From: Candidatus Methanomethylophilaceae archaeon
GTDB lineage: Archaea > Thermoplasmatota > Thermoplasmata > Methanomassiliicoccales > Methanomethylophilaceae
Assembly: GCA_017507885.1 (NCBI GenBank)
Contig: JAFVZY010000077.1
Location: forward strand, 1 to 49,270
Direction of reading: 5' to 3'
DNA: 49,270 bases
A model generated the notes under the pieces. The model saw only the letters and a program-made list of their open reading frames with translations, was not told the DNA's origin and did not search any database. Position numbers and translations under genes: made by a program. This document shows positions 1-49,270 of the stretch, piece after piece; within the stretch, counting starts at the first letter, position 1, and each line of letters begins with the position of its first letter.

Positions 1-467
1 ACGGTGGCGAGTGCACCGGCGTTGCAATGGGTCATGAGCTTCATGCCGTCCTCGATGAGCTCTGCTCCGTACTCGCCGATCTTCGTGCACTTGTCCACCA
101 TCATCTGCGCGTAGGCATCCGATGCCTCGACGGGATCCCTTCCGGCGGACAGCTCCGCGGTCATGTAGTCGACGGCGTAGAACAGGTCGTTGGCGGTGGG
201 TCTGGCGGCCTTGATGTCCTTCGCGGCCTGCACCAGGTCGCATCCCTTCAGCGCGGCCATGCACATGGCGTATGCGGCGGTGGCGCCGATGGAGGGTGCC
301 CCGCGGGTGGTCATGTTGCGGATCGCCTCCGCTATGTCCCTGTAGTCGTCGAAGTCCTTGAGGACGATCCCTGCGGGAAGCTCCCTCTGGTCGATCATGA
401 CGACCCTGCCGTCCTCGAACCACACGGCCCTGAGGTCGCGCTGTTCCCCGTCGATGTATGCCTTCAT
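1..467 (-). CDS. mtnA: S-methyl-5-thioribose-1-phosphate isomerase, N-terminal part
   Basis: Runs off the left edge of the window; about 155 N-terminal residues of an enzyme usually near 350 residues are present. The start reads MKAYIDGEQRDLRAVWFEDG, followed by an IDQRELP stretch and a TTRGAPSIGATAAY block, both typical of the MtnA/eIF2B-like isomerase family. The enzyme converts methylthioribose-1-phosphate to methylthioribulose-1-phosphate in methylthioadenosine salvage. It fits with the MTA/SAH deaminase at 45904-47193. The start was chosen for a GGAG about ten bases upstream and a TATA box at 506-513. A related ribose-1,5-bisphosphate isomerase is the main alternative, because the C-terminal half is missing. 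Confidence 0.85.
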   Translation of the reverse strand, partial: MKAYIDGEQRDLRAVWFEDGRVVMIDQRELPAGIVLKDFDDYRDIAEAIRNMTTRGAPSIGATAAYAMCMAALKGCDLVQAAKDIKAARPTANDLFYAVDYMTAELSAGRDPVEASDAYAQMMVDKCTKIGEYGAELIEDGMKLMTHCNAGALAT

Positions 468-505
468 TCGAAAAACTCCTATGGGGTACGCGATGCAACC
501 CATCG

Positions 506-513
506 ATATAAAA
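506..513 (-). promoter_or_regulatory. TATA box of mtnA
   Basis: Reads TTTTATAT on the minus strand, centred about 43 bases upstream of the mtnA start. This predicts transcription from about position 484 and a short leader that holds a GGAG ribosome-binding site. Confidence 0.55.
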
Positions 514-577
514 AAGAGGTGCAAAACCCCAAACTCCGTGGAATGCTTCGGACGTGTCGAAGTAAATTGGCATATGG

Positions 578-586
578 TTTTAAAAA
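578..586 (+). promoter_or_regulatory. TATA box of the winged-helix regulator
   Basis: GTTTTAAAAAGG-type A/T core. A start point about 25 bases downstream falls near 608-612, only a few bases before the proposed TTG start at 615, so the mRNA would be nearly leaderless. It diverges from the mtnA promoter, from which it is separated by about 65 bases. Confidence 0.5.
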
Positions 587-614
587 GGGACATCATTCGA
601 AGATATCGATTTAC

Positions 615-1400
615 TTGAACGACGGACCTTTAACGGAATTCGAGCTGTACTATACGAAGAAAGGACTCGTGCAGGTCTCAAACGACGTGCGCAGGGCCAT
701 TCTGACCGCACTCAAGGACAGGGACATGACCCTCACGGAGCTGGCCCGTTTCATGGGTAAGGCGCAATCGACCCTGTCTGTCCATCTGGAGAAGATGCTC
801 GCCGACGATCTCATCGCGTGTCGCGAGGATCCGTCCGACAGCCGCAGGAAGATATTCTCCCTCGTGGCCGTCAGATTCGCATACTCCAAACCCCCGTCCG
901 AGGAATCCATGGGGATGATCCTGGGTTCCATATCCAAGGTGGTGGACGATCCCGTGAAGGTCCGTGACGCCATGATCCGCTACATGTTCCTCGGTCTCGA
1001 CAGTCTGGGGCTCTGCGTGGAGCCGATGTCCACGATCCTGGGTGCACTCCATGCCATGGCGCTCAACGGTTCCCTTTCGGGGGAGACCTTCGAGGACACC
1101 GTGTCCAACGCCAGGGACTATTACGCCAGGATGGGCATCGGCGAGGTCAGCATCTACTCCCTCACGCCGTTGACCGTCGTATTCAAGGACGAAATGACCC
1201 TCACGGAGGATTCTGCCAAGGCCCTCGGCGGTTACGTCGCGGGATTCATGATGAAGGTCCTGGAGGATGCGACCGACAAGTCGTACCACATGATCCACAG
1301 CGAGGTCTACGGCACCGGCTACAACTACTTCAAATTCACATTGGAGCCCCTGCCTCCCCACGGGACGGTGGCGGAGCCCAAGGACAAGAACGTCCAGTGA
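615..1400 (+). CDS. ArsR-like winged-helix regulator with V4R-like C-terminal domain
   Basis: About 261 residues. The N-terminal third holds a winged helix (DVRRAILTALKDRDMTLTEL and a following TLSVHLEKMLADDLI recognition region). The remainder resembles the 4-vinyl-reductase-like (V4R) small-molecule-binding domain that follows such helices in archaeal regulators. The likely role is a ligand-responsive transcription factor, with unknown ligand. The frame stays open far upstream, but the region before 600 lies over the mtnA start and promoter. TTG at 615 is preferred because it lies just after the predicted transcription start; CTG at 645 is an alternative. The gene ends at a T-tract and converges on the riboflavin reductase gene. 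Confidence 0.65.
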   Translation: MNDGPLTEFELYYTKKGLVQVSNDVRRAILTALKDRDMTLTELARFMGKAQSTLSVHLEKMLADDLIACREDPSDSRRKIFSLVAVRFAYSKPPSEESMGMILGSISKVVDDPVKVRDAMIRYMFLGLDSLGLCVEPMSTILGALHAMALNGSLSGETFEDTVSNARDYYARMGIGEVSIYSLTPLTVVFKDEMTLTEDSAKALGGYVAGFMMKVLEDATDKSYHMIHSEVYGTGYNYFKFTLEPLPPHGTVAEPKDKNVQ

Positions 1401-1408
1401 TTTTTTTT
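1401..1408 (+). terminator. T8 tract, probable transcription terminator
   Basis: Eight consecutive T directly after the TGA of the regulator gene. Archaeal termination commonly occurs at such T-tracts. It overlaps the stop codon of the convergent gene on the other strand. Confidence 0.5.
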
Positions 1409-2042
1409 ACTGGAAACGGGGCTCGAAGGTCAGGAGGGCCCCGTTTCCGAGGACCTCGCAGTCCCTGAGTTCCATCTTCACGCCCTTGTCGGCGATCCAT
1501 CCATCCCCGTCGCACGGGGTGGGTGCACCCGCCCCGCCGATGACGAGTCCCCCGACGAACACGGAGTACCTGTCGACGATTCCGGCTTTGAAGAACGATG
1601 CGATGGTCCTTCCCCCGCCCTCCACGAGGACGTTCTCGATGCCGATGTCCTCGGCGAGCTGTTCCATCACATCCTCCAGGTCGATCTCGTCCCTGCCGGA
1701 ACGGATGATCTCCTCGCAGTCCCATTCCCTGTCGCAATCCTCCAGGGTGACCATGACTGTGGGCGCCCTGTCGTCCAGGACGAGTGCATCGTCGGGGGTC
1801 CTTCCATGGGGGTCCAGGACGATGCGGATGGGATTGGTGTCGTAGTCCCCGTCCTTGAACGTTAGATGGGGGTCGTCCGCGATGACGGTTCCGACGCCCA
1901 CGAGTATGGAGTCGTACTTCCTGCGGAGGTTCTTGACCCTGGACTTGTCCTCGTCGGAGGATATGCGGACCTGGGTGCGGTCCTCTCCAGCGATCTTTCC
2001 GTCGGCCGACATTGCGCAGTTTACGTGGATGAAGGGTCTCAT
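1407..2042 (-). CDS. 2,5-diamino-6-(ribosylamino)pyrimidinone 5'-phosphate reductase
   Basis: 211 residues, the usual length for the archaeal/fungal RibD reductase domain (MjaRED, Rib7). It reduces the ribosyl side chain of the diaminopyrimidinone intermediate in riboflavin and F420/FAD precursor synthesis, using NADPH. Visible signatures are the N-terminal HVNCAMSADGKIA, the GVGTVIADDPHLT block, a central NPIRIVLDPHGR and the C-terminal NVLVEGGGRTIASF motif. Its ATG overlaps the TGA of rtcA by four bases (ATGA), so the two are co-transcribed and probably translationally coupled. Confidence 0.9.
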   Translation of the reverse strand: MRPFIHVNCAMSADGKIAGEDRTQVRISSDEDKSRVKNLRRKYDSILVGVGTVIADDPHLTFKDGDYDTNPIRIVLDPHGRTPDDALVLDDRAPTVMVTLEDCDREWDCEEIIRSGRDEIDLEDVMEQLAEDIGIENVLVEGGGRTIASFFKAGIVDRYSVFVGGLVIGGAGAPTPCDGDGWIADKGVKMELRDCEVLGNGALLTFEPRFQ

Positions 2043-3076
2043 GAACTGTCTCCCGGTGTGACTGTGAACTTGTAGATGTTGTTCCTCCTCTCCACGCCGA
2101 ACTTCACGTCCAGGAACGATTCGAGGGTATCCATCTGACTGAGAAGGTGTTTGCTGATGCGCGAGACCGAGAAGCTGCTCTTCCCGTCGGCCATGGCCAT
2201 GTACGGCAGGAGCTGGTCCGCAGTGTGGACGTCCATGGTGGCCCCGCTGTTGATCTCCCTGATGAGGTCCAGGGCTGCATCCTCGCCCGCTATGTCTGCG
2301 GTCCTTCCGCGGGACGTGAGGGCGTTGCTTCCCAGCATGCCGTTGTCGAACTCCGCCACCAGGGCGATTCCCGCACCGCGGGAGTCTCCCTCGGTCTTCT
2401 GGATCTCGATGTCCACGTCCGCCAGAGGGGACAACGCGTTCTCGCATCCCTCCGCGATCTCCTTGGTGATCCAATCCGGGAGGCGTTGGCTGAAGCAAAC
2501 ACCGCGGATGGCCCTCAATTCCCCCAAATCGTCCAATTGCAACGGGCTGATCCTGCCTATGGGGTTCAATGTGGCCATCACGCGGCCGCCTCCCTGTGGA
2601 TAGAACCCGCGATCGAGGATGTGGGCGTCCGCATGGATGCCCATCCTCCTCATCAACGGGAAAAGGAGATGCTGGTACGAGTCTATGGGGGGTGCCCACA
2701 TGACGTTGGTGCCACCGCTGATGTCCATGGTGAGCCTTTCCTTGTGGTTGCGGGCCGCCAGAAGCATGGCCTGCAACACGAGGCTGACGCTCCCCGCGGT
2801 TCCGATGTTCATCTGGATGTCGTTGACCTCCTCGTCCCCGGGGATGAAGTAGAGTTCCCTGGAACCTATGACGTTGCCCTCGACCTTGGATCCCGCCATC
2901 ATCGCGACCGCGTTCACGGCCGCACAATGCTGTTTCGACAGACCGTTGGTCGGTCTGTTCTCCCTGATGCGGGTCAGACGGGTCGGTATGCCCGTGACCG
3001 TGGCCATGGCAACGGAGGTGCGGACCATCTGTCCTCCGCCCTCTCCCCTGGATCCGTCTATCTCCACTGTTTCCAT
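2039..3076 (-). CDS. rtcA: RNA 3'-terminal phosphate cyclase
   Basis: 345 residues, full length. It uses ATP to convert an RNA 3'-phosphate to a 2',3'-cyclic phosphate through an enzyme-AMP intermediate. Signatures are the N-terminal SRGEGGGQMVRTS, a central GGTNVMWAPP and HILDRGFYPQGGG, and C-terminal VHTADQLLPYMA with the His expected to carry AMP. An upstream TTTTTAA box near 3100 puts transcription close to the ATG. It heads a two-gene unit with the riboflavin-pathway reductase; no functional link between the two is obvious. Confidence 0.93.
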   Translation of the reverse strand: METVEIDGSRGEGGGQMVRTSVAMATVTGIPTRLTRIRENRPTNGLSKQHCAAVNAVAMMAGSKVEGNVIGSRELYFIPGDEEVNDIQMNIGTAGSVSLVLQAMLLAARNHKERLTMDISGGTNVMWAPPIDSYQHLLFPLMRRMGIHADAHILDRGFYPQGGGRVMATLNPIGRISPLQLDDLGELRAIRGVCFSQRLPDWITKEIAEGCENALSPLADVDIEIQKTEGDSRGAGIALVAEFDNGMLGSNALTSRGRTADIAGEDAALDLIREINSGATMDVHTADQLLPYMAMADGKSSFSVSRISKHLLSQMDTLESFLDVKFGVERRNNIYKFTVTPGDSS

Positions 3077-3159
3077 TGTTTCCTCAATTATAGAGGTGGT
3101 TAAAAACCTATTCGGAATCCTGACGACCGTTTCCCGCAGGGTGCATGATGGAGAAGAGA

Positions 3160-3234
3160 TGGTGCGATTGCCGGGAATCGAACCCGGGTCAGAGGCTTGG
3201 GAAGCCCCCGTCCTAACCGCTGGACTACAATCGC
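3160..3234 (-). tRNA. tRNA-Gly (anticodon CCC)
   Basis: On the minus strand, acceptor GCGATTG pairs with CAATCGC. The D stem is GTCC/GGAC, the anticodon stem GGGGC/GCCTC holds loop TTCCCAA, and the T arm is CCGGG-TTCGATT-CCCGG. Discriminator A is followed by an encoded CCA (3160-3162). A TATA-like AATAAAAT lies about 30 bases upstream. No intron is seen. Confidence 0.95.
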
Positions 3235-3326
3235 TCTGTTCCGTGTATCCTCCTTTTCCTATTTTATTCTTTTTCGGGGTTGTTCCGAACAGGATTTTTA
3301 TAGATGGTCCACATCAGTGAGGTTGC

Positions 3327-3402
3327 GGACCCGTGGTCTAGGGGTTATGACGTCGCCCTTACAAGGCGAAGGTCGCTGGTTCAAATCCGGCCGGGTCCAC
3401 CA
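3327..3402 (+). tRNA. tRNA-Val (anticodon TAC)
   Basis: Acceptor GGACCCG pairs with CGGGTCC; the anticodon loop CTTACAA sits on stem TCGCC/GGCGA; the T loop is TTCAAAT. CCA is encoded at 3400-3402. A TTTTTATAG box at 3295-3303 lies 28 bases upstream. It is nearly identical in its 5' half to the tRNA-Val at 3662, suggesting duplication and divergence at the anticodon. Confidence 0.95.
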
Positions 3403-3466
3403 TTTTCCCGTTTTCCAATCCGATCATTTTGTGTAAAAACTGCTCCAGTCGTCCCACATCAGTTAA

Positions 3467-3611
3467 TTTTATATACTCTGCAAGGGATGGTTGGATTATG
3501 CATCCATGGCGGTTCGGGTCCCGTCTTTCATCCTCCTTTCAGGGATCCGCCCGTGGCGTGGGTGCAATTTTCTCCTCTTGACGGTCGGGGGACCTTCACT
3601 TCCCCCAGACC
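3467..3611 (+). other. Possible small RNA gene between the two tRNA-Val genes
   Basis: The 259 bases between the valine tRNA genes have no convincing reading frame. They do hold a third promoter-like TTTTATATAC (3467-3476), predicting a start near 3497. A strong hairpin follows at 3583-3611: stems of 4 and 6 bp separated by a one-base A bulge, with an 8-base loop. The spacing matches that of the two flanking tRNA promoters. No tRNA fold, C/D box pair or ACA tail was found. A dead tRNA promoter is the alternative. Confidence 0.3.
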
Positions 3612-3661
3612 CGTCCATATGAGCCAGGTTTTTTATACACCGAGTTCATGTGGCGGTTCGC

Positions 3662-3737
3662 GGACTCGTGGTCTAGGGGTTATGACGTCGCCTTCACACG
3701 GCGGAGGTCGCCGGTTCAAATCCGGCCGGGTCCACCA
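3662..3737 (+). tRNA. tRNA-Val (anticodon CAC)
   Basis: Acceptor GGACTCG pairs with CGGGTCC, including one T-G pair. The anticodon stem TCGCC/GGCGG holds loop TTCACAC, and the T loop is TTCAAAT. Encoded CCA is at 3735-3737. A TTTTTTATAC box at 3628-3637 provides the promoter. It differs from the upstream tRNA-Val mainly in the anticodon arm and one acceptor pair. Confidence 0.95.
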
Positions 3738-3759
3738 TTCCATTCTCACCCCACCTTCA

Positions 3760-3768
3760 TATTATAAT
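3760..3768 (+). promoter_or_regulatory. TATA box of the aldehyde dehydrogenase-like gene
   Basis: TATTATAAT core about 34 bases before the ATG at 3798, giving a predicted leader under ten bases. Confidence 0.5.
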
Positions 3769-3797
3769 CATGGTCGGCATACCCCGTCCCGATAATC

Positions 3798-5189
3798 ATG
3801 ACCGATCTACCAGATATCCAGACCACCGAGGAGGGTCGCCAGTACGAGAAGAACGTCATGCTGGTCCTCCAGGGTGAGAAGAAGGACTATCCGAGCTATT
3901 TCGGAGGAATGAAGGTCGCCTCCGGAAACGAGTTCAACGTGTTCAGTCCCATCGACGATTCGATCAAGTTCGGGATCTTCCAGGAGCCCGAACCCGGTAT
4001 CATGATAGAGGCCGTGACAGTCGCGCTCAAGGCCCACGACTCCTGGTCCATGAAGACCCCCTCCGAGAGGGCCGCATACTTCGAGAAACCCCTGGAGATG
4101 ATCAGGCTCAGAAGGCTGTTCTATGCCGCCATGGTCACCGTCAGTTCGGGGATGGTCCGCGAGGACGCCCTTCTGGAGGTGGACCGCCTCATCGAGGTCA
4201 TGGAGAAGGCCATCCAGGATGCCAAGGCCGCGTCCCGCATGAGGTCCGTCGGCGTGTGGGCCGTCATCAGTGCCCACAACTCCCCCTTCGCATCGCCCGT
4301 GGGACATGCCGTCGCCGCAATGATCGCCGGGAACACCGTCGTCATGTGCCCCTCCAAATACTGTCCCAACCCGGTATACGCGTTCTACGACCTGATGGAG
4401 AAAGCCGGAATCCCCGACGGTGTGTTGAACCTCGTCGTCGACAGGAAGGATGCCTCCACCGAGGAGCTCGCCAACGACATGCGTGTCACCGGCATCGCCG
4501 CATCCGGTTCCGGGGACAGGCTCGAGGACCTCATGTTCCTCCAGGTGGACGACGAGTTGAAGTTCATCAACGAGATCAAGGGCATGAATCCCGCCATAAT
4601 CTACCGCCCCTCCGACATGAAGTCCGTCGTCAGGGACGTGATCGACTCCGCCTTCGCCTACAGCGGGCAGCGTCTCCACTCCTGTTCCAAGGTCATCGTC
4701 ACCGCCGACGACCAGCAGAGGTTCATGGATCTTCTCGTGGAGAACATGAAGGACCTGAGGGTCTCCGACCCGGTCAACGACACGACCTTCACCGGACCCG
4801 TCATCAGTGCCGCGGCCGCCAAGGAGTTCACCAGGCTGGAGAACGAGAACGCACCCTACATCGTCATCAAGGCACCCCTGTGCAGGGACATGGACGGTGT
4901 CAACTACGTCTCGCCCATAGTGGTCTCGGGACTCGATGACGAGAACGACCTCAACTTCATGGATTCCGGTCTGCCCATCCTGAACGTCAAGGTCGTGCAG
5001 GATCTCGAACAGGCGTTCCTGGAGATCGAGGACACGGAGTGCGGACTGTCCGCAGGCATATTCACAAGGGATCAGAAGGTCGTCGAGCGTTTCAAGAACG
5101 AGGTCGATGTGCCGTTCCACTACGTGAACTGCAGCAGCCGCACCATCCCGCCCGCATACCGTGCGGACCTCAGGTACTTCACCGCCTGA
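3798..5189 (+). CDS. Aldehyde dehydrogenase superfamily protein lacking the catalytic Cys
   Basis: 463 residues, close to normal length. The fold follows the P5C-dehydrogenase/ALDH family: NAD-site segment GVWAVISAHNSPFASP, PSKYCPNP, the GIAASGSGD loop (equivalent of FTGS), and NEIKGMNPAI with the general-base Glu at about residue 259. At the nucleophile the family reads GQ-x-C-S; here it is GQRLHSCS, with Leu293 where the Cys should be and a Cys three residues later. Ordinary thiohemiacetal chemistry is therefore doubtful. It may bind NAD and a substrate without oxidising it, or use Cys296. It is monocistronic behind the tRNA-Val cluster, and convergent with the next gene. Confidence 0.75.
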   Translation: MTDLPDIQTTEEGRQYEKNVMLVLQGEKKDYPSYFGGMKVASGNEFNVFSPIDDSIKFGIFQEPEPGIMIEAVTVALKAHDSWSMKTPSERAAYFEKPLEMIRLRRLFYAAMVTVSSGMVREDALLEVDRLIEVMEKAIQDAKAASRMRSVGVWAVISAHNSPFASPVGHAVAAMIAGNTVVMCPSKYCPNPVYAFYDLMEKAGIPDGVLNLVVDRKDASTEELANDMRVTGIAASGSGDRLEDLMFLQVDDELKFINEIKGMNPAIIYRPSDMKSVVRDVIDSAFAYSGQRLHSCSKVIVTADDQQRFMDLLVENMKDLRVSDPVNDTTFTGPVISAAAAKEFTRLENENAPYIVIKAPLCRDMDGVNYVSPIVVSGLDDENDLNFMDSGLPILNVKVVQDLEQAFLEIEDTECGLSAGIFTRDQKVVERFKNEVDVPFHYVNCSSRTIPPAYRADLRYFTA

Positions 5190-5192
5190 GGG

Positions 5193-5801
5193 TCAAACCA
5201 TGATCACGTCCACGGCCGCTCCCTTCGCGAGGGCGGCCAGGGACATCATCTCCTTTTTCGAGAAAGGTTTCGTCCCCGCCACGGTGGGGTTCCTGCATTT
5301 GGCCGGGTCGAACGGAAGGAGGACCAGCCTCTTACAGCTGTGGATGACCTCCATCATGTCCTTCATGGACTGCTCCGACACCCTGCCCGGAATCATGGTC
5401 AAGGTGATCATGTACGGGCATCCCGCATCGGTCAGGAGTTTTATGCAGTCCCTCTGTTCCTTGTCCGGGGTGGAATCCATCACGAAATTGACAAAATTGA
5501 TGTATCCCGCACCCACCAGGTCGTCCAGGTTGCGGAATCCGCGACCCTCGGTGACCAGAATCATGTCGAGGTTGGGTTGTTTCACGTTCTTGATGACGGT
5601 GTAGAGGTCGTCGATGTTCAGAGGGTCGTTGTCCTCCGATGCGATGGCCACCCCGTCCAGGGATTCCCTGTCCTCGCGAATGGTGTTCGCGACTTGTATC
5701 AGGCTGACGCCAGCACCCTCCCCGTCGGAGACGTAGATGACGGACAGGTATTGTCCCGGGCACATGGTCGTGTTGATGCGAGAATACTTCGTAACGAACA
5801 T
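5193..5801 (-). CDS. Degenerate radical SAM-like protein without the Cys cluster
   Basis: 202 residues. The pattern of strands and helices (DNDPLNIDDLYTVIKNV, MILVTEGRGFRNLDDLVGAG, FVNFVMDSTP, MITLTMIPG) resembles activase-type radical SAM proteins, where GGEP, a 'TNG' strand and a DLK strand occupy the same places. The CxxxCxxC motif that binds the 4Fe-4S cluster is absent from the N-terminus, which instead reads VIYVSDGEGAGVS. If the family assignment holds, the protein cannot do radical SAM chemistry as annotated. The start is leaderless: a TTTTTATAC box at 5825-5832 is about 27 bases upstream. Assignment rests on fold pattern only. Confidence 0.4.
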   Translation of the reverse strand: MFVTKYSRINTTMCPGQYLSVIYVSDGEGAGVSLIQVANTIREDRESLDGVAIASEDNDPLNIDDLYTVIKNVKQPNLDMILVTEGRGFRNLDDLVGAGYINFVNFVMDSTPDKEQRDCIKLLTDAGCPYMITLTMIPGRVSEQSMKDMMEVIHSCKRLVLLPFDPAKCRNPTVAGTKPFSKKEMMSLAALAKGAAVDVIMV

Positions 5802-5883
5802 AACTGTTGAAAATCGTAGTTTATGTATAAAAAATGTTACTATGTTTTGGGTATGTGAAGCATCTTGTAGGGAATACCCAGCA

Positions 5884-6537
5884 TCAGAAAATGGCCGGTT
5901 GTTGGTTGCTACAAAGTGTATTCACGATGTCGCATCCATCCATGTTCAGGTCGTCGAACAACACGTAATCGCAACCCCTCGAATAGGCCACGGTGGCCAA
6001 CGCGATTGCGAACTCCCCGGAGGACACCCTGAGGAAGGAGGTCCCGTCCAGTCCGTCCATCCCGTGGATGTGGACGAGGCGTTCGAGCGTCGTGAACGAT
6101 TCTAGGACGCCCTGCATGTCCTGGCAGTCCAGCATGACGGAGGTCCCTTCGGACCCGACCGTTTCCAGGTTGTATGCGATCTCCTGCACGGTCCTTCCGC
6201 GTACGATGGCATGACCGCCCCCCATATCGGCGATGGTGCGGAGTCCGCACTGGTTCGAAAGGTCGGTGTGACAGAGCCACGTCCTTTCCGATTCCATGTT
6301 CCCCATGGTGATGAGCAGGGATGCGCAATCCCTGGTCTCGATCATGATGTCGCGGTCCCAGAATTCGGCTACGGTGTCCACCGCCCGGGCGAGACTCTCG
6401 ATCGAACCCGAATCCCCCTTCACCAGGATCCCCCTCATGTTGGGGTGTTCGGCGGCCAGTGCGGTCAGACGGGAGAGACGTTCGATGAACGCCCCCTCGT
6501 CCAATGCGTCGCTTATGGATAGTGCGAAGGACCTCAT
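5884..6537 (-). CDS. CdhE/CdhD-like TIM-barrel fragment protein
   Basis: 217 residues beginning MRSFALSISDALDEG. The alternating strand/helix pattern (RGILVKGDSGSIESLARAVD, DIMIETRDCASLL, TSVMLDCQDMQGVLES, RGCDYVLFDD, LCSNQQ near the end) recalls the barrel of the gamma (CdhE) subunit of acetyl-CoA decarbonylase/synthase, where LRQNIYTDP closes the barrel. It lacks the N-terminal 4Fe-4S domain and the C-terminal corrinoid domain of CdhE, and is half the usual length. It starts five bases after the CdhD-like gene ends, so the two are co-transcribed. The family link is weaker than for its neighbour. Confidence 0.4.
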   Translation of the reverse strand: MRSFALSISDALDEGAFIERLSRLTALAAEHPNMRGILVKGDSGSIESLARAVDTVAEFWDRDIMIETRDCASLLITMGNMESERTWLCHTDLSNQCGLRTIADMGGGHAIVRGRTVQEIAYNLETVGSEGTSVMLDCQDMQGVLESFTTLERLVHIHGMDGLDGTSFLRVSSGEFAIALATVAYSRGCDYVLFDDLNMDGCDIVNTLCSNQQPAIF

Positions 6538-6541
6538 GGTA

Positions 6542-7324
6542 TCACAACCCTCCAAGTTCCTCTCCGTAGAACACCGCGGAATCCGCCGCGGTGGTGCTTC
6601 TGACGATGACGATGTCGGCGCCGCAGAGCATGGCGCACAGTGCACTCTCGCTCTCATACAGTCCGCCGTGGGCCTCGTCACGACAATGGATGTTCCAGGA
6701 ATCCGTCACGTCGCAGATCAGAGGGTACGAGGAATCCCCCTCTCCGGACACCCCTTCCGCACGTATCGCGGACAGCATCCCCTCCTTCTCCCCCACATCC
6801 TCCCCGAAGGCGAGCGTGGAGTGGACCATCACGCTCCCCGTCAGGCGTGCCGATGATCCGATGCGCTGTTCCGCAGGTATGGATACCACATGGGATCCGA
6901 CGCGTCCGGACATCGATTCCGTGACATCCGTGTCGGGACACATGAGAATCAGGATGGAGTCGTCCACCGCATCGGCCACGGCCCCGTACACCTCCGCATG
7001 GTTCCCGGATGCGGACACCATGATCGGCATGAAGGTGGCGTCGGAGGTCATCCTTACGAGGGATGCGGCCTGTTCAGGGTCGTCTCCGACCCTCATGAGC
7101 ACGCCGTCCGCCCCCAGACCCCTCCATGCTATGGCCCAACCCAGGGGGTCCTCCGACATTCCGGAGAAGATCTCCGGCAACATGTCGGGGCGCCCCTCGG
7201 CACGCGCCCAGACCTCCCCGAAGACGGGGGGCCTGATCCTCCCTGCACCATCCATGGCCAGGAACGGCAGGGTGTGCGCCCCGCCGACGATGTAGTCCCC
7301 TCTGCCGATCCTGTATTCGCGCAT
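6542..7324 (-). CDS. CdhD-like protein (CO dehydrogenase/acetyl-CoA synthase delta subunit family)
   Basis: 260 residues, shorter than a canonical CdhD of roughly 400. Several blocks follow CdhD in order: GGAHTLPFLAMDG near residue 15, PPVFGEVWARAEG, EDPLGWAIAW, GADGVLMRVGDDP, MPIMVSASGN, a segment like the 'GLEYT' region, YPLICDVTDSWNIHC, GGLYESESALCAMLCGADIV. In CdhD this barrel helps transfer a methyl group from a pterin to the corrinoid. ATG 7324 is preferred for a GGAAGG seven bases upstream; ATG 7363 would add 13 residues. The lineage is generally held to lack the acetyl-CoA pathway, so a changed role is likely. Confidence 0.6.
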   Translation of the reverse strand: MREYRIGRGDYIVGGAHTLPFLAMDGAGRIRPPVFGEVWARAEGRPDMLPEIFSGMSEDPLGWAIAWRGLGADGVLMRVGDDPEQAASLVRMTSDATFMPIMVSASGNHAEVYGAVADAVDDSILILMCPDTDVTESMSGRVGSHVVSIPAEQRIGSSARLTGSVMVHSTLAFGEDVGEKEGMLSAIRAEGVSGEGDSSYPLICDVTDSWNIHCRDEAHGGLYESESALCAMLCGADIVIVRSTTAADSAVFYGEELGGL

Positions 7325-7367
7325 GGGGGTTCCTTCCGGACGGGATGTGCAGGGAAGATCCATGTTA

Positions 7368-8276
7368 TCAGGCTATTTCCTTGAATTCCACGATTCCGAA
7401 CTCGCCGTTCAGCTTCCCGAGGGCCTCCTCCAGTTTCACACGGAGTTCGTCCGGGGCGAATTCGCATTTGCCGACATCCATGAAGAGTTCGAGGTTCATG
7501 GACTGGTAGCAGACCTTGATCTTGCTGAAGACTGAGATTAGGTTGACGTTCCATCCGGCGATGACGCTGAGGGCCTGGGTGATGGCACCGGGGCAGTCGG
7601 GTATCGAGAGGGAGGCCTTGACGAGGTTGGTTCCCTCCTTGAAGAACGTGATGGACATGACCCAGGTGTCGGCATCCATGGTCATGAGGACCAGTTGCCC
7701 GTCCATGTCGGGGAGGATGTCCCCGTAGGTCTCCGCGATGTCGAAGCATCCGTCGGTGATGGTCGACGGGTATCCGCGTCTCAGTTCGGTCTTTCCACCC
7801 TCGCTGTGGTTGGATTTGAAGAGCCTTCCGATCTCCGCGGGTTTGATCTCGATCATTATGATCTTGGATACCGAGGGGTCGTCCGCGGATTTCAACGATT
7901 TGAACGAGTCGGACAGGAGGTCGCCCTCTCCGGCGAAGTTGAGGTCGGCCATGAGCTTCCAGACTATCACGGTGTCGGAGATCCCGTTGAGCGATACGGA
8001 GTTCAGGACGTTGATCCCCTTGGAGGCGAGGAATTCCGCGGCCTGTGCGCTGGAGCCGGGGACGTCGTCGAGATACATGGTGATGTGGGACAGGGTGCGG
8101 TAGTTCTCCTGCGGGAACATGGAAAGCATGATCTCGTAGTCCTTGGGACCCTGCTCGGGGTGCTTGAAAAGGGTGCTGTAGACGCATCCCCCGTCTACGA
8201 TTCCCATGGCATCGGACATCCAGTTGTCAATCTTTATCGACGATCCGTCGACCTTAGCGTATTCCCAAATCTTCAT
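7368..8276 (-). CDS. ACT-like domain protein, first gene of the CdhD/CdhE-like cluster
   Basis: 302 residues. Two segments look like ACT-type regulatory domains: one around residues 60-120 (LSHITMYLDDVPGSSAQAAE followed by FLASKGINVLNSVSL), the other around 205-265 (SLSIPDCPGAITQALSVIAG followed by NVNLISVFS). ACT domains bind amino acids or other small ligands and usually regulate a partner. A GATATAAAT-type TATA box at 8309-8316 gives a short leader. The CdhD-like and CdhE-like genes follow within 50 bases on the same strand, so it is probably co-expressed with them and may sense a metabolite for them. No DNA-binding or catalytic domain was recognised. Confidence 0.6.
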   Translation of the reverse strand: MKIWEYAKVDGSSIKIDNWMSDAMGIVDGGCVYSTLFKHPEQGPKDYEIMLSMFPQENYRTLSHITMYLDDVPGSSAQAAEFLASKGINVLNSVSLNGISDTVIVWKLMADLNFAGEGDLLSDSFKSLKSADDPSVSKIIMIEIKPAEIGRLFKSNHSEGGKTELRRGYPSTITDGCFDIAETYGDILPDMDGQLVLMTMDADTWVMSITFFKEGTNLVKASLSIPDCPGAITQALSVIAGWNVNLISVFSKIKVCYQSMNLELFMDVGKCEFAPDELRVKLEEALGKLNGEFGIVEFKEIA

Positions 8277-8332
8277 AGGAGGCCTCGGCCCGAGATATGG
8301 TCCCTTCGATATAAATCTTGTAAGACCCCGTG

Positions 8333-8596
8333 TCAGGGGAACCTCTGGTTCTTGGGGGACGTGAGGGGCTGGGTCCAACACGGTTCCTCGATGTTCCTGT
8401 GTCCCAGGTCCCTGCGTATGTTGGCCACGCTGCCGCCGTCCGAGGGGTCCGACGCGATCCTTCTGATGTCGTCCGACCTTCCGGTGCAACGGGACTCCAT
8501 CCCCGACATGTGCAGTGCGGAATCCATGAGGTCCGCGGCCTCGTTGAGCAGTTCCTCCACCTTCCGGAGGACCGCAATCCTTTCGGAATCGTCCAT
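8333..8596 (-). CDS. Small hypothetical protein
   Basis: 87 residues, not recognised. The first 30 residues (MDDSERIAVLRKVEELLNEA) form an amphipathic helix, possibly coiled coil; the rest is polar and may be disordered. It starts two bases after the zinc-ribbon gene ends and is therefore in the same transcript. Codon usage is like its neighbours, which supports a real gene. Confidence 0.55.
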   Translation of the reverse strand: MDDSERIAVLRKVEELLNEAADLMDSALHMSGMESRCTGRSDDIRRIASDPSDGGSVANIRRDLGHRNIEEPCWTQPLTSPKNQRFP

Positions 8597-8598
8597 TC

Positions 8599-8991
8599 TC
8601 AGAACCTCCTGTTGACGGAGTATCTCGCGGGTCTCCCCATGTTCCCCCTGACGGTGTATCCGCATTGGGGGCATTTCCTCATGAGCTCCACCATCCCGCC
8701 GTCCAGGGTCATGTTCCTGACCGATTTCAGTTTCTCCCTGCACACGGGGCATTTCTCGCCGGTGCCTGTGACCGACGATGCGGAATAGCTGATGGAGACC
8801 GTGAACAATCCCCTTCTGATCCCCACCCTGCGGATGCGTTCGGCCCCCGCACGGTAGTCTCCGTTCATCCCCTTCAACTCCTCCACGACAAGTCTGCACA
8901 ACTCCGTCTGGGAGTGGATGTGCGGATTCCTCACAAGGACGTTGCCTATCGCCTTGGAGATCTCTCCCTCGGAGGGGATTCTGTAGCTCAT
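8599..8991 (-). CDS. Archaeal zinc-ribbon protein with helical N-terminal domain
   Basis: 130 residues. The N-terminal two thirds are predicted helical (EISKAIGNVLVRNPHIHSQT, RLVVEELKGMNGDYRAGAER), resembling a winged-helix-type fold. The C-terminal part has two Cys pairs, CPVC and CPQC, about 30 residues apart, forming a zinc ribbon. The ribbon plus basic residues suggest nucleic-acid binding. It is the first gene of a two-gene unit. No specific family is claimed. Confidence 0.6.
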   Translation of the reverse strand: MSYRIPSEGEISKAIGNVLVRNPHIHSQTELCRLVVEELKGMNGDYRAGAERIRRVGIRRGLFTVSISYSASSVTGTGEKCPVCREKLKSVRNMTLDGGMVELMRKCPQCGYTVRGNMGRPARYSVNRRF

Positions 8992-9078
8992 GTCCCACCG
9001 TATGTAGGGTTCACGTTATTATCTCTGCGTTCCTCCGAGGGCAAGGTTTATGGCATAGCCTCGGGATGTCCCGATGGC

Positions 9079-9164
9079 GCGGGGGTAGCCGAGTCGGCCA
9101 AAGGCGCGGGACTTAAGATCCCGTTCTTAGTGATTCGAGGGTTCGAATCCCTCCCCCCGCACCA
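9079..9164 (+). tRNA. tRNA-Leu (anticodon TAA)
   Basis: A long-variable-arm (class II) tRNA. Acceptor GCGGGGG pairs with CCCCCGC; anticodon stem GGGA/TCCC surrounds CTTAAGA; the variable arm is GTTCTTAGTGATTC; the T loop is TTCGAAT. CCA is encoded at 9162-9164. A TTTATGG box lies about 30 bases upstream. Confidence 0.95.
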
Positions 9165-9173
9165 TGCGTCCGT

Positions 9174-10319
9174 TCAGTTCTTCAGTCTGACCTTCCCACG
9201 GTTGTTGACATAGTTCACCAGGTTCATCCCGGTGAGTTCCACGCTGGATGGCCCGGAACGGACGTAGAACAGTTCGGTTTTGCCCTCCTTGAGGAACACG
9301 GCCTTTCTGGTGGGGTCGCATTTGACCCTGAGCACCAGGCGCCCCTCCTCCATCTCGATGAGTTTGAAGTTGATGTAGGGCAGGAAGCTGTTGCCGATGG
9401 TGCTGGCGATCATGTTGGTGAAATGGAGGTTCAGCTTGTCCTCGTTCTCGAAGCTCTCGATGTCGATGCCGCAGACGGAACCGTCGTCGGAGACCCCGAC
9501 GAGAAGGGTTCCGCCGTCGGAGTTCATGAAGGCCACGAGGGTCTTGAGCACGGCCTTCTCCATCCTCTTGTCCGTCTCCCCCGTCTGGAGGTTCGTCCTC
9601 AGGGTGGATTTGAATTCCAGTCTCTCGGACTCCCCGTCGTGGATCATCTCGAGGATGTCCATCCTCTCCCTGTCGGCGAGACCGAGGACGCCTGAATTGT
9701 CGTCGAGGAACTGGTTGACGGTGAGTCTGAACAGGGGGTGGTCCCTGTATCTGATGTACAGCAGGTTGACTATGATCGCGCCCAGGGTGACCCCGAGCAT
9801 ACCGTTCATGACCGTGTCCATCGGCTGCGGGGTGTAGATGGACCAGACCTTGGCGAGATAGTGTTGGGCCATCATCATGAACGCGTAGACGGACATCGCC
9901 ACGGAGCTGGAGAATCCCGCGACGATCAGGGGGTTCTCGTCCCTGAGTCCGGGTGTGGATTTCATCAGGATGAACACCGCGATCAGACCCAGTAGGGCGA
10001 GGTTGATTCCGGACACTATGCTGGAGACCATCACAAGGGCCCAGGACCCGTCTCCGAACACCCTGGTGGCCAGTCCCAGGTAGAACGACAGGATCATCAG
10101 GAGCATGGTCGCAGGGGGGATGTTTATCGCCTTCCTGTCGCTGACGACGGCGGCGATCAGGATGGCCATGAACGGGACGGTGAGCACGAGGTCGCCGCTC
10201 TCGCCGGCGTACAGGCCGATGGCGACGACCACGATGGTGGCGACCAGGGCCAGGATGTACAGTCCGGTCGGCGTGTCCCTCCATCCCTTCCTCTTCTCGG
10301 AGGGGGTTTCTTTATTCAT
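9174..10319 (-). CDS. Membrane protein with C-terminal AlbA_2 (Schlafen-type) domain
   Basis: 381 residues. The first ~190 residues contain about six hydrophobic segments (for example LYILALVATIVVVAIGLYAG and VMVSSIVSGINLALLGLIAV). The cytoplasmic C-terminal half carries an AlbA_2 domain: SERLEFKSTLR, AVLKTLVAFMNSDGGTLLVG, VSDDGSVCGID, then NSFLPYINFKLI and a basic C-terminal extension. AlbA_2 domains are linked to nucleic-acid binding and occur in putative regulators. An ATTATAAAG box at 10341-10349 gives a leaderless start. It diverges from the hairpin-rich candidate RNA gene about 80 bases away. Confidence 0.8.
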   Translation of the reverse strand: MNKETPSEKRKGWRDTPTGLYILALVATIVVVAIGLYAGESGDLVLTVPFMAILIAAVVSDRKAINIPPATMLLMILSFYLGLATRVFGDGSWALVMVSSIVSGINLALLGLIAVFILMKSTPGLRDENPLIVAGFSSSVAMSVYAFMMMAQHYLAKVWSIYTPQPMDTVMNGMLGVTLGAIIVNLLYIRYRDHPLFRLTVNQFLDDNSGVLGLADRERMDILEMIHDGESERLEFKSTLRTNLQTGETDKRMEKAVLKTLVAFMNSDGGTLLVGVSDDGSVCGIDIESFENEDKLNLHFTNMIASTIGNSFLPYINFKLIEMEEGRLVLRVKCDPTRKAVFLKEGKTELFYVRSGPSSVELTGMNLVNYVNNRGKVRLKN

Positions 10320-10395
10320 ACGACCGGAATCGCGTTTCACTTTATAATCTCGTGAACCCCTTCGATAACACCAATGTCGAAACAATGAGGGACAA

Positions 10396-10403
10396 TTATA
10401 TAA
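10396..10403 (+). promoter_or_regulatory. TATA box of the candidate structured RNA
   Basis: TTATATAA on the plus strand in a stretch with no reading frame downstream. It predicts transcription from about 10424-10428, just before the first hairpin at 10440. Confidence 0.5.
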
Positions 10404-10423
10404 ACATGGACGTATGTCATGGA

Positions 10424-10711
10424 ATCGTGCAGGGGATGACGGCCCCGAAGGGCCGAGTACCTTGAGGGTACCAGTCATAATGGTCTTATGACCAATCGAT
10501 AACAATCGACAGGTTGCCGATTGTTATCTCCATCCGGAATCCTCCATTCCGGTACCTTTTGAAGGTAAACACATATTCGCCTCCTACCGAAACATGGTTC
10601 CGTGGCAGTCGGGGAGTACCAGTCCCTGGTTGACCACGGACTTACCATTCCAGTATTTATGTATGGATGTTGTTATATATTAATGTAATCACGTGAGTAC
10701 AGGATTTTTTT
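10424..10711 (+). ncRNA. Candidate novel structured RNA with seven consecutive hairpins
   Basis: A gene-free stretch with seven non-overlapping inverted repeats in 200 bases. Stems lie at 10440-10445/10450-10455, 10457-10461/10467-10471, 10474-10480/10486-10492, 10498-10508/10518-10528 (11 bp, perfect), 10534-10540/10546-10552, 10553-10558/10562-10567 and 10599-10605/10634-10640; the last encloses a further GGGA/TCCC pair. Loops are 3-9 bases, except in the last hairpin. A TATA box sits at 10396-10403 and a T-run at about 10705-10711 could end the transcript. The tRNA, RNase P and SRP RNA signatures I could recall are absent. The limits are inferred from promoter and T-run only. Confidence 0.5.
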
Positions 10712-10823
10712 ATGGATGTTGAAATTATCCCTCGCCATCCTCCGATTGTCCGGTTGAAAAAGCTCGTATGAACCGTATTCTCCCCGCCATGGCACTCTCG
10801 CCACTGTTATATTACGGGCGCGA

Positions 10824-10833
10824 GTTTATATAC
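10824..10833 (+). promoter_or_regulatory. TATA box of the 10870 gene
   Basis: GTTTATATAC core, predicting transcription from about 10854, some 16 bases before the TTG start at 10870. Confidence 0.5.
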
Positions 10834-10869
10834 GCTATCGGGTTTCGAGGCCCTACTGGAGTTATAATC

Positions 10870-11253
10870 TTGGCTGGTCAAATCAAAAAGAACAAGGTCG
10901 TCGTCGGCACCCGTTCCCCGTCAACCGGTGGGGACAACAAGCCCGGACCCAACAGCAACAAGAAGGGAGGAAGCGGCAAGCCCCGCCCCAAGGAGTCCAC
11001 CAAAAGGCAGGCTATGCTGAACACCCACAGGATAAATCCCTTCAAATACGATATGAACGAGATCCTTTCCGCGTCCTCCATGGACCCCTCGAAGGCATCT
11101 TCGTTCCTTGCAACCGTCATCGCCAAGGCATCCCGTGTCTCCACCAAGGATGCCAAGGAATTCGTCAAGACGTTCCTGGATTCCGGGGACCTCACCAAGG
11201 ACGAATACGACCGCATCAACAAGCTTCTCGACAGGTACAGCAAGTTCCGTTGA
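10870..11253 (+). CDS. Hypothetical protein with basic low-complexity N-terminus
   Basis: 127 residues from a TTG start. The frame stays open upstream to 10768, but that region contains the TATA box. The first 50 residues are rich in Lys, Gly, Pro and Ser (including NSNKKGGSGKPRPKES) and probably disordered. The last 65 residues are helical (SFLATVIAKASRVSTKDAKE, then FVKTFLDSGDLTKDEYDRIN). The composition suits an RNA- or DNA-binding protein, but no family is recognised. It leads a run with the PPC protein and the ABC_ATPase gene, nine bases before the former. Confidence 0.65.
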   Translation: MAGQIKKNKVVVGTRSPSTGGDNKPGPNSNKKGGSGKPRPKESTKRQAMLNTHRINPFKYDMNEILSASSMDPSKASSFLATVIAKASRVSTKDAKEFVKTFLDSGDLTKDEYDRINKLLDRYSKFR

Positions 11254-11262
11254 GGGCTTCAC

Positions 11263-11712
11263 ATGAGATCAGCCCAGCTCGAACCCAGAAGGGTCTTCGT
11301 CCTCCGTCTGGAGGACGGGGAGATCCTTCACGAGGTGGTCGAGTCTTTCTGCGAATCGAACGGCATAGCGTACGCCACCGTAACGGCCACGGGCGGCGTG
11401 GATGCCGGTTCGTATTTCACCGTCGGCCCCCGTGCTCCTGTGGGGGACACGATAGAACCGTTGACGCACACCCTTTCCGAACCCTGCGAATTGACCGGCA
11501 CGGGTACGGTGTTCCCCGATGCGGACGGGAATCCGATCATGCACATGCACGGATCCGTCGGAAGGGACGGAAAATCGGTCACCGGTTGTTTCAGGAGGAG
11601 GATGGTCGCCTGGTTGGTCCTCGAGGTGGTCATTCAGGAGCTGGTCGGCTCCGGTCCCGTCAGGGAGGTCTCCGACCCGAGGATCGAATCCAAGCTTCTC
11701 GAGATCAGGTGA
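11263..11712 (+). CDS. PPC (DUF296) domain DNA-binding protein
   Basis: 149 residues, the size of stand-alone archaeal PPC/DUF296 proteins related to plant AT-hook PPC domains. Visible features are RVFVLRLEDGEILHEVVESF, a central TATGGVDAGSYF, GTGTVFPDADGNPIMHMHGS with the His pair that binds metal in this family, and GCFRRRMVAWLVLEV. Members form trimers; their cellular role in archaea is poorly defined. It is in an operon with the preceding hypothetical gene and the following ABC_ATPase. Confidence 0.88.
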   Translation: MRSAQLEPRRVFVLRLEDGEILHEVVESFCESNGIAYATVTATGGVDAGSYFTVGPRAPVGDTIEPLTHTLSEPCELTGTGTVFPDADGNPIMHMHGSVGRDGKSVTGCFRRRMVAWLVLEVVIQELVGSGPVREVSDPRIESKLLEIR

Positions 11713-11717
11713 GTTTC

Positions 11718-13337
11718 ATGGCAACAGAGGAAGTGCTTCGCAAGACGTTGAAGAACGCGGACGGTAAACCCTTCGTCAAATACAAGGGTCTGGAGAACAA
11801 CTTCGTCCTGGAGGATTTCGAGATCATATTCGACGAGATCCAGAACGACAGGATGGGGCACACCTCCATGAGGGTAAGGGTTCCGATGAAGAGGGCGGGT
11901 TTCCCCGAGGACACCCATTCCACCGAATCCCGTGCCATCGCCCTCAGGGACCTGATAGCGAGGCGCTTCTGGGAATCCGCACGCACCCATGCCCGTTCAC
12001 CCATACCCAAGACGGGCGGAGGGGAGGTGTACATGCCCCGTCCCGGCCAGGAGGTCCTGGAAAGGGCCTGCATACAGGTCACCGAATACCACGTGGAGGC
12101 CCGTTTCACCGCGGATCTGCCGTCGATAGGCAACAAGGTCTCCGCCACCGCGATGGAACTCCTGATATTCGGCAGAATCGCGACCATCGTCTCGGAGTCC
12201 ATGCTGTATTCCGCATACAAGCAGTCCAAACTCTACAATCACCTGTTCACCGTGGAGAACGCCGATTACATCCGCTCGCAGTTGGATTCCAGGGGATTGA
12301 CCGCATTCATCGCGGAGGGCTCCATCCTCCCCCGCAGGGAGGACGACCTCGCACCCATGACCGATGCCGTCCCATTCGGTTGCGATCCATCCCTCATGGT
12401 GGAGTTCGAGGTCCCCAACGGGGAGCCCGTCAGAGGTCTGGGGATCCCCAAGGGATTCACCGCGGTGGTGGGTTCCGGAGGTTCCGGCAGGTCAACCCTC
12501 GTCGACGCCCTGTTCGCAGGGGTGTACGACCACATCCCCGGTGACGGGAGGGAGTACGTGATCTCCGCATCCGATGCGTCCTTCGTCATCGACGAGAGGG
12601 GACGTCCCGTCAACACCGTCGACGTCTCCGCGTTCGTGGAGGGCGGTTCCAAGGTCCAGACCCCCCGTTCATCCTCCGCCATGTCGCAGTTCGCGTCCGT
12701 CTCCGAATCCATCGAGACGGGTTCATCCCTGGTCATCGTGGACGAGGAGTATTCCCACCCCACCGTCATCAGGAGGGGATTCCCAGGAACATCCTCCAGG
12801 GAGACGCCCCTGTCCGAACTCGGACACTCCATGGGCGAATCGGGAGTCTCGTTGATCATGGTCACGGGTGACGAATCCGCCGTAAGGTCCGCGGACCTCG
12901 TGTTGATGATCGACGATTTCCGTGTGGTCAGGGCGGATGTCGAATGCACACCCGGCAGGGCGGTGTTCGCCACACCCGCGAAGCGTTACCCCGTATCCAA
13001 GGGGATGTCCTTCGAGAAGAGCCGCAAGGAGGTCAGCACCTCCGCCGTATCCGTCAGGACGGTGGAGATCGGGGAGCAGAAGGTGGACGTCCCCATGGCG
13101 GGGTTGTTCGACATGTCCCAGACCCGTGCGGTGGCCGACGCCATAGCCATCGCGAAGGAACTCATGGACGGGTCCCGTTCGATGCTCGACGTGTGCACAC
13201 AGGCGATATCCCAGATGAAGGCGGAGGATTCCGCACAGGACAGCGGTACCGGGATGCACCATGCATACCCGAGGCCGATGGATGTGGCCGCGGTTCTGAA
13301 CAGGCATCCCGGACTGCTCGTGATAAGAAAGGATTGA
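11718..13337 (+). CDS. Predicted ABC-class ATPase (ABC_ATPase, COG3044-like)
   Basis: 539 residues, typical of the stand-alone soluble ABC_ATPase family (PF09818). The N-terminal ~230 residues form the family's own domain (SMRVRVPMKRAGFPEDTHST, GGGEVYMPRPGQEVLERACI). The nucleotide-binding part begins at about 250 with GSGGSGRSTL; the family normally has Lys in the P-loop where Arg258 stands. YDHIPGDGREYVI follows. A signature-like SSAMSQFASVSESIETG and a Walker B VIVDEEYSH are recognisable. The function of the family is unknown. The altered P-loop suggests weak or absent hydrolysis. It lies six bases after the PPC gene. Confidence 0.8.
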   Translation: MATEEVLRKTLKNADGKPFVKYKGLENNFVLEDFEIIFDEIQNDRMGHTSMRVRVPMKRAGFPEDTHSTESRAIALRDLIARRFWESARTHARSPIPKTGGGEVYMPRPGQEVLERACIQVTEYHVEARFTADLPSIGNKVSATAMELLIFGRIATIVSESMLYSAYKQSKLYNHLFTVENADYIRSQLDSRGLTAFIAEGSILPRREDDLAPMTDAVPFGCDPSLMVEFEVPNGEPVRGLGIPKGFTAVVGSGGSGRSTLVDALFAGVYDHIPGDGREYVISASDASFVIDERGRPVNTVDVSAFVEGGSKVQTPRSSSAMSQFASVSESIETGSSLVIVDEEYSHPTVIRRGFPGTSSRETPLSELGHSMGESGVSLIMVTGDESAVRSADLVLMIDDFRVVRADVECTPGRAVFATPAKRYPVSKGMSFEKSRKEVSTSAVSVRTVEIGEQKVDVPMAGLFDMSQTRAVADAIAIAKELMDGSRSMLDVCTQAISQMKAEDSAQDSGTGMHHAYPRPMDVAAVLNRHPGLLVIRKD

Positions 13338-13345
13338 AACGGGTT

Positions 13346-13705
13346 TCAACGGCGGTTGTTGCCGTAGCAGTCCTGCCAGTGGTTGAACACCTTGTCGGCG
13401 TACTGGCTCATATGGACCTGGTCCGCCTTGTTGTCCGGAACCACGAATCCCCTGATGGGGTATTCCTTGTCGCAGTAGGGGCACCTGACGTTGGGGCAGT
13501 TCTGACTGGCCTTGGGGCATGCCTTGCATGCGACGGCCCTGGACTGGAAGAGGCTGAACTCCCTTCCGCAGTTGGGGCACAGGTATCTGCGTGCGGCGAC
13601 CTTCAGGTCGTTGTTGATCCCCGCGGCCCTCTCCTCGGGCGTGATCCAGATGGGTGCACGGGGCGAGAGGGGGGTGTTGTAGGAGGGTCTGTCGTAATCG
13701 GCCAT
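13346..13705 (-). CDS. Small protein with two Cys-rich zinc-binding clusters
   Basis: 119 residues. Residues ~40-95 hold CPNCGREF, CKACPKASQNCPN and RCPYCDKEY, enough for two zinc sites. The N-terminus is short and polar, and the C-terminus (DQVHMSQYADKVFNHWQDC) is helical. This looks like an archaeal zinc-ribbon nucleic-acid or protein adaptor; the family was not identified. The ATG is three bases after the GGGP synthase stop, so they form one transcript. Confidence 0.65.
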   Translation of the reverse strand: MADYDRPSYNTPLSPRAPIWITPEERAAGINNDLKVAARRYLCPNCGREFSLFQSRAVACKACPKASQNCPNVRCPYCDKEYPIRGFVVPDNKADQVHMSQYADKVFNHWQDCYGNNRR

Positions 13706-13707
13706 CT

Positions 13708-14448
13708 TCAGATCCCCTTCGCCGCTTTGACGACTGCCCTGAGCTTGGTGTCGTCGTCGCATTGTTCGATCAGGGTTCCGGTGACGATCATGTCGGCACC
13801 CGCCTTTCTCGCGGCCTCTGCGGCTTCGGGGGTCCTGATTCCTCCTCCGATGATTACGGGGATGTTCACGGCCTTCTTGACCGCGGAGATCATCTCCGGG
13901 GGAACGGGCCTGTCCGCTCCGGATCCCGCTTCGAAATACACGAAGGACATTCCGTACATCTCGCAGGTCAACGCGTACGCGACCGCCGTGTCGATGTCGT
14001 CCTGTTTCACGGGAACGGCCTTTCCGACCTCCCCTACCTTCATTCCCGGCTCGACGATGACGTATCCCATGGAGATGGGCTCGATACCGAGTTTCTTGAC
14101 GTAGGGTGCGGCGTACACCTGATATCCAACGACGAACTCCATCTTGGAACTGTTCATCATGGACATGAAGAAGAGCGCATCGACATCGGCGGAGAGCTCC
14201 TGGGGGCCACCGGGGAAGTGGATGGTGGGGAGTCCCGACGCCTCCTTGATGGCCAACGCGGTGGCCGAGAGGTTCTCTGAGGTGACTCCGGTGGATCCGC
14301 CGATCATGATCGCGTCGGTTCCCGCCTCCTTGATCCTGCGTGCGATCTCGCCGGCCTCCTGAGGGGTCTGCTTGTCCGGATCTATGAGTGCGAGATGCAG
14401 GGTTCCCTGGGGAATCCTGTCCAAGAGATACTGTTTGACCGTCATCAT
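13708..14448 (-). CDS. Geranylgeranylglyceryl phosphate synthase
   Basis: 246 residues. It makes the first ether bond of archaeal membrane lipids, joining geranylgeranyl diphosphate to sn-glycerol-1-phosphate. Motifs of the PcrB/GGGPS barrel are HLALIDPDKQTPQEAGEIA, DAIMIGGSTGVT, PTIHFPGGPQELS, FVYFEAGSGADRPVP and the phosphate-binding PVIIGGGIRTPEAA and GADMIVTGTLIEQ. The start may be ATG 14448 or the adjacent ATG 14445; a GTGAT sits just upstream. It is followed by the small zinc protein gene. Confidence 0.95.
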   Translation of the reverse strand: MMTVKQYLLDRIPQGTLHLALIDPDKQTPQEAGEIARRIKEAGTDAIMIGGSTGVTSENLSATALAIKEASGLPTIHFPGGPQELSADVDALFFMSMMNSSKMEFVVGYQVYAAPYVKKLGIEPISMGYVIVEPGMKVGEVGKAVPVKQDDIDTAVAYALTCEMYGMSFVYFEAGSGADRPVPPEMISAVKKAVNIPVIIGGGIRTPEAAEAARKAGADMIVTGTLIEQCDDDTKLRAVVKAAKGI

Positions 14449-14531
14449 AATCACTTTTTTCATCCTCGGACGCGATTCTAAAGCCTTATCCAAGGTTCAA
14501 TGGATGAGCATATACGGGTACTATAAAAACA

Positions 14532-15527
14532 TCATCGCGGACGGAATATGTGGTAATGCCTGGACAGCGAACCGTGGACCCTTTGGAGGTACATGGCCTC
14601 CAACGTCATGGATTCGAAGGACACCTCGTGCGGCAGGACCACTCCCGCGCGTCCACCCTCGGACAGTACCCTGGGGATGGCCTCGCCCGCCCTCCTGTAG
14701 ATGTCGTCGATGTTCTCTCCGCCGGTCTTGGTGGACCTTCCGTATGGCGGGTCTGTGCATACCGCATCGATTCCCGAGAATCTGTCGCCTATGGAACCTA
14801 TGTCGAGCACCTCGAAGTCGTGGAGGTCGAGACCGTAGAACTCCATGTTCTCCTGGCATCCGATGACCATCTCCTCGTCGAAGTCCGATGCGACGGCCTT
14901 CATGCCCATCTCCGCGGCCTCGATGACGATCCCCCCGGTTCCGCAGAAGGGGTCCAGGACGGTTCCGCCCCTCTTCACGCCGGTGAGGTTGATCAGGGCG
15001 CGGGCGTACTTGGGGTGCAACGATATGGGTGAGAAGAACGGTCTCTCCCCGACCTTCCTCTTCTCCAGAAGGTCGGTCTCGGTGACCCTCTGTTCGATGT
15101 AGAGGTGGACCTTGTCGCACATCTGCATCCTGACCACGGTGTCGGGGTGTTTCAGGTTCACGTCGTTGTGCCTGGAGAGTATCCCCCCGACCTTCCTGAT
15201 GATCCCCTGCGAATCCACATCCCTCATCATCCCCTCGAACCTCTTTCCACGGACCGCGAAGGTCCCTTCGGGGAGCACCGTGGATTCGATGTTGGAGACG
15301 TCGTCGGGGTCGTATTCGCCGATGTAGCGACCGATGCTGTGGGTCAATGCGATACGGTCGGCGATCGGGTCCAGGAACCTTTCATCGAATGCGGCCACCA
15401 CATAACCGGGTCCGGAGGATACGATCTCGAAACCGTCTGTCTCTGCTTCGAGGCATCTCACGACCTCGGCACGGGGCATGTCCTTGGATTCACCGGACAG
15501 TTCGAAGAAGAATTGGGGGGTAGTCAC
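14532..15527 (-). CDS. tRNA (guanine(10)-N2)-dimethyltransferase
   Basis: 331 residues, full length for archaeal Trm-G10/Trm11. It dimethylates G10 of tRNA with S-adenosylmethionine. The N-terminal half is a THUMP-type RNA-binding region. The C-terminal half is a Rossmann methyltransferase: PFFSPISLHPKYARALINL, VLDPFCGTGGIVIEAAEMG, ASDFDEEMVIGCQENM and the catalytic CTDPPYGRST. It begins 15 bases after radA on the same strand, so it is likely co-transcribed. Confidence 0.93.
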   Translation of the reverse strand: MTTPQFFFELSGESKDMPRAEVVRCLEAETDGFEIVSSGPGYVVAAFDERFLDPIADRIALTHSIGRYIGEYDPDDVSNIESTVLPEGTFAVRGKRFEGMMRDVDSQGIIRKVGGILSRHNDVNLKHPDTVVRMQMCDKVHLYIEQRVTETDLLEKRKVGERPFFSPISLHPKYARALINLTGVKRGGTVLDPFCGTGGIVIEAAEMGMKAVASDFDEEMVIGCQENMEFYGLDLHDFEVLDIGSIGDRFSGIDAVCTDPPYGRSTKTGGENIDDIYRRAGEAIPRVLSEGGRAGVVLPHEVSFESMTLEAMYLQRVHGSLSRHYHIFRPR

Positions 15528-15542
15528 ACCCCCCTTTAGGTT

Positions 15543-16484
15543 TCAGTCCTTAATACCGTCTTCGGTGACGGTGAAGATCGCCTCTCCCTCGGGGAGGTTG
15601 GGCGAATCGATGAGTCTCGCGATCCTCTTTCCGGCCTTCCCCTTCCTCAGGTAGAGACGGAAGGTGGCGGTGTGTCCCACGATGTGGCCTCCGATGGGCC
15701 TGGTGGGGTCTCCGAAGAACGCGTCGGGCTTCGCCGCGACCTGGTTGGTCACCGCGATGACCGCGTTATTGACGGTTGCGAAGTTCAGCAGGTCGTGCAT
15801 GTGGCGGTTCAGAATCTGCTGTCTCTCGGCGAGTGCACCCCTCCCCACATACTCCGCCCTGAAGTGCGATGTAAGGGAATCCACGATCAGGAGCCTGATC
15901 TTCCTGGTCTGTGCGAGTTCCATCGCCTTGTCCACCAGGAGGACCTGGTGCTGGGAGTTGAACGCCCTGGCGACGTGTATCTTGCTCAGGGTCTCGTCGG
16001 GATCCACTCCGAGGTAGTTCGCCATCTGGATGATCCTCTCGGGCCTGAACGTGTTCTCGCTGTCGATGATGACGACCTCGGAATCGAGTCCGCCCCTCTC
16101 CTCGGGGAGGGTGGCGTTCACCGCGAGCTGGAAGCAGACCTGCGTCTTGCAACTTCCGAACTCTCCGAAGAGCTCCACGATGGACTGGCTCTCCAATCCT
16201 CCGTTCAGGAGTTCGTCGAACGCCTTGGATCCGGTGGTCAGCTTCGTGACCGCCTTCCTCCTCTCCAGGATGTCGTTTCCGGTCTCGAAACCTCCGATGT
16301 CCGCGCAAAGCTTGGCACCCTCTATGATGTCCGCCGCCTTCTTCTCCCCGATCTCGCATGTCTCTGCGAGTTCCTTCGGGGAAGCAACAGCAATGGCCAT
16401 CAATTCGTTGTATCCTGCTTCACGGAGTTTTTCTGCTATGGCTGGTCCTACTCCAGGTATGTCTTCAAGGGTTTTCTGGGCCAT
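15543..16484 (-). CDS. radA: DNA repair and recombination protein RadA, with altered Walker A
   Basis: 313 residues, normal for archaeal RadA. The N-terminal helix-hairpin-helix domain ([20 protein letters not shown]) is followed by the ATPase core: [20 protein letters not shown], Walker B-type [46 protein letters not shown] and [18 protein letters not shown]. The P-loop reads GEFGSCKTQ: Cys112 stands where RadA/Rad51 proteins have Gly (GEFGSGKTQ); the codon is TGC. All other motifs look intact, so the protein is presumably functional, with changed nucleotide handling. A TTAAATACC box near 16520 supplies the promoter. Confidence 0.95.
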
Positions 16485-16653
16485 TGAAATTCCTCTGCGA
16501 CGATGATTCCGCCGATGGTATTTAACCCGAATCCAGGGGTCACCGAATATGCCCGAAAGTGCGGATTCCCTCCCTGGATGTATCCAATCAAGGGAGGGGG
16601 CGGTGTCGACGCACGCCCTCCCATTTAAATAGAATGCCCTGTACGAGCGGGGT

Positions 16654-17382
16654 TCAGTGTCCGGATCCGCTTCCGGAGCTGTGTCTGTATTCGCCGTAAT
16701 GGGGTGAATCCTCGGACAGAAGCATGGCCGAGAGGCGGGTGGAAGGCACGAAGTCGAACCATTCGTCGTACATGCGGGTGGTGATCCTGGCCACGAAATA
16801 CCCCGTGATGAACGCGGAGACGACCGTTCCGATGCCGATGTCGACGATTCCACCCAGGAAAAGGATCCCCAGGGCGGCGGCGATGACCATGCACCCCACG
16901 TCGAAGCAGGTCTTCACGGTCTTGTACTTGATCTTGAACGTGTACACGACCTCACGGATGAATATGTCCACCGGAAGCAGGGGCAGATAGCACCTCATGA
17001 AGAAGGACACCCCGAAGAACAGGATGATGTGGGCGCAGACCAGGTAGATTATGTCCAATTCCAGGCTGTTGGGAAGGATCGCGAGGGTCGCTTTCAGTAA
17101 CGACAGGAAAGCCCCGAATACGATGGATATCCCGAGTCCGAACAGGTAGCTGGGCTTTATCTTGTGGGATATGCACACGCATATGCCGAGGATGATCACC
17201 TGGTAGATGATGTTCCACGTTCCGAAATCCAGGACGGGGCACATGTAGTGCCACATCAGGGGTATCGATGAAAGGACGGTCACGCCGAATCCCGACTCGA
17301 CGAACAGGCAGACCGCGAACGCCACGAGGAGCAGTCCGAGAAGCAGTGCCAATTCGCATGGGAAGCGTATTTTCTCCGTCAT
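16654..17382 (-). CDS. YczE/YitT-like integral membrane protein
   Basis: 242 residues with five or six hydrophobic segments. Segments such as [20 protein letters not shown] and [20 protein letters not shown], followed by a C-terminal [19 protein letters not shown], are typical of the YczE/YyaS/YitT family of uncharacterised membrane proteins. The cytoplasmic C-terminal tail is Ser/His/Gly-rich. It stands alone; a TATTACAG-like box near 17390 is a weak promoter candidate. No substrate can be assigned. Confidence 0.7.
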
Positions 17383-17506
17383 CGGGCGAACTGTAATACT
17401 CGTTGTTCTTCTTATTTTCGATTCCCACAGGTGTTTTCGGGGTGTTTCGGCCGTTTACACTTTTCCCGGGGCATAGGTTAAAAGCAACGGTATCCAATTT
17501 TCTGCT

Positions 17507-17872
17507 ATGGCGAGGCCTTTGCCGACGGGCATGCAGAACTTCCGGGAATTGCGTGAGGGGGGGATATCCCTATGTCGACAAGACGGACATGATACCGCAG
17601 ATTCTCGCCCAGGGGGCAAAGGCCTATCTTTACACCAGACCCAGGCGTTTCGGAAAGTCTCTGAATCTCAGTATGCTCGATGCGTTCTTCAATATGTAAT
17701 ACAAGGGCGACAATCCTTATTTCGAGGGGTTGAAGGTTTCAGATGCGGGAAAAGCCCTGCAACAGATCAAGGACAGGGACTACACCCACGGATGACCGGA
17801 AGGACCCTGCTGTACGGGATATCGTTCCGCAACAGGATGCCCCTGATCGTGTCCGAGGAGATGAATCCGTAA
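17507..17872 (+). pseudogene. Remnant of an AAA-ATPase/PD-(D/E)XK nuclease gene
   Basis: The conserved beginning of the gut-type AAA-ATPase family is readable across two frames: PTGMQNFRELREGG, then YPYVDKTDMIPQILAQ and YLYTRPRRFGKSLNLSMLDA, the P-loop region. The frames join at a 7-G run (17557-17563) that has one G too many. Shortly after, GAA appears to have become TAA in FFNM-stop-YKGDNPYFEG. Then a jump leads to a family C-terminus like LLYGISFRNR. So it has a frameshift, a nonsense change and a large internal deletion. A TTAAAA promoter box remains at 17478. A longer relative, also broken at a G run, lies at 35248-36980. Confidence 0.75.
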
Positions 17873-17918
17873 TGTGGAAAATGGTGCGCCCCCTCTGATG
17901 GGGGTCGGAATGTGTTTT

Positions 17919-19082
17919 TCACTGATAGCTGCCGCGTCTCATCCTTTCGAGGGCGATCCTGATCCTTTCCACGGGTTCGGTGACGGTCATCCTGATGTAA
18001 CCGTCGGCGGATTCGCCGAATCCCGACCCGGGTGTCACGATGATCCCCAGGTTGGCCATCTTCCTGGTGAAGTCGAATGACGGTTCCCCGCAATCGAACC
18101 ACACGTAGAACGTTCCCTTGGGCATGACCACGTCGTATCCGAGTTCCCTGAGTCCCTCCACCAGGACCCTCCTCCTTTCGGCGTAGACCTCCATGTTCCC
18201 GGCGAGGACCTCCGGAAGTCCGCCGTCGTCCCCGTAGAGTTCCAACGCCCTGATCCCCGCCTTCTGGATGAAGATGGGTGCCCCCGAATCGATCTGACCT
18301 TTGCACTTCCTGAGTCCCGCGACGAGGTCGGGGTGACCCACCGCGTATCCGAGTCTGAACCCGGTCATGTTGAACGTCTTGGAGAACGATCCCAATTCGA
18401 TGCAATCCGGTCCGGCCTGGAGCGCGGATGGCGACCTGTATCCGTCGTAGCACATCTCGGAGTAGGCGTTGTCGTAGCACATGATCGTGCCGTTCTCCCT
18501 GCACCAGTCCTGAACCCTCCTCAGATACTCCAGGTCGCATGTGGCCCCGGTGGGGTTGTTGGGGTAGTTCAGGTACAGCATCCTGGCGCCCTTGGGGCAC
18601 TCGTCCAGATCCAGCAGCCATCCGTCCTCGGCCTTCAGGGGGACGAGGACGCAGTCCGCCTCGTTGAATGCCACGGATGCCCCCGAGTACACGGGATATC
18701 CCGGAGACGGGACGATGATGGTCTCGCCACGGTCGACGAAGGCCTGTGCGATGTGGAAGACCGCCTCCTTGGAACCGATCGTGATGCAGACCTGGGTGTC
18801 GGGGTCGATGTCGACTCCGAATCTCCTTCCGTACCATTCGGCGACGGCCACGCGGAGGTCCCTCTCCCCTGCGGACGTGGAATACTTCTGGTTGGCGGTG
18901 ACGGCGACCTGCTTCCTGATCTCCTCGACGATGCAGTCGGGGGCGGGGAGGTCGGGGTCCCCTATCCCGAAGTCTATCATGTCCCAACCCATCGCCCTCT
19001 TCTCGTCGAAGATCGGTTTCAATCTGACATAGAGGTACGGGGGGATCCTCTTAAGCCTGTCCGATTGTTCGTACGAGGTCAT
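17919..19082 (-). CDS. dapL: LL-diaminopimelate aminotransferase-type PLP enzyme
   Basis: 387 residues, fold type I aminotransferase. Motifs: DFGIGDPDLPAPDCIVEEIR, YSTSAGERDLRVAVAEWYGR, LNYPNNPTGATC, AYSEMCYDG, the PLP-lysine segment ELGSFSKTFNMTGFRLGY (Lys in SFSKT), and GTFYVWFDC near the end. In the DapL route it converts tetrahydrodipicolinate to LL-diaminopimelate with glutamate. Position as the last gene after lysA supports this over another class I aminotransferase. The ATG is ten bases past the lysA stop. Confidence 0.85.
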   Translation of the reverse strand: MTSYEQSDRLKRIPPYLYVRLKPIFDEKRAMGWDMIDFGIGDPDLPAPDCIVEEIRKQVAVTANQKYSTSAGERDLRVAVAEWYGRRFGVDIDPDTQVCITIGSKEAVFHIAQAFVDRGETIIVPSPGYPVYSGASVAFNEADCVLVPLKAEDGWLLDLDECPKGARMLYLNYPNNPTGATCDLEYLRRVQDWCRENGTIMCYDNAYSEMCYDGYRSPSALQAGPDCIELGSFSKTFNMTGFRLGYAVGHPDLVAGLRKCKGQIDSGAPIFIQKAGIRALELYGDDGGLPEVLAGNMEVYAERRRVLVEGLRELGYDVVMPKGTFYVWFDCGEPSFDFTRKMANLGIIVTPGSGFGESADGYIRMTVTEPVERIRIALERMRRGSYQ

Positions 19083-19092
19083 TCGGAACCCT

Positions 19093-20349
19093 TCAAAGGA
19101 GTCTCTCGGGGATCCTCTGGTGTCTCCACAGCTCCTCGATGGTCTCGGGTTCGCGGATGAGGTCCGCCTTTCCGTCGTTCACGAGGACCTCCCTGCACAG
19201 GGGGCGGGAGTTGTAGTTGCTGCTCATGGAGAATCCGTACGCCCCGGCGTTGTAGATCGCGACGACGTCGCCCTCCTGGGGGTCGGGAAGCACGCGGTTG
19301 TGTGCCAGGTAGTCGCCGGACTCGCAGATGGGTCCGACCACGTCGTACTTGTCGGTGCATGCCTTGCCCATCCTGTTGGCCAGGGCCACGTGGTGGTACG
19401 AATCGTACATGGCGGGCCTGATGAGGGTGTTGAATCCCGCGTCGCAGCCCACGTATTTCTTGGTTCCGGCATCCTTGATGTCGACGACCCTGGTCAGGAG
19501 GACCGTGGTGTCGCACACGATGTATCTTCCCGGTTCGAGGATGATCGTTCCGATGTCGGTGTTCTCCATGACCATGTCGGTGAGGTTCATGGCCATCTCG
19601 TTGACGTCCATCTCCTGCTCCTGGGGCTGATAGGGGACTCCGATCCCGCCGCCCATGTCGATGAACTCCAGGTCGATGCCCGCATCCTTGATGTCGTTGA
19701 CGAGTCCGGTGAGGACGTCCATCATGTCCATGAACGGACCGACCTCCTGCCCTCCGGAACCGATGTGTGCGTGGATTCCCCTGATGTCGAATCCGAGCTC
19801 CTTGGCCCTGACATAGGTCTTCACGACGTCGTTCAGGGGGATTCCGAATTTGGAACCCTTCTTTCCGGTGATCACCTTGTCGCCGTGTCCGGATCCGATT
19901 CCGGGCGTGATCCTGAAGGATACCGCGTGTCCGGGTGCGATCCTCGCCAGCCTCTCCATTTCCGAGACGGAGTCCAGGTTGATCATGACGCCGGTCTCGG
20001 CGACGGCCTTGAGCTCCTCGTTGCTGACATTCACGCCGGTGTACATGATCCTGTCGGGGGTGAATCCCGCCTTGAGGCAGGTCATGACCTCCCCGATGGA
20101 GACCGCGTCGATGCCGGACCCCTCCTGCTCCAGGATCCTGAGGATGGACAGGTTGGTGTTGGCCTTGCAGGCGTAGTGGATCCTCGTGTCCATGTACTTC
20201 GAGAACGCCCCGTGGACGTTCCTGTAGTTCTCCCTGAGCCTCTGTTCGTCGGTGACGTAGACGGGGGTTCCGAACTCGTCGGCGATCTCCATGGCGGACT
20301 TCCCGCCGATCATCATGACGCCGTCGACGTTGTCGAACTCCCTCATCAT
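19093..20349 (-). CDS. lysA: Diaminopimelate decarboxylase
   Basis: 418 residues, full length. It decarboxylates meso-diaminopimelate to lysine with PLP. Motifs: TPVYVTDEQRLRENYRN, the PLP-lysine HYACKANTNLSILRIL, RITPGIGSGHGDKV, KFGIP, GIHAHIGSGGQE, DMGGGIGVPY, LEPGRYIV, GPICESGDYLA and YNAGAYGFSMSSNYNSRPL. ATG 20349 overlaps the lysC TGA by four bases and follows a strong GGAGGAG, indicating coupled translation. Everything expected at the active site is present. Confidence 0.95.
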   Translation of the reverse strand: MMREFDNVDGVMMIGGKSAMEIADEFGTPVYVTDEQRLRENYRNVHGAFSKYMDTRIHYACKANTNLSILRILEQEGSGIDAVSIGEVMTCLKAGFTPDRIMYTGVNVSNEELKAVAETGVMINLDSVSEMERLARIAPGHAVSFRITPGIGSGHGDKVITGKKGSKFGIPLNDVVKTYVRAKELGFDIRGIHAHIGSGGQEVGPFMDMMDVLTGLVNDIKDAGIDLEFIDMGGGIGVPYQPQEQEMDVNEMAMNLTDMVMENTDIGTIILEPGRYIVCDTTVLLTRVVDIKDAGTKKYVGCDAGFNTLIRPAMYDSYHHVALANRMGKACTDKYDVVGPICESGDYLAHNRVLPDPQEGDVVAIYNAGAYGFSMSSNYNSRPLCREVLVNDGKADLIREPETIEELWRHQRIPERLL

Positions 20350-21695
20350 TGTACTCCTCCGATGAACTGTGCATGGAGTGTCTTCACCACATCGATGACC
20401 TTGCCCATGGGGACGACGAAGTTGAGGGACACGTCGGACGCACCCTCGGAGATCATCTCCACATTCGCTCCCGCATCCTTGACGGCGGAGAAGATGTCTC
20501 CGGACACGCCGGACTTCTCCAGGAGGTTGTCGCCCACGGCGCATATCAGGGCCACGTTGTTCTTCACGTCGATCCTGTCGATGACATCCAGTCCGTTGAG
20601 CTTGTTGAGGGTGGTCCTCACGTCGTTGTTGTGCACCAGGAACGCGACGGTGGACAGGGACGTGGATATGGAGTAGATTATGACGTCCGCCTCGGCGATC
20701 TTCTCGATGATCCTTCCCACCATCGCTGGCCTGTATGCGATCTCGGCGGAGCTGATGGTGATGATCGAAAGGTCGGTCTTGGATGCGACGCTCCTGAGGA
20801 GGTCGTTGTTGCCCTTCCTCAGATGGTGGATCAGGGTTCCGGGTTCCTCGGGTTTGAAGGAGTTCCTGACCTTCAGGGGGATGTGCTTCAACCTGACGGG
20901 CTCTATGGTCCTGGGGTGGAGGACCTTGGCTCCGAAGTACGCGAGTTCGGCGGCCTCGCCGAAGTTCATCTCGTCGATCTTCTTCACGCCGGGTACGATG
21001 CGGGGGTCCGCGGACATGAATCCGTCCACGTCGGTCCAGATTTCCAGGACGTCGGCATCGATGGCGTTGGCCACGACCGCGGCGGAGTAGTCCGAACCGC
21101 CCCTTCCGAACGTGAGGGGCTTCCCCTCCTCGTTTGCGCCGTAGAATCCGGTGATGATGGGGGTGATGTTCATGGAGAGCAGGGGCTTGACCTTGATCCC
21201 CATGCCGGTGGAGGTCTTCTTGAGGTTGGCGGAACCGGACAGGGGGTTGCCCTCGGCCGCGATTCCCGCCTCTTCGGAGGTCAGCGCCACGGAATCGATG
21301 CCCATGCCCTTCAGGACGTGTGCGAGTATGAGCGAGGAGAACCTCTCCCCCTGGGAGGTGAGGTTGTCCTTGTAGAACGGGTCCTCCCTGTCGCCGAACA
21401 CCGCGTTGCGGAAGTTCTCCATGCGGGGTTCCATGTCCTGCTTGAATGCTTCGAGGGCCTCCCCCTGGAAGAGCTGCTCCGCGGTCATCATGTGCTTGTC
21501 CTCGAACTGCTTGATGATCGGTTCCGGGTCCGCCACGGGGTTGTCGGTGATGCTCACGAGGTAGTTGGTGATTCCGGACATGGCGGAGACCACTGCGACC
21601 TTCTCCCCCTCGGTGTTTGCGATTATGTTGGCTACCCTCTTCAATGCCTCAGGGGAGCCCACGCTGGTGCCCCCGAACTTCATGACTGTGATCAT
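20346..21695 (-). CDS. lysC: Aspartate kinase
   Basis: 449 residues. It phosphorylates aspartate, the entry step for lysine, threonine and methionine. The kinase domain shows VMKFGGTSVGSPEALKRVAN, SQGERFSSLILAHVLKG, TFGRGGSDYSAAVVA and WTDVDGFMSADPRIVPGVKK. Two C-terminal ACT segments (about 315-370 and 390-445) suggest allosteric feedback. It sits between the broken dapA and lysA in the same transcript. It is intact even though the upstream gene is not. Confidence 0.94.
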   Translation of the reverse strand: MITVMKFGGTSVGSPEALKRVANIIANTEGEKVAVVSAMSGITNYLVSITDNPVADPEPIIKQFEDKHMMTAEQLFQGEALEAFKQDMEPRMENFRNAVFGDREDPFYKDNLTSQGERFSSLILAHVLKGMGIDSVALTSEEAGIAAEGNPLSGSANLKKTSTGMGIKVKPLLSMNITPIITGFYGANEEGKPLTFGRGGSDYSAAVVANAIDADVLEIWTDVDGFMSADPRIVPGVKKIDEMNFGEAAELAYFGAKVLHPRTIEPVRLKHIPLKVRNSFKPEEPGTLIHHLRKGNNDLLRSVASKTDLSIITISSAEIAYRPAMVGRIIEKIAEADVIIYSISTSLSTVAFLVHNNDVRTTLNKLNGLDVIDRIDVKNNVALICAVGDNLLEKSGVSGDIFSAVKDAGANVEMISEGASDVSLNFVVPMGKVIDVVKTLHAQFIGGVQ

Positions 21696-21730
21696 TGCGA
21701 TTTCACTTCCTGGTCCCGTCCAAAGGGCCT

Positions 21731-22606
21731 TCAGATTCCCAGTTCCTTGAGTATGGGGTCCACGATCGCCCTGCCCTTCTCGGACAGGGGGGTCAACGGG
21801 AGCCTTGGTGTGGCCGTGCCGTAGCCCATGCGGGACATCACGTACTTGACCGGTATGGGGTTGGACTCGCAGAAGAGCCCGGTGAACAGGGGCATGAGCC
21901 TCCTGTGAATGGAAGATGCGATGTCGATGTTCCCGACCCTCGCGTTGTAGACCATCTCGGAGACCAGTCCGGGACAGCAGTTGGATGCCACGGAGATGAC
22001 GCCGTCCCCTCCGAGGCAGACGATGGGCAGCGTGAGGCTGTCGTCGCCGCTGAGCACCTCGAACCCCTCGGGCCTCCTGAGGAGTACGTCCTGGATCTGG
22101 GCCATGTTGCCGCTGGCCTCCTTCACCCCGGCGATTCCGGGGACTTAGGCGATCCTCATGAGGGTGTCCGTGGTGATGTTCACCCCGGTCCTTCCGGGGA
22201 TGTTGTAGACGATGACGGGGCAGTCCGCCGCCTCGGCGATCGTCTAGAAGTGCTGGTAGAGCCCCTCTTGCGTGGGCTTCACGCAGTACGGGGATATGGA
22301 CAGGATCCCGTCCGCACCGAGGTCGTGGGCCTTCCTGCTCAGGGATACCGCCTCCGAGGTGCAGTTGCTTCCCGCACCCGCGAGGACCTTCGCTCTCTTG
22401 GCCTCGTCGACGACGATGCTGATCACGTGGAGGTGCTCCTCCAGGCTCAGCATGGCGGATTCGCCGGTCGAGCCGCAGGGGATGAGCACATCCACGCCGT
22501 TGTCTTCCTGGAAATTGACGAGTCTTCTGAGTGCCTCCTCATCGATGGACCCATCCTTCGCGAATGGGGTGACGAGGGCCGTACCGGTTCCTGCGAACAT
22601 CTTCAT
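21731..22606 (-). pseudogene. dapA: 4-hydroxy-tetrahydrodipicolinate synthase gene with two in-frame stops
   Basis: Read through, the product is about 290 residues of convincing DapA: GTGTALVTPFAKDGSIDEEA, CGSTGESAML, the catalytic YNIPGRTG and the Schiff-base KEASGN. It is interrupted by TAG at 22244-22246 (GLYQHF-stop-TIAEA) and TAA at 22145-22147 (LMRIA-stop-VPGIAG). From memory of the E. coli enzyme, both positions are lysine. There is no frameshift and all other motifs are kept, so loss is recent, or the bases are wrong, or the TAG is read as pyrrolysine. TAA would still stop translation. The ATG overlaps the lrp stop (ATGA); a second ATG at 22600 is better spaced from GGAGGT. Confidence 0.85.
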
Positions 22607-23022
22607 ACCTCCCCGTAGTGTTCCTTGAGAATCAGACGGGTGCGGGTGCTCAGGATGTTGTCGTAGCGCCTGACGCGCTCGATGATCTCGTTGAGATGCT
22701 GTGAGGATTCGACATCCACGATGGCTATGATGTCCTGATCCCCGGTGACCTCGAACACCTCGGTGACCCCTTCGTAACCCGCGAGTTCCCTCGCGATGTC
22801 CTGGGTGTCGGTGTTCACGTCGATCTTGATCTCGACCAGTGCCTTGACGTTCTTGGAGCTCGTCTTGATGGTGAATCCGCGTATCACACCCTCCTCGGTG
22901 AGCTTGTGGACCCTGCTGCGCACGGTCCCCTCGGACACGCCGAGCTGGTTGGCGATCTCCACGAAGGGGCATCTAGAGTCCCTCCTCATGATTGCGATGA
23001 TGTTCTTGTCAAGGTTGTCCAT
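22603..23022 (-). CDS. Lrp/AsnC-family regulator leading the lysine cluster
   Basis: 139 residues. The N-terminal helix-turn-helix (LDKNIIAIMRRDSRCPFVEI followed by ANQLGVSEGTVRSRVHKLTE) is joined to a ligand-binding RAM domain (residues ~65-135, TQDIARELAGYEGVTEVFEV, GDQDIIAIVDVES). It is the first gene of lrp-dapA-lysC-lysA-dapL, so it probably regulates lysine synthesis, with an amino acid such as lysine as effector; this is inferred from position. A TATA box at 23087-23097 and a palindrome just downstream suggest autoregulation. Confidence 0.9.
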   Translation of the reverse strand: MDNLDKNIIAIMRRDSRCPFVEIANQLGVSEGTVRSRVHKLTEEGVIRGFTIKTSSKNVKALVEIKIDVNTDTQDIARELAGYEGVTEVFEVTGDQDIIAIVDVESSQHLNEIIERVRRYDNILSTRTRLILKEHYGEV

Positions 23023-23042
23023 CGATGCTACCCCCGCTTTCC

Positions 23043-23061
23043 CTACAATATTCCCATGTAG
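23043..23061 (-). promoter_or_regulatory. Possible Lrp operator
   Basis: Inverted repeat CTACA-N9-TGTAG, overlapping or just past the predicted transcription start near 23066. Lrp-family proteins bind such dyads, and this position would let the regulator block its own transcript. Confidence 0.4.
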
Positions 23062-23086
23062 TCGTGGGTCCCCCATAAAATCAGGG

Positions 23087-23097
23087 TTATATAAATT
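23087..23097 (-). promoter_or_regulatory. TATA box of the lysine operon
   Basis: AATTTATATAAC on the minus strand, about 70 bases before the lrp ATG, predicting transcription from about 23066 and a leader of roughly 45 bases. Confidence 0.55.
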
Positions 23098-23198
23098 ATC
23101 GGAAAACGTGGTCAGATTGCGGATTCCGTGGTTCAGATTGTGAAAAATGATAAAGGGTTTTAGCGGTTCTACGGATTTCGCAGAACCGCGGGAAAGGG

Positions 23199-24794
23199 TC
23201 ACTCGACGTTGTCGTCCTCCCTCTTCTTGCCGTCGCAGGGCTCCATGAGGGTGATCTCCATCTTGTTGTAGGGGATCTCGATGCCCTCGTCCTTGAACAG
23301 CTTGAAGATGATCTCCCTGATCTGGCCCGCGTAATGGCCGTTGTTGTCGAAACTGTCGACGTAGCATGCGAGCCTGTACTCGATGCCGGAGTCCAGGAAG
23401 TTGGTGAGCCTGATTCCGGGTCCGGCGTGCTCCTCGTCCTGGATGACGTGGGGGTGCATGCCCGCGGCCTTGAGCATGAGGTCCTTGGCCTTGGTCTGGT
23501 CCGCCTCGTATGCGACGGACATGTAGATGAAGATCCTGGAGATCTCCCTCTCCTCGCGCTTCATGTTGACGATGGTCGCGCCGGAGACGACGTTGTTGGG
23601 AATCGTGATGATCTTGTCCTTGTCCCAGTTCTCGAACTCGGTGAACATGAGCTTGACCTTGCGGACGATGTAGACGTCCCCGTTGATGTTCACGAAGTCC
23701 CCCTTCTTGAACGGGCGGGTGGACAGCAGGACGATACCGCTGAAGAACTGGTTGAGGGTGTTCTGTGCACCGAGGGTGATACCTAGGGTGATGACTCCCG
23801 CACTCATCAGGATTCCCGCAAGGTCCACGCCGAAGGCGGCGAGGATGACCGCGGCGGAGACGACGGATATGATGATCTTGCCGATCATCTTGAACAGGGG
23901 CAGGAGGCTGGAGTCGAGTCCCGAGACCTCCGCGTCGTCGACCTCCTTCAGGATGGACGAGATCACGAGGACGAACACGCGCCAGACGATGGCCGCGGCC
24001 ACGCACACGTAGACGAAGGTGGACACGGCGGAGAGCATGTGGCAGATGTTGGGTCCGAGTCCGAGGATCTGGGCGCAGACGTTGAGGGAGTACACGAAGA
24101 TGATGATCTCCACCATCTTGGTGATGGATTTGGTGAGCTTCTTCTTCTCGAAGCTGGTGACCCTGCTCTTCAGTGCACGCATGAGGAGGGGGATTATGAT
24201 GACGCACAGCATCCAGCTGACGACCATGTAGGCGATCAGGGTGACGAGTGCGGGGAACCAGGCCCCGTTCAGGGGCTCTGAGAAGTTGTTGGGCAGGAAT
24301 CCGAAGAAGCAGTTGTAGGCCTCATCGGAATAGTATCCGGACTCGACGACCACATCGAAGGCGATGCTGGAGTCGAAGCTGTTGGATTCGGTACCGAGGG
24401 AGGTGATCGTGAAGTGGACCTCGACGGTGGATCTGCCGGAGGGGGCGTCCGCGGCCGCCTTGAATGTGAGGGTCTCCTTTCCGATGTCCCCCGCCGCCAC
24501 ATCGATGTTGGTCCCTGTCACATCGATATATTTGTTGTCGTCGGCCCAGAACACAACCGCGATCATGGATGCGGAATTGTTGGTGATGTATGCGGTGTAG
24601 CTGGTGCTTCCGCTGTTGGGCAGGTCTATGGTCAGAATGGTGTTCGAGCTCTTCTCCGAATCGTACTTGAGCTCGGGAATCTGAATGACCACATCGTTCT
24701 CGGTGACGGATGCATCGGATTCCGTCATGGGGATGACGAATGCCGACAGCACCAACGCCAGGGCGAGGACGATGCTGAAGTTCCTAAGGTTCAT
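23199..24794 (-). CDS. MscS-family mechanosensitive channel with N-terminal extracytoplasmic domain
   Basis: 531 residues. A signal peptide (about residues 1-29, FSIVLALALVLSAFVI) precedes a beta-rich extracellular domain to about 165. Transmembrane segments follow, then the MscS core: VDLAGILMSAGVITLGITLG, GAQNTLNQFFSGIVLLSTRP, FKKGDFVNINGDVYIVRKV, IPNNVVSGATIVN. It releases solutes under hypo-osmotic shock. The extra domain is unusual for small MscS proteins and may sense the envelope. The start is leaderless from a TATA box shared with the divergent peptidase gene. Confidence 0.88.
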   Translation of the reverse strand: MNLRNFSIVLALALVLSAFVIPMTESDASVTENDVVIQIPELKYDSEKSSNTILTIDLPNSGSTSYTAYITNNSASMIAVVFWADDNKYIDVTGTNIDVAAGDIGKETLTFKAAADAPSGRSTVEVHFTITSLGTESNSFDSSIAFDVVVESGYYSDEAYNCFFGFLPNNFSEPLNGAWFPALVTLIAYMVVSWMLCVIIIPLLMRALKSRVTSFEKKKLTKSITKMVEIIIFVYSLNVCAQILGLGPNICHMLSAVSTFVYVCVAAAIVWRVFVLVISSILKEVDDAEVSGLDSSLLPLFKMIGKIIISVVSAAVILAAFGVDLAGILMSAGVITLGITLGAQNTLNQFFSGIVLLSTRPFKKGDFVNINGDVYIVRKVKLMFTEFENWDKDKIITIPNNVVSGATIVNMKREEREISRIFIYMSVAYEADQTKAKDLMLKAAGMHPHVIQDEEHAGPGIRLTNFLDSGIEYRLACYVDSFDNNGHYAGQIREIIFKLFKDEGIEIPYNKMEITLMEPCDGKKREDDNVE

Positions 24795-24812
24795 GTGTGA
24801 CTGTACTGCTCA

Positions 24813-24820
24813 TTATATAA
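24813..24820. promoter_or_regulatory. Palindromic TATA box serving two divergent genes
   Basis: TTATATAA is its own reverse complement. Its centre is about 23 bases from the mscS ATG on one side and 25 bases from the prepilin peptidase ATG on the other. In a 47-base intergenic space there is no room for a second core promoter, so one TATA box probably drives two leaderless transcripts. Confidence 0.55.
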
Positions 24821-24841
24821 GTAGATAATCGAAACCCGTTC

Positions 24842-25657
24842 ATGAGCGTCAATCTGTCGGATTTCATCATGTTCTGGGTCGTGATCGCCGTCATGACGTC
24901 GGCCGCACTGCACGACCATCGTACACGGGAGATCCCGGACATCCATTGGTCCGTCCTGTGCGTCGCATCGGTCGTGATCATGCTCCCGGACTCCCCTTCC
25001 GCATCCGCGGGCATGGCTTTGTTGTCCCTGTACATGTTGTCCCCGAAGGTGGTCGGTGCACGTGCCGTCGTGGTTCTGGCAACATCCCTGTGCATGTTCG
25101 CCACGGCATGCGTCCTGGATCCGGGGTCCTCGCCTGTGTACCTCGGCATACCTGCGATGTTCCTCCTGTCCCTCGCGTTCTATGCCACAGGCCTGTTGAA
25201 GGGGGGTGCCGACGCCAAGGCCTGCATGGCATTGTCCATGGCCGTACCCACATATCCCGGATTCCAGCTCCTGTGGCAACCCGTGTATCCGGAGGCGTAT
25301 CTGATGCCCCCGTCCATGGCCGTCCTGCTGACCGCACTCGCAGCCTCCCTGATCCCCATGGTCCCGATACTGGTCCGCAACATCGCATCCGGGTACCGTG
25401 GCAGGGGGATGGCCACCACGTACACCCTTCCGTTGGATGTCGCCACCCGTTCCCACGTGTGGATACTCGACGACGCGGTTGACGGAAGACTTGTGACGAC
25501 CGGCCCATCGGACGATGCGGAGAGACCGTCCCGGTTGAGGGCGGCGGGGGTGGATCGGGTCAGGGTGACGCCGATGATACCGTTCCTGGTCCCACTGGCC
25601 GCGTCCACGGCGATCGTCCTGTTCCTGGGGAACCCGTTCATGACCCTATTCGGATGA
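24842..25657 (+). CDS. Type IV prepilin (A24) peptidase
   Basis: 271 residues with about six membrane segments. The two aspartates of the A24 aspartyl peptidases are visible: Asp25 in LHDHRTREIPD and Asp124 in LLKGGADAKACM (equivalent of GxGD). Such enzymes cut class III signal peptides of pilins and archaellins at the inner face of the membrane. No pilin, archaellin or assembly ATPase gene lies in the window, so its substrates are elsewhere. A hydrophilic loop of ~70 residues precedes the last membrane segment. Confidence 0.8.
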   Translation: MSVNLSDFIMFWVVIAVMTSAALHDHRTREIPDIHWSVLCVASVVIMLPDSPSASAGMALLSLYMLSPKVVGARAVVVLATSLCMFATACVLDPGSSPVYLGIPAMFLLSLAFYATGLLKGGADAKACMALSMAVPTYPGFQLLWQPVYPEAYLMPPSMAVLLTALAASLIPMVPILVRNIASGYRGRGMATTYTLPLDVATRSHVWILDDAVDGRLVTTGPSDDAERPSRLRAAGVDRVRVTPMIPFLVPLAASTAIVLFLGNPFMTLFG

Positions 25658-25712
25658 ATCGTCCGTCCGGGTGTACAAAGGGGGAAGAGAATGCGGGGGG
25701 TCGGACAGGTTT

Positions 25713-25786
25713 CCGGATCGTATCCGGCCCCCAACGATACAATGGATGTATCAAACACTATAAAATCTTTATTGGATGTATTATCC
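25713..25786. repeat. Three short inverted repeats between convergent genes
   Basis: Perfect small palindromes lie at 25713-25718/25722-25727 (CCGGAT), 25736-25741/25747-25752 (GATACA) and 25774-25777/25783-25786 (GGAT), in the 145 bases between the peptidase and amrS stops. A TATAAAA-like sequence at 25759 is in the same space. They may act as 3'-end structures for both transcripts. No reading frame is supported here. Confidence 0.4.
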
Positions 25787-25802
25787 TATTGCCTGTCCCG
25801 TC

Positions 25803-26816
25803 TCAACATACGAAGTTCAGGGCCGTTCCGCATCCGATACAGGATGTACCGTCGAGTCCCGATGCGTCCACAAGGTATCCGAGGCGGTCCACCACCCTCT
25901 TCCCGCAAACGGGGCAGTATGTGCTCCCCGCCTCCTCGTCCAGGGTGTTGCCCACGTACACGTACCTCAATCCCGCCCCGATGCCTATGGAACGGCATCT
26001 CAGGACGGTCTCCACGGGGGTCCATGGGACATCCATCATCTTGTTGTCCGGATGGAAACGGGTGAAGTGGACGGGGACGTCGGGGGACAGCTCGTCCCTC
26101 ACCCACCGGCAGAACCCCCCAATCTCGTCGTCGGAGTCGTTGTATCCCGGAATCACGAGGTATGTGAGCTCCAGATGCACATCCTCCCCGTGTATCGTCT
26201 TGAGGGATTCCAGCACGTCCTCCAGGTGGGCTCCGCACACGTCCATGTAGAACTCCTCGGTGAAGCCCTTGACATCCACGTTCATGGCATTTGCCACCCT
26301 GCACATCTCCCTGAGCGGTTCCCCGTTCACGAGCCCGTTGGTGACCAGGATGCATTGGAGTTCGGGCCCCTCCCTCATCACATCCAGGATGTATTCGTGC
26401 CAGATCATGGGTTCGTTGTAGGTGAACGCGATGACGGTCTGATTCTCCCTCCTGCACAGTTCCACCAGTTCCTCCGGCCTCTCGAACGTGGTCCTCTTCT
26501 TTCCGGACGACAGATGGGATATGGCGTAGTTCTGGCAGTGCCTGCAGCGCATGTTGCATCCGATCCCTCCGACGGAGAAGCATTTGGAACGCGGTTTCCA
26601 GTGGTACAGCGGTTTCTTCTCCACGGGGTCCACGCACAGGGAGGACACCTTCCCATACGAGTATGCCACGAGCATGTCCTCGTCCCCCCGTCTCGAACCG
26701 CATCTCCCGTACTCCCCGGGGCGGATCCTGCACCCGTGGGGGCACAGTCCGCACACGTAGACGTCGCCGTCCCTGCGGTAGTGGCTCGCCTCCACGCGGA
26801 CGTCAATAGCGGCCAT
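25803..26816 (-). CDS. amrS: AmmeMemoRadiSam-system radical SAM protein
   Basis: 337 residues. The radical SAM cluster motif CNMRCRHC is at residues 87-94, followed by the SAM-binding strands (TVIAFTYNEPMIWHEYILDV, ILVTNGLVNGEPL, MNVDVKGFTEEFY, YLVIPGYNDSDDE). The N-terminus has a CGLCPHGC pair and GRCG typical of AmrS. A C-terminal CPVCGKR and CIGCG zinc-ribbon-like tail closes the protein. The family accompanies AMMECR1 and MEMO homologues; its reaction is unknown. Its start overlaps the end of thiL by 14 bases, so it is co-transcribed. Confidence 0.9.
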   Translation of the reverse strand: MAAIDVRVEASHYRRDGDVYVCGLCPHGCRIRPGEYGRCGSRRGDEDMLVAYSYGKVSSLCVDPVEKKPLYHWKPRSKCFSVGGIGCNMRCRHCQNYAISHLSSGKKRTTFERPEELVELCRRENQTVIAFTYNEPMIWHEYILDVMREGPELQCILVTNGLVNGEPLREMCRVANAMNVDVKGFTEEFYMDVCGAHLEDVLESLKTIHGEDVHLELTYLVIPGYNDSDDEIGGFCRWVRDELSPDVPVHFTRFHPDNKMMDVPWTPVETVLRCRSIGIGAGLRYVYVGNTLDEEAGSTYCPVCGKRVVDRLGYLVDASGLDGTSCIGCGTALNFVC

Positions 26817-27735
26817 CGCGGATCACCCTGCGTACCCCGTCCCTGATGAGTTCGGGACCCTTCCCGTCGTTCACCATCCCTATGATGTGGAACTCCACGC
26901 CCATCTCGTACAGGACGTCCAGGCCGTTCCTGTCCGCGGTGAAAAGGAGTTCGTACTCCCCGCCGAAGTCCAGGAGCATCCCCTCCTCCGAGGTTCCCGT
27001 GATCTCCGCGATCCTGCGGACGTCGGGCCCTCTCGGAAGGAAATCGTATTCCAGGTCCATTCCGACACCGGATTCCCTGCAGAGTATGTTCAGGGAGGTC
27101 CCGAGACTGTCCGAGAGGTCGATGCACGACGTCACGACGCCGCTGGCGGCCAGGGCCATGCCCTCCTCCACACGGGGTATGGGGACGTACAGGCATTGAC
27201 GGGCATCCTCGGTCTCCAATCCGCAGTCGATGGCGGTCATGGCCGCGGCGGGTCCTCCCAGCGGTCCGGTCACACAGACCACGTCCCCTGGGCGTGCACC
27301 GCTCCTGAGCATCGGGTCCCTGTCCTCCATCAGTCCGATGGCAGTCCCGGTCACGATCCCGGGCCCCTTCTTGGTGTCCCCTCCCGCAATCCCGGTTCCG
27401 CAGAATTCGGCGCATTGGTCGATCCCGCTCATGATGTCGCAGGCGGCCTGCAACTCCAGGTCGTCCGGCAGCGCCAACGCGGCCAGGAACCCCACGGGTC
27501 TGGCACCCATGGCGGCCAGGTCGCTGAAGCTCACCGCCGCGGAGTACCATCCGAACTGTTCGTACGTCATGCCTGCGGCCATGTGCCTGTCGAACGAAAC
27601 CACGTCCGTGGATGCGGTGACCCCCCGTTTCAACACAGCGGCGTCGTCTCCGGGGCCCACGGACCCCTCCGGTCTGATGAATTCCATGAATTTCGCGATG
27701 AGTCCCCTCTCGCCCAGGTCTCCCAATCTTGACAT
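26803..27735 (-). CDS. thiL: Thiamine-monophosphate kinase
   Basis: 310 residues, normal length. It phosphorylates thiamine monophosphate to the diphosphate cofactor. Motifs: ERGLIAKFMEF, GPGDDAAVL, the Asp/Ser-rich STDVVSFDRHM, FSDLAAMGARPVGFLAALAL, GIAGGDTKKGPGIVTGTAIG, and C-terminal DLSDSLGTSLNILCRESGVG. A TTTTTAAG box near 27762 is the likely promoter. It leads amrS and diverges from larA. Confidence 0.93.
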   Translation of the reverse strand: MSRLGDLGERGLIAKFMEFIRPEGSVGPGDDAAVLKRGVTASTDVVSFDRHMAAGMTYEQFGWYSAAVSFSDLAAMGARPVGFLAALALPDDLELQAACDIMSGIDQCAEFCGTGIAGGDTKKGPGIVTGTAIGLMEDRDPMLRSGARPGDVVCVTGPLGGPAAAMTAIDCGLETEDARQCLYVPIPRVEEGMALAASGVVTSCIDLSDSLGTSLNILCRESGVGMDLEYDFLPRGPDVRRIAEITGTSEEGMLLDFGGEYELLFTADRNGLDVLYEMGVEFHIIGMVNDGKGPELIRDGVRRVIRDGRY

Positions 27736-27830
27736 CGTCGCATCAAGCGGTGCGCATCCCTTAAAAACTTGCGCCCGGGGGTTGCGCGCGCATGTTTAAT
27801 AGCCGTTAGTGAATCCACCCCGCGGTCCAA

Positions 27831-29072
27831 ATGATCATCGATGTGAAGTACGGCAAGGACGGGGTGCAGAAGGTCGACATCCCCGACGAGAATTACATTG
27901 GAACGTTCTATCCCAAGGATGTCGAGTGCGGAGACCCCGACGAGGTCATCGGCGCATCCATAGACAACCCCATCGGCTACGATTCCATGGAGGATTTCCT
28001 GGCGGGAGGGGAGGATGTGGTGTTCATCGTCAACGACGGAACCCGCCCGACCCCCACGGCCAAGGTCCTGGATGCCCTCTCCAAGAGGATGGACCTCAGG
28101 TCCGCAAGGTACCTGATAGCCACCGGGACCCACAGGGACATGACCGAGGAGGAGTACAACTTCGTCTTCGGATCCCACTACCAGGAGCTCAAAGACCGCA
28201 TCATCTGTCACGATGCGAAGAACTCCGAGTGCGTGAACCTCGGTACCTCCAAGAACGGAACCCCCATGGAGGTCAACAAGGTCGCCGTCGATGCGGACCG
28301 TCTGGTGATCATCACCTCGGTCGAACCCCACTACTTCGCGGGATACACCGGCGGAAGGAAGTCCTTCCTCCCCGGAGTCGCATCCTTCAGGACCGTGGAG
28401 ACCAACCACAAGCTGGCCATGAACAAGGAGGCCCAGTCCCTGGTCCTCGAGGGCAACCCCGTCCACGAGGACATGATGGATGCGCTCGAGGTCGTCAAGG
28501 GCAAGGAGATCTTCTCCATCCAGATGGTCCTCGACAGACACCAGAACATCTACAAGGTGGCCTCCGGTGCCCTGAACCCCGCGTTCGAGCAGGCGGTCGG
28601 ATGGGCCAACGAGGTGTTCTCCGTCCCCATCCCCGAGAAGGCGGGCATCGTCATCTCCGTCGCCCCCTACCCCATGGATGTGGACCTCTACCAGTCCCAG
28701 AAGGCCCTCGACAACGGAAAGTGGGCCCTCAAGGAGGGTGGAAGGATCATCATGGTCTCCAAGTGCAGGGAGGGGATCGGTCACGCGACCTTCCTCACCC
28801 AGCTCTCCAGCTCGAAGGATCCCAACCAGGTCCTCGAGAACCTCCGTGCGGAGTACAAGCTCGGATACCACAAGGCCGCCAAGATGGCCGAGATCGCCAC
28901 ATGGGCGACCATCTGTGCCGTCACCGACCTGGACCCCGAGCTCCTCAGCAACGCGAACATCACACCCTTCCCCACGGTCGCCGATGCGGTCGCCGATGCC
29001 CTCGAGGCGGATCCCGAGGCGAAGGTCATAGTGCTCATGGACGGTAGCGTCACAATACCCAGAGTTGAATGA
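27831..29072 (+). CDS. larA: LarA-family nickel-pincer racemase/epimerase
   Basis: 413 residues. Key residues of lactate racemase are in place: His101 in ATGTHRDM, His167 and Lys177 in VEPHYFAGYTGGRKSFLPG (Lactobacillus numbering 108, 174, 184). NDGTRPTPT is also conserved. LarA uses a pyridinium-dithiocarboxylate-nickel cofactor to invert 2-hydroxyacids; the cofactor genes larB, larC and larE are not in this window. The overlapping HdrD-like gene suggests that the racemised acid is then oxidised. Many LarA relatives act on acids other than lactate, so the substrate is open. A TTTAATAG promoter box lies near 27795. Confidence 0.88.
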   Translation: MIIDVKYGKDGVQKVDIPDENYIGTFYPKDVECGDPDEVIGASIDNPIGYDSMEDFLAGGEDVVFIVNDGTRPTPTAKVLDALSKRMDLRSARYLIATGTHRDMTEEEYNFVFGSHYQELKDRIICHDAKNSECVNLGTSKNGTPMEVNKVAVDADRLVIITSVEPHYFAGYTGGRKSFLPGVASFRTVETNHKLAMNKEAQSLVLEGNPVHEDMMDALEVVKGKEIFSIQMVLDRHQNIYKVASGALNPAFEQAVGWANEVFSVPIPEKAGIVISVAPYPMDVDLYQSQKALDNGKWALKEGGRIIMVSKCREGIGHATFLTQLSSSKDPNQVLENLRAEYKLGYHKAAKMAEIATWATICAVTDLDPELLSNANITPFPTVADAVADALEADPEAKVIVLMDGSVTIPRVE

Positions 29073-30172
29073 ACATGTCGGAATTCAATACAGATAAGTT
29101 GGAAGCGGTCAGGAAGGCCGTTAACGTCTGCACCATGTGCGGATTCTGCAAGAGCGTATGCCCCTCCTTCAAGGCCATCGGATGGGACTCCGCCCTGTCC
29201 AGGGGACGTATCATCCTCTCCTACGGACTCCTCAACGGCGAACTCGAACCCGACGAGTCCGTCGTCAGGAACATGTACACCTGCACCACCTGCGCGGACT
29301 GTGTCAGGAGATGCCCCTCCAAGGTGGAGATCGTCGACATCATCGAGCTCTGCCGTGCGGACCTCGTGAAGAACGGTCACATCCTGCCCAAGCACAAGGT
29401 CATGTGCGAGAACATCCTCGCCGACGGCAACCCCTTCGCAGAGAAGGCCCCCCGTCGGGAGGCACTCGGAAGGACCCCTCATCCCGCCAAGATCGGATAC
29501 TTCGTGGGTTGCACCGCGACCTACAGGTCCAAGGAGACCGCCAAGGCCACCCTGTCCATCCTCGACAAGCTCGGTGCAGACTACACCACCGTCGACGAGG
29601 TCTGCTGCGGATCCGTCATGCAGAGGGTCGGTTGGCCCCAGGAGGACGTCACTCCGTTGATGCAGAAGAACGTGGACAACATCAAGGCCCTCGGAATCGA
29701 GACCCTGGTCCTCGCCTGCGCCGGATGCTACAGGATGTTCAAGATGGAGTATCCCAAGTACGTCGACGTTCCCTTCGAGGTCCTCCACATCACCGAGTTC
29801 CTCGCCAAGCAGGACCTCAAGCTCAAGCCCATGGAGGGTGTCGTAGCAACCTACCACGACCCCTGTCACCTCGGAAGGCACTGCGGTGTCTACGAGCCCC
29901 CGAGGGAGGTCATCAGGATGATCCCCGGTCTGGACTTCAGGGAGATGGAGTACAACCGCAAGACCAGCCACTGCTGCGGAGGCGGCGGAGGAGTGAGGTC
30001 CGCGTATCCCCAGGATTCCATGAACATCGCCAACACCAGGCTGGACGAGGCACCCTTCGCCGATCTCATGATCACCACCTGTCCGTTCTGCGTCAACAAC
30101 CTGGATTCCGCCAAGGGCGACAGGAAGATGCAGGTCAGGGACCTGGTCGAGATCATCGACGAGTTGCTCTGA
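29069..30172 (+). CDS. HdrD/GlpC-type iron-sulfur (CCG domain) protein
   Basis: 367 residues. The N-terminus has two 4Fe-4S motifs, CTMCGFCKSVCP and CTTCADCVRRCP. Two cysteine-rich CCG domains follow: EVCCGSVMQR...CAGCYRMF (residues ~175-215) and YHDPCHLGRH...SHCCGGGGGV (~265-315), ending in CPFCVNN. This is the layout of heterodisulfide reductase HdrD and of the GlcF/GlpC subunits of hydroxyacid or glycerol-phosphate oxidation. It overlaps larA by four bases (ATGA) and folP by one. Coupling to LarA favours electron transfer from a 2-hydroxyacid dehydrogenase over a role in CoM-CoB disulfide reduction. Confidence 0.82.
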   Translation: MNMSEFNTDKLEAVRKAVNVCTMCGFCKSVCPSFKAIGWDSALSRGRIILSYGLLNGELEPDESVVRNMYTCTTCADCVRRCPSKVEIVDIIELCRADLVKNGHILPKHKVMCENILADGNPFAEKAPRREALGRTPHPAKIGYFVGCTATYRSKETAKATLSILDKLGADYTTVDEVCCGSVMQRVGWPQEDVTPLMQKNVDNIKALGIETLVLACAGCYRMFKMEYPKYVDVPFEVLHITEFLAKQDLKLKPMEGVVATYHDPCHLGRHCGVYEPPREVIRMIPGLDFREMEYNRKTSHCCGGGGGVRSAYPQDSMNIANTRLDEAPFADLMITTCPFCVNNLDSAKGDRKMQVRDLVEIIDELL

Positions 30173-30966
30173 TGTTCCACAAAACCTTCGCAGGGGTCCA
30201 CCCCCCTGCGGTAATGGGCATCCTCAACGTGACGCCCGATTCCTTCTCCGACGGCGGGAGGTGGACAGATGTCCGCTCCGCCGTCCATCACGCTTTCGAC
30301 ATGATAGATGCGGGTGTGGACATCATCGACATAGGAGGGGAATCCACACGTCCGGGTTGCACCCCCGTGTCCGCGGAGGAGGAGATCTCCCGCCTGGAGC
30401 CCGTCCTCCGCGAGTTGATCCCTTCGATCGATGTCCCGGTGTCGGTGGACACCATGAAGGCCCCTGTCGCCGGGAGGTGTCTGGAGTTGGGGTGCACCAT
30501 CGTCAACGACATGTACGGTCTTCGCGACGACGGTATGCTGAATGTGTGTTCCGATGCCGGTGCGCATGTGGTGATCGCACACATGCTGGGGACTCCCGAT
30601 TCCATCCACGACGATGTCATGGGCGACTCCTTCAAACGGGACATCAGGGCTTTTCTGGAATCCCGTGTATCCGCCGCATTGGATGCGGGTATCGGAAGAG
30701 ACAGGATATCCGTCGATCCCGGAATCGGCTTTGGAAAGACTCCCGAGCAGAACATGGGGATCATCCGTGATTCGGGGTGCTTCTCCGAAAGATACCCGAT
30801 ATTGACGGGCTCCTCACGCAAGGGGTTCCTCAGAAGGGCTTTTCCCGAAAGGGATATAGACGACGTATCCGCGGAGATGGCCCTAGAATCGATACGCTCC
30901 GGTGCATCCATCGTCAGGGTTCACGACGTGGCACGCACGGTGGCGTTGATCAGAGGATCATTTTGA
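30172..30966 (+). CDS. folP: Dihydropteroate synthase
   Basis: 264 residues. It joins a pterin diphosphate to p-aminobenzoate in folate-type cofactor synthesis. Motifs: VMGILNVTPDSFSDGGRW, DIIDIGGESTRPGCTPVS, PVSVDTMKAPVA, IVNDMYGL, ISVDPGIGFGKTPEQNM, YPILTGSSRKGFLRR and IVRVHDVARTV. Its start shares one base with the stop of the HdrD-like gene (TGATG), so it is in the larA operon. A full-length bacterial-type enzyme suggests folate use or synthesis of a related pterin. The 3' end overlaps the convergent small zinc gene by 17 bases. Confidence 0.93.
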   Translation: MFHKTFAGVHPPAVMGILNVTPDSFSDGGRWTDVRSAVHHAFDMIDAGVDIIDIGGESTRPGCTPVSAEEEISRLEPVLRELIPSIDVPVSVDTMKAPVAGRCLELGCTIVNDMYGLRDDGMLNVCSDAGAHVVIAHMLGTPDSIHDDVMGDSFKRDIRAFLESRVSAALDAGIGRDRISVDPGIGFGKTPEQNMGIIRDSGCFSERYPILTGSSRKGFLRRAFPERDIDDVSAEMALESIRSGASIVRVHDVARTVALIRGSF

Positions 30967-31150
30967 CACCGAAGATGGCGACGACCGTCAAGGCACAGAG
31001 GCCGAAGAAGAGGTTGTCCCTGAAGCGCTCCTTGCGGTCCCTCTCCTGTTCGGCGGCCATGCACTCGTCGTTGCAGTATTCCTTTCCGAATTGAATGGGG
31101 TCCCCGCAGAATTTGCAGTGGGCGTGTTCGGGCAATCTTATGGCCGCCAT
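30950..31150 (-). CDS. Small zinc-finger membrane protein (DUF2116-like)
   Basis: 66 residues. CKFCGDPI and EYCNDECM give a four-Cys zinc site (residues 12-30). A charged linker and one C-terminal membrane span (DNLFFGLCALTVVAIFGVKM) follow. This layout matches the archaeal DUF2116 zinc-ribbon family; the function is unknown. A CTAAAATAC box near 31178 gives a nearly leaderless start. Confidence 0.75.
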   Translation of the reverse strand: MAAIRLPEHAHCKFCGDPIQFGKEYCNDECMAAEQERDRKERFRDNLFFGLCALTVVAIFGVKMIL

Positions 31151-31275
31151 GTGGTCTCGTACGTGTGATGCCGTATTTTAGGGTTGTCCGATTCCCCGGG
31201 GGCGGTTCCTTAGTTTCTCTCATTCCGGGCGTTCCTTTTTATCCGTTCGATGGAAGACGCATCCCTGTTGATCGC

Positions 31276-31560
31276 ATGACGAGGATAACGTTGAACAACA
31301 GGGCAAAACAGATCAGCATGAAGGTGGACCTATCCGAAAACGACGATGTGGAGGAGATCCGCGGGATGGCGTCGGACTACTGGGGGGAGGAATACATCCT
31401 ACGCAGGGGTTACGAGTTGCTGTCCCCCTGTGAGAAGATAGGCGATGCGGTCTCGGAGGGTGACGTGGTGGACCTCATTCCCGACCCCGACACGGATAAG
31501 TATGCGGGAGGGGATGTTCAATCATGCTTGGGAGGATGGCTTCAAAGGCGGAGGTCGTGA
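31276..31560 (+). CDS. Ubiquitin-like beta-grasp protein
   Basis: 94 residues. The core (ISMKVDLSENDDVEEIRGMA, ILRRGYELLSPCEKIGDAVS, EGDVVDLIPDPD) follows the ubiquitin-like pattern of a beta hairpin, a helix, then a strand with 'L' turn and 'xxGDxxxLxPxx' end. After it come DKYAGGD and a 14-residue tail with a second GG. Proteolytic exposure of a diglycine is therefore conceivable. The 3' end overlaps the JAB-like gene by 37 bases. A TTTTTATCC promoter box is near 31233. Assignment is from the sequence pattern alone. Confidence 0.5.
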   Translation: MTRITLNNRAKQISMKVDLSENDDVEEIRGMASDYWGEEYILRRGYELLSPCEKIGDAVSEGDVVDLIPDPDTDKYAGGDVQSCLGGWLQRRRS

Positions 31561-31898
31561 TCTCCGTTTCCGCCGTGGAGGATGCGATACGTCTCGTGGA
31601 GGAGGCCGAATCTCAGGACCATTCCATAATGATATATCTAATAGGGGAGGAGTCCCTCGACTCCAACGGCAGGTATCTCTCAGTGACCGGTGCATCATCC
31701 GATGGAGCGGGAGCGGTGGGCGTCTGCGTCCTTTCGACGGAAGGCGGCACTGAACCCGACGAATCCCAGATCCACCTGTTATCGTCGCTTTTCCCCGAAG
31801 GGGTGTTGATGGTGGTCGACCCCTATGCAGGGGAGTTCTCCCTGTCGATGGTCGACGAACGCGGGATCAGAAGGGCCTCTGCGTTGCTGTCTGGGTGA
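31524..31898 (+). CDS. JAB/MPN-like domain protein without a clear catalytic motif
   Basis: 124 residues. Predicted strands and helices (AEVVISVSAVEDAIRLVEEA, HSIMIYLIGEESLDSNG, GAVGVCVLSTEGGTEPDESQ, FPEGVLMVVDPYAGEFSLSM) resemble a JAB/MPN fold, including the late 'P-GVL-VVDP' strand. The metal-binding HxH...D of active JAMM peptidases is missing. The start at 31524 follows a GGAGGGG about 12 bases upstream; ATG 31536 is an alternative. Overlap with the ubiquitin-like gene implies coupled expression. Without an HxH it may be a binding partner, not a peptidase. The fold is a tentative call. Confidence 0.4.
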   Translation: MLGRMASKAEVVISVSAVEDAIRLVEEAESQDHSIMIYLIGEESLDSNGRYLSVTGASSDGAGAVGVCVLSTEGGTEPDESQIHLLSSLFPEGVLMVVDPYAGEFSLSMVDERGIRRASALLSG

Positions 31899-32447
31899 TC
31901 AGACCCATATGGCGTGTCTGTTGCGCATCTCCTCCTCGGTGGCCCCGTCCGTGTCCATCAGGTCGCGTACAAGGCATTCGAAGAACAGGTGCGCGGAATC
32001 CTCGAATATGGTTCCCAGTGGGGCGACCCTGCCCATGTCGGGGTCGTCGGGGATGTTCAGGAACACGACGGAATCGGAGTTCCGTGCGAGTTCGCTGTCC
32101 ATGTTTCCGGTGAGGCATATGACGCGGGATCCTATCCTGCGTGCGATGACCGCCGTCTGTACGACGGATGATGTCCTTCCGGTGTTCGATATCAGAATCG
32201 TGAGATCGTCCTTTCCGATGATGGGCGTGGTCATCTCGCCGACGAAATGGACGTCGTAGCCGAGTTGCACCAGGCGTATCGCGAAAAGTTGACCGACGAG
32301 ACCGGATCTCCCGGAGCCATAGATGAACACCTTCCTGCCGTTCCTGATGGAACGCATGAGGTCCATGCGGGATTCCGCATCCACTCCGCGAACCACGTCC
32401 GCACAGCGTGAGATTATGGTCTCCAGGGTGTCCGGGGTATCAGGCAC
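31899..32447 (-). CDS. 6-phospho-3-hexuloisomerase (SIS domain)
   Basis: 182 residues from a GTG start. It interconverts 3-hexulose-6-phosphate and fructose-6-phosphate. The SIS signature is clear: KVFIYGSGRSGLVGQLFAIR, VGEMTTPIIGKDDLTILISN, TGRTSSVV, and C-terminal PLGTIFEDSAHLFFECLV. In archaea lacking the oxidative pentose-phosphate route this enzyme works with hexulose-phosphate synthase to supply ribose-5-phosphate. The synthase is not in the window. It overlaps the endonuclease IV-like gene by eight bases. Confidence 0.9.
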   Translation of the reverse strand: MPDTPDTLETIISRCADVVRGVDAESRMDLMRSIRNGRKVFIYGSGRSGLVGQLFAIRLVQLGYDVHFVGEMTTPIIGKDDLTILISNTGRTSSVVQTAVIARRIGSRVICLTGNMDSELARNSDSVVFLNIPDDPDMGRVAPLGTIFEDSAHLFFECLVRDLMDTDGATEEEMRNRHAIWV

Positions 32448-33468
32448 TTGACTCCGCCTTCTTCTTTTCCTTCATGCTCTTGGCGACCTTCCTGCTGAGG
32501 ACCCTCTCGTGGATGATCCTCATGTACATGGCGTCGTGTTCGAGCAGAGGGGATGTGGATATGACGGTCACATCGGGTCTCATCTCGATGAGTGCTTCGG
32601 CGAGGGGATCGAATTTCAGGTCGCCCTTCTTGATGGGGGTGAGCCTCTTCTCGTTCCAGTCACGGTAATCCACGCCTGCGAATGCCGTGTGGAGCCTTCC
32701 GTCGCTGTAGGGTTCGACCTCCTGAAGGACGTTCAGGAAGTCGTCGGTCTCCAGAAGGGCACCGTTGGTACGGGAGTGGAGATGGGAGAAGTTGACGACG
32801 GGGACGAGACCTTCCACCTGGCTGCAGATGTCCAACACCTGATCCAGGGATCCGAACACGTCCTGTTGACCGGTGATCTCGATTCCGAGACGGGGTTTCA
32901 GGCCCATGCCGTGCCACCAGTCCATGAGCATGGCTACGTTGTCGTAGATGTTGTTGTCGACTTCTTCTTCGGGCTGCTTCCCGTCGTACAGTCCGAGGCT
33001 GGTGACGACCACGTCGCCATCCAGGGCGTCCATGATGAGTGCGGCGTATCTGAGGCTGTTGAGACACACCTCGGTGAGTTCGTTGTTGGAACCCAGGTCC
33101 ATGTAATAGGGGGTGTGGATCGAGAGGTTGACGTCGAGCCTCTTCGCCATCCTTCCGATGTCGTACAGGTCGCCGAAGGTGTTGGCGACTCCGGACGGCA
33201 TGTAGATGAGGTCGTCGTCCTCGTCTATGGGTTCGTCGGGGTCGTTTATGGGTTCCCCGTCCCTGATGATCTCGACCACGAAATCCTCCTCGATATCCTT
33301 GATGGTGAGGCCGATCTCCTCGTCATCGGGGCATCTGGCGTACGCCCCGGCCCTGACCATCTGGATTTCGAGGGCGCTGAGACTGAGATTGTGGACGTCT
33401 TTGATGCCGTCCTGGAGTGTGCGGCCTTTGCAAGACAACGGGATACCGGCGGGTCCGAACCTGATCAT
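32440..33468 (-). CDS. Endonuclease IV-like TIM-barrel protein
   Basis: 342 residues, longer than typical endonuclease IV (about 280). Barrel motifs: IRFGPAGIP at the start, LSIHTPYYMDLGSN, RLGIEITGQQDVFGSLDQVL, VPVVNFSHLHSR and DGRLHTAFAGVDYRDWNEKR. It is rich in acidic residues, with an insertion around residues 48-90. Metal ligands (His, Glu, Asp) are at plausible places, so apurinic-site endonuclease activity is possible. Sugar isomerases of the same superfamily are the alternative. It overlaps the hexuloisomerase gene by eight bases, which would suit the latter reading. Confidence 0.65.
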   Translation of the reverse strand: MIRFGPAGIPLSCKGRTLQDGIKDVHNLSLSALEIQMVRAGAYARCPDDEEIGLTIKDIEEDFVVEIIRDGEPINDPDEPIDEDDDLIYMPSGVANTFGDLYDIGRMAKRLDVNLSIHTPYYMDLGSNNELTEVCLNSLRYAALIMDALDGDVVVTSLGLYDGKQPEEEVDNNIYDNVAMLMDWWHGMGLKPRLGIEITGQQDVFGSLDQVLDICSQVEGLVPVVNFSHLHSRTNGALLETDDFLNVLQEVEPYSDGRLHTAFAGVDYRDWNEKRLTPIKKGDLKFDPLAEALIEMRPDVTVISTSPLLEHDAMYMRIIHERVLSRKVAKSMKEKKKAESSA

Positions 33469-33568
33469 GGAATCACTGGACGGCCCGAACGGGCCACCCG
33501 TATTTAGAATGTCGCGTGGGCACGCGCGCGTTTCCAGTGCGCATGTGCGTGTCCCGCAGGACCAATCT

Positions 33569-33578
33569 TTAAATGCAA
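33569..33578 (+). promoter_or_regulatory. TATA box of the ribosomal protein operon
   Basis: CTTTAAATGC core, predicting transcription from about 33599 and a leader of some 45 bases, with a GGGAGAG ribosome-binding site before the L18e ATG. The 60 bases upstream are unusually rich in GCGC and GTGC. Confidence 0.5.
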
Positions 33579-33645
33579 GTCCTGTATACGAGCGACTGCC
33601 CGCAGCAATGCGGACGATTAACCCAATGTCGGGAGAGTCAGAAAA

Positions 33646-34005
33646 ATGAGCAGCATCAAGACGAACCCCCAGCTCGTCGCCACCATTGACAACCTCAAGG
33701 CGAAGACCAGGGAGACAGAAGCCGCTATCTGGCGAGACATCGCGCTTAGGCTCGAGAAACCCAAAAGCAACTGGGCCGAAGCGAATCTCAGCAAACTGGA
33801 GAGGTACGCCAAGGACGGAGAGACCATCATCGTCCCTGGAAAAGTCCTCGCCGCAGGTAGCATCAGCAAGAAGATCACCGTTGCCGCGTACAGCTTCTCC
33901 GAAGCGGCCGCCAAGGCCATCGTCGCAGCAGGCGGACAGACGCTCACCCTCGAGGAGCTCGCAGAGTCCAACCCCAAGGGAACCGGCGTCAGGATCATGA
34001 GGTGA
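33646..34005 (+). CDS. rpl18e: Large ribosomal subunit protein eL18 (L18e)
   Basis: 119 residues. Typical archaeal L18e: KTNPQLVATIDNLKAKTRET, WRDIALRLEKPKSNWAEANL, and C-terminal VAAGGQTLTLEELAESNP ending GTGVRIMR. It is the first gene of the L18e-L13-S9-RpoN operon, an arrangement common to archaea. It ends at a TGA inside the GAGGTGA ribosome-binding site of the next gene. Confidence 0.96.
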   Translation: MSSIKTNPQLVATIDNLKAKTRETEAAIWRDIALRLEKPKSNWAEANLSKLERYAKDGETIIVPGKVLAAGSISKKITVAAYSFSEAAAKAIVAAGGQTLTLEELAESNPKGTGVRIMR

Positions 34006-34010
34006 TTTGG

Positions 34011-34436
34011 ATGGTTACAGTTATCGACGGAAGGAATCTCATCCACGGCAGGCTCGCAAGCGTTGTCGCAGAGATGATCATGGGCGGCGAGGAAGTCGTC
34101 GTCGTCAATGCCGAGGCCATCGTCATCACTGGAGTCAGGGAGAACACCTTCAGGGACTTCAAGGCCAAGGTCGACCGCGGAGACACCACCAAGAGGAAGG
34201 GACCGTTCTACCCCCGCAGGGCAGACCTCCTTTTCAAGAGGTGCGTCAGGGGAATGATTCCCTGGAAGACCTCCTCCGGAAGGGACGCCTACAGGAGGCT
34301 CCATGTTTTCGTCGGCACCCCGAAGCAGTTCGAGGATGTCGAGAAGCAGAGGCCTGCTGAAGCCAACAGAAAGATCACCGGCAAATACACAACCCTGGGA
34401 GCCGTTTCCAAATTCCTGGGTTCCAACGTGAGATGA
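34011..34436 (+). CDS. rpl13: Large ribosomal subunit protein uL13
   Basis: 141 residues. VTVIDGRNLIHGRLASVVAE, VVVVNAEAIVITG, KRKGPFYPRRADLLFKRCVR, GMIPWKTSSGRDAYRRLHVF are L13 hallmarks. ATG 34011 is chosen because GAGGTGAT lies six bases upstream; an in-frame GTG at 34002 is within that site. Confidence 0.96.
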   Translation: MVTVIDGRNLIHGRLASVVAEMIMGGEEVVVVNAEAIVITGVRENTFRDFKAKVDRGDTTKRKGPFYPRRADLLFKRCVRGMIPWKTSSGRDAYRRLHVFVGTPKQFEDVEKQRPAEANRKITGKYTTLGAVSKFLGSNVR

Positions 34437-34440
34437 TCCC

Positions 34441-34842
34441 ATGGTTGAGTGCGTAAACACAAGCGGAAAGAGGAAGACCGCGATTGCAAGGGCCGTTGTC
34501 AAGGCTGGTACCGGTAAGGTCACCATCAACAAGGTCCCCATCGACGTCTTCACCCCCGAACTGGCAAGGCTCAAGATCGAGGAACCCCTCGGTCTCGTGC
34601 CCGAGAAGGCACAGAACGTCGACATCGCCGTCATCGTGAACGGCGGAGGAGTCATGGGACAGGCGGCAGCCGCAAGGACCGCCATCGCCAGAGGACTCGT
34701 CGAGTTCTACAAGGACGAGGAGATGGAGGCCGTCTTCAGGGCCTACGACAGGACGCTCATCATCAACGATGACAGGCGCAAACTGCCCAAGAACCCCCTC
34801 GGACCCGGTGCCCGTGCCAAGAAGCAGAAGTCCTACCGTTAA
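34441..34842 (+). CDS. rps9: Small ribosomal subunit protein uS9
   Basis: 133 residues. NTSGKRKTAIARAVVKAGTG at the N-terminus, GGGVMGQAAAARTAIARGLV in the middle and the basic C-terminal tail GARAKKQKSYR, which contacts the P-site tRNA, identify it. It starts four bases after uL13 and ends in TAA. Confidence 0.97.
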   Translation: MVECVNTSGKRKTAIARAVVKAGTGKVTINKVPIDVFTPELARLKIEEPLGLVPEKAQNVDIAVIVNGGGVMGQAAAARTAIARGLVEFYKDEEMEAVFRAYDRTLIINDDRRKLPKNPLGPGARAKKQKSYR

Positions 34843-34851
34843 GGTGATTGC

Positions 34852-35043
34852 ATGATAATACCGGTGAGATGTTTCACTTGTGGGAAGGTCGTTGGTTCGG
34901 CCTATCCCGAGTACGTCAGGCGTGTCAGCATGAACGAGGATCCCAAAGAGGTCCTCGACGCCCTCGGTTTCGAGAGATATTGCTGCCGCAGGATGATCGT
35001 CTCCCATGCTGACCTAATCGGGGAGATCGCTCCTCTCGGATAA
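34852..35043 (+). CDS. rpoN: DNA-directed RNA polymerase subunit N (Rpb10 homologue)
   Basis: 63 residues. The atypical zinc site CFTCGKVVG ... RYCCRRM is diagnostic of RpoN/Rpb10, an assembly subunit of archaeal RNA polymerase. It is the last gene of the ribosomal operon, ten bases after uS9, with TAA stop. Confidence 0.97.
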
Positions 35044-35079
35044 ACTTTTTAAACTAAAACCTCTTACCCCCCTTTGCAG

Positions 35080-35155
35080 GGGCCCGTGGGGTAGCTTGGT
35101 ATCCTTCTTGCTTGGGGTGCAAGTAACTCCAGTTCAAATCTGGGCGGGCCCACCA
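35080..35155 (+). tRNA. tRNA-Pro (anticodon GGG)
   Basis: Acceptor GGGCCCG pairs with CGGGCCC; anticodon stem CTTGC/GCAAG holds loop TTGGGGT; the T loop is TTCAAAT. CCA is encoded at 35153-35155. A CTTTTTAAAC box at 35045 is about 30 bases upstream, between rpoN and the tRNA. Confidence 0.95.
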
Positions 35156-35177
35156 CTTTTTCTTTTTTGTTTTGTTT
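35156..35177 (+). terminator. T-rich terminator after tRNA-Pro
   Basis: Runs of five, six and four T interrupted by single C or G directly after the tRNA CCA, the usual form of an archaeal tRNA terminator. Confidence 0.5.
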
Positions 35178-35247
35178 CCGTCGTTCTTCGGACATGTTTG
35201 TCGTTCACAAGAGGTTTAATTAATCCGTTTTTGTATAATGGGTGTAT

Positions 35248-36980
35248 ATGGGATTGTTGAAAGTTCCTTTGGGTGTCAAGGATTTCAGATTGCTTGTCAA
35301 GGATGGCTATCTTTTCGCCGACAAATCCCTTCTGATACGTGACCTGCTGAATTCTGGTTCCGCAAGTATCCTGTTCACCCGTCCGAGAAGGTTCGGGAAG
35401 ACTCTGGCAATCTCCATGTTGGATCGTTTCTTCAATATCGCATACCGGGAGGAGGAATCGGAGGACGACACATTCTCCGGGTTGAGGATATCCGAATGTC
35501 CCGAATATCCAGGGTGGGCATCCGAGGGTGGTGTGAAGAATTCGTACCCTGTAATCAGATTGGACATGTCCGCCATAACATTCAGGGATTGTGAATCATT
35601 CACAAAGAGGTTGACGGAATATCTGATGAGGATGGTGGATTCCAAATTCGGATATCTTGCGGATTCACCCGTGTTGCGTTCCACTCTGGATGATTGCCTG
35701 TTTCGTGATTTCGACGGAAGTATCAGTGATCCCGCCCAAATCCTGATCAACATATGCGATGTGCTGACGAGGCATCACGGTGTCAAACCCGTGATACTTT
35801 TGGATGAATACGATTCCCCCTTCAACAGGGCATACGGGACGTCTTGGTTCGATGATTTCATCCAGTATTACGGGGACCTTCTGAGGGTCTCCCTCAAAGC
35901 CAACGAGAATACATCCCGTGTGATAATGACGGGGGTTCAAAGGATAGTTGTCGGGGGGGGGGGATGTTCAGTTCACTCAACGATTTCGAACATGTGGGGG
36001 TCAATAATCGCGCCTATGGGGAGTATTTCGGCATAACCTCCGATGAGATGAGTTCTCTGGTATCGGATATGGCCCGTCAACGTGTTCCGGAAGAGGATTC
36101 TTCGAAGTTAGACGAAATCATAGCAGAGAATTTCGAATTGGCTGTCAAATGGTTCGATGGTTACCGTATCGGCGGCAAAGACATATTCAATCCCTGGAGT
36201 TCCATGAATTTCATCAACAACCACGTTTGCACCACGATCCCTCCGAGACAGTATTGGAATGATACGGCCGAACACAGAATCATGATTCGCCTTTTTTCGG
36301 AGGTCGACGATTCCATTCTGAATGATGTCAAGGTTGCATACGTCTCGGGAAAACCGATAGAGGTGTCTCAGATTTTGGATGTAACACCTCTTTGGAAATC
36401 CGGCCAGGATCTTGACAGGGACGAGTTGTATTCCCTGTTGCTGTTCGCAGGATATCTCACAGCCGATTTCGTAGAAGGTAGATGTGTTCTTTCAATACCG
36501 AACTACGAGGTCAAACTCAATTTCAACGACCTGATGCAGAGGGTGTACTGTATAAGCATCCCGTCCGTCATTGATTTGATGGTACACATATCATCCAAGG
36601 ATGCTGTGGCCGTCAAGAATGATTTGGAACGGCTCATGTCCGGAGGTTCCTACCTCGACGGGTGGGGCGAGTCAAGATACAAATCGTGGATGCATGACCT
36701 GTTCGCCCTTCACGGATACACGTTCGTGACGGAACGGGAGATGGGCGAGGGGTGGACGGATCTCATCGTCAAAGGCGATGGACGGAGTCCATCCATCCTG
36801 TTCGAGTTCAAGGTGGTTGAACCCGAATCCGATGAGGATCTCGCGGATGCCGTCGAAGAGGGTCTGAAGCAGATCATAGATGGACGTTACCTCGACGGTT
36901 CGGAGATGGAGGGCGCCATAGCCCTTTCTGTCGCATTCAGAAGGAAGACCTGTGAAGTGGCTTTCATCGATCCCGTGTGA
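35248..36980 (+). pseudogene. AAA-ATPase/PD-(D/E)XK nuclease gene, off-frame at an 11-G tract
   Basis: Both halves are well preserved. The first (about 238 residues) has VPLGVKDFRLLVKDGYLFAD, the P-loop LFTRPRRFGKTLAISML, and Walker B PVILLDEYDSPFNRAYG. The second, in another frame, continues FSSLNDFEHVGVNNRAYGEY to a nuclease-like end, GWTDLIVKGDG and SILFEFKVVEPESDEDLADA. They join exactly at eleven G (35953-35963); nine or twelve would restore one frame. The family is abundant in gut microbes and suspected of roles in defence or mobile-element biology. Base composition is richer in A/T than the flanking operon, suggesting transfer. No other damage is seen, so it may be switchable, not dead. 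Confidence 0.8.
35953..35963 (+). repeat. Homopolymer tract of 11 G inside a coding region
   Basis: Eleven consecutive G directly at the frame junction of the ATPase-nuclease gene. Such tracts are prone to slipped-strand changes in length, and also to sequencing error. Confidence 0.9.
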
Positions 36981-36992
36981 CCTCCCTGCCCG

Positions 36993-38342
36993 TCAGAGGC
37001 ATATCGCCATGTACACGGGGAGGTACAGCAGGTCCCCCTCCTTCCGTATGTCCTTCGTGTGGAGGACATAGCATTGTCCGAGGGATTTCGAATGAACCTT
37101 CATGAGATGGTCCAGGGATGCATGGGGTTTGCTCTGGGCGGATTTCACTTCGATCACCGAGATCTTCCCTCCGTGTCTCACAAGGAAGTCCACTTCGGAT
37201 CTGTTTTTGCTGGTGTTGCCATTCTCATCTTTCCTGTAGAATGCGTGGAAGTACAGTTTGTGTCCATTGGCCCTCAACATCTGGGCCACCATGTTCTCCA
37301 CGAACATGCCTTCGTTCACGTGAAGGCGGTCCTGTAGAAGATTGACGTAGAGTTCGTGTTCCGTATCCTCATCATCGTCCATGGCCATGCTGACCAGGAG
37401 GCCAGTGTCACCCATGTACAGTTTCATCCGAGTCATTTCCCTGTTAAGACCTAGCGCCAAACCCGGTTCGGTGGAATTGTAGCAAAGATTCGCAATCATG
37501 GATTCTTCCAACCAATAGATCGAATTTTCATAATTTGCGTATTTTCCGTTGGAATCAATATCCGATAGACTGAATTGTTTATCATGTTTTGATAGTTCCG
37601 AGGCTATCGCCTCGTATAGTGCGGATGTCCTTCTCCGATTCACTTTGGCACGTTTTCCGATGTCTTCCCTATATAGGCTAATTATTTGCCTTTTCTGTTC
37701 TTCAACTTTGGAGAAATCCCTGGTTTCTGCAAAGGTTTTCACAGCCATGGGCATCCCACCTACTATCAGATATTGTCTGAACACGTCCATGAATGTGGAG
37801 TGGATGTCTCCTCCGAAAGGTTTCATGGATTCCATGTGTTCTCTAATCGTGGGGATTGTCACCTCATCCCCGAGTGCCCAGCAGAATTCTTCGAAATCCA
37901 TCGGATACATCTGTATCCTTTGTTCCTCGGATGGGATGATGATGTCCTTGATGTTCTCGTGAATGGATATCAGGGAACCAGTTTCGATGTAATCGTATCT
38001 TCCGTCTTCCACCAGGAATTTGATGGCTTCCCTGGCACGGGGGAATTTCTGAACCTCGTCGAACACGATCAACGTGTCGCGTTCCACAAAACGTGTTTTT
38101 GTCAGGTTAGATAATTTCTGTAGCAATATGGGGACGTCGTCCAAATTGTCTCTGAAAAGTTTTTTGATTTTGGGGGAGGTTGAACTGAAATTGATCATCA
38201 GATGGGATGAGTATTCCTGTTCGGCGAATTCGCCTACTATGTAGCTTTTTCCGACACGGCGTGCACCTTCTATGAGCAATGCCGTTTTACCATTACTTTC
38301 GTTCTTCCAATGTAAAAGACGGTCGTAAATCTTTCTTTTCAT
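36993..38342 (-). CDS. AAA_14/DUF4143 ATPase with C-terminal nuclease-like domain
   Basis: 449 residues. N-terminal ATPase: LLIEGARRVGKSYIVGEFAE (P-loop), TLIVFDEVQKFPRAREAIKF (Walker B), YIETGSLISI (sensor). The C-terminal DUF4143 domain (about 230-440) contains NRSEVDFLVRHGGKISVIEV plus K, which keeps the E-D...E-V-K pattern of PD-(D/E)XK nucleases. The family is widespread and patchily distributed, and of unknown role; defence or host-association has been suggested. Lower GC than the flanking genes points to transfer. It converges on the frameshifted ATPase-nuclease gene, 12 bases away. Its 5' side carries a 34-bp tandem repeat array. Confidence 0.88.
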   Translation of the reverse strand: MKRKIYDRLLHWKNESNGKTALLIEGARRVGKSYIVGEFAEQEYSSHLMINFSSTSPKIKKLFRDNLDDVPILLQKLSNLTKTRFVERDTLIVFDEVQKFPRAREAIKFLVEDGRYDYIETGSLISIHENIKDIIIPSEEQRIQMYPMDFEEFCWALGDEVTIPTIREHMESMKPFGGDIHSTFMDVFRQYLIVGGMPMAVKTFAETRDFSKVEEQKRQIISLYREDIGKRAKVNRRRTSALYEAIASELSKHDKQFSLSDIDSNGKYANYENSIYWLEESMIANLCYNSTEPGLALGLNREMTRMKLYMGDTGLLVSMAMDDDEDTEHELYVNLLQDRLHVNEGMFVENMVAQMLRANGHKLYFHAFYRKDENGNTSKNRSEVDFLVRHGGKISVIEVKSAQSKPHASLDHLMKVHSKSLGQCYVLHTKDIRKEGDLLYLPVYMAICL

Positions 38343-38384
38343 TGTTCATCCCTTCGAATCTATCCATAATGTAAAATCTGCCGG

Positions 38385-38533
38385 TTTCCTTAGAAGTTGC
38401 AACAGTGAAATCATCCTCTATCCTTAAAAGTTGTTATTCATGATTTCTCCAGTTTCCTTAGAAGTTGTATCAATGAAATCTGCCGATTTCCTTAGAAGTC
38501 ATATCAGTGAAATCCTCCTGTTTCCTTAGAAGT
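38385..38533. repeat. Five tandem repeats with exact 34-bp period
   Basis: Units start at 38385, 38419, 38453, 38487 and 38521; the last is cut after about 13 bases. Each opens with TTTCCTTAGAAGT (unit 2 is more diverged), containing the dyad TTC-CTTA-GAA, and units 1, 3 and 4 share a GTGAAATC-like half 8-10 bases later. A faint sixth copy may lie at 38349. There are no spacers, so this is not a CRISPR array. The array fills the 300 bases between the DUF4143 gene start and the ABC-F gene, which otherwise holds nothing recognisable. It sits directly upstream of the DUF4143 promoter region, as an operator array might. Confidence 0.8.
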
Positions 38534-38643
38534 GGTCATGGGCCAGCATCATGCCACGTCCAATGTCACGGTCATTCGGATATGCGTCATGGGGAAAAGT
38601 GTGAAGTGGTTTTGGAAAGAGGGGATTTCCGGAAGGGTCGGAC

Positions 38644-40401
38644 TCACACCTTCTTGAGTTTCCCCTGATTGAAGGCGTTCTCGAACCCCTTCCATTCCGA
38701 GGGTCCGACGACGACCTTGTCGCCCTTGACGTATTTCTTCCTGTCCACCCAGTTGGTGAAAGGTGCCAGGACCCTGTAGGTCTCCTTCTTCTCGGTGGTG
38801 TCCGTGGCCACGGGCTCTCCTTTGAGGTCGGTGTAGTTCCCGTTGTGGACCGTCACCGTCCCTTTGGCGACCTCCGCGACCTTGTTGCACACGGAATCCA
38901 TGAAGAACCTGTCGTGGGTGACTATCAACGACACCCCGTCGTATTCCGCCAATGCACCCTCAAGGACGTGTTTGGACTCCATGTCCAGGTAGTTCGTGGG
39001 CTCGTCCAGGACCAGGACGTTGGTGGCGTCGTGGAGCAGCACGCAGAGCGCCACACGGGCTCTCTGACCCCCGGACAGGGCGGACATCCTGTTGGTGGCC
39101 AATTCGTCCGTGATGAGGAATCTGGCCAGCATGTTGCGGGCATCCGCCTTCCTGTCCTTCCCGATGGCTATGAGCATCTGCTCCTCTGCGGAGAGGTTCA
39201 GGTCCAGACCCTCGTGGTTCTGGGAGTAGTATCCGATCTTCGCTCCGGGGGCCAGCCACAGCTCCCCGTTCACGGGGATCTTTCCGAGGATGGCGTTCAG
39301 GAGGGTGGTCTTTCCGGCACCGTTGGCACCGAAGATTCCGATCTTGTCCCCCTTCTGGATGTCCAGGTTGATGTCGTGGAGGATGTTCCTTCCCCCGAGG
39401 TCGACGGACACGTTCTCCGCCATCAGGACGTTCTTGCCGGATTTGTGGGCGGCCTGGATCTTGATGGAGATGTCCTTGTTCTCCTCAGGTCTCTCCTTCT
39501 CCTCCATCTTGGAGATCATCATGAGCCTGGTCTTGTAGTCGCTCATGTAACGCCTCTGGTCGTGGAACATCTGGTTGGCGATGGCCTCCTGTTTCTTCTT
39601 CTGGTCCTCGTACCTCTCGAACTCCTTCAGGGCCCTCTCGATCTCCATGTTCTTCTTCTCGACGAATGCGGAGTAGTTGCCCTTGTACTCCCTGGATCTC
39701 CCCCTCTCGATCTCCATGGTTCTGTGGGTGATCCTGTCCAGGAAGTACCTGTCGTGGCTGATGACGACGACGGCGCATCCGGAGGACACTATCTTCCTCT
39801 CCAGCCATTCCATGGTGGAGATGTCCAGGTGGGACGTGGGTTCGTCCATCAGCACGAGGTCGCAGTCCTCCATCTGGACGGCGATTCTGGCCACCAGGAC
39901 CTTCGTCCTCTCCCCTCCCGAGAGGGACCCCATGGTGGAATCCATCCTGTCACCGGGGAATCCGACCTGATCCAGGGTCTTGCGGAGCTTGTCGTCCAAC
40001 TCCCTGTCGAACTTGGCCATCTGCGCCTCAAGGTCGGCGTTCTCCTCGGCGAGGGCGTTCCAGTCGATGTCCCCTCCGGCGATCATGATCTCCTCGATCT
40101 CCCTGATGCGGTTGAGGATCTTCTCGTTCACACCGTAGGGTTTGCCGAGGACGTCGCGGACGGTGGATTCCGCAGGGAATTCGGAGAACTGGGCCATGTA
40201 GCCGATGCGGTTGGCCCTGCGGGTGATTTCGCCGGTATCCTGTTTCTCGAGTCCCAGGAGGATCTTCAGAAAGGTACTCTTCCCTGCACCGTTCATCCCC
40301 ACGAGACCTATCCTGTCGCCTTCGTTGATCTGGAGACTCACGTCCTCCAGTACTTTCAAGGGGCCGAATGCTTTGGAGATGGACTGCGCTTTAAGGAGCA
40401 T
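38644..40401 (-). CDS. ABC-F family ATPase
   Basis: 585 residues with two ABC cassettes in one chain and no membrane segments. The first has GLVGMNGAGKSTFLKILLGL and GSLSGGERTKVLVARI with DLVLMDEPTSHLDISTMEWL. The second has IGIFGANGAGKTTLLNAILG and MSALSGGQRARVALCVLLHD with VLVLDEPTNYLDMESKH. A ~70-residue charged linker (residues ~240-300, SAFVEKKNMEIERALKEFER) is the family's P-site tRNA-interaction motif region. ABC-F proteins act on the ribosome in translation or antibiotic protection. A TTTTATAACC box near 40427 is the promoter. Its specific role is open. Confidence 0.92.
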   Translation of the reverse strand: MLLKAQSISKAFGPLKVLEDVSLQINEGDRIGLVGMNGAGKSTFLKILLGLEKQDTGEITRRANRIGYMAQFSEFPAESTVRDVLGKPYGVNEKILNRIREIEEIMIAGGDIDWNALAEENADLEAQMAKFDRELDDKLRKTLDQVGFPGDRMDSTMGSLSGGERTKVLVARIAVQMEDCDLVLMDEPTSHLDISTMEWLERKIVSSGCAVVVISHDRYFLDRITHRTMEIERGRSREYKGNYSAFVEKKNMEIERALKEFERYEDQKKKQEAIANQMFHDQRRYMSDYKTRLMMISKMEEKERPEENKDISIKIQAAHKSGKNVLMAENVSVDLGGRNILHDINLDIQKGDKIGIFGANGAGKTTLLNAILGKIPVNGELWLAPGAKIGYYSQNHEGLDLNLSAEEQMLIAIGKDRKADARNMLARFLITDELATNRMSALSGGQRARVALCVLLHDATNVLVLDEPTNYLDMESKHVLEGALAEYDGVSLIVTHDRFFMDSVCNKVAEVAKGTVTVHNGNYTDLKGEPVATDTTEKKETYRVLAPFTNWVDRKKYVKGDKVVVGPSEWKGFENAFNQGKLKKV

Positions 40402-40471
40402 GCCGTTTTCGATGGGAGAGGGTTATAAAACGGTTGCGAACCGCCCCATGAACCCGGCACCCATCTCAGGT

Positions 40472-41782
40472 TCATCGGACTGTGATGTTCAGAACGTTCT
40501 TCGAACGTCTGTAGAAGAACAGGTCCAGGACAAGACACACGATCATCCCGAAACCGAACAGGATGATTGCGAAATCAAGGGACGCCTCGAAGACACCCAT
40601 TAGATACAACCCGTACATGATGCCGTAATAGACCAGATTGACCACTGCAGATTCCATCAGGAGGTAATCTGTGCGTCCCACGGATATCAGAACGCCCTGC
40701 AGTACCACGGAGAACGCATAGAACACGTAGAACGGCACAAGTTTGTACAGGACGTTCAGAATCGCAGCGGAATTCTCCACACGGAGGACATCATCGAACA
40801 TCACACCCCACAAGGGGATTGACACGAGCCACAGCGCGATGACCAGAGCCGTCAGTAGAAGGTAGTTCCAGATTCTGGAGTATCCGTTCACATACTCCCT
40901 CTTGACCATCTCCCCGATGGCCATCATTGGAATCAGCAGCCATCCCCAGATGAAATTGTTGGCCAACCAGTAGTCCCCGACCTGGGACACATTGTTGATC
41001 ATCTTCATGACCACCATCATGTACACGATGTTGGCAAGTAGAATCTGACCTCCCGAGAAAAGTCCCGTCTTCACCCAATCGTGAAGAACGGTCCTGTCAA
41101 GGGTAATTGCTCTTCTGACTAGCCCTTCGCGATACAACAGCACGATGGATGCCATGGACAGTATGACGTTCACCAGGATGTTGGTCATGGCGATTCCCGT
41201 GGCACCAGCTTCCGGAATCAGGGTTGCATTGCCGATGGAAAGCATCAGGACCTTTGCGAGCAGGAGACATACGAAATAGGGGTACTTCCCCCTGACGACG
41301 AACACGATGTACATGTACGAACTGATGAAACCCGCCAGGAATCCGACGGTTTCCATCCTCAGGTATTCCAAGGTCCCGTCGGGGGAGTTCATGTATGCTG
41401 TCAGGTTGGAGGCATAGAGGTAAATCGTCAGTGAGATCGTGGCATAGACAAGGAATCCCGGGATGAATGTGATGTTGATCCTGTTGGACAGGTCCCGGTC
41501 ATCCTTCGATTTGTTGAGGATGAAATACAGGGGAACCGTCAGGAATGCCAATATGGTCTCGTTGAAAAGATCGAACCATTCTATCTGCGCGGCTATGGTC
41601 AATACATCGGATCCCGCATTGATGACCATGCCATCGATCACCAGTTGGTTTATGCTTGGTATGAACGCGAAAAGCATCAGGGACAACAGCAACAGGATCT
41701 CCCTTCCGGAGAAGGAATTGGACTTCAATTGCGAAACTATCGTCTGTGATGTATAGTGTAGTCTATCACTCAGGATGAACAC
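40472..41782 (-). CDS. MATE-like multidrug/polysaccharide export-type membrane protein
   Basis: 436 residues with about twelve hydrophobic segments. The opening segment (REILLLLSLMLFAFIPSINQ LVIDG, then YFILNKSKDD) and internal two-fold layout recall the MATE/Wzx (MOP) flippase superfamily. Segments such as GATGIAMTNILVNVILSMAS resemble the MATE half-repeat 'GA-GAA-AT'. The start is GTG at 41782. The upstream ~135 bases hold a possible TATA at 41893 and nothing else recognised. Substrate unknown; A/T-richer than surrounding genes. Confidence 0.65.
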   Translation of the reverse strand: MFILSDRLHYTSQTIVSQLKSNSFSGREILLLLSLMLFAFIPSINQLVIDGMVINAGSDVLTIAAQIEWFDLFNETILAFLTVPLYFILNKSKDDRDLSNRINITFIPGFLVYATISLTIYLYASNLTAYMNSPDGTLEYLRMETVGFLAGFISSYMYIVFVVRGKYPYFVCLLLAKVLMLSIGNATLIPEAGATGIAMTNILVNVILSMASIVLLYREGLVRRAITLDRTVLHDWVKTGLFSGGQILLANIVYMMVVMKMINNVSQVGDYWLANNFIWGWLLIPMMAIGEMVKREYVNGYSRIWNYLLLTALVIALWLVSIPLWGVMFDDVLRVENSAAILNVLYKLVPFYVFYAFSVVLQGVLISVGRTDYLLMESAVVNLVYYGIMYGLYLMGVFEASLDFAIILFGFGMIVCLVLDLFFYRRSKNVLNITVR

Positions 41783-41919
41783 CTCTCGTCATCCGCGGTA
41801 CATCGAACGAAGGGCGTGGTACATGCGCCGTCCAAGGGACTTCGATTACCGTTCGGAGTAACCGTACCGGGATTCGCATTGGTGCAATGGGTGATAAATG
41901 CGATGGTGTGCAGAGCCCG

Positions 41920-42924
41920 TCACATCTCGCGGTAGCGTGACAATGCCAGCATGTTGACGTCGGGCGTCTGCGGAGGGATTCCGCATTCTGGACATATCAT
42001 GTCGTAACCGATGTCCGCATACCTTTTCGCGGAACGGATCATGTCATCGGGGGTGCCCATCATCATCCCTTTGACGGGATTGATCCCTCCGAACAGCCTG
42101 GCCCTTCCACCGACGGCCTTCAGAACCCCCTCCGGGTCCCTGTCGGTCTCCACCACCAGTCCGTCCGCTCCCAGGGATGCGAGTTTCCCGATTGTCGGGG
42201 AGGTGTCCCCGCAGCAGTGCAGGATGCCGTACGAGTCCTTCACACCCTTCAGGACCGCACCCGTGAACGGTGTGACGAAGGTCTCGAACGTGTCGGGGTG
42301 TATGAAGTCCGCATTCCCCTCGGTCACGATGCATACGCCGTCCGAGACCTCGGAGAGGCGGGATGCGTATCCGGCTATGCACGGGGTGACGGCCCTCTCC
42401 CATCTCAGGACCGCGTCCGGATCCATGATGGTGGCCATGAGGAGGTTCTCCGCCCCCAGTACGTGGGACGCGACTATCATCGGTGCGACGCACGCGGATA
42501 CGAGGAACAGGTCCTCCCCCTCCTTCCGGATCCTTTTGCAGGCGTCGAGGACCACCCTTCTCCTGCCGGTGGACGCGAACACCTCCGGTTCGGGCATCTC
42601 CGGCACATCCGGGATGTCCATGGACCTGTACGGGGAACCGGTCACCATGGCCTGCCTGTCGGCGGTACCCATGTCCACATCGCATCCGAAGCCCTCCGCC
42701 TCGACGGTCAGGCAGAACGGAACGCGTGCCATGGCGAATCCGAATCCGCGGGATGCCTGCATCGAGAGTCTCGCCATCGCGACGGGATCGGAATTCGCTT
42801 CGGGCCATGATGCCCCGCATGCCTTCATCTGGGACGTGGTGGCGGTCTGTGTGAAGACCATCGGTGGTGGAAGATCCCTGTTCTCCCCGTTCATGGCGTC
42901 GACGATCTCGTCGCGGGTGTTCAT
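41920..42924 (-). CDS. MtaA/MtbA-type methylcobamide:CoM methyltransferase family protein
   Basis: 334 residues, uroporphyrinogen-decarboxylase fold. The zinc-site residues of the MtaA/MtbA group are present: His236 and Cys238 in GILHCCGDTS, and Cys311/Cys314 in MICPECGIPP. These enzymes move a methyl group from a methylated corrinoid protein to coenzyme M, the last step before methyl-CoM reductase in methylotrophic methanogenesis. No corrinoid protein or substrate-specific methyltransferase is adjacent, so the methyl source (methanol, methylamines, methylthiols) is not shown. A TTTTATAG box at 42943-42951 lies ~22 bases upstream of the ATG. Confidence 0.85.
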   Translation of the reverse strand: MNTRDEIVDAMNGENRDLPPPMVFTQTATTSQMKACGASWPEANSDPVAMARLSMQASRGFGFAMARVPFCLTVEAEGFGCDVDMGTADRQAMVTGSPYRSMDIPDVPEMPEPEVFASTGRRRVVLDACKRIRKEGEDLFLVSACVAPMIVASHVLGAENLLMATIMDPDAVLRWERAVTPCIAGYASRLSEVSDGVCIVTEGNADFIHPDTFETFVTPFTGAVLKGVKDSYGILHCCGDTSPTIGKLASLGADGLVVETDRDPEGVLKAVGGRARLFGGINPVKGMMMGTPDDMIRSAKRYADIGYDMICPECGIPPQTPDVNMLALSRYREM

Positions 42925-43051
42925 GCGATGTCATTCCATCAGTGACTATAAAACGGTGTGTTTCGGCATGTGCCAGCATCCCCGGACGTGTTCCGCATGT
43001 TCGGTCACCCCCGGTGTGAATGTTGATATCCGTTCCTCCGCTGATGACATC

Positions 43052-43609
43052 ATGCATTCGGAAACATCTCTTGACCGTCACTTCATCCGGGCCTTGGAGG
43101 AATTGGACCGCTGTCTCGGTAAAAGGCGTTCCGCCACCGTCATATCCGGTCATCGCGTGTCGTCGTACAGGGTGGTGGCCTCGGGGGAGGATCCGCTGCA
43201 TCTAACACAGAGGGTGTTGGTCATACCCATGATGGATCTCTTGGGATACAGGGGATTGACCCCGATGAAGGTTTCCGAGGGGCGTGCACCCGGATTGGTG
43301 ATGTCCACGGTATCGATGAATACGGGGGTGTCGGAGGCGTCACGCAGGGTGATGTGCTCCATGCGCACGGACAAGGCCCGCAAGGGGATAGCGACGGACG
43401 GTTTCCGTTGGATCCTCGTGACGAGGGATGACGGGTTGCCGAGAATCAGGGCGATGGCGGACCTTCGCCCATACTATATAGAATTCCTGGATGGGGACCG
43501 GTTCCGCGAATGCGTTCCGGAGGACCGTGACGTCCTGTCCAGATTCATGTACATGTTCGGGAACCGTCCCAATGATGTTTCTCAGTGTTTTCCACAGGTG
43601 CAGACGTGA
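43052..43609 (+). CDS. Hypothetical protein
   Basis: 185 residues, not recognised. It mixes alpha and beta elements (FIRALEELDRCLGKRRSATV, RVLVIPMMDLLGYRGLTPMK, RWILVTRDDGLPRIRAMADL, RPYYIEFLDGDRFRE). There is no signal peptide or metal motif. The frame continues upstream through MtbA on the other strand, but ATG 43052 is the first plausible start. Its 3' end overlaps the convergent NifX-like gene by 28 bases. Confidence 0.5.
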   Translation: MHSETSLDRHFIRALEELDRCLGKRRSATVISGHRVSSYRVVASGEDPLHLTQRVLVIPMMDLLGYRGLTPMKVSEGRAPGLVMSTVSMNTGVSEASRRVMCSMRTDKARKGIATDGFRWILVTRDDGLPRIRAMADLRPYYIEFLDGDRFRECVPEDRDVLSRFMYMFGNRPNDVSQCFPQVQT

Positions 43610-43953
43610 TCCTCGCCGTGGTGGTTGCAGGTGGTTTCGGAACACATGTCGAGGGTCCCCTCCGCATATGCCCTGGCAACCTCGTCGGCCGACCCCGAGT
43701 TTCCGGAACAGACCCTGATTCCGGATGCCATGAGTCCGTTGCGGGCCCCTCCACCGATTCCACCGCAGATCAACACGGAGACGCCGAAGTCTCTCAGTAC
43801 GTTGATGAGTTCGCCGTGTCCACGACCCATGGTGCTCCTGACCTCCGATGATACGATCCTTCCATCCTCGATCTCGTACACTTTGAATTCGGCGGTCCTC
43901 CCGAAATGCTGGAAGACCTCCCCGTTCTCGTATGTGACAGCAATCCTGGTCAT
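43582..43953 (-). CDS. NifX/NifB-C-type dinitrogenase cofactor family protein with metal-binding tail
   Basis: 123 residues. The NifX-like domain (RIAVTYENGEVFQHFGRTAE, FKVYEIEDG, VSVLICGGIGGGARNGLMAS) binds iron-sulfur or molybdenum cofactors in the named family. The last 20 residues are rich in Cys and His (CSETTCNHHGEDHVCTCGKH), an added metal site. ATG 43953 is the start; an ATG ten codons upstream is less likely. No nitrogenase gene is near, and such proteins are common in non-fixing methanogens. It overlaps the convergent hypothetical gene. Confidence 0.85.
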   Translation of the reverse strand: MTRIAVTYENGEVFQHFGRTAEFKVYEIEDGRIVSSEVRSTMGRGHGELINVLRDFGVSVLICGGIGGGARNGLMASGIRVCSGNSGSADEVARAYAEGTLDMCSETTCNHHGEDHVCTCGKH

Positions 43954-44027
43954 GTGCCCCCGGTCGTTTGGACACCTATTCAAACTGTCGGTATCAACGA
44001 CCGATTTTAAGGGCGATTAACATGCGA

Positions 44028-44963
44028 TCAAGACGAGTTCGCCAGGATCCAATCCGCGATATCCCCGATGACGTCTTCGCCCATGTGGCGTTCCACGCCA
44101 TACTCCTTCTTCGCATCCTTTATGCTCGAATACAGTGCGGGGACGAAGGCATGGTTCAGCCCCTCGTACAGTTTGAACGTGACGTTCGGTCTCCCGTCCA
44201 GAAGTCTCTTGTACTCGGCATAATCCCTGTCGGGTTTCACCTGGAAGTCCCTGTCCCCCTGCATGATGAGGATGGGTTTGTCCGTGGAGGTCAGGTAGCG
44301 GGGTGTGGGGTGTTTCCCCATCTCCTTGAAGTAGTACAGGGTGGTGCCGTGACCCAGTCTTTTCTCCTTGGCCTCCCCGTCGGGAATCCTGTCAACGTTT
44401 CTCAGAATCTCGTTGATTTCGCCGATCTTGTTCCTGGACATGCGTTGCATGAGTCCCCCCATGCTTTCGAAGGCCTCCTCGTTCTGTTCGATCATGACCT
44501 CCTCCAGTCTGCGTGGCGTCCCTGCCATGAGGATCAGGCCCTTGTAATCGCCCCCTTCCGCATCGATGCGGGGTGCGAGCATTCCACCCATGCTGTGTCC
44601 GATGACGAATATCCCGTCCGGATCCACGCGGGGGTCCCTCCTCAGGAGTGCGGTCGCGATGAGGGCATCGTCGATGGTCTCCTCCTTGACGGTTATGGGT
44701 CCCTCGCTGAACTTCACCATGCTCTTCCCATGCGTGTAGGTCCTTTTATCGTACCTCAGGGATGCGATGCCGTGCCGTGCTAGCCCCTCCGCAAGATCCT
44801 TGAAGGGGGTGAGTTTTCCAATCCTCTCGTCCATGTTGCTGGAACCCGATCCGTGGACGAACACCACGGCCGGTACGGGTCCGGGAGAGTCGGAGGGGAG
44901 TGTCAATATGCCGTCCAGAGGGTATCCCGTACCCTGTCCCACGATTATTTTCTCGGTTATCAT
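44028..44963 (-). CDS. Alpha/beta hydrolase (serine esterase type)
   Basis: 311 residues. PAVVFVHGSGSSNMDERIGK is the oxyanion region, FVIGHSMGGMLAPRI holds the nucleophile Ser in GHSMG, the acid is in PILIMQGDRDFQV, and the catalytic His in LYEGLNHAFVPAL. The layout matches dienelactone-hydrolase-like or acyl-peptidase-like esterases; the substrate is unknown. A GGAAGAAGGGATT lies upstream of ATG 44963. It begins 22 bases after the metallo-beta-lactamase gene ends on the same strand, so they may be co-transcribed. Confidence 0.85.
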   Translation of the reverse strand: MITEKIIVGQGTGYPLDGILTLPSDSPGPVPAVVFVHGSGSSNMDERIGKLTPFKDLAEGLARHGIASLRYDKRTYTHGKSMVKFSEGPITVKEETIDDALIATALLRRDPRVDPDGIFVIGHSMGGMLAPRIDAEGGDYKGLILMAGTPRRLEEVMIEQNEEAFESMGGLMQRMSRNKIGEINEILRNVDRIPDGEAKEKRLGHGTTLYYFKEMGKHPTPRYLTSTDKPILIMQGDRDFQVKPDRDYAEYKRLLDGRPNVTFKLYEGLNHAFVPALYSSIKDAKKEYGVERHMGEDVIGDIADWILANSS

Positions 44964-44985
44964 GTGAAATCCCTTCTTCCGTGTG

Positions 44986-45819
44986 TCATGGGGACCAATG
45001 GGGGATCCATTCGTCATCGTACGAGGGTGCCTCCCCCAGGATGACGTCCTTTCCGACATCCACTGTCATGCGGTCCCGGGCCGCGACGGTCCTCACTCCT
45101 GTGGCATCCTCGACCATGGCCGCCTCGGAAGCGGCACCCCTTTTCAGGATGACCACACCGAGGTGGGTGAACAGGATCAGTTCCGGCCTGATTCTTTCCG
45201 CGAACAGTATGGCATCGTCGGTGCACATGTGGTAGTGGATCCTGTTTCCGGACGGTGTGGTGACGGGCAGTATGGCCACCCTGGTCCCTTCGTATTGGTC
45301 CGCGATGTCATCCGAGTATTCCGTGTCGCTGAGGTACGACACCTTTCCGAATTCCGTGTGGAACGTGAATCCCACGTTGGTGGGGTCGCTATGGACCGCC
45401 CTGTGGATGTCGACCCTCAGGCCGTCCACATCCAGCACGTCCCCCGGCCGGAAGACCCTCTTTCCCGCGGCAATCCTGAGGTGATACGGGGATATGCAGG
45501 GTCCGAGTCCGTCGCACCCTTCGATGACTGTGGGGGAACCGTAGACATGCCCCCGTTTGACCCATCCTCCGCGGGTCATGCCCTCGATTACGGACTCCGC
45601 ATCGGAATAGTGGTCCGGATGACAATGGGATATCATGACCGAATCCGTCTCCCCCGGGTCGCAATGTATCCTGTGCATCTGTGTCATCGCCCCCGGTCCC
45701 GGGTCCATGTGGATCCTCCCATCGTCGTGTTCGATCAGCATTCCGCCGGTGCTTCTGACCTGATACATGGTGGTGTGCCTTCCTCCACCGGTACCCAGAA
45801 AAGTGATGCGGAACGTCAT
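44986..45819 (-). CDS. Metallo-beta-lactamase fold hydrolase
   Basis: 277 residues. The zinc-binding HxHxDH appears as MISHCHPDHYSDAE (residues ~62-75). It starts with ITFLGTGGGRHTTMYQ, and later has VSYLSDTEYSD and ILFTHLGVV. This is the family of phosphodiesterase- or RNase Z-like proteins acting on phosphoesters; the exact reaction cannot be read from sequence. It diverges from the deaminase gene (84 bases) and precedes the esterase. Confidence 0.85.
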   Translation of the reverse strand: MTFRITFLGTGGGRHTTMYQVRSTGGMLIEHDDGRIHMDPGPGAMTQMHRIHCDPGETDSVMISHCHPDHYSDAESVIEGMTRGGWVKRGHVYGSPTVIEGCDGLGPCISPYHLRIAAGKRVFRPGDVLDVDGLRVDIHRAVHSDPTNVGFTFHTEFGKVSYLSDTEYSDDIADQYEGTRVAILPVTTPSGNRIHYHMCTDDAILFAERIRPELILFTHLGVVILKRGAASEAAMVEDATGVRTVAARDRMTVDVGKDVILGEAPSYDDEWIPHWSP

Positions 45820-45903
45820 GAATCCCAATCGATGCGGGTGTATTTCCAACTTTTCCATCCAATGGGGAAAACGGTTATGATGGGTCTGCGGGATTCCCGG
45901 ACC

Positions 45904-47193
45904 ATGATAACAGCAATACGCAACGCCTGGATCGTCACCCAGGATTCCGAGAGGCGCATCCTCAAAGGGGATGTGGTGATCGACGGCGAGAGGATAGTCT
46001 CCGTGGGGCCCGAATACAACGGCACCGCCGACAGGGAGATAGACGCGACTGGGGACATCGTGATGCCCGGAATGATCAACACCCATACGCATGTGGCCAT
46101 GTCCGTGATGAAGGGTGTCGTCGACGACCTCCTCTTCCCTGATTTCCTGGACAAGGTCTTCGTGATCGATTCCGACAGGACCGATGCCGATCTCGCACTG
46201 GGGACCAAACTGGGTTGCATGGAGATGATGCGTGGCGGAACGACCACCTTCATGGACCTGTATTACTCCGAGGACGTCATCGCCAGGGCCACACAGGAGG
46301 CCGGAATAAGAGGGGTCCTCTGTTGGTGCGTCCTGGACCAGGAGTGCACGACCCAGGTCGGAAACCCCCTTCAGAACTGCAAGAACTTCCATTCCAGATT
46401 CAAGAACGAGCGTAAGATCATCCCCGGGGTCGGTCTTCAGGGGGTTTACGTGTGCAATGAGGAGACCTGTGTCGGTGCCAAGGAGTTCTCCGATCAGGTG
46501 GGTGCACCCATGAACTTCCACCTTTCCGAGACCCGCGGGGAGGTCAACGACCACAAGAGGAAGACCGGCATGCGTCCCGCCGAGTGGCTCAACCACATAG
46601 GCGTCCTCGGGCCCCGCGGTGTCGCAGCCCATTCCGCATGGCTCACCATGAGGGAGGTCGGTATGATGGGTGAGGCGGGCATGTCCGTGTCCACCTGCCC
46701 CGCATCCAACATGAAACTCGCAACCGGGGGTGTCGCACCCATACCCGAGTTCATGCAGAACGGCGTCAACGTGTCCCTCGGAACAGATGGGAACACAACC
46801 AACAACACCCTCGACATGTTCGCCGAGATGAGAATCCTCGGTCTTCTCCAGAAGTCCAACAGGTGGGACGCCACCGTGACCAACGCCCAGCAGCTTCTGG
46901 ATTTCGCCACCATAAACGGTGCGAAGGCCGTGGGCATGCAGGATTCCATCGGATCCATCGAAGTCGGGAAATACGCCGACATCGTGATACTCGACGGAAA
47001 GGCACCCAACCTCAGGCCCATCCTTCCGGAGAACATGGTCGCCAACATCGTCTATTCCGGAAACAGTCTGAACGTCAAGACCGTGATGTGTCAGGGCGAC
47101 ATCGTCGTGGAGGACGGTGTGATAACGACGCTCGACACCGAGGAGGTCCTTGCGGGATCCGAGGACGCCTGGCGCTCGCTCTGCCTCAGGTGA
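45904..47193 (+). CDS. 5-methylthioadenosine/S-adenosylhomocysteine deaminase-type amidohydrolase
   Basis: 429 residues. Amidohydrolase metal ligands: PGMINTHTHVAMS (HxH, residues ~55-70), FHLSETRGE, VAAHSAWLT and SLGTDGNTTNN (catalytic Asp). The N-terminal and C-terminal strands form the usual composite beta-sandwich (ending in GKYADIVILDGKAPN). In methanogens this group (DadD) deaminates 5'-deoxyadenosine, methylthioadenosine and S-adenosylhomocysteine, feeding the salvage path in which MtnA (1-467) acts. Start ATG 45904 is chosen by the family's N-terminal strand; longer frames upstream overlap the divergent gene. Confidence 0.88.
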   Translation: MITAIRNAWIVTQDSERRILKGDVVIDGERIVSVGPEYNGTADREIDATGDIVMPGMINTHTHVAMSVMKGVVDDLLFPDFLDKVFVIDSDRTDADLALGTKLGCMEMMRGGTTTFMDLYYSEDVIARATQEAGIRGVLCWCVLDQECTTQVGNPLQNCKNFHSRFKNERKIIPGVGLQGVYVCNEETCVGAKEFSDQVGAPMNFHLSETRGEVNDHKRKTGMRPAEWLNHIGVLGPRGVAAHSAWLTMREVGMMGEAGMSVSTCPASNMKLATGGVAPIPEFMQNGVNVSLGTDGNTTNNTLDMFAEMRILGLLQKSNRWDATVTNAQQLLDFATINGAKAVGMQDSIGSIEVGKYADIVILDGKAPNLRPILPENMVANIVYSGNSLNVKTVMCQGDIVVEDGVITTLDTEEVLAGSEDAWRSLCLR

Positions 47194-47222
47194 AGCCCTT
47201 TTTCAAAACCCTTCCGGAGGGT

Positions 47223-48962
47223 TCACTCCGGGAGGTTCTTCTTTTCCTTGCCCTTCCTGTCGAGGTATCTGTATATCACGTACACCACTATCGCCGCCAA
47301 CACGAGGATCAACAGGTGTGCGGACAGCGGGAGGGGGTTGGGCACGAGCAGGATGATGACGAACACTATGATCATGGCCATGAAGCTGGTGTTCATGTCC
47401 AGGAACTTCTGATACAGGTGTCCGAACTCGTCCTCCCTTCCGTCGAGGCGGGAGATGCGTTGTGCACCGGCGATGACGATCTCATCCAGGAATTTGACGT
47501 TCTTGACTATGTATGTGGCTGGAATCAGAAGGACCACGAAGTTGACCACGAGCAGGCCGAGGTACCAGAGGAACACGTCTCCGCCGAACGCATCGCTCAG
47601 GAACCTGCCGAGCTTGGGCACGACGATGTAGAATGCGATCTCCAATATCGCCAGGACCAGGACGTTGATGTATGCGCGGGTCATGCTCTTGCGTATGGCC
47701 TTCCTCGATTTCTTGGATGTCGCATAGATGTTCATGTACAGGCTGTCCCTGGCGGCATTGACCTTGAGTATGCGCCTGTTGAGCCAATCGGGGCATTTCT
47801 CCACGGACTTGTCCCATATCCTGTCCGAATAGCGGGTGAGGAACGGCAACATGATCATGGACAGCAATGCGGCTCCGATGACGGATGTGTAGAACGATTC
47901 GTTCACGACACCGAAGTCCAAGGCTTCCTTGGCGATGATGAATGCGAACTCTCCCATCGCCACCAACCCTACGGCGGACAGGAATCCCGTGCGCCCGTCC
48001 TGATTTCCGACCCAGTATCCGAGGAACACGGTGCTGCTCTTGAGGATGGCGAAGACCAGGTAGATCGCGACGATCATTCCGATGTTGTCCACCAGGGTGT
48101 TGACGCTTATCTCCATTCCCACGGATATGAAGAACATGGCCATGAACAGGTTCTTCATGGGGTCTATGGATTCGTTGATCTCCTTGCTCTTCCTGCAGGC
48201 GGACATGATCATACCCATCAGGAATGCACCGATGGCCATGGAGAGCCCGGCGTAGGTGGAGAGCAGGGCCAATCCGAACGCCATCCCCACGGAGAGGATC
48301 ATCAGGATCTCCTCGGTGACGTTGTCGGAGACCCAGTTGATCAGTCTGGGGATGAAACGGAATCCGATGTGCATGGATGCCACCATGAACACCACGATGC
48401 TCACCACCATGACCACCAGGTCCGTGGGGTTCATGGATGAACCCGCAAGGACGGGGGTGATTATCGACAGTATGATGACCTGGCCTATGTCCTCCATGAT
48501 GGTTATGAGGACAAGGGTCTCGATGTGTTCCCTGTCGAGTTTGTTCTGCGATTTGAGCACGGCCATGACCACGGCGGTACTCGATCCCGAGATGATCGCA
48601 CCCAGGGTCAGGCACTGGATCATATTGAATCCAAGGAAGTTTCCTGCGATGAATCCGCCCAGGACCATCAACGGCAACTGTATGACCGCCACCTCTATGG
48701 CGAACATGCCCTGTTTGCGGATCTTCTTGAGATTGATCTCCAACCCTATGCAGAACATCAATAGGACCAGACCCATGTCCGACAACATGGATATGACGAT
48801 CTCCCCGGTCTCGTTCACATGGAATACGTTGGCGACGACTATTCCCGCGACGAGGTAACCGATGAGCGGGGGAAGCTTCAGTCTGTTGAAGATGATGGAA
48901 CAGAGGCCCGCCAGAAGAGCGAACAAGGCCATACTCGTAAGCATCGCTGTACCATCCATCAC
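47223..48962 (-). CDS. CPA2-family cation:proton antiporter (KefB-like)
   Basis: 579 residues with about twelve membrane segments from residue 5 to 380 (LPPLIGYLVAGIVVANVFHV, GLVLLMFCIGLEINLKKIRK, TLGAIISGSSTAVVMAVLKS). The C-terminal ~190 residues carry another two or three hydrophobic segments separated by charged stretches, and no KTN/TrkA domain is visible. CPA2 proteins exchange Na+ or K+ for protons. A TTTTTTATAAC box near 48993 gives a leaderless start. The C-terminal region is unlike typical KefB. Confidence 0.88.
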   Translation of the reverse strand: MMDGTAMLTSMALFALLAGLCSIIFNRLKLPPLIGYLVAGIVVANVFHVNETGEIVISMLSDMGLVLLMFCIGLEINLKKIRKQGMFAIEVAVIQLPLMVLGGFIAGNFLGFNMIQCLTLGAIISGSSTAVVMAVLKSQNKLDREHIETLVLITIMEDIGQVIILSIITPVLAGSSMNPTDLVVMVVSIVVFMVASMHIGFRFIPRLINWVSDNVTEEILMILSVGMAFGLALLSTYAGLSMAIGAFLMGMIMSACRKSKEINESIDPMKNLFMAMFFISVGMEISVNTLVDNIGMIVAIYLVFAILKSSTVFLGYWVGNQDGRTGFLSAVGLVAMGEFAFIIAKEALDFGVVNESFYTSVIGAALLSMIMLPFLTRYSDRIWDKSVEKCPDWLNRRILKVNAARDSLYMNIYATSKKSRKAIRKSMTRAYINVLVLAILEIAFYIVVPKLGRFLSDAFGGDVFLWYLGLLVVNFVVLLIPATYIVKNVKFLDEIVIAGAQRISRLDGREDEFGHLYQKFLDMNTSFMAMIIVFVIILLVPNPLPLSAHLLILVLAAIVVYVIYRYLDRKGKEKKNLPE

Positions 48963-49016
48963 GCATCCCTGAATCCCGTATCAGGTAAGTTATAAAAAAG
49001 ATGATTGTTGAGGGTT

Positions 49017-49270
49017 TCAATCGGAATTGGTGGTCCTTCTCCTTCTCGACGGGCGCGTTTCCAGCAATTCCACCACGGGGGTCATGGATCCCTCGAAGTC
49101 CTTCTTCAGGTCGCATTCCCACAGGTCCACCACGGTCCATCCCCCTGCGGTCAGCAACGCCCTCTTCGCGGAGTCCCTCTCCACGTTGCGTTGGAACTTC
49201 ATCTCCCAGAATTCCGAATTGTGCTTGGGGAGCGGGAGGTTGCACCGGGGGCAACGGTGCCAGAAGCACC
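49017..49270 (-). CDS. vsr: Vsr-type very-short-patch-repair endonuclease, C-terminal part
   Basis: Runs off the right edge; about 83 C-terminal residues. Reading from the edge, CFWHRCPRCNLPLPKHNSEF, then NVERDSAKRALLTAGGWTVV and DLWECDLKK match the Vsr catalytic domain (family: CFWH...P.tN..fW..K...N..RD......GW.v...WE). Vsr nicks next to T:G mismatches that arise by deamination of 5-methylcytosine, normally beside a cytosine methyltransferase gene. That partner, if present, is beyond the window. The zinc-ligand-like Cys pair (CPRC) is slightly altered. Confidence 0.8.
   Translation of the reverse strand, partial: CFWHRCPRCNLPLPKHNSEFWEMKFQRNVERDSAKRALLTAGGWTVVDLWECDLKKDFEGSMTPVVELLETRPSRRRRTTNSD

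What the first reader, a model, noticed from the sequence alone, without database searches (positions are those of the whole stretch)
10396..10711. A probable new structured RNA: seven perfect hairpins in a row behind a TATA box
Between a membrane AlbA_2 gene and a small basic protein gene lie about 550 bases without a credible ORF. They contain seven consecutive perfect inverted repeats of 5-11 bp, the fourth of 11 bp, laid end to end over 200 bases. A TATA box is correctly spaced upstream and a T-run lies downstream. It is not a tRNA, and I do not see the RNase P or SRP RNA signatures I know. Chains of short stems could be a regulatory RNA, a protein-binding scaffold, or protein-binding DNA palindromes.
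Basis: partly seen in the sequence, partly recalled or inferred. Interest (0 to 1): 0.78.

Follow-up and report, generated by a model that had tools for sequence, protein, structure and literature searches.

The report
Multicopy archaeal microprotein gene with antisense
The row of hairpins is a small gene read from the opposite strand: it encodes a 28-amino-acid protein of an unrecorded family present in up to eleven copies per genome in gut methane-producing archaea, its messenger RNA folds over its own ribosome-binding site, and a second promoter faces it as in bacterial toxin/antisense-RNA pairs, which as far as I could find are not reported from archaea.

Summary
The hairpins are real and more than chance, but they are not a plus-strand non-coding RNA in an ORF-free gap. 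The element (about 10396-10688) belongs to a multicopy family: 4 copies in this genome, 1-11 in 52 of 147 Methanomassiliicoccales genomes, none elsewhere in the class sample, and absent from Rfam 15. Covariation supports the helices. The key conserved plus-strand stretch UCACCUCCU is, on the minus strand, a Shine-Dalgarno site (AGGAGGUGA). A 23-32-codon ORF starts about 7 nt after it (window: GTG 10572 to TAA 10486, VFTFKRYRNGGFRMEITIGNLSIVIDWS). A peptide profile matches 67 copies, all on minus; codon substitutions show protein-level selection; AlphaFold2 gives a confident three-stranded beta sheet. UTR hairpins flank the ORF and the 3'UTR pairs with the SD. Positioned TATA boxes lie at both ends and face each other; the plus one is the stronger, so an overlapping antisense RNA is likely. 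Best reading: a self-occluded microprotein mRNA with a cis-antisense RNA, an architecture like a type I toxin-antitoxin module. Toxicity and transcription are untested, and the peptide is not a typical hydrophobic toxin.

The parts
10396..10404 (+). TATA box of the plus-strand (antisense) transcript; start site expected near 10424
   Evidence: TATA-like octamer at -29..-20 in 74/86 copies (shuffle max 19); forward orientation favoured 37:11, A-rich BRE-like bases upstream
10424..10650 (+). Predicted antisense RNA (3' end unknown) fully overlapping the microprotein mRNA
   Evidence: Inference from the positioned promoter; no conserved plus-strand ORF
10672..10688 (-). TATA-like box of the minus-strand mRNA (TTACATTAATATATAAC read on minus); start expected near 10650
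   Evidence: Positioned box in 50/86 copies (shuffle max 15); weaker than the plus one
10425..10652 (-). Predicted microprotein mRNA
   Evidence: R2 covariance match 142 bits at 10422-10663; minus strand folds better than plus in 69/88 copies
10590..10655 (-). 5' UTR hairpin domain (P8 with H7; arms 10599-10605 / 10634-10640)
   Evidence: H7 in the family: 5 of 8 pairs have changes on both sides, up to six pair types at one pair
10577..10588 (-). Shine-Dalgarno GGTAGGAGGCGA (core AGGAGG 10580-10585), 7 nt before the start codon; also the 3' strand of P1 in plus coordinates
   Evidence: Complement of the 16S 3' end GGATCACCTCCT seen in two relatives
10486..10572 (-). Microprotein ORF: GTG start 10570-10572, TAA stop 10486-10488; 28 aa VFTFKRYRNGGFRMEITIGNLSIVIDWS
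   Evidence: Profile match E 2.5e-15 (the window peptide is among the seeds), whole-genome profile match E 6.5e-11, exact coordinates
10498..10528 (-). 11-bp hairpin H4 inside the ORF, formed by the codons of beta strands 2 and 3
10440..10471 (-). 3' UTR hairpins H2 (10457-61/10467-71) and H1 (10440-45/10450-55)
   Evidence: 96-98% of cells paired in 30 sequences; H2 pair with all four of C-G, U-A, G-C, A-U
10428..10438 (-). 3' UTR strand of P1 that pairs with the Shine-Dalgarno site
   Evidence: Co-evolution test: mean duplex -11.4 kcal/mol vs -9.9 (sd 0.25) when partners are swapped, 0/2000; mean SD pairing with 3' UTR 0.63 vs 0.27 with shuffled 3' UTR, 0.40 in the window copy itself

Best explanation
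The element is a multicopy microprotein gene on the minus strand, overlapped by a convergent antisense transcription unit on the plus strand. The minus-strand mRNA (from about 10650) carries a 5' hairpin domain, a Shine-Dalgarno site, a 28-codon ORF and two 3' hairpins. The 3' UTR pairs with the Shine-Dalgarno site, so the full-length mRNA is translated poorly by default. The plus-strand promoter makes an RNA complementary to 3' UTR, ORF and Shine-Dalgarno site, which should silence the mRNA further. The peptide, a small three-stranded beta sheet, would be made only when the antisense RNA is lost or the mRNA is refolded or processed. This is the logic of a type I toxin-antitoxin module, and I think it works like one. 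Shown here by computation: family, ORF, frame-specific selection, helices, positioned promoters. Inferred: both transcripts, silencing, toxicity. My step-wise probabilities: microprotein gene 0.93; Shine-Dalgarno occlusion by 3' UTR 0.7; antisense RNA 0.6; toxin-antitoxin-like function 0.35.
For: Peptide profiles (two seed sets) match 67 of 94 copies, all on the minus strand; 41 called intact ORFs of 23-37 codons, nearly all 23-32, with an SD and canonical start. pN 0.26 vs pS 0.47 in frame, substitutions by codon position 693/385/814, and the contrast is lost or inverted in shifted frames. A whole-genome search with the peptide profile finds 39/147 genomes of the order. AlphaFold2 pLDDT 96.1 and 93.5 for two subfamilies, both three-stranded. 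The UTR helices covary. The SD pairs with the 3' UTR. Face-to-face positioned TATA boxes. Patchy distribution, 1-11 copies, tandem arrays, frameshifted copies (two of four in this genome) and no constant gene neighbour, all usual for toxin-antitoxin modules.
Against: No transcript or toxicity data. The peptide is not a transmembrane helix (window peptide GRAVY 0.01; only 7 of 41 reach a mean hydropathy of 1.6 over 19 residues), unlike most type I toxins. About half of the copies are not called intact, and several with a clear peptide have no canonical start codon in frame after the SD. The minus-strand TATA box is weaker than the plus-strand one. In the window copy the SD pairs with the 3' UTR with probability only 0.40 and has GGAGGCGA rather than GGAGGTGA. 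G-U/A-C counts in the UTR helices do not favour either strand.
Confidence: 0.5

Rival explanations
1. A multicopy microprotein with an ordinary, non-toxic cellular role (a small beta-sheet adaptor or binding peptide) whose translation is set by mRNA structure; the plus-strand TATA box makes a regulatory or no functional RNA.
For: Protein-level selection, confident fold and structured UTRs are all explained; the peptide is not membrane-like; a small ribbon-helix-helix gene lies directly upstream on the same strand in seven copies from four genera, which could be a regulator.
Against: Patchy presence, 1-11 copies, tandem arrays and frequent decay are unusual for a housekeeping microprotein; the plus promoter is the better conserved one, also in copies without an intact ORF.
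Confidence: 0.38
2. A plus-strand structured non-coding RNA is the main product; the ORF on the other strand is incidental.
For: Strong plus-strand promoter with BRE-like bases; covarying helices; no Rfam match.
Against: Profile matches only on minus, frame-specific pN/pS, SD-start-stop arrangement, confident peptide fold, better minus-strand folding energy in 69/88 copies.
Confidence: 0.06
3. A non-autonomous mobile cassette or repeat (MITE-like) that happens to carry a decaying micro-ORF.
For: Multicopy, dispersed, tandem; an IS110 element sits at the SD of two copies in one genome.
Against: No terminal inverted repeats or target duplications were noticed at the ends of dispersed copies (by eye only); the copies of this genome are 69-73% identical rather than recent; selection on the peptide.
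Confidence: 0.06

Closest known systems
Type I toxin-antitoxin modules with 3'-overlapping antisense RNA (bsrG/SR4, txpA/RatA; C. difficile CD2517.1-RCd8 type)
   Same: ORF under 60 aa, two overlapping genes in convergent orientation, structured mRNA with hidden Shine-Dalgarno site, multicopy and patchy (small hydrophobic protein, convergent overlap and SD sequestration as described in PMC6563280 and PMC8309996; the rest from my own knowledge)
   Different: Archaeal; beta-sheet peptide rather than a hydrophobic transmembrane helix; toxicity and antisense RNA not demonstrated
aapA/IsoA and hok/sok type I modules (from my own knowledge; hok/sok also in PMC8309996)
   Same: Small toxin mRNA whose 3' part folds back and keeps the Shine-Dalgarno site closed until processing
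   Different: No sequence relation; here the antisense promoter lies at the 3' end of the mRNA
SymE/SymR (from my own knowledge)
   Same: An antisense-controlled small protein that is not a membrane peptide
   Different: SymE is about 113 aa with an AbrB-like fold; this peptide is 28 aa with no detected relation
Methanosarcina mazei sRNA162 and similar archaeal regulatory RNAs (PMC3510493)
   Same: Archaeal small RNA locus with antisense targets
   Different: No relation known; here the opposite strand encodes a conserved peptide

Membership tests
Type I toxin-antitoxin | Toxin ORF shorter than 60 aa | tested here: met
   23-37 codons, nearly all 23-32, in 41 intact copies
Type I toxin-antitoxin | Cis-antisense RNA overlapping the toxin mRNA | tested here: inconclusive
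   Positioned plus-strand promoter in 74/86 copies; no RNA data
Type I toxin-antitoxin | Peptide is toxic when overexpressed | not testable with these tools
   Needs an experiment
Type I toxin-antitoxin | Antisense RNA neutralises the toxin mRNA | not testable with these tools
   Needs an experiment
Type I toxin-antitoxin | Hydrophobic peptide with a transmembrane helix (usual, not universal) | tested here: not met
   Beta-sheet prediction and low hydropathy
Type I toxin-antitoxin | Shine-Dalgarno site hidden in mRNA structure (frequent) | tested here: met
   Mean SD pairing 0.86, 0.63 with the 3' UTR against 0.27 for shuffled 3' UTRs
Known Rfam RNA family | Score at or above a gathering threshold | tested here: not met
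   Window, and 20 homologous loci: only tRNAs
Archaeal RNase P RNA | RF00373 match at this locus | tested here: not met
   The RNase P RNA lies at G000:C1:5941-6234
Known protein family | Pfam, NCBIfam or PDB sequence match of the peptide | tested here: not met
   None in Pfam or NCBIfam; best PDB E 0.15
IS110 bridge RNA | Encoded in the non-coding end of an IS110 element | tested here: not met
   Only 3 loci near an IS110-like ORF, two of them insertions into the element
Riboswitch or leader element | Constant downstream gene on the same strand | tested here: not met
   No recurrent downstream gene family among 253 neighbouring ORFs

The most novel reading that the evidence does not exclude
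The first type I-like toxin-antitoxin family of archaea, encoding a roughly 28-residue three-stranded beta-sheet toxin unlike known type I toxins, amplified to as many as eleven copies in gut methanogens.
Probability: 0.3. Interest if true: 0.85.

Novelty: new variant of a known kind. Interest (0 to 1): 0.63.

Why it matters
A 2025 study states that type I toxin-antitoxin systems were known only from Proteobacteria, Firmicutes and Tenericutes before its cyanobacterial case (PMC12390103). An archaeal module of this architecture would extend the mode of control to a second domain, and the multicopy micro-gene gives directly testable constructs. Apart from toxicity, it is a widespread, unrecorded microprotein family of a size that standard gene callers usually miss, a very small confidently predicted all-beta fold, and a caution that conserved 'ncRNA' helices can be read from the wrong strand.

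Tried and rejected
Plus-strand anti-Shine-Dalgarno sRNA: UCACCUCCU equals the 16S 3' end and is more conserved than its P1 partner, so I first read it as an anti-SD regulator; the minus-strand folding bias and A-C excess, then the ORF, showed that it is the complement of a real SD. RNase P RNA, Rfam families and a riboswitch with a constant downstream gene were rejected. DNA palindromes for protein binding: rejected because of UTR covariation and codon-level selection. Phage or plasmid origin: no meaningful match in phage or plasmid records, no exact motif in IMG/VR. Poly-T terminator: not significant. Fold search gave no significant relative (all E above 1; several dsRNA-binding-domain sheets among the weak hits).

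Full report
Observation. The seven inverted repeats, the 11-bp fourth one and the upstream TATA box are present at the stated places. Both strands fold far better than dinucleotide shuffles (z -5.06 and -4.86). Rfam has no match in the window or in 20 homologous loci, and the RNase P RNA of this genome lies elsewhere.

A family. A DNA search with the region found three further copies in the same genome (C54, and two in tandem on C26; 69-73% identity) and distant copies in relatives. A covariance model from five copies (R1), then one from 30 full-length copies (R2), found 52 of 147 genomes of the order at E <= 0.001, in 9 of 30 genera, with 1 to 11 copies each, including seven in a single-contig genome of 1,488,669 bp (by size probably Candidatus Methanoplasma termitum, my inference). 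In a sample of 400 genomes of the class, all 29 positive genomes belong to the same order. A motif scan of named genomes returned Methanomethylophilaceae and Methanoplasma assemblies (rumen and termite gut among the sources named), besides single matches in unrelated bacteria that look like chance.

Structure. On the 30-sequence alignment, 48 pairs are formed in 83.9% of cells against 74.7% in shuffles and 27-43% in slid controls; 151 cells changed on both sides against 50.7 (0/500). An unbiased helix scan picks H7, H4, the inner P8, H2 and H1. The long-range helix P1 co-evolves: mean duplex energy -11.4 against -9.9 with swapped partners (0/2000).

Which strand. The alignment shows more A-C than G-U cells on plus, and the minus strand folds better in 69 of 88 copies. 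In the UTR helices alone the counts are even, so this was a hint, not proof. The best conserved plus-strand stretch, UCACCUCCU, is the complement of AGGAGGUGA; the 16S 3' end GGATCACCTCCT was read in two relatives.

The ORF. On minus, a start codon a few nucleotides after this site opens a frame of about 28 codons that ends in the H3 loop. In the window: SD core 10585-10580, GTG 10572, TAA 10488-10486, peptide VFTFKRYRNGGFRMEITIGNLSIVIDWS. Two peptide profiles match 67 of 94 copies, all on minus and none on plus at E < 0.05; 41 have an SD, canonical start and stop in one frame. In frame pN is 0.26 and pS 0.47, and second codon positions change least; shifted frames lose or invert the contrast. 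A whole-genome six-frame search with the peptide profile, which does not use the RNA model, gives 39 genomes and nearly all the same loci. No Pfam, NCBIfam or PDB relative. AlphaFold2 predicts a three-stranded sheet with mean pLDDT 96.1, and 93.5 for a second subfamily; the pTM of such short chains is low (0.53, 0.48) and no unrelated control peptide was run. Fold comparison gives nothing significant.

Anatomy of the gene. In minus orientation: promoter, 5' hairpin domain P8/H7, SD, ORF (H6, H5, H4 within it, H3 at the stop), 3' hairpins H2 and H1, then the strand that pairs with the SD. In 37 intact copies the SD is paired with probability 0.86, of which 0.63 with the 3' UTR, against 0.27 after shuffling the 3' UTR. 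The window copy is weaker here (0.40).

Promoters. TATA-like boxes stand at a fixed distance outside both ends: 74/86 copies on the plus side (shuffle maximum 19) and 50/86 on the minus side (maximum 15). The plus box is better in its plus orientation (37:11) and has A-rich BRE-like bases upstream; it is equally present in copies without an intact ORF. So a plus-strand antisense RNA is likely, but no transcript data were available.

Interpretation. Small ORF, hidden SD, convergent overlapping antisense unit, multicopy, patchy, tandem and often decayed: this is the architecture of a type I toxin-antitoxin module. The reviews consulted describe type I toxins as usually small hydrophobic proteins under 60 aa with a transmembrane domain, and convergent overlapping pairs as one arrangement (PMC6563280), and SD sequestration by the antitoxin for bsrG/SR4 (PMC8309996). 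Type I systems were known from three bacterial phyla before a cyanobacterial case (PMC12390103). The hydrophobic-helix feature is not met here, and toxicity and neutralisation cannot be tested by computation; I therefore say it works like such a module with moderate probability and do not file it as a member.

Limits. Copy counts come from draft genomes; the TATA motif is nearly palindromic, so orientation evidence is modest; ORF calls in degenerate copies depend on my start and SD rules, and some clear peptides lack a canonical start codon. The peptide seeds were chosen from the same copies that the profiles then match, so the strand-specificity and pN/pS tests carry more weight than the E-values. 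Literature searches covered open-access papers only.

Noticed in passing
L162:1376-2963 and L163 (G033:C1): An IS110-type element of about 1.6 kb (99.4% identical between the two sites) is inserted at the Shine-Dalgarno region of two different copies of the micro-gene, as if the conserved motif were its target.
   Followed up: partly
L076:2034-2297 and 2975-3217, L059:1879-2148, L075:1024-1323, L130:1870-2166, L139:762-890: A small ribbon-helix-helix-like (CopG-like) gene lies within about 400 bp upstream of the microprotein ORF on the same strand in seven copies from four genera; 32 copies of that gene occur in 147 genomes.
   Followed up: partly
L035, L133, L167, L172, L177: Iron-siderophore-type ABC transporter genes (my reading of the sequences) flank the element in up to five loci, and helicase-like genes in four; chance or preference not tested.
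   Followed up: no
G003:C9, G009:C35 and C38, G018:C4, G028:C36, G007:C1:1060933: A second subtype has a different 3' UTR and extends P8 over the SD, so there the SD seems closed from the 5' side; two of these copies share the same flanking genes, apparently with a diphthine synthase gene beside them.
   Followed up: partly
window 9177-10319 (-): The neighbouring membrane protein does carry a Schlafen AlbA_2 domain (E 4e-19).
   Followed up: yes
window 35080-35155 (+): ARAGORN reports a tRNA-Pro (ggg) that Rfam's tRNA model did not list at gathering score; possibly unusual or doubtful.
   Followed up: no
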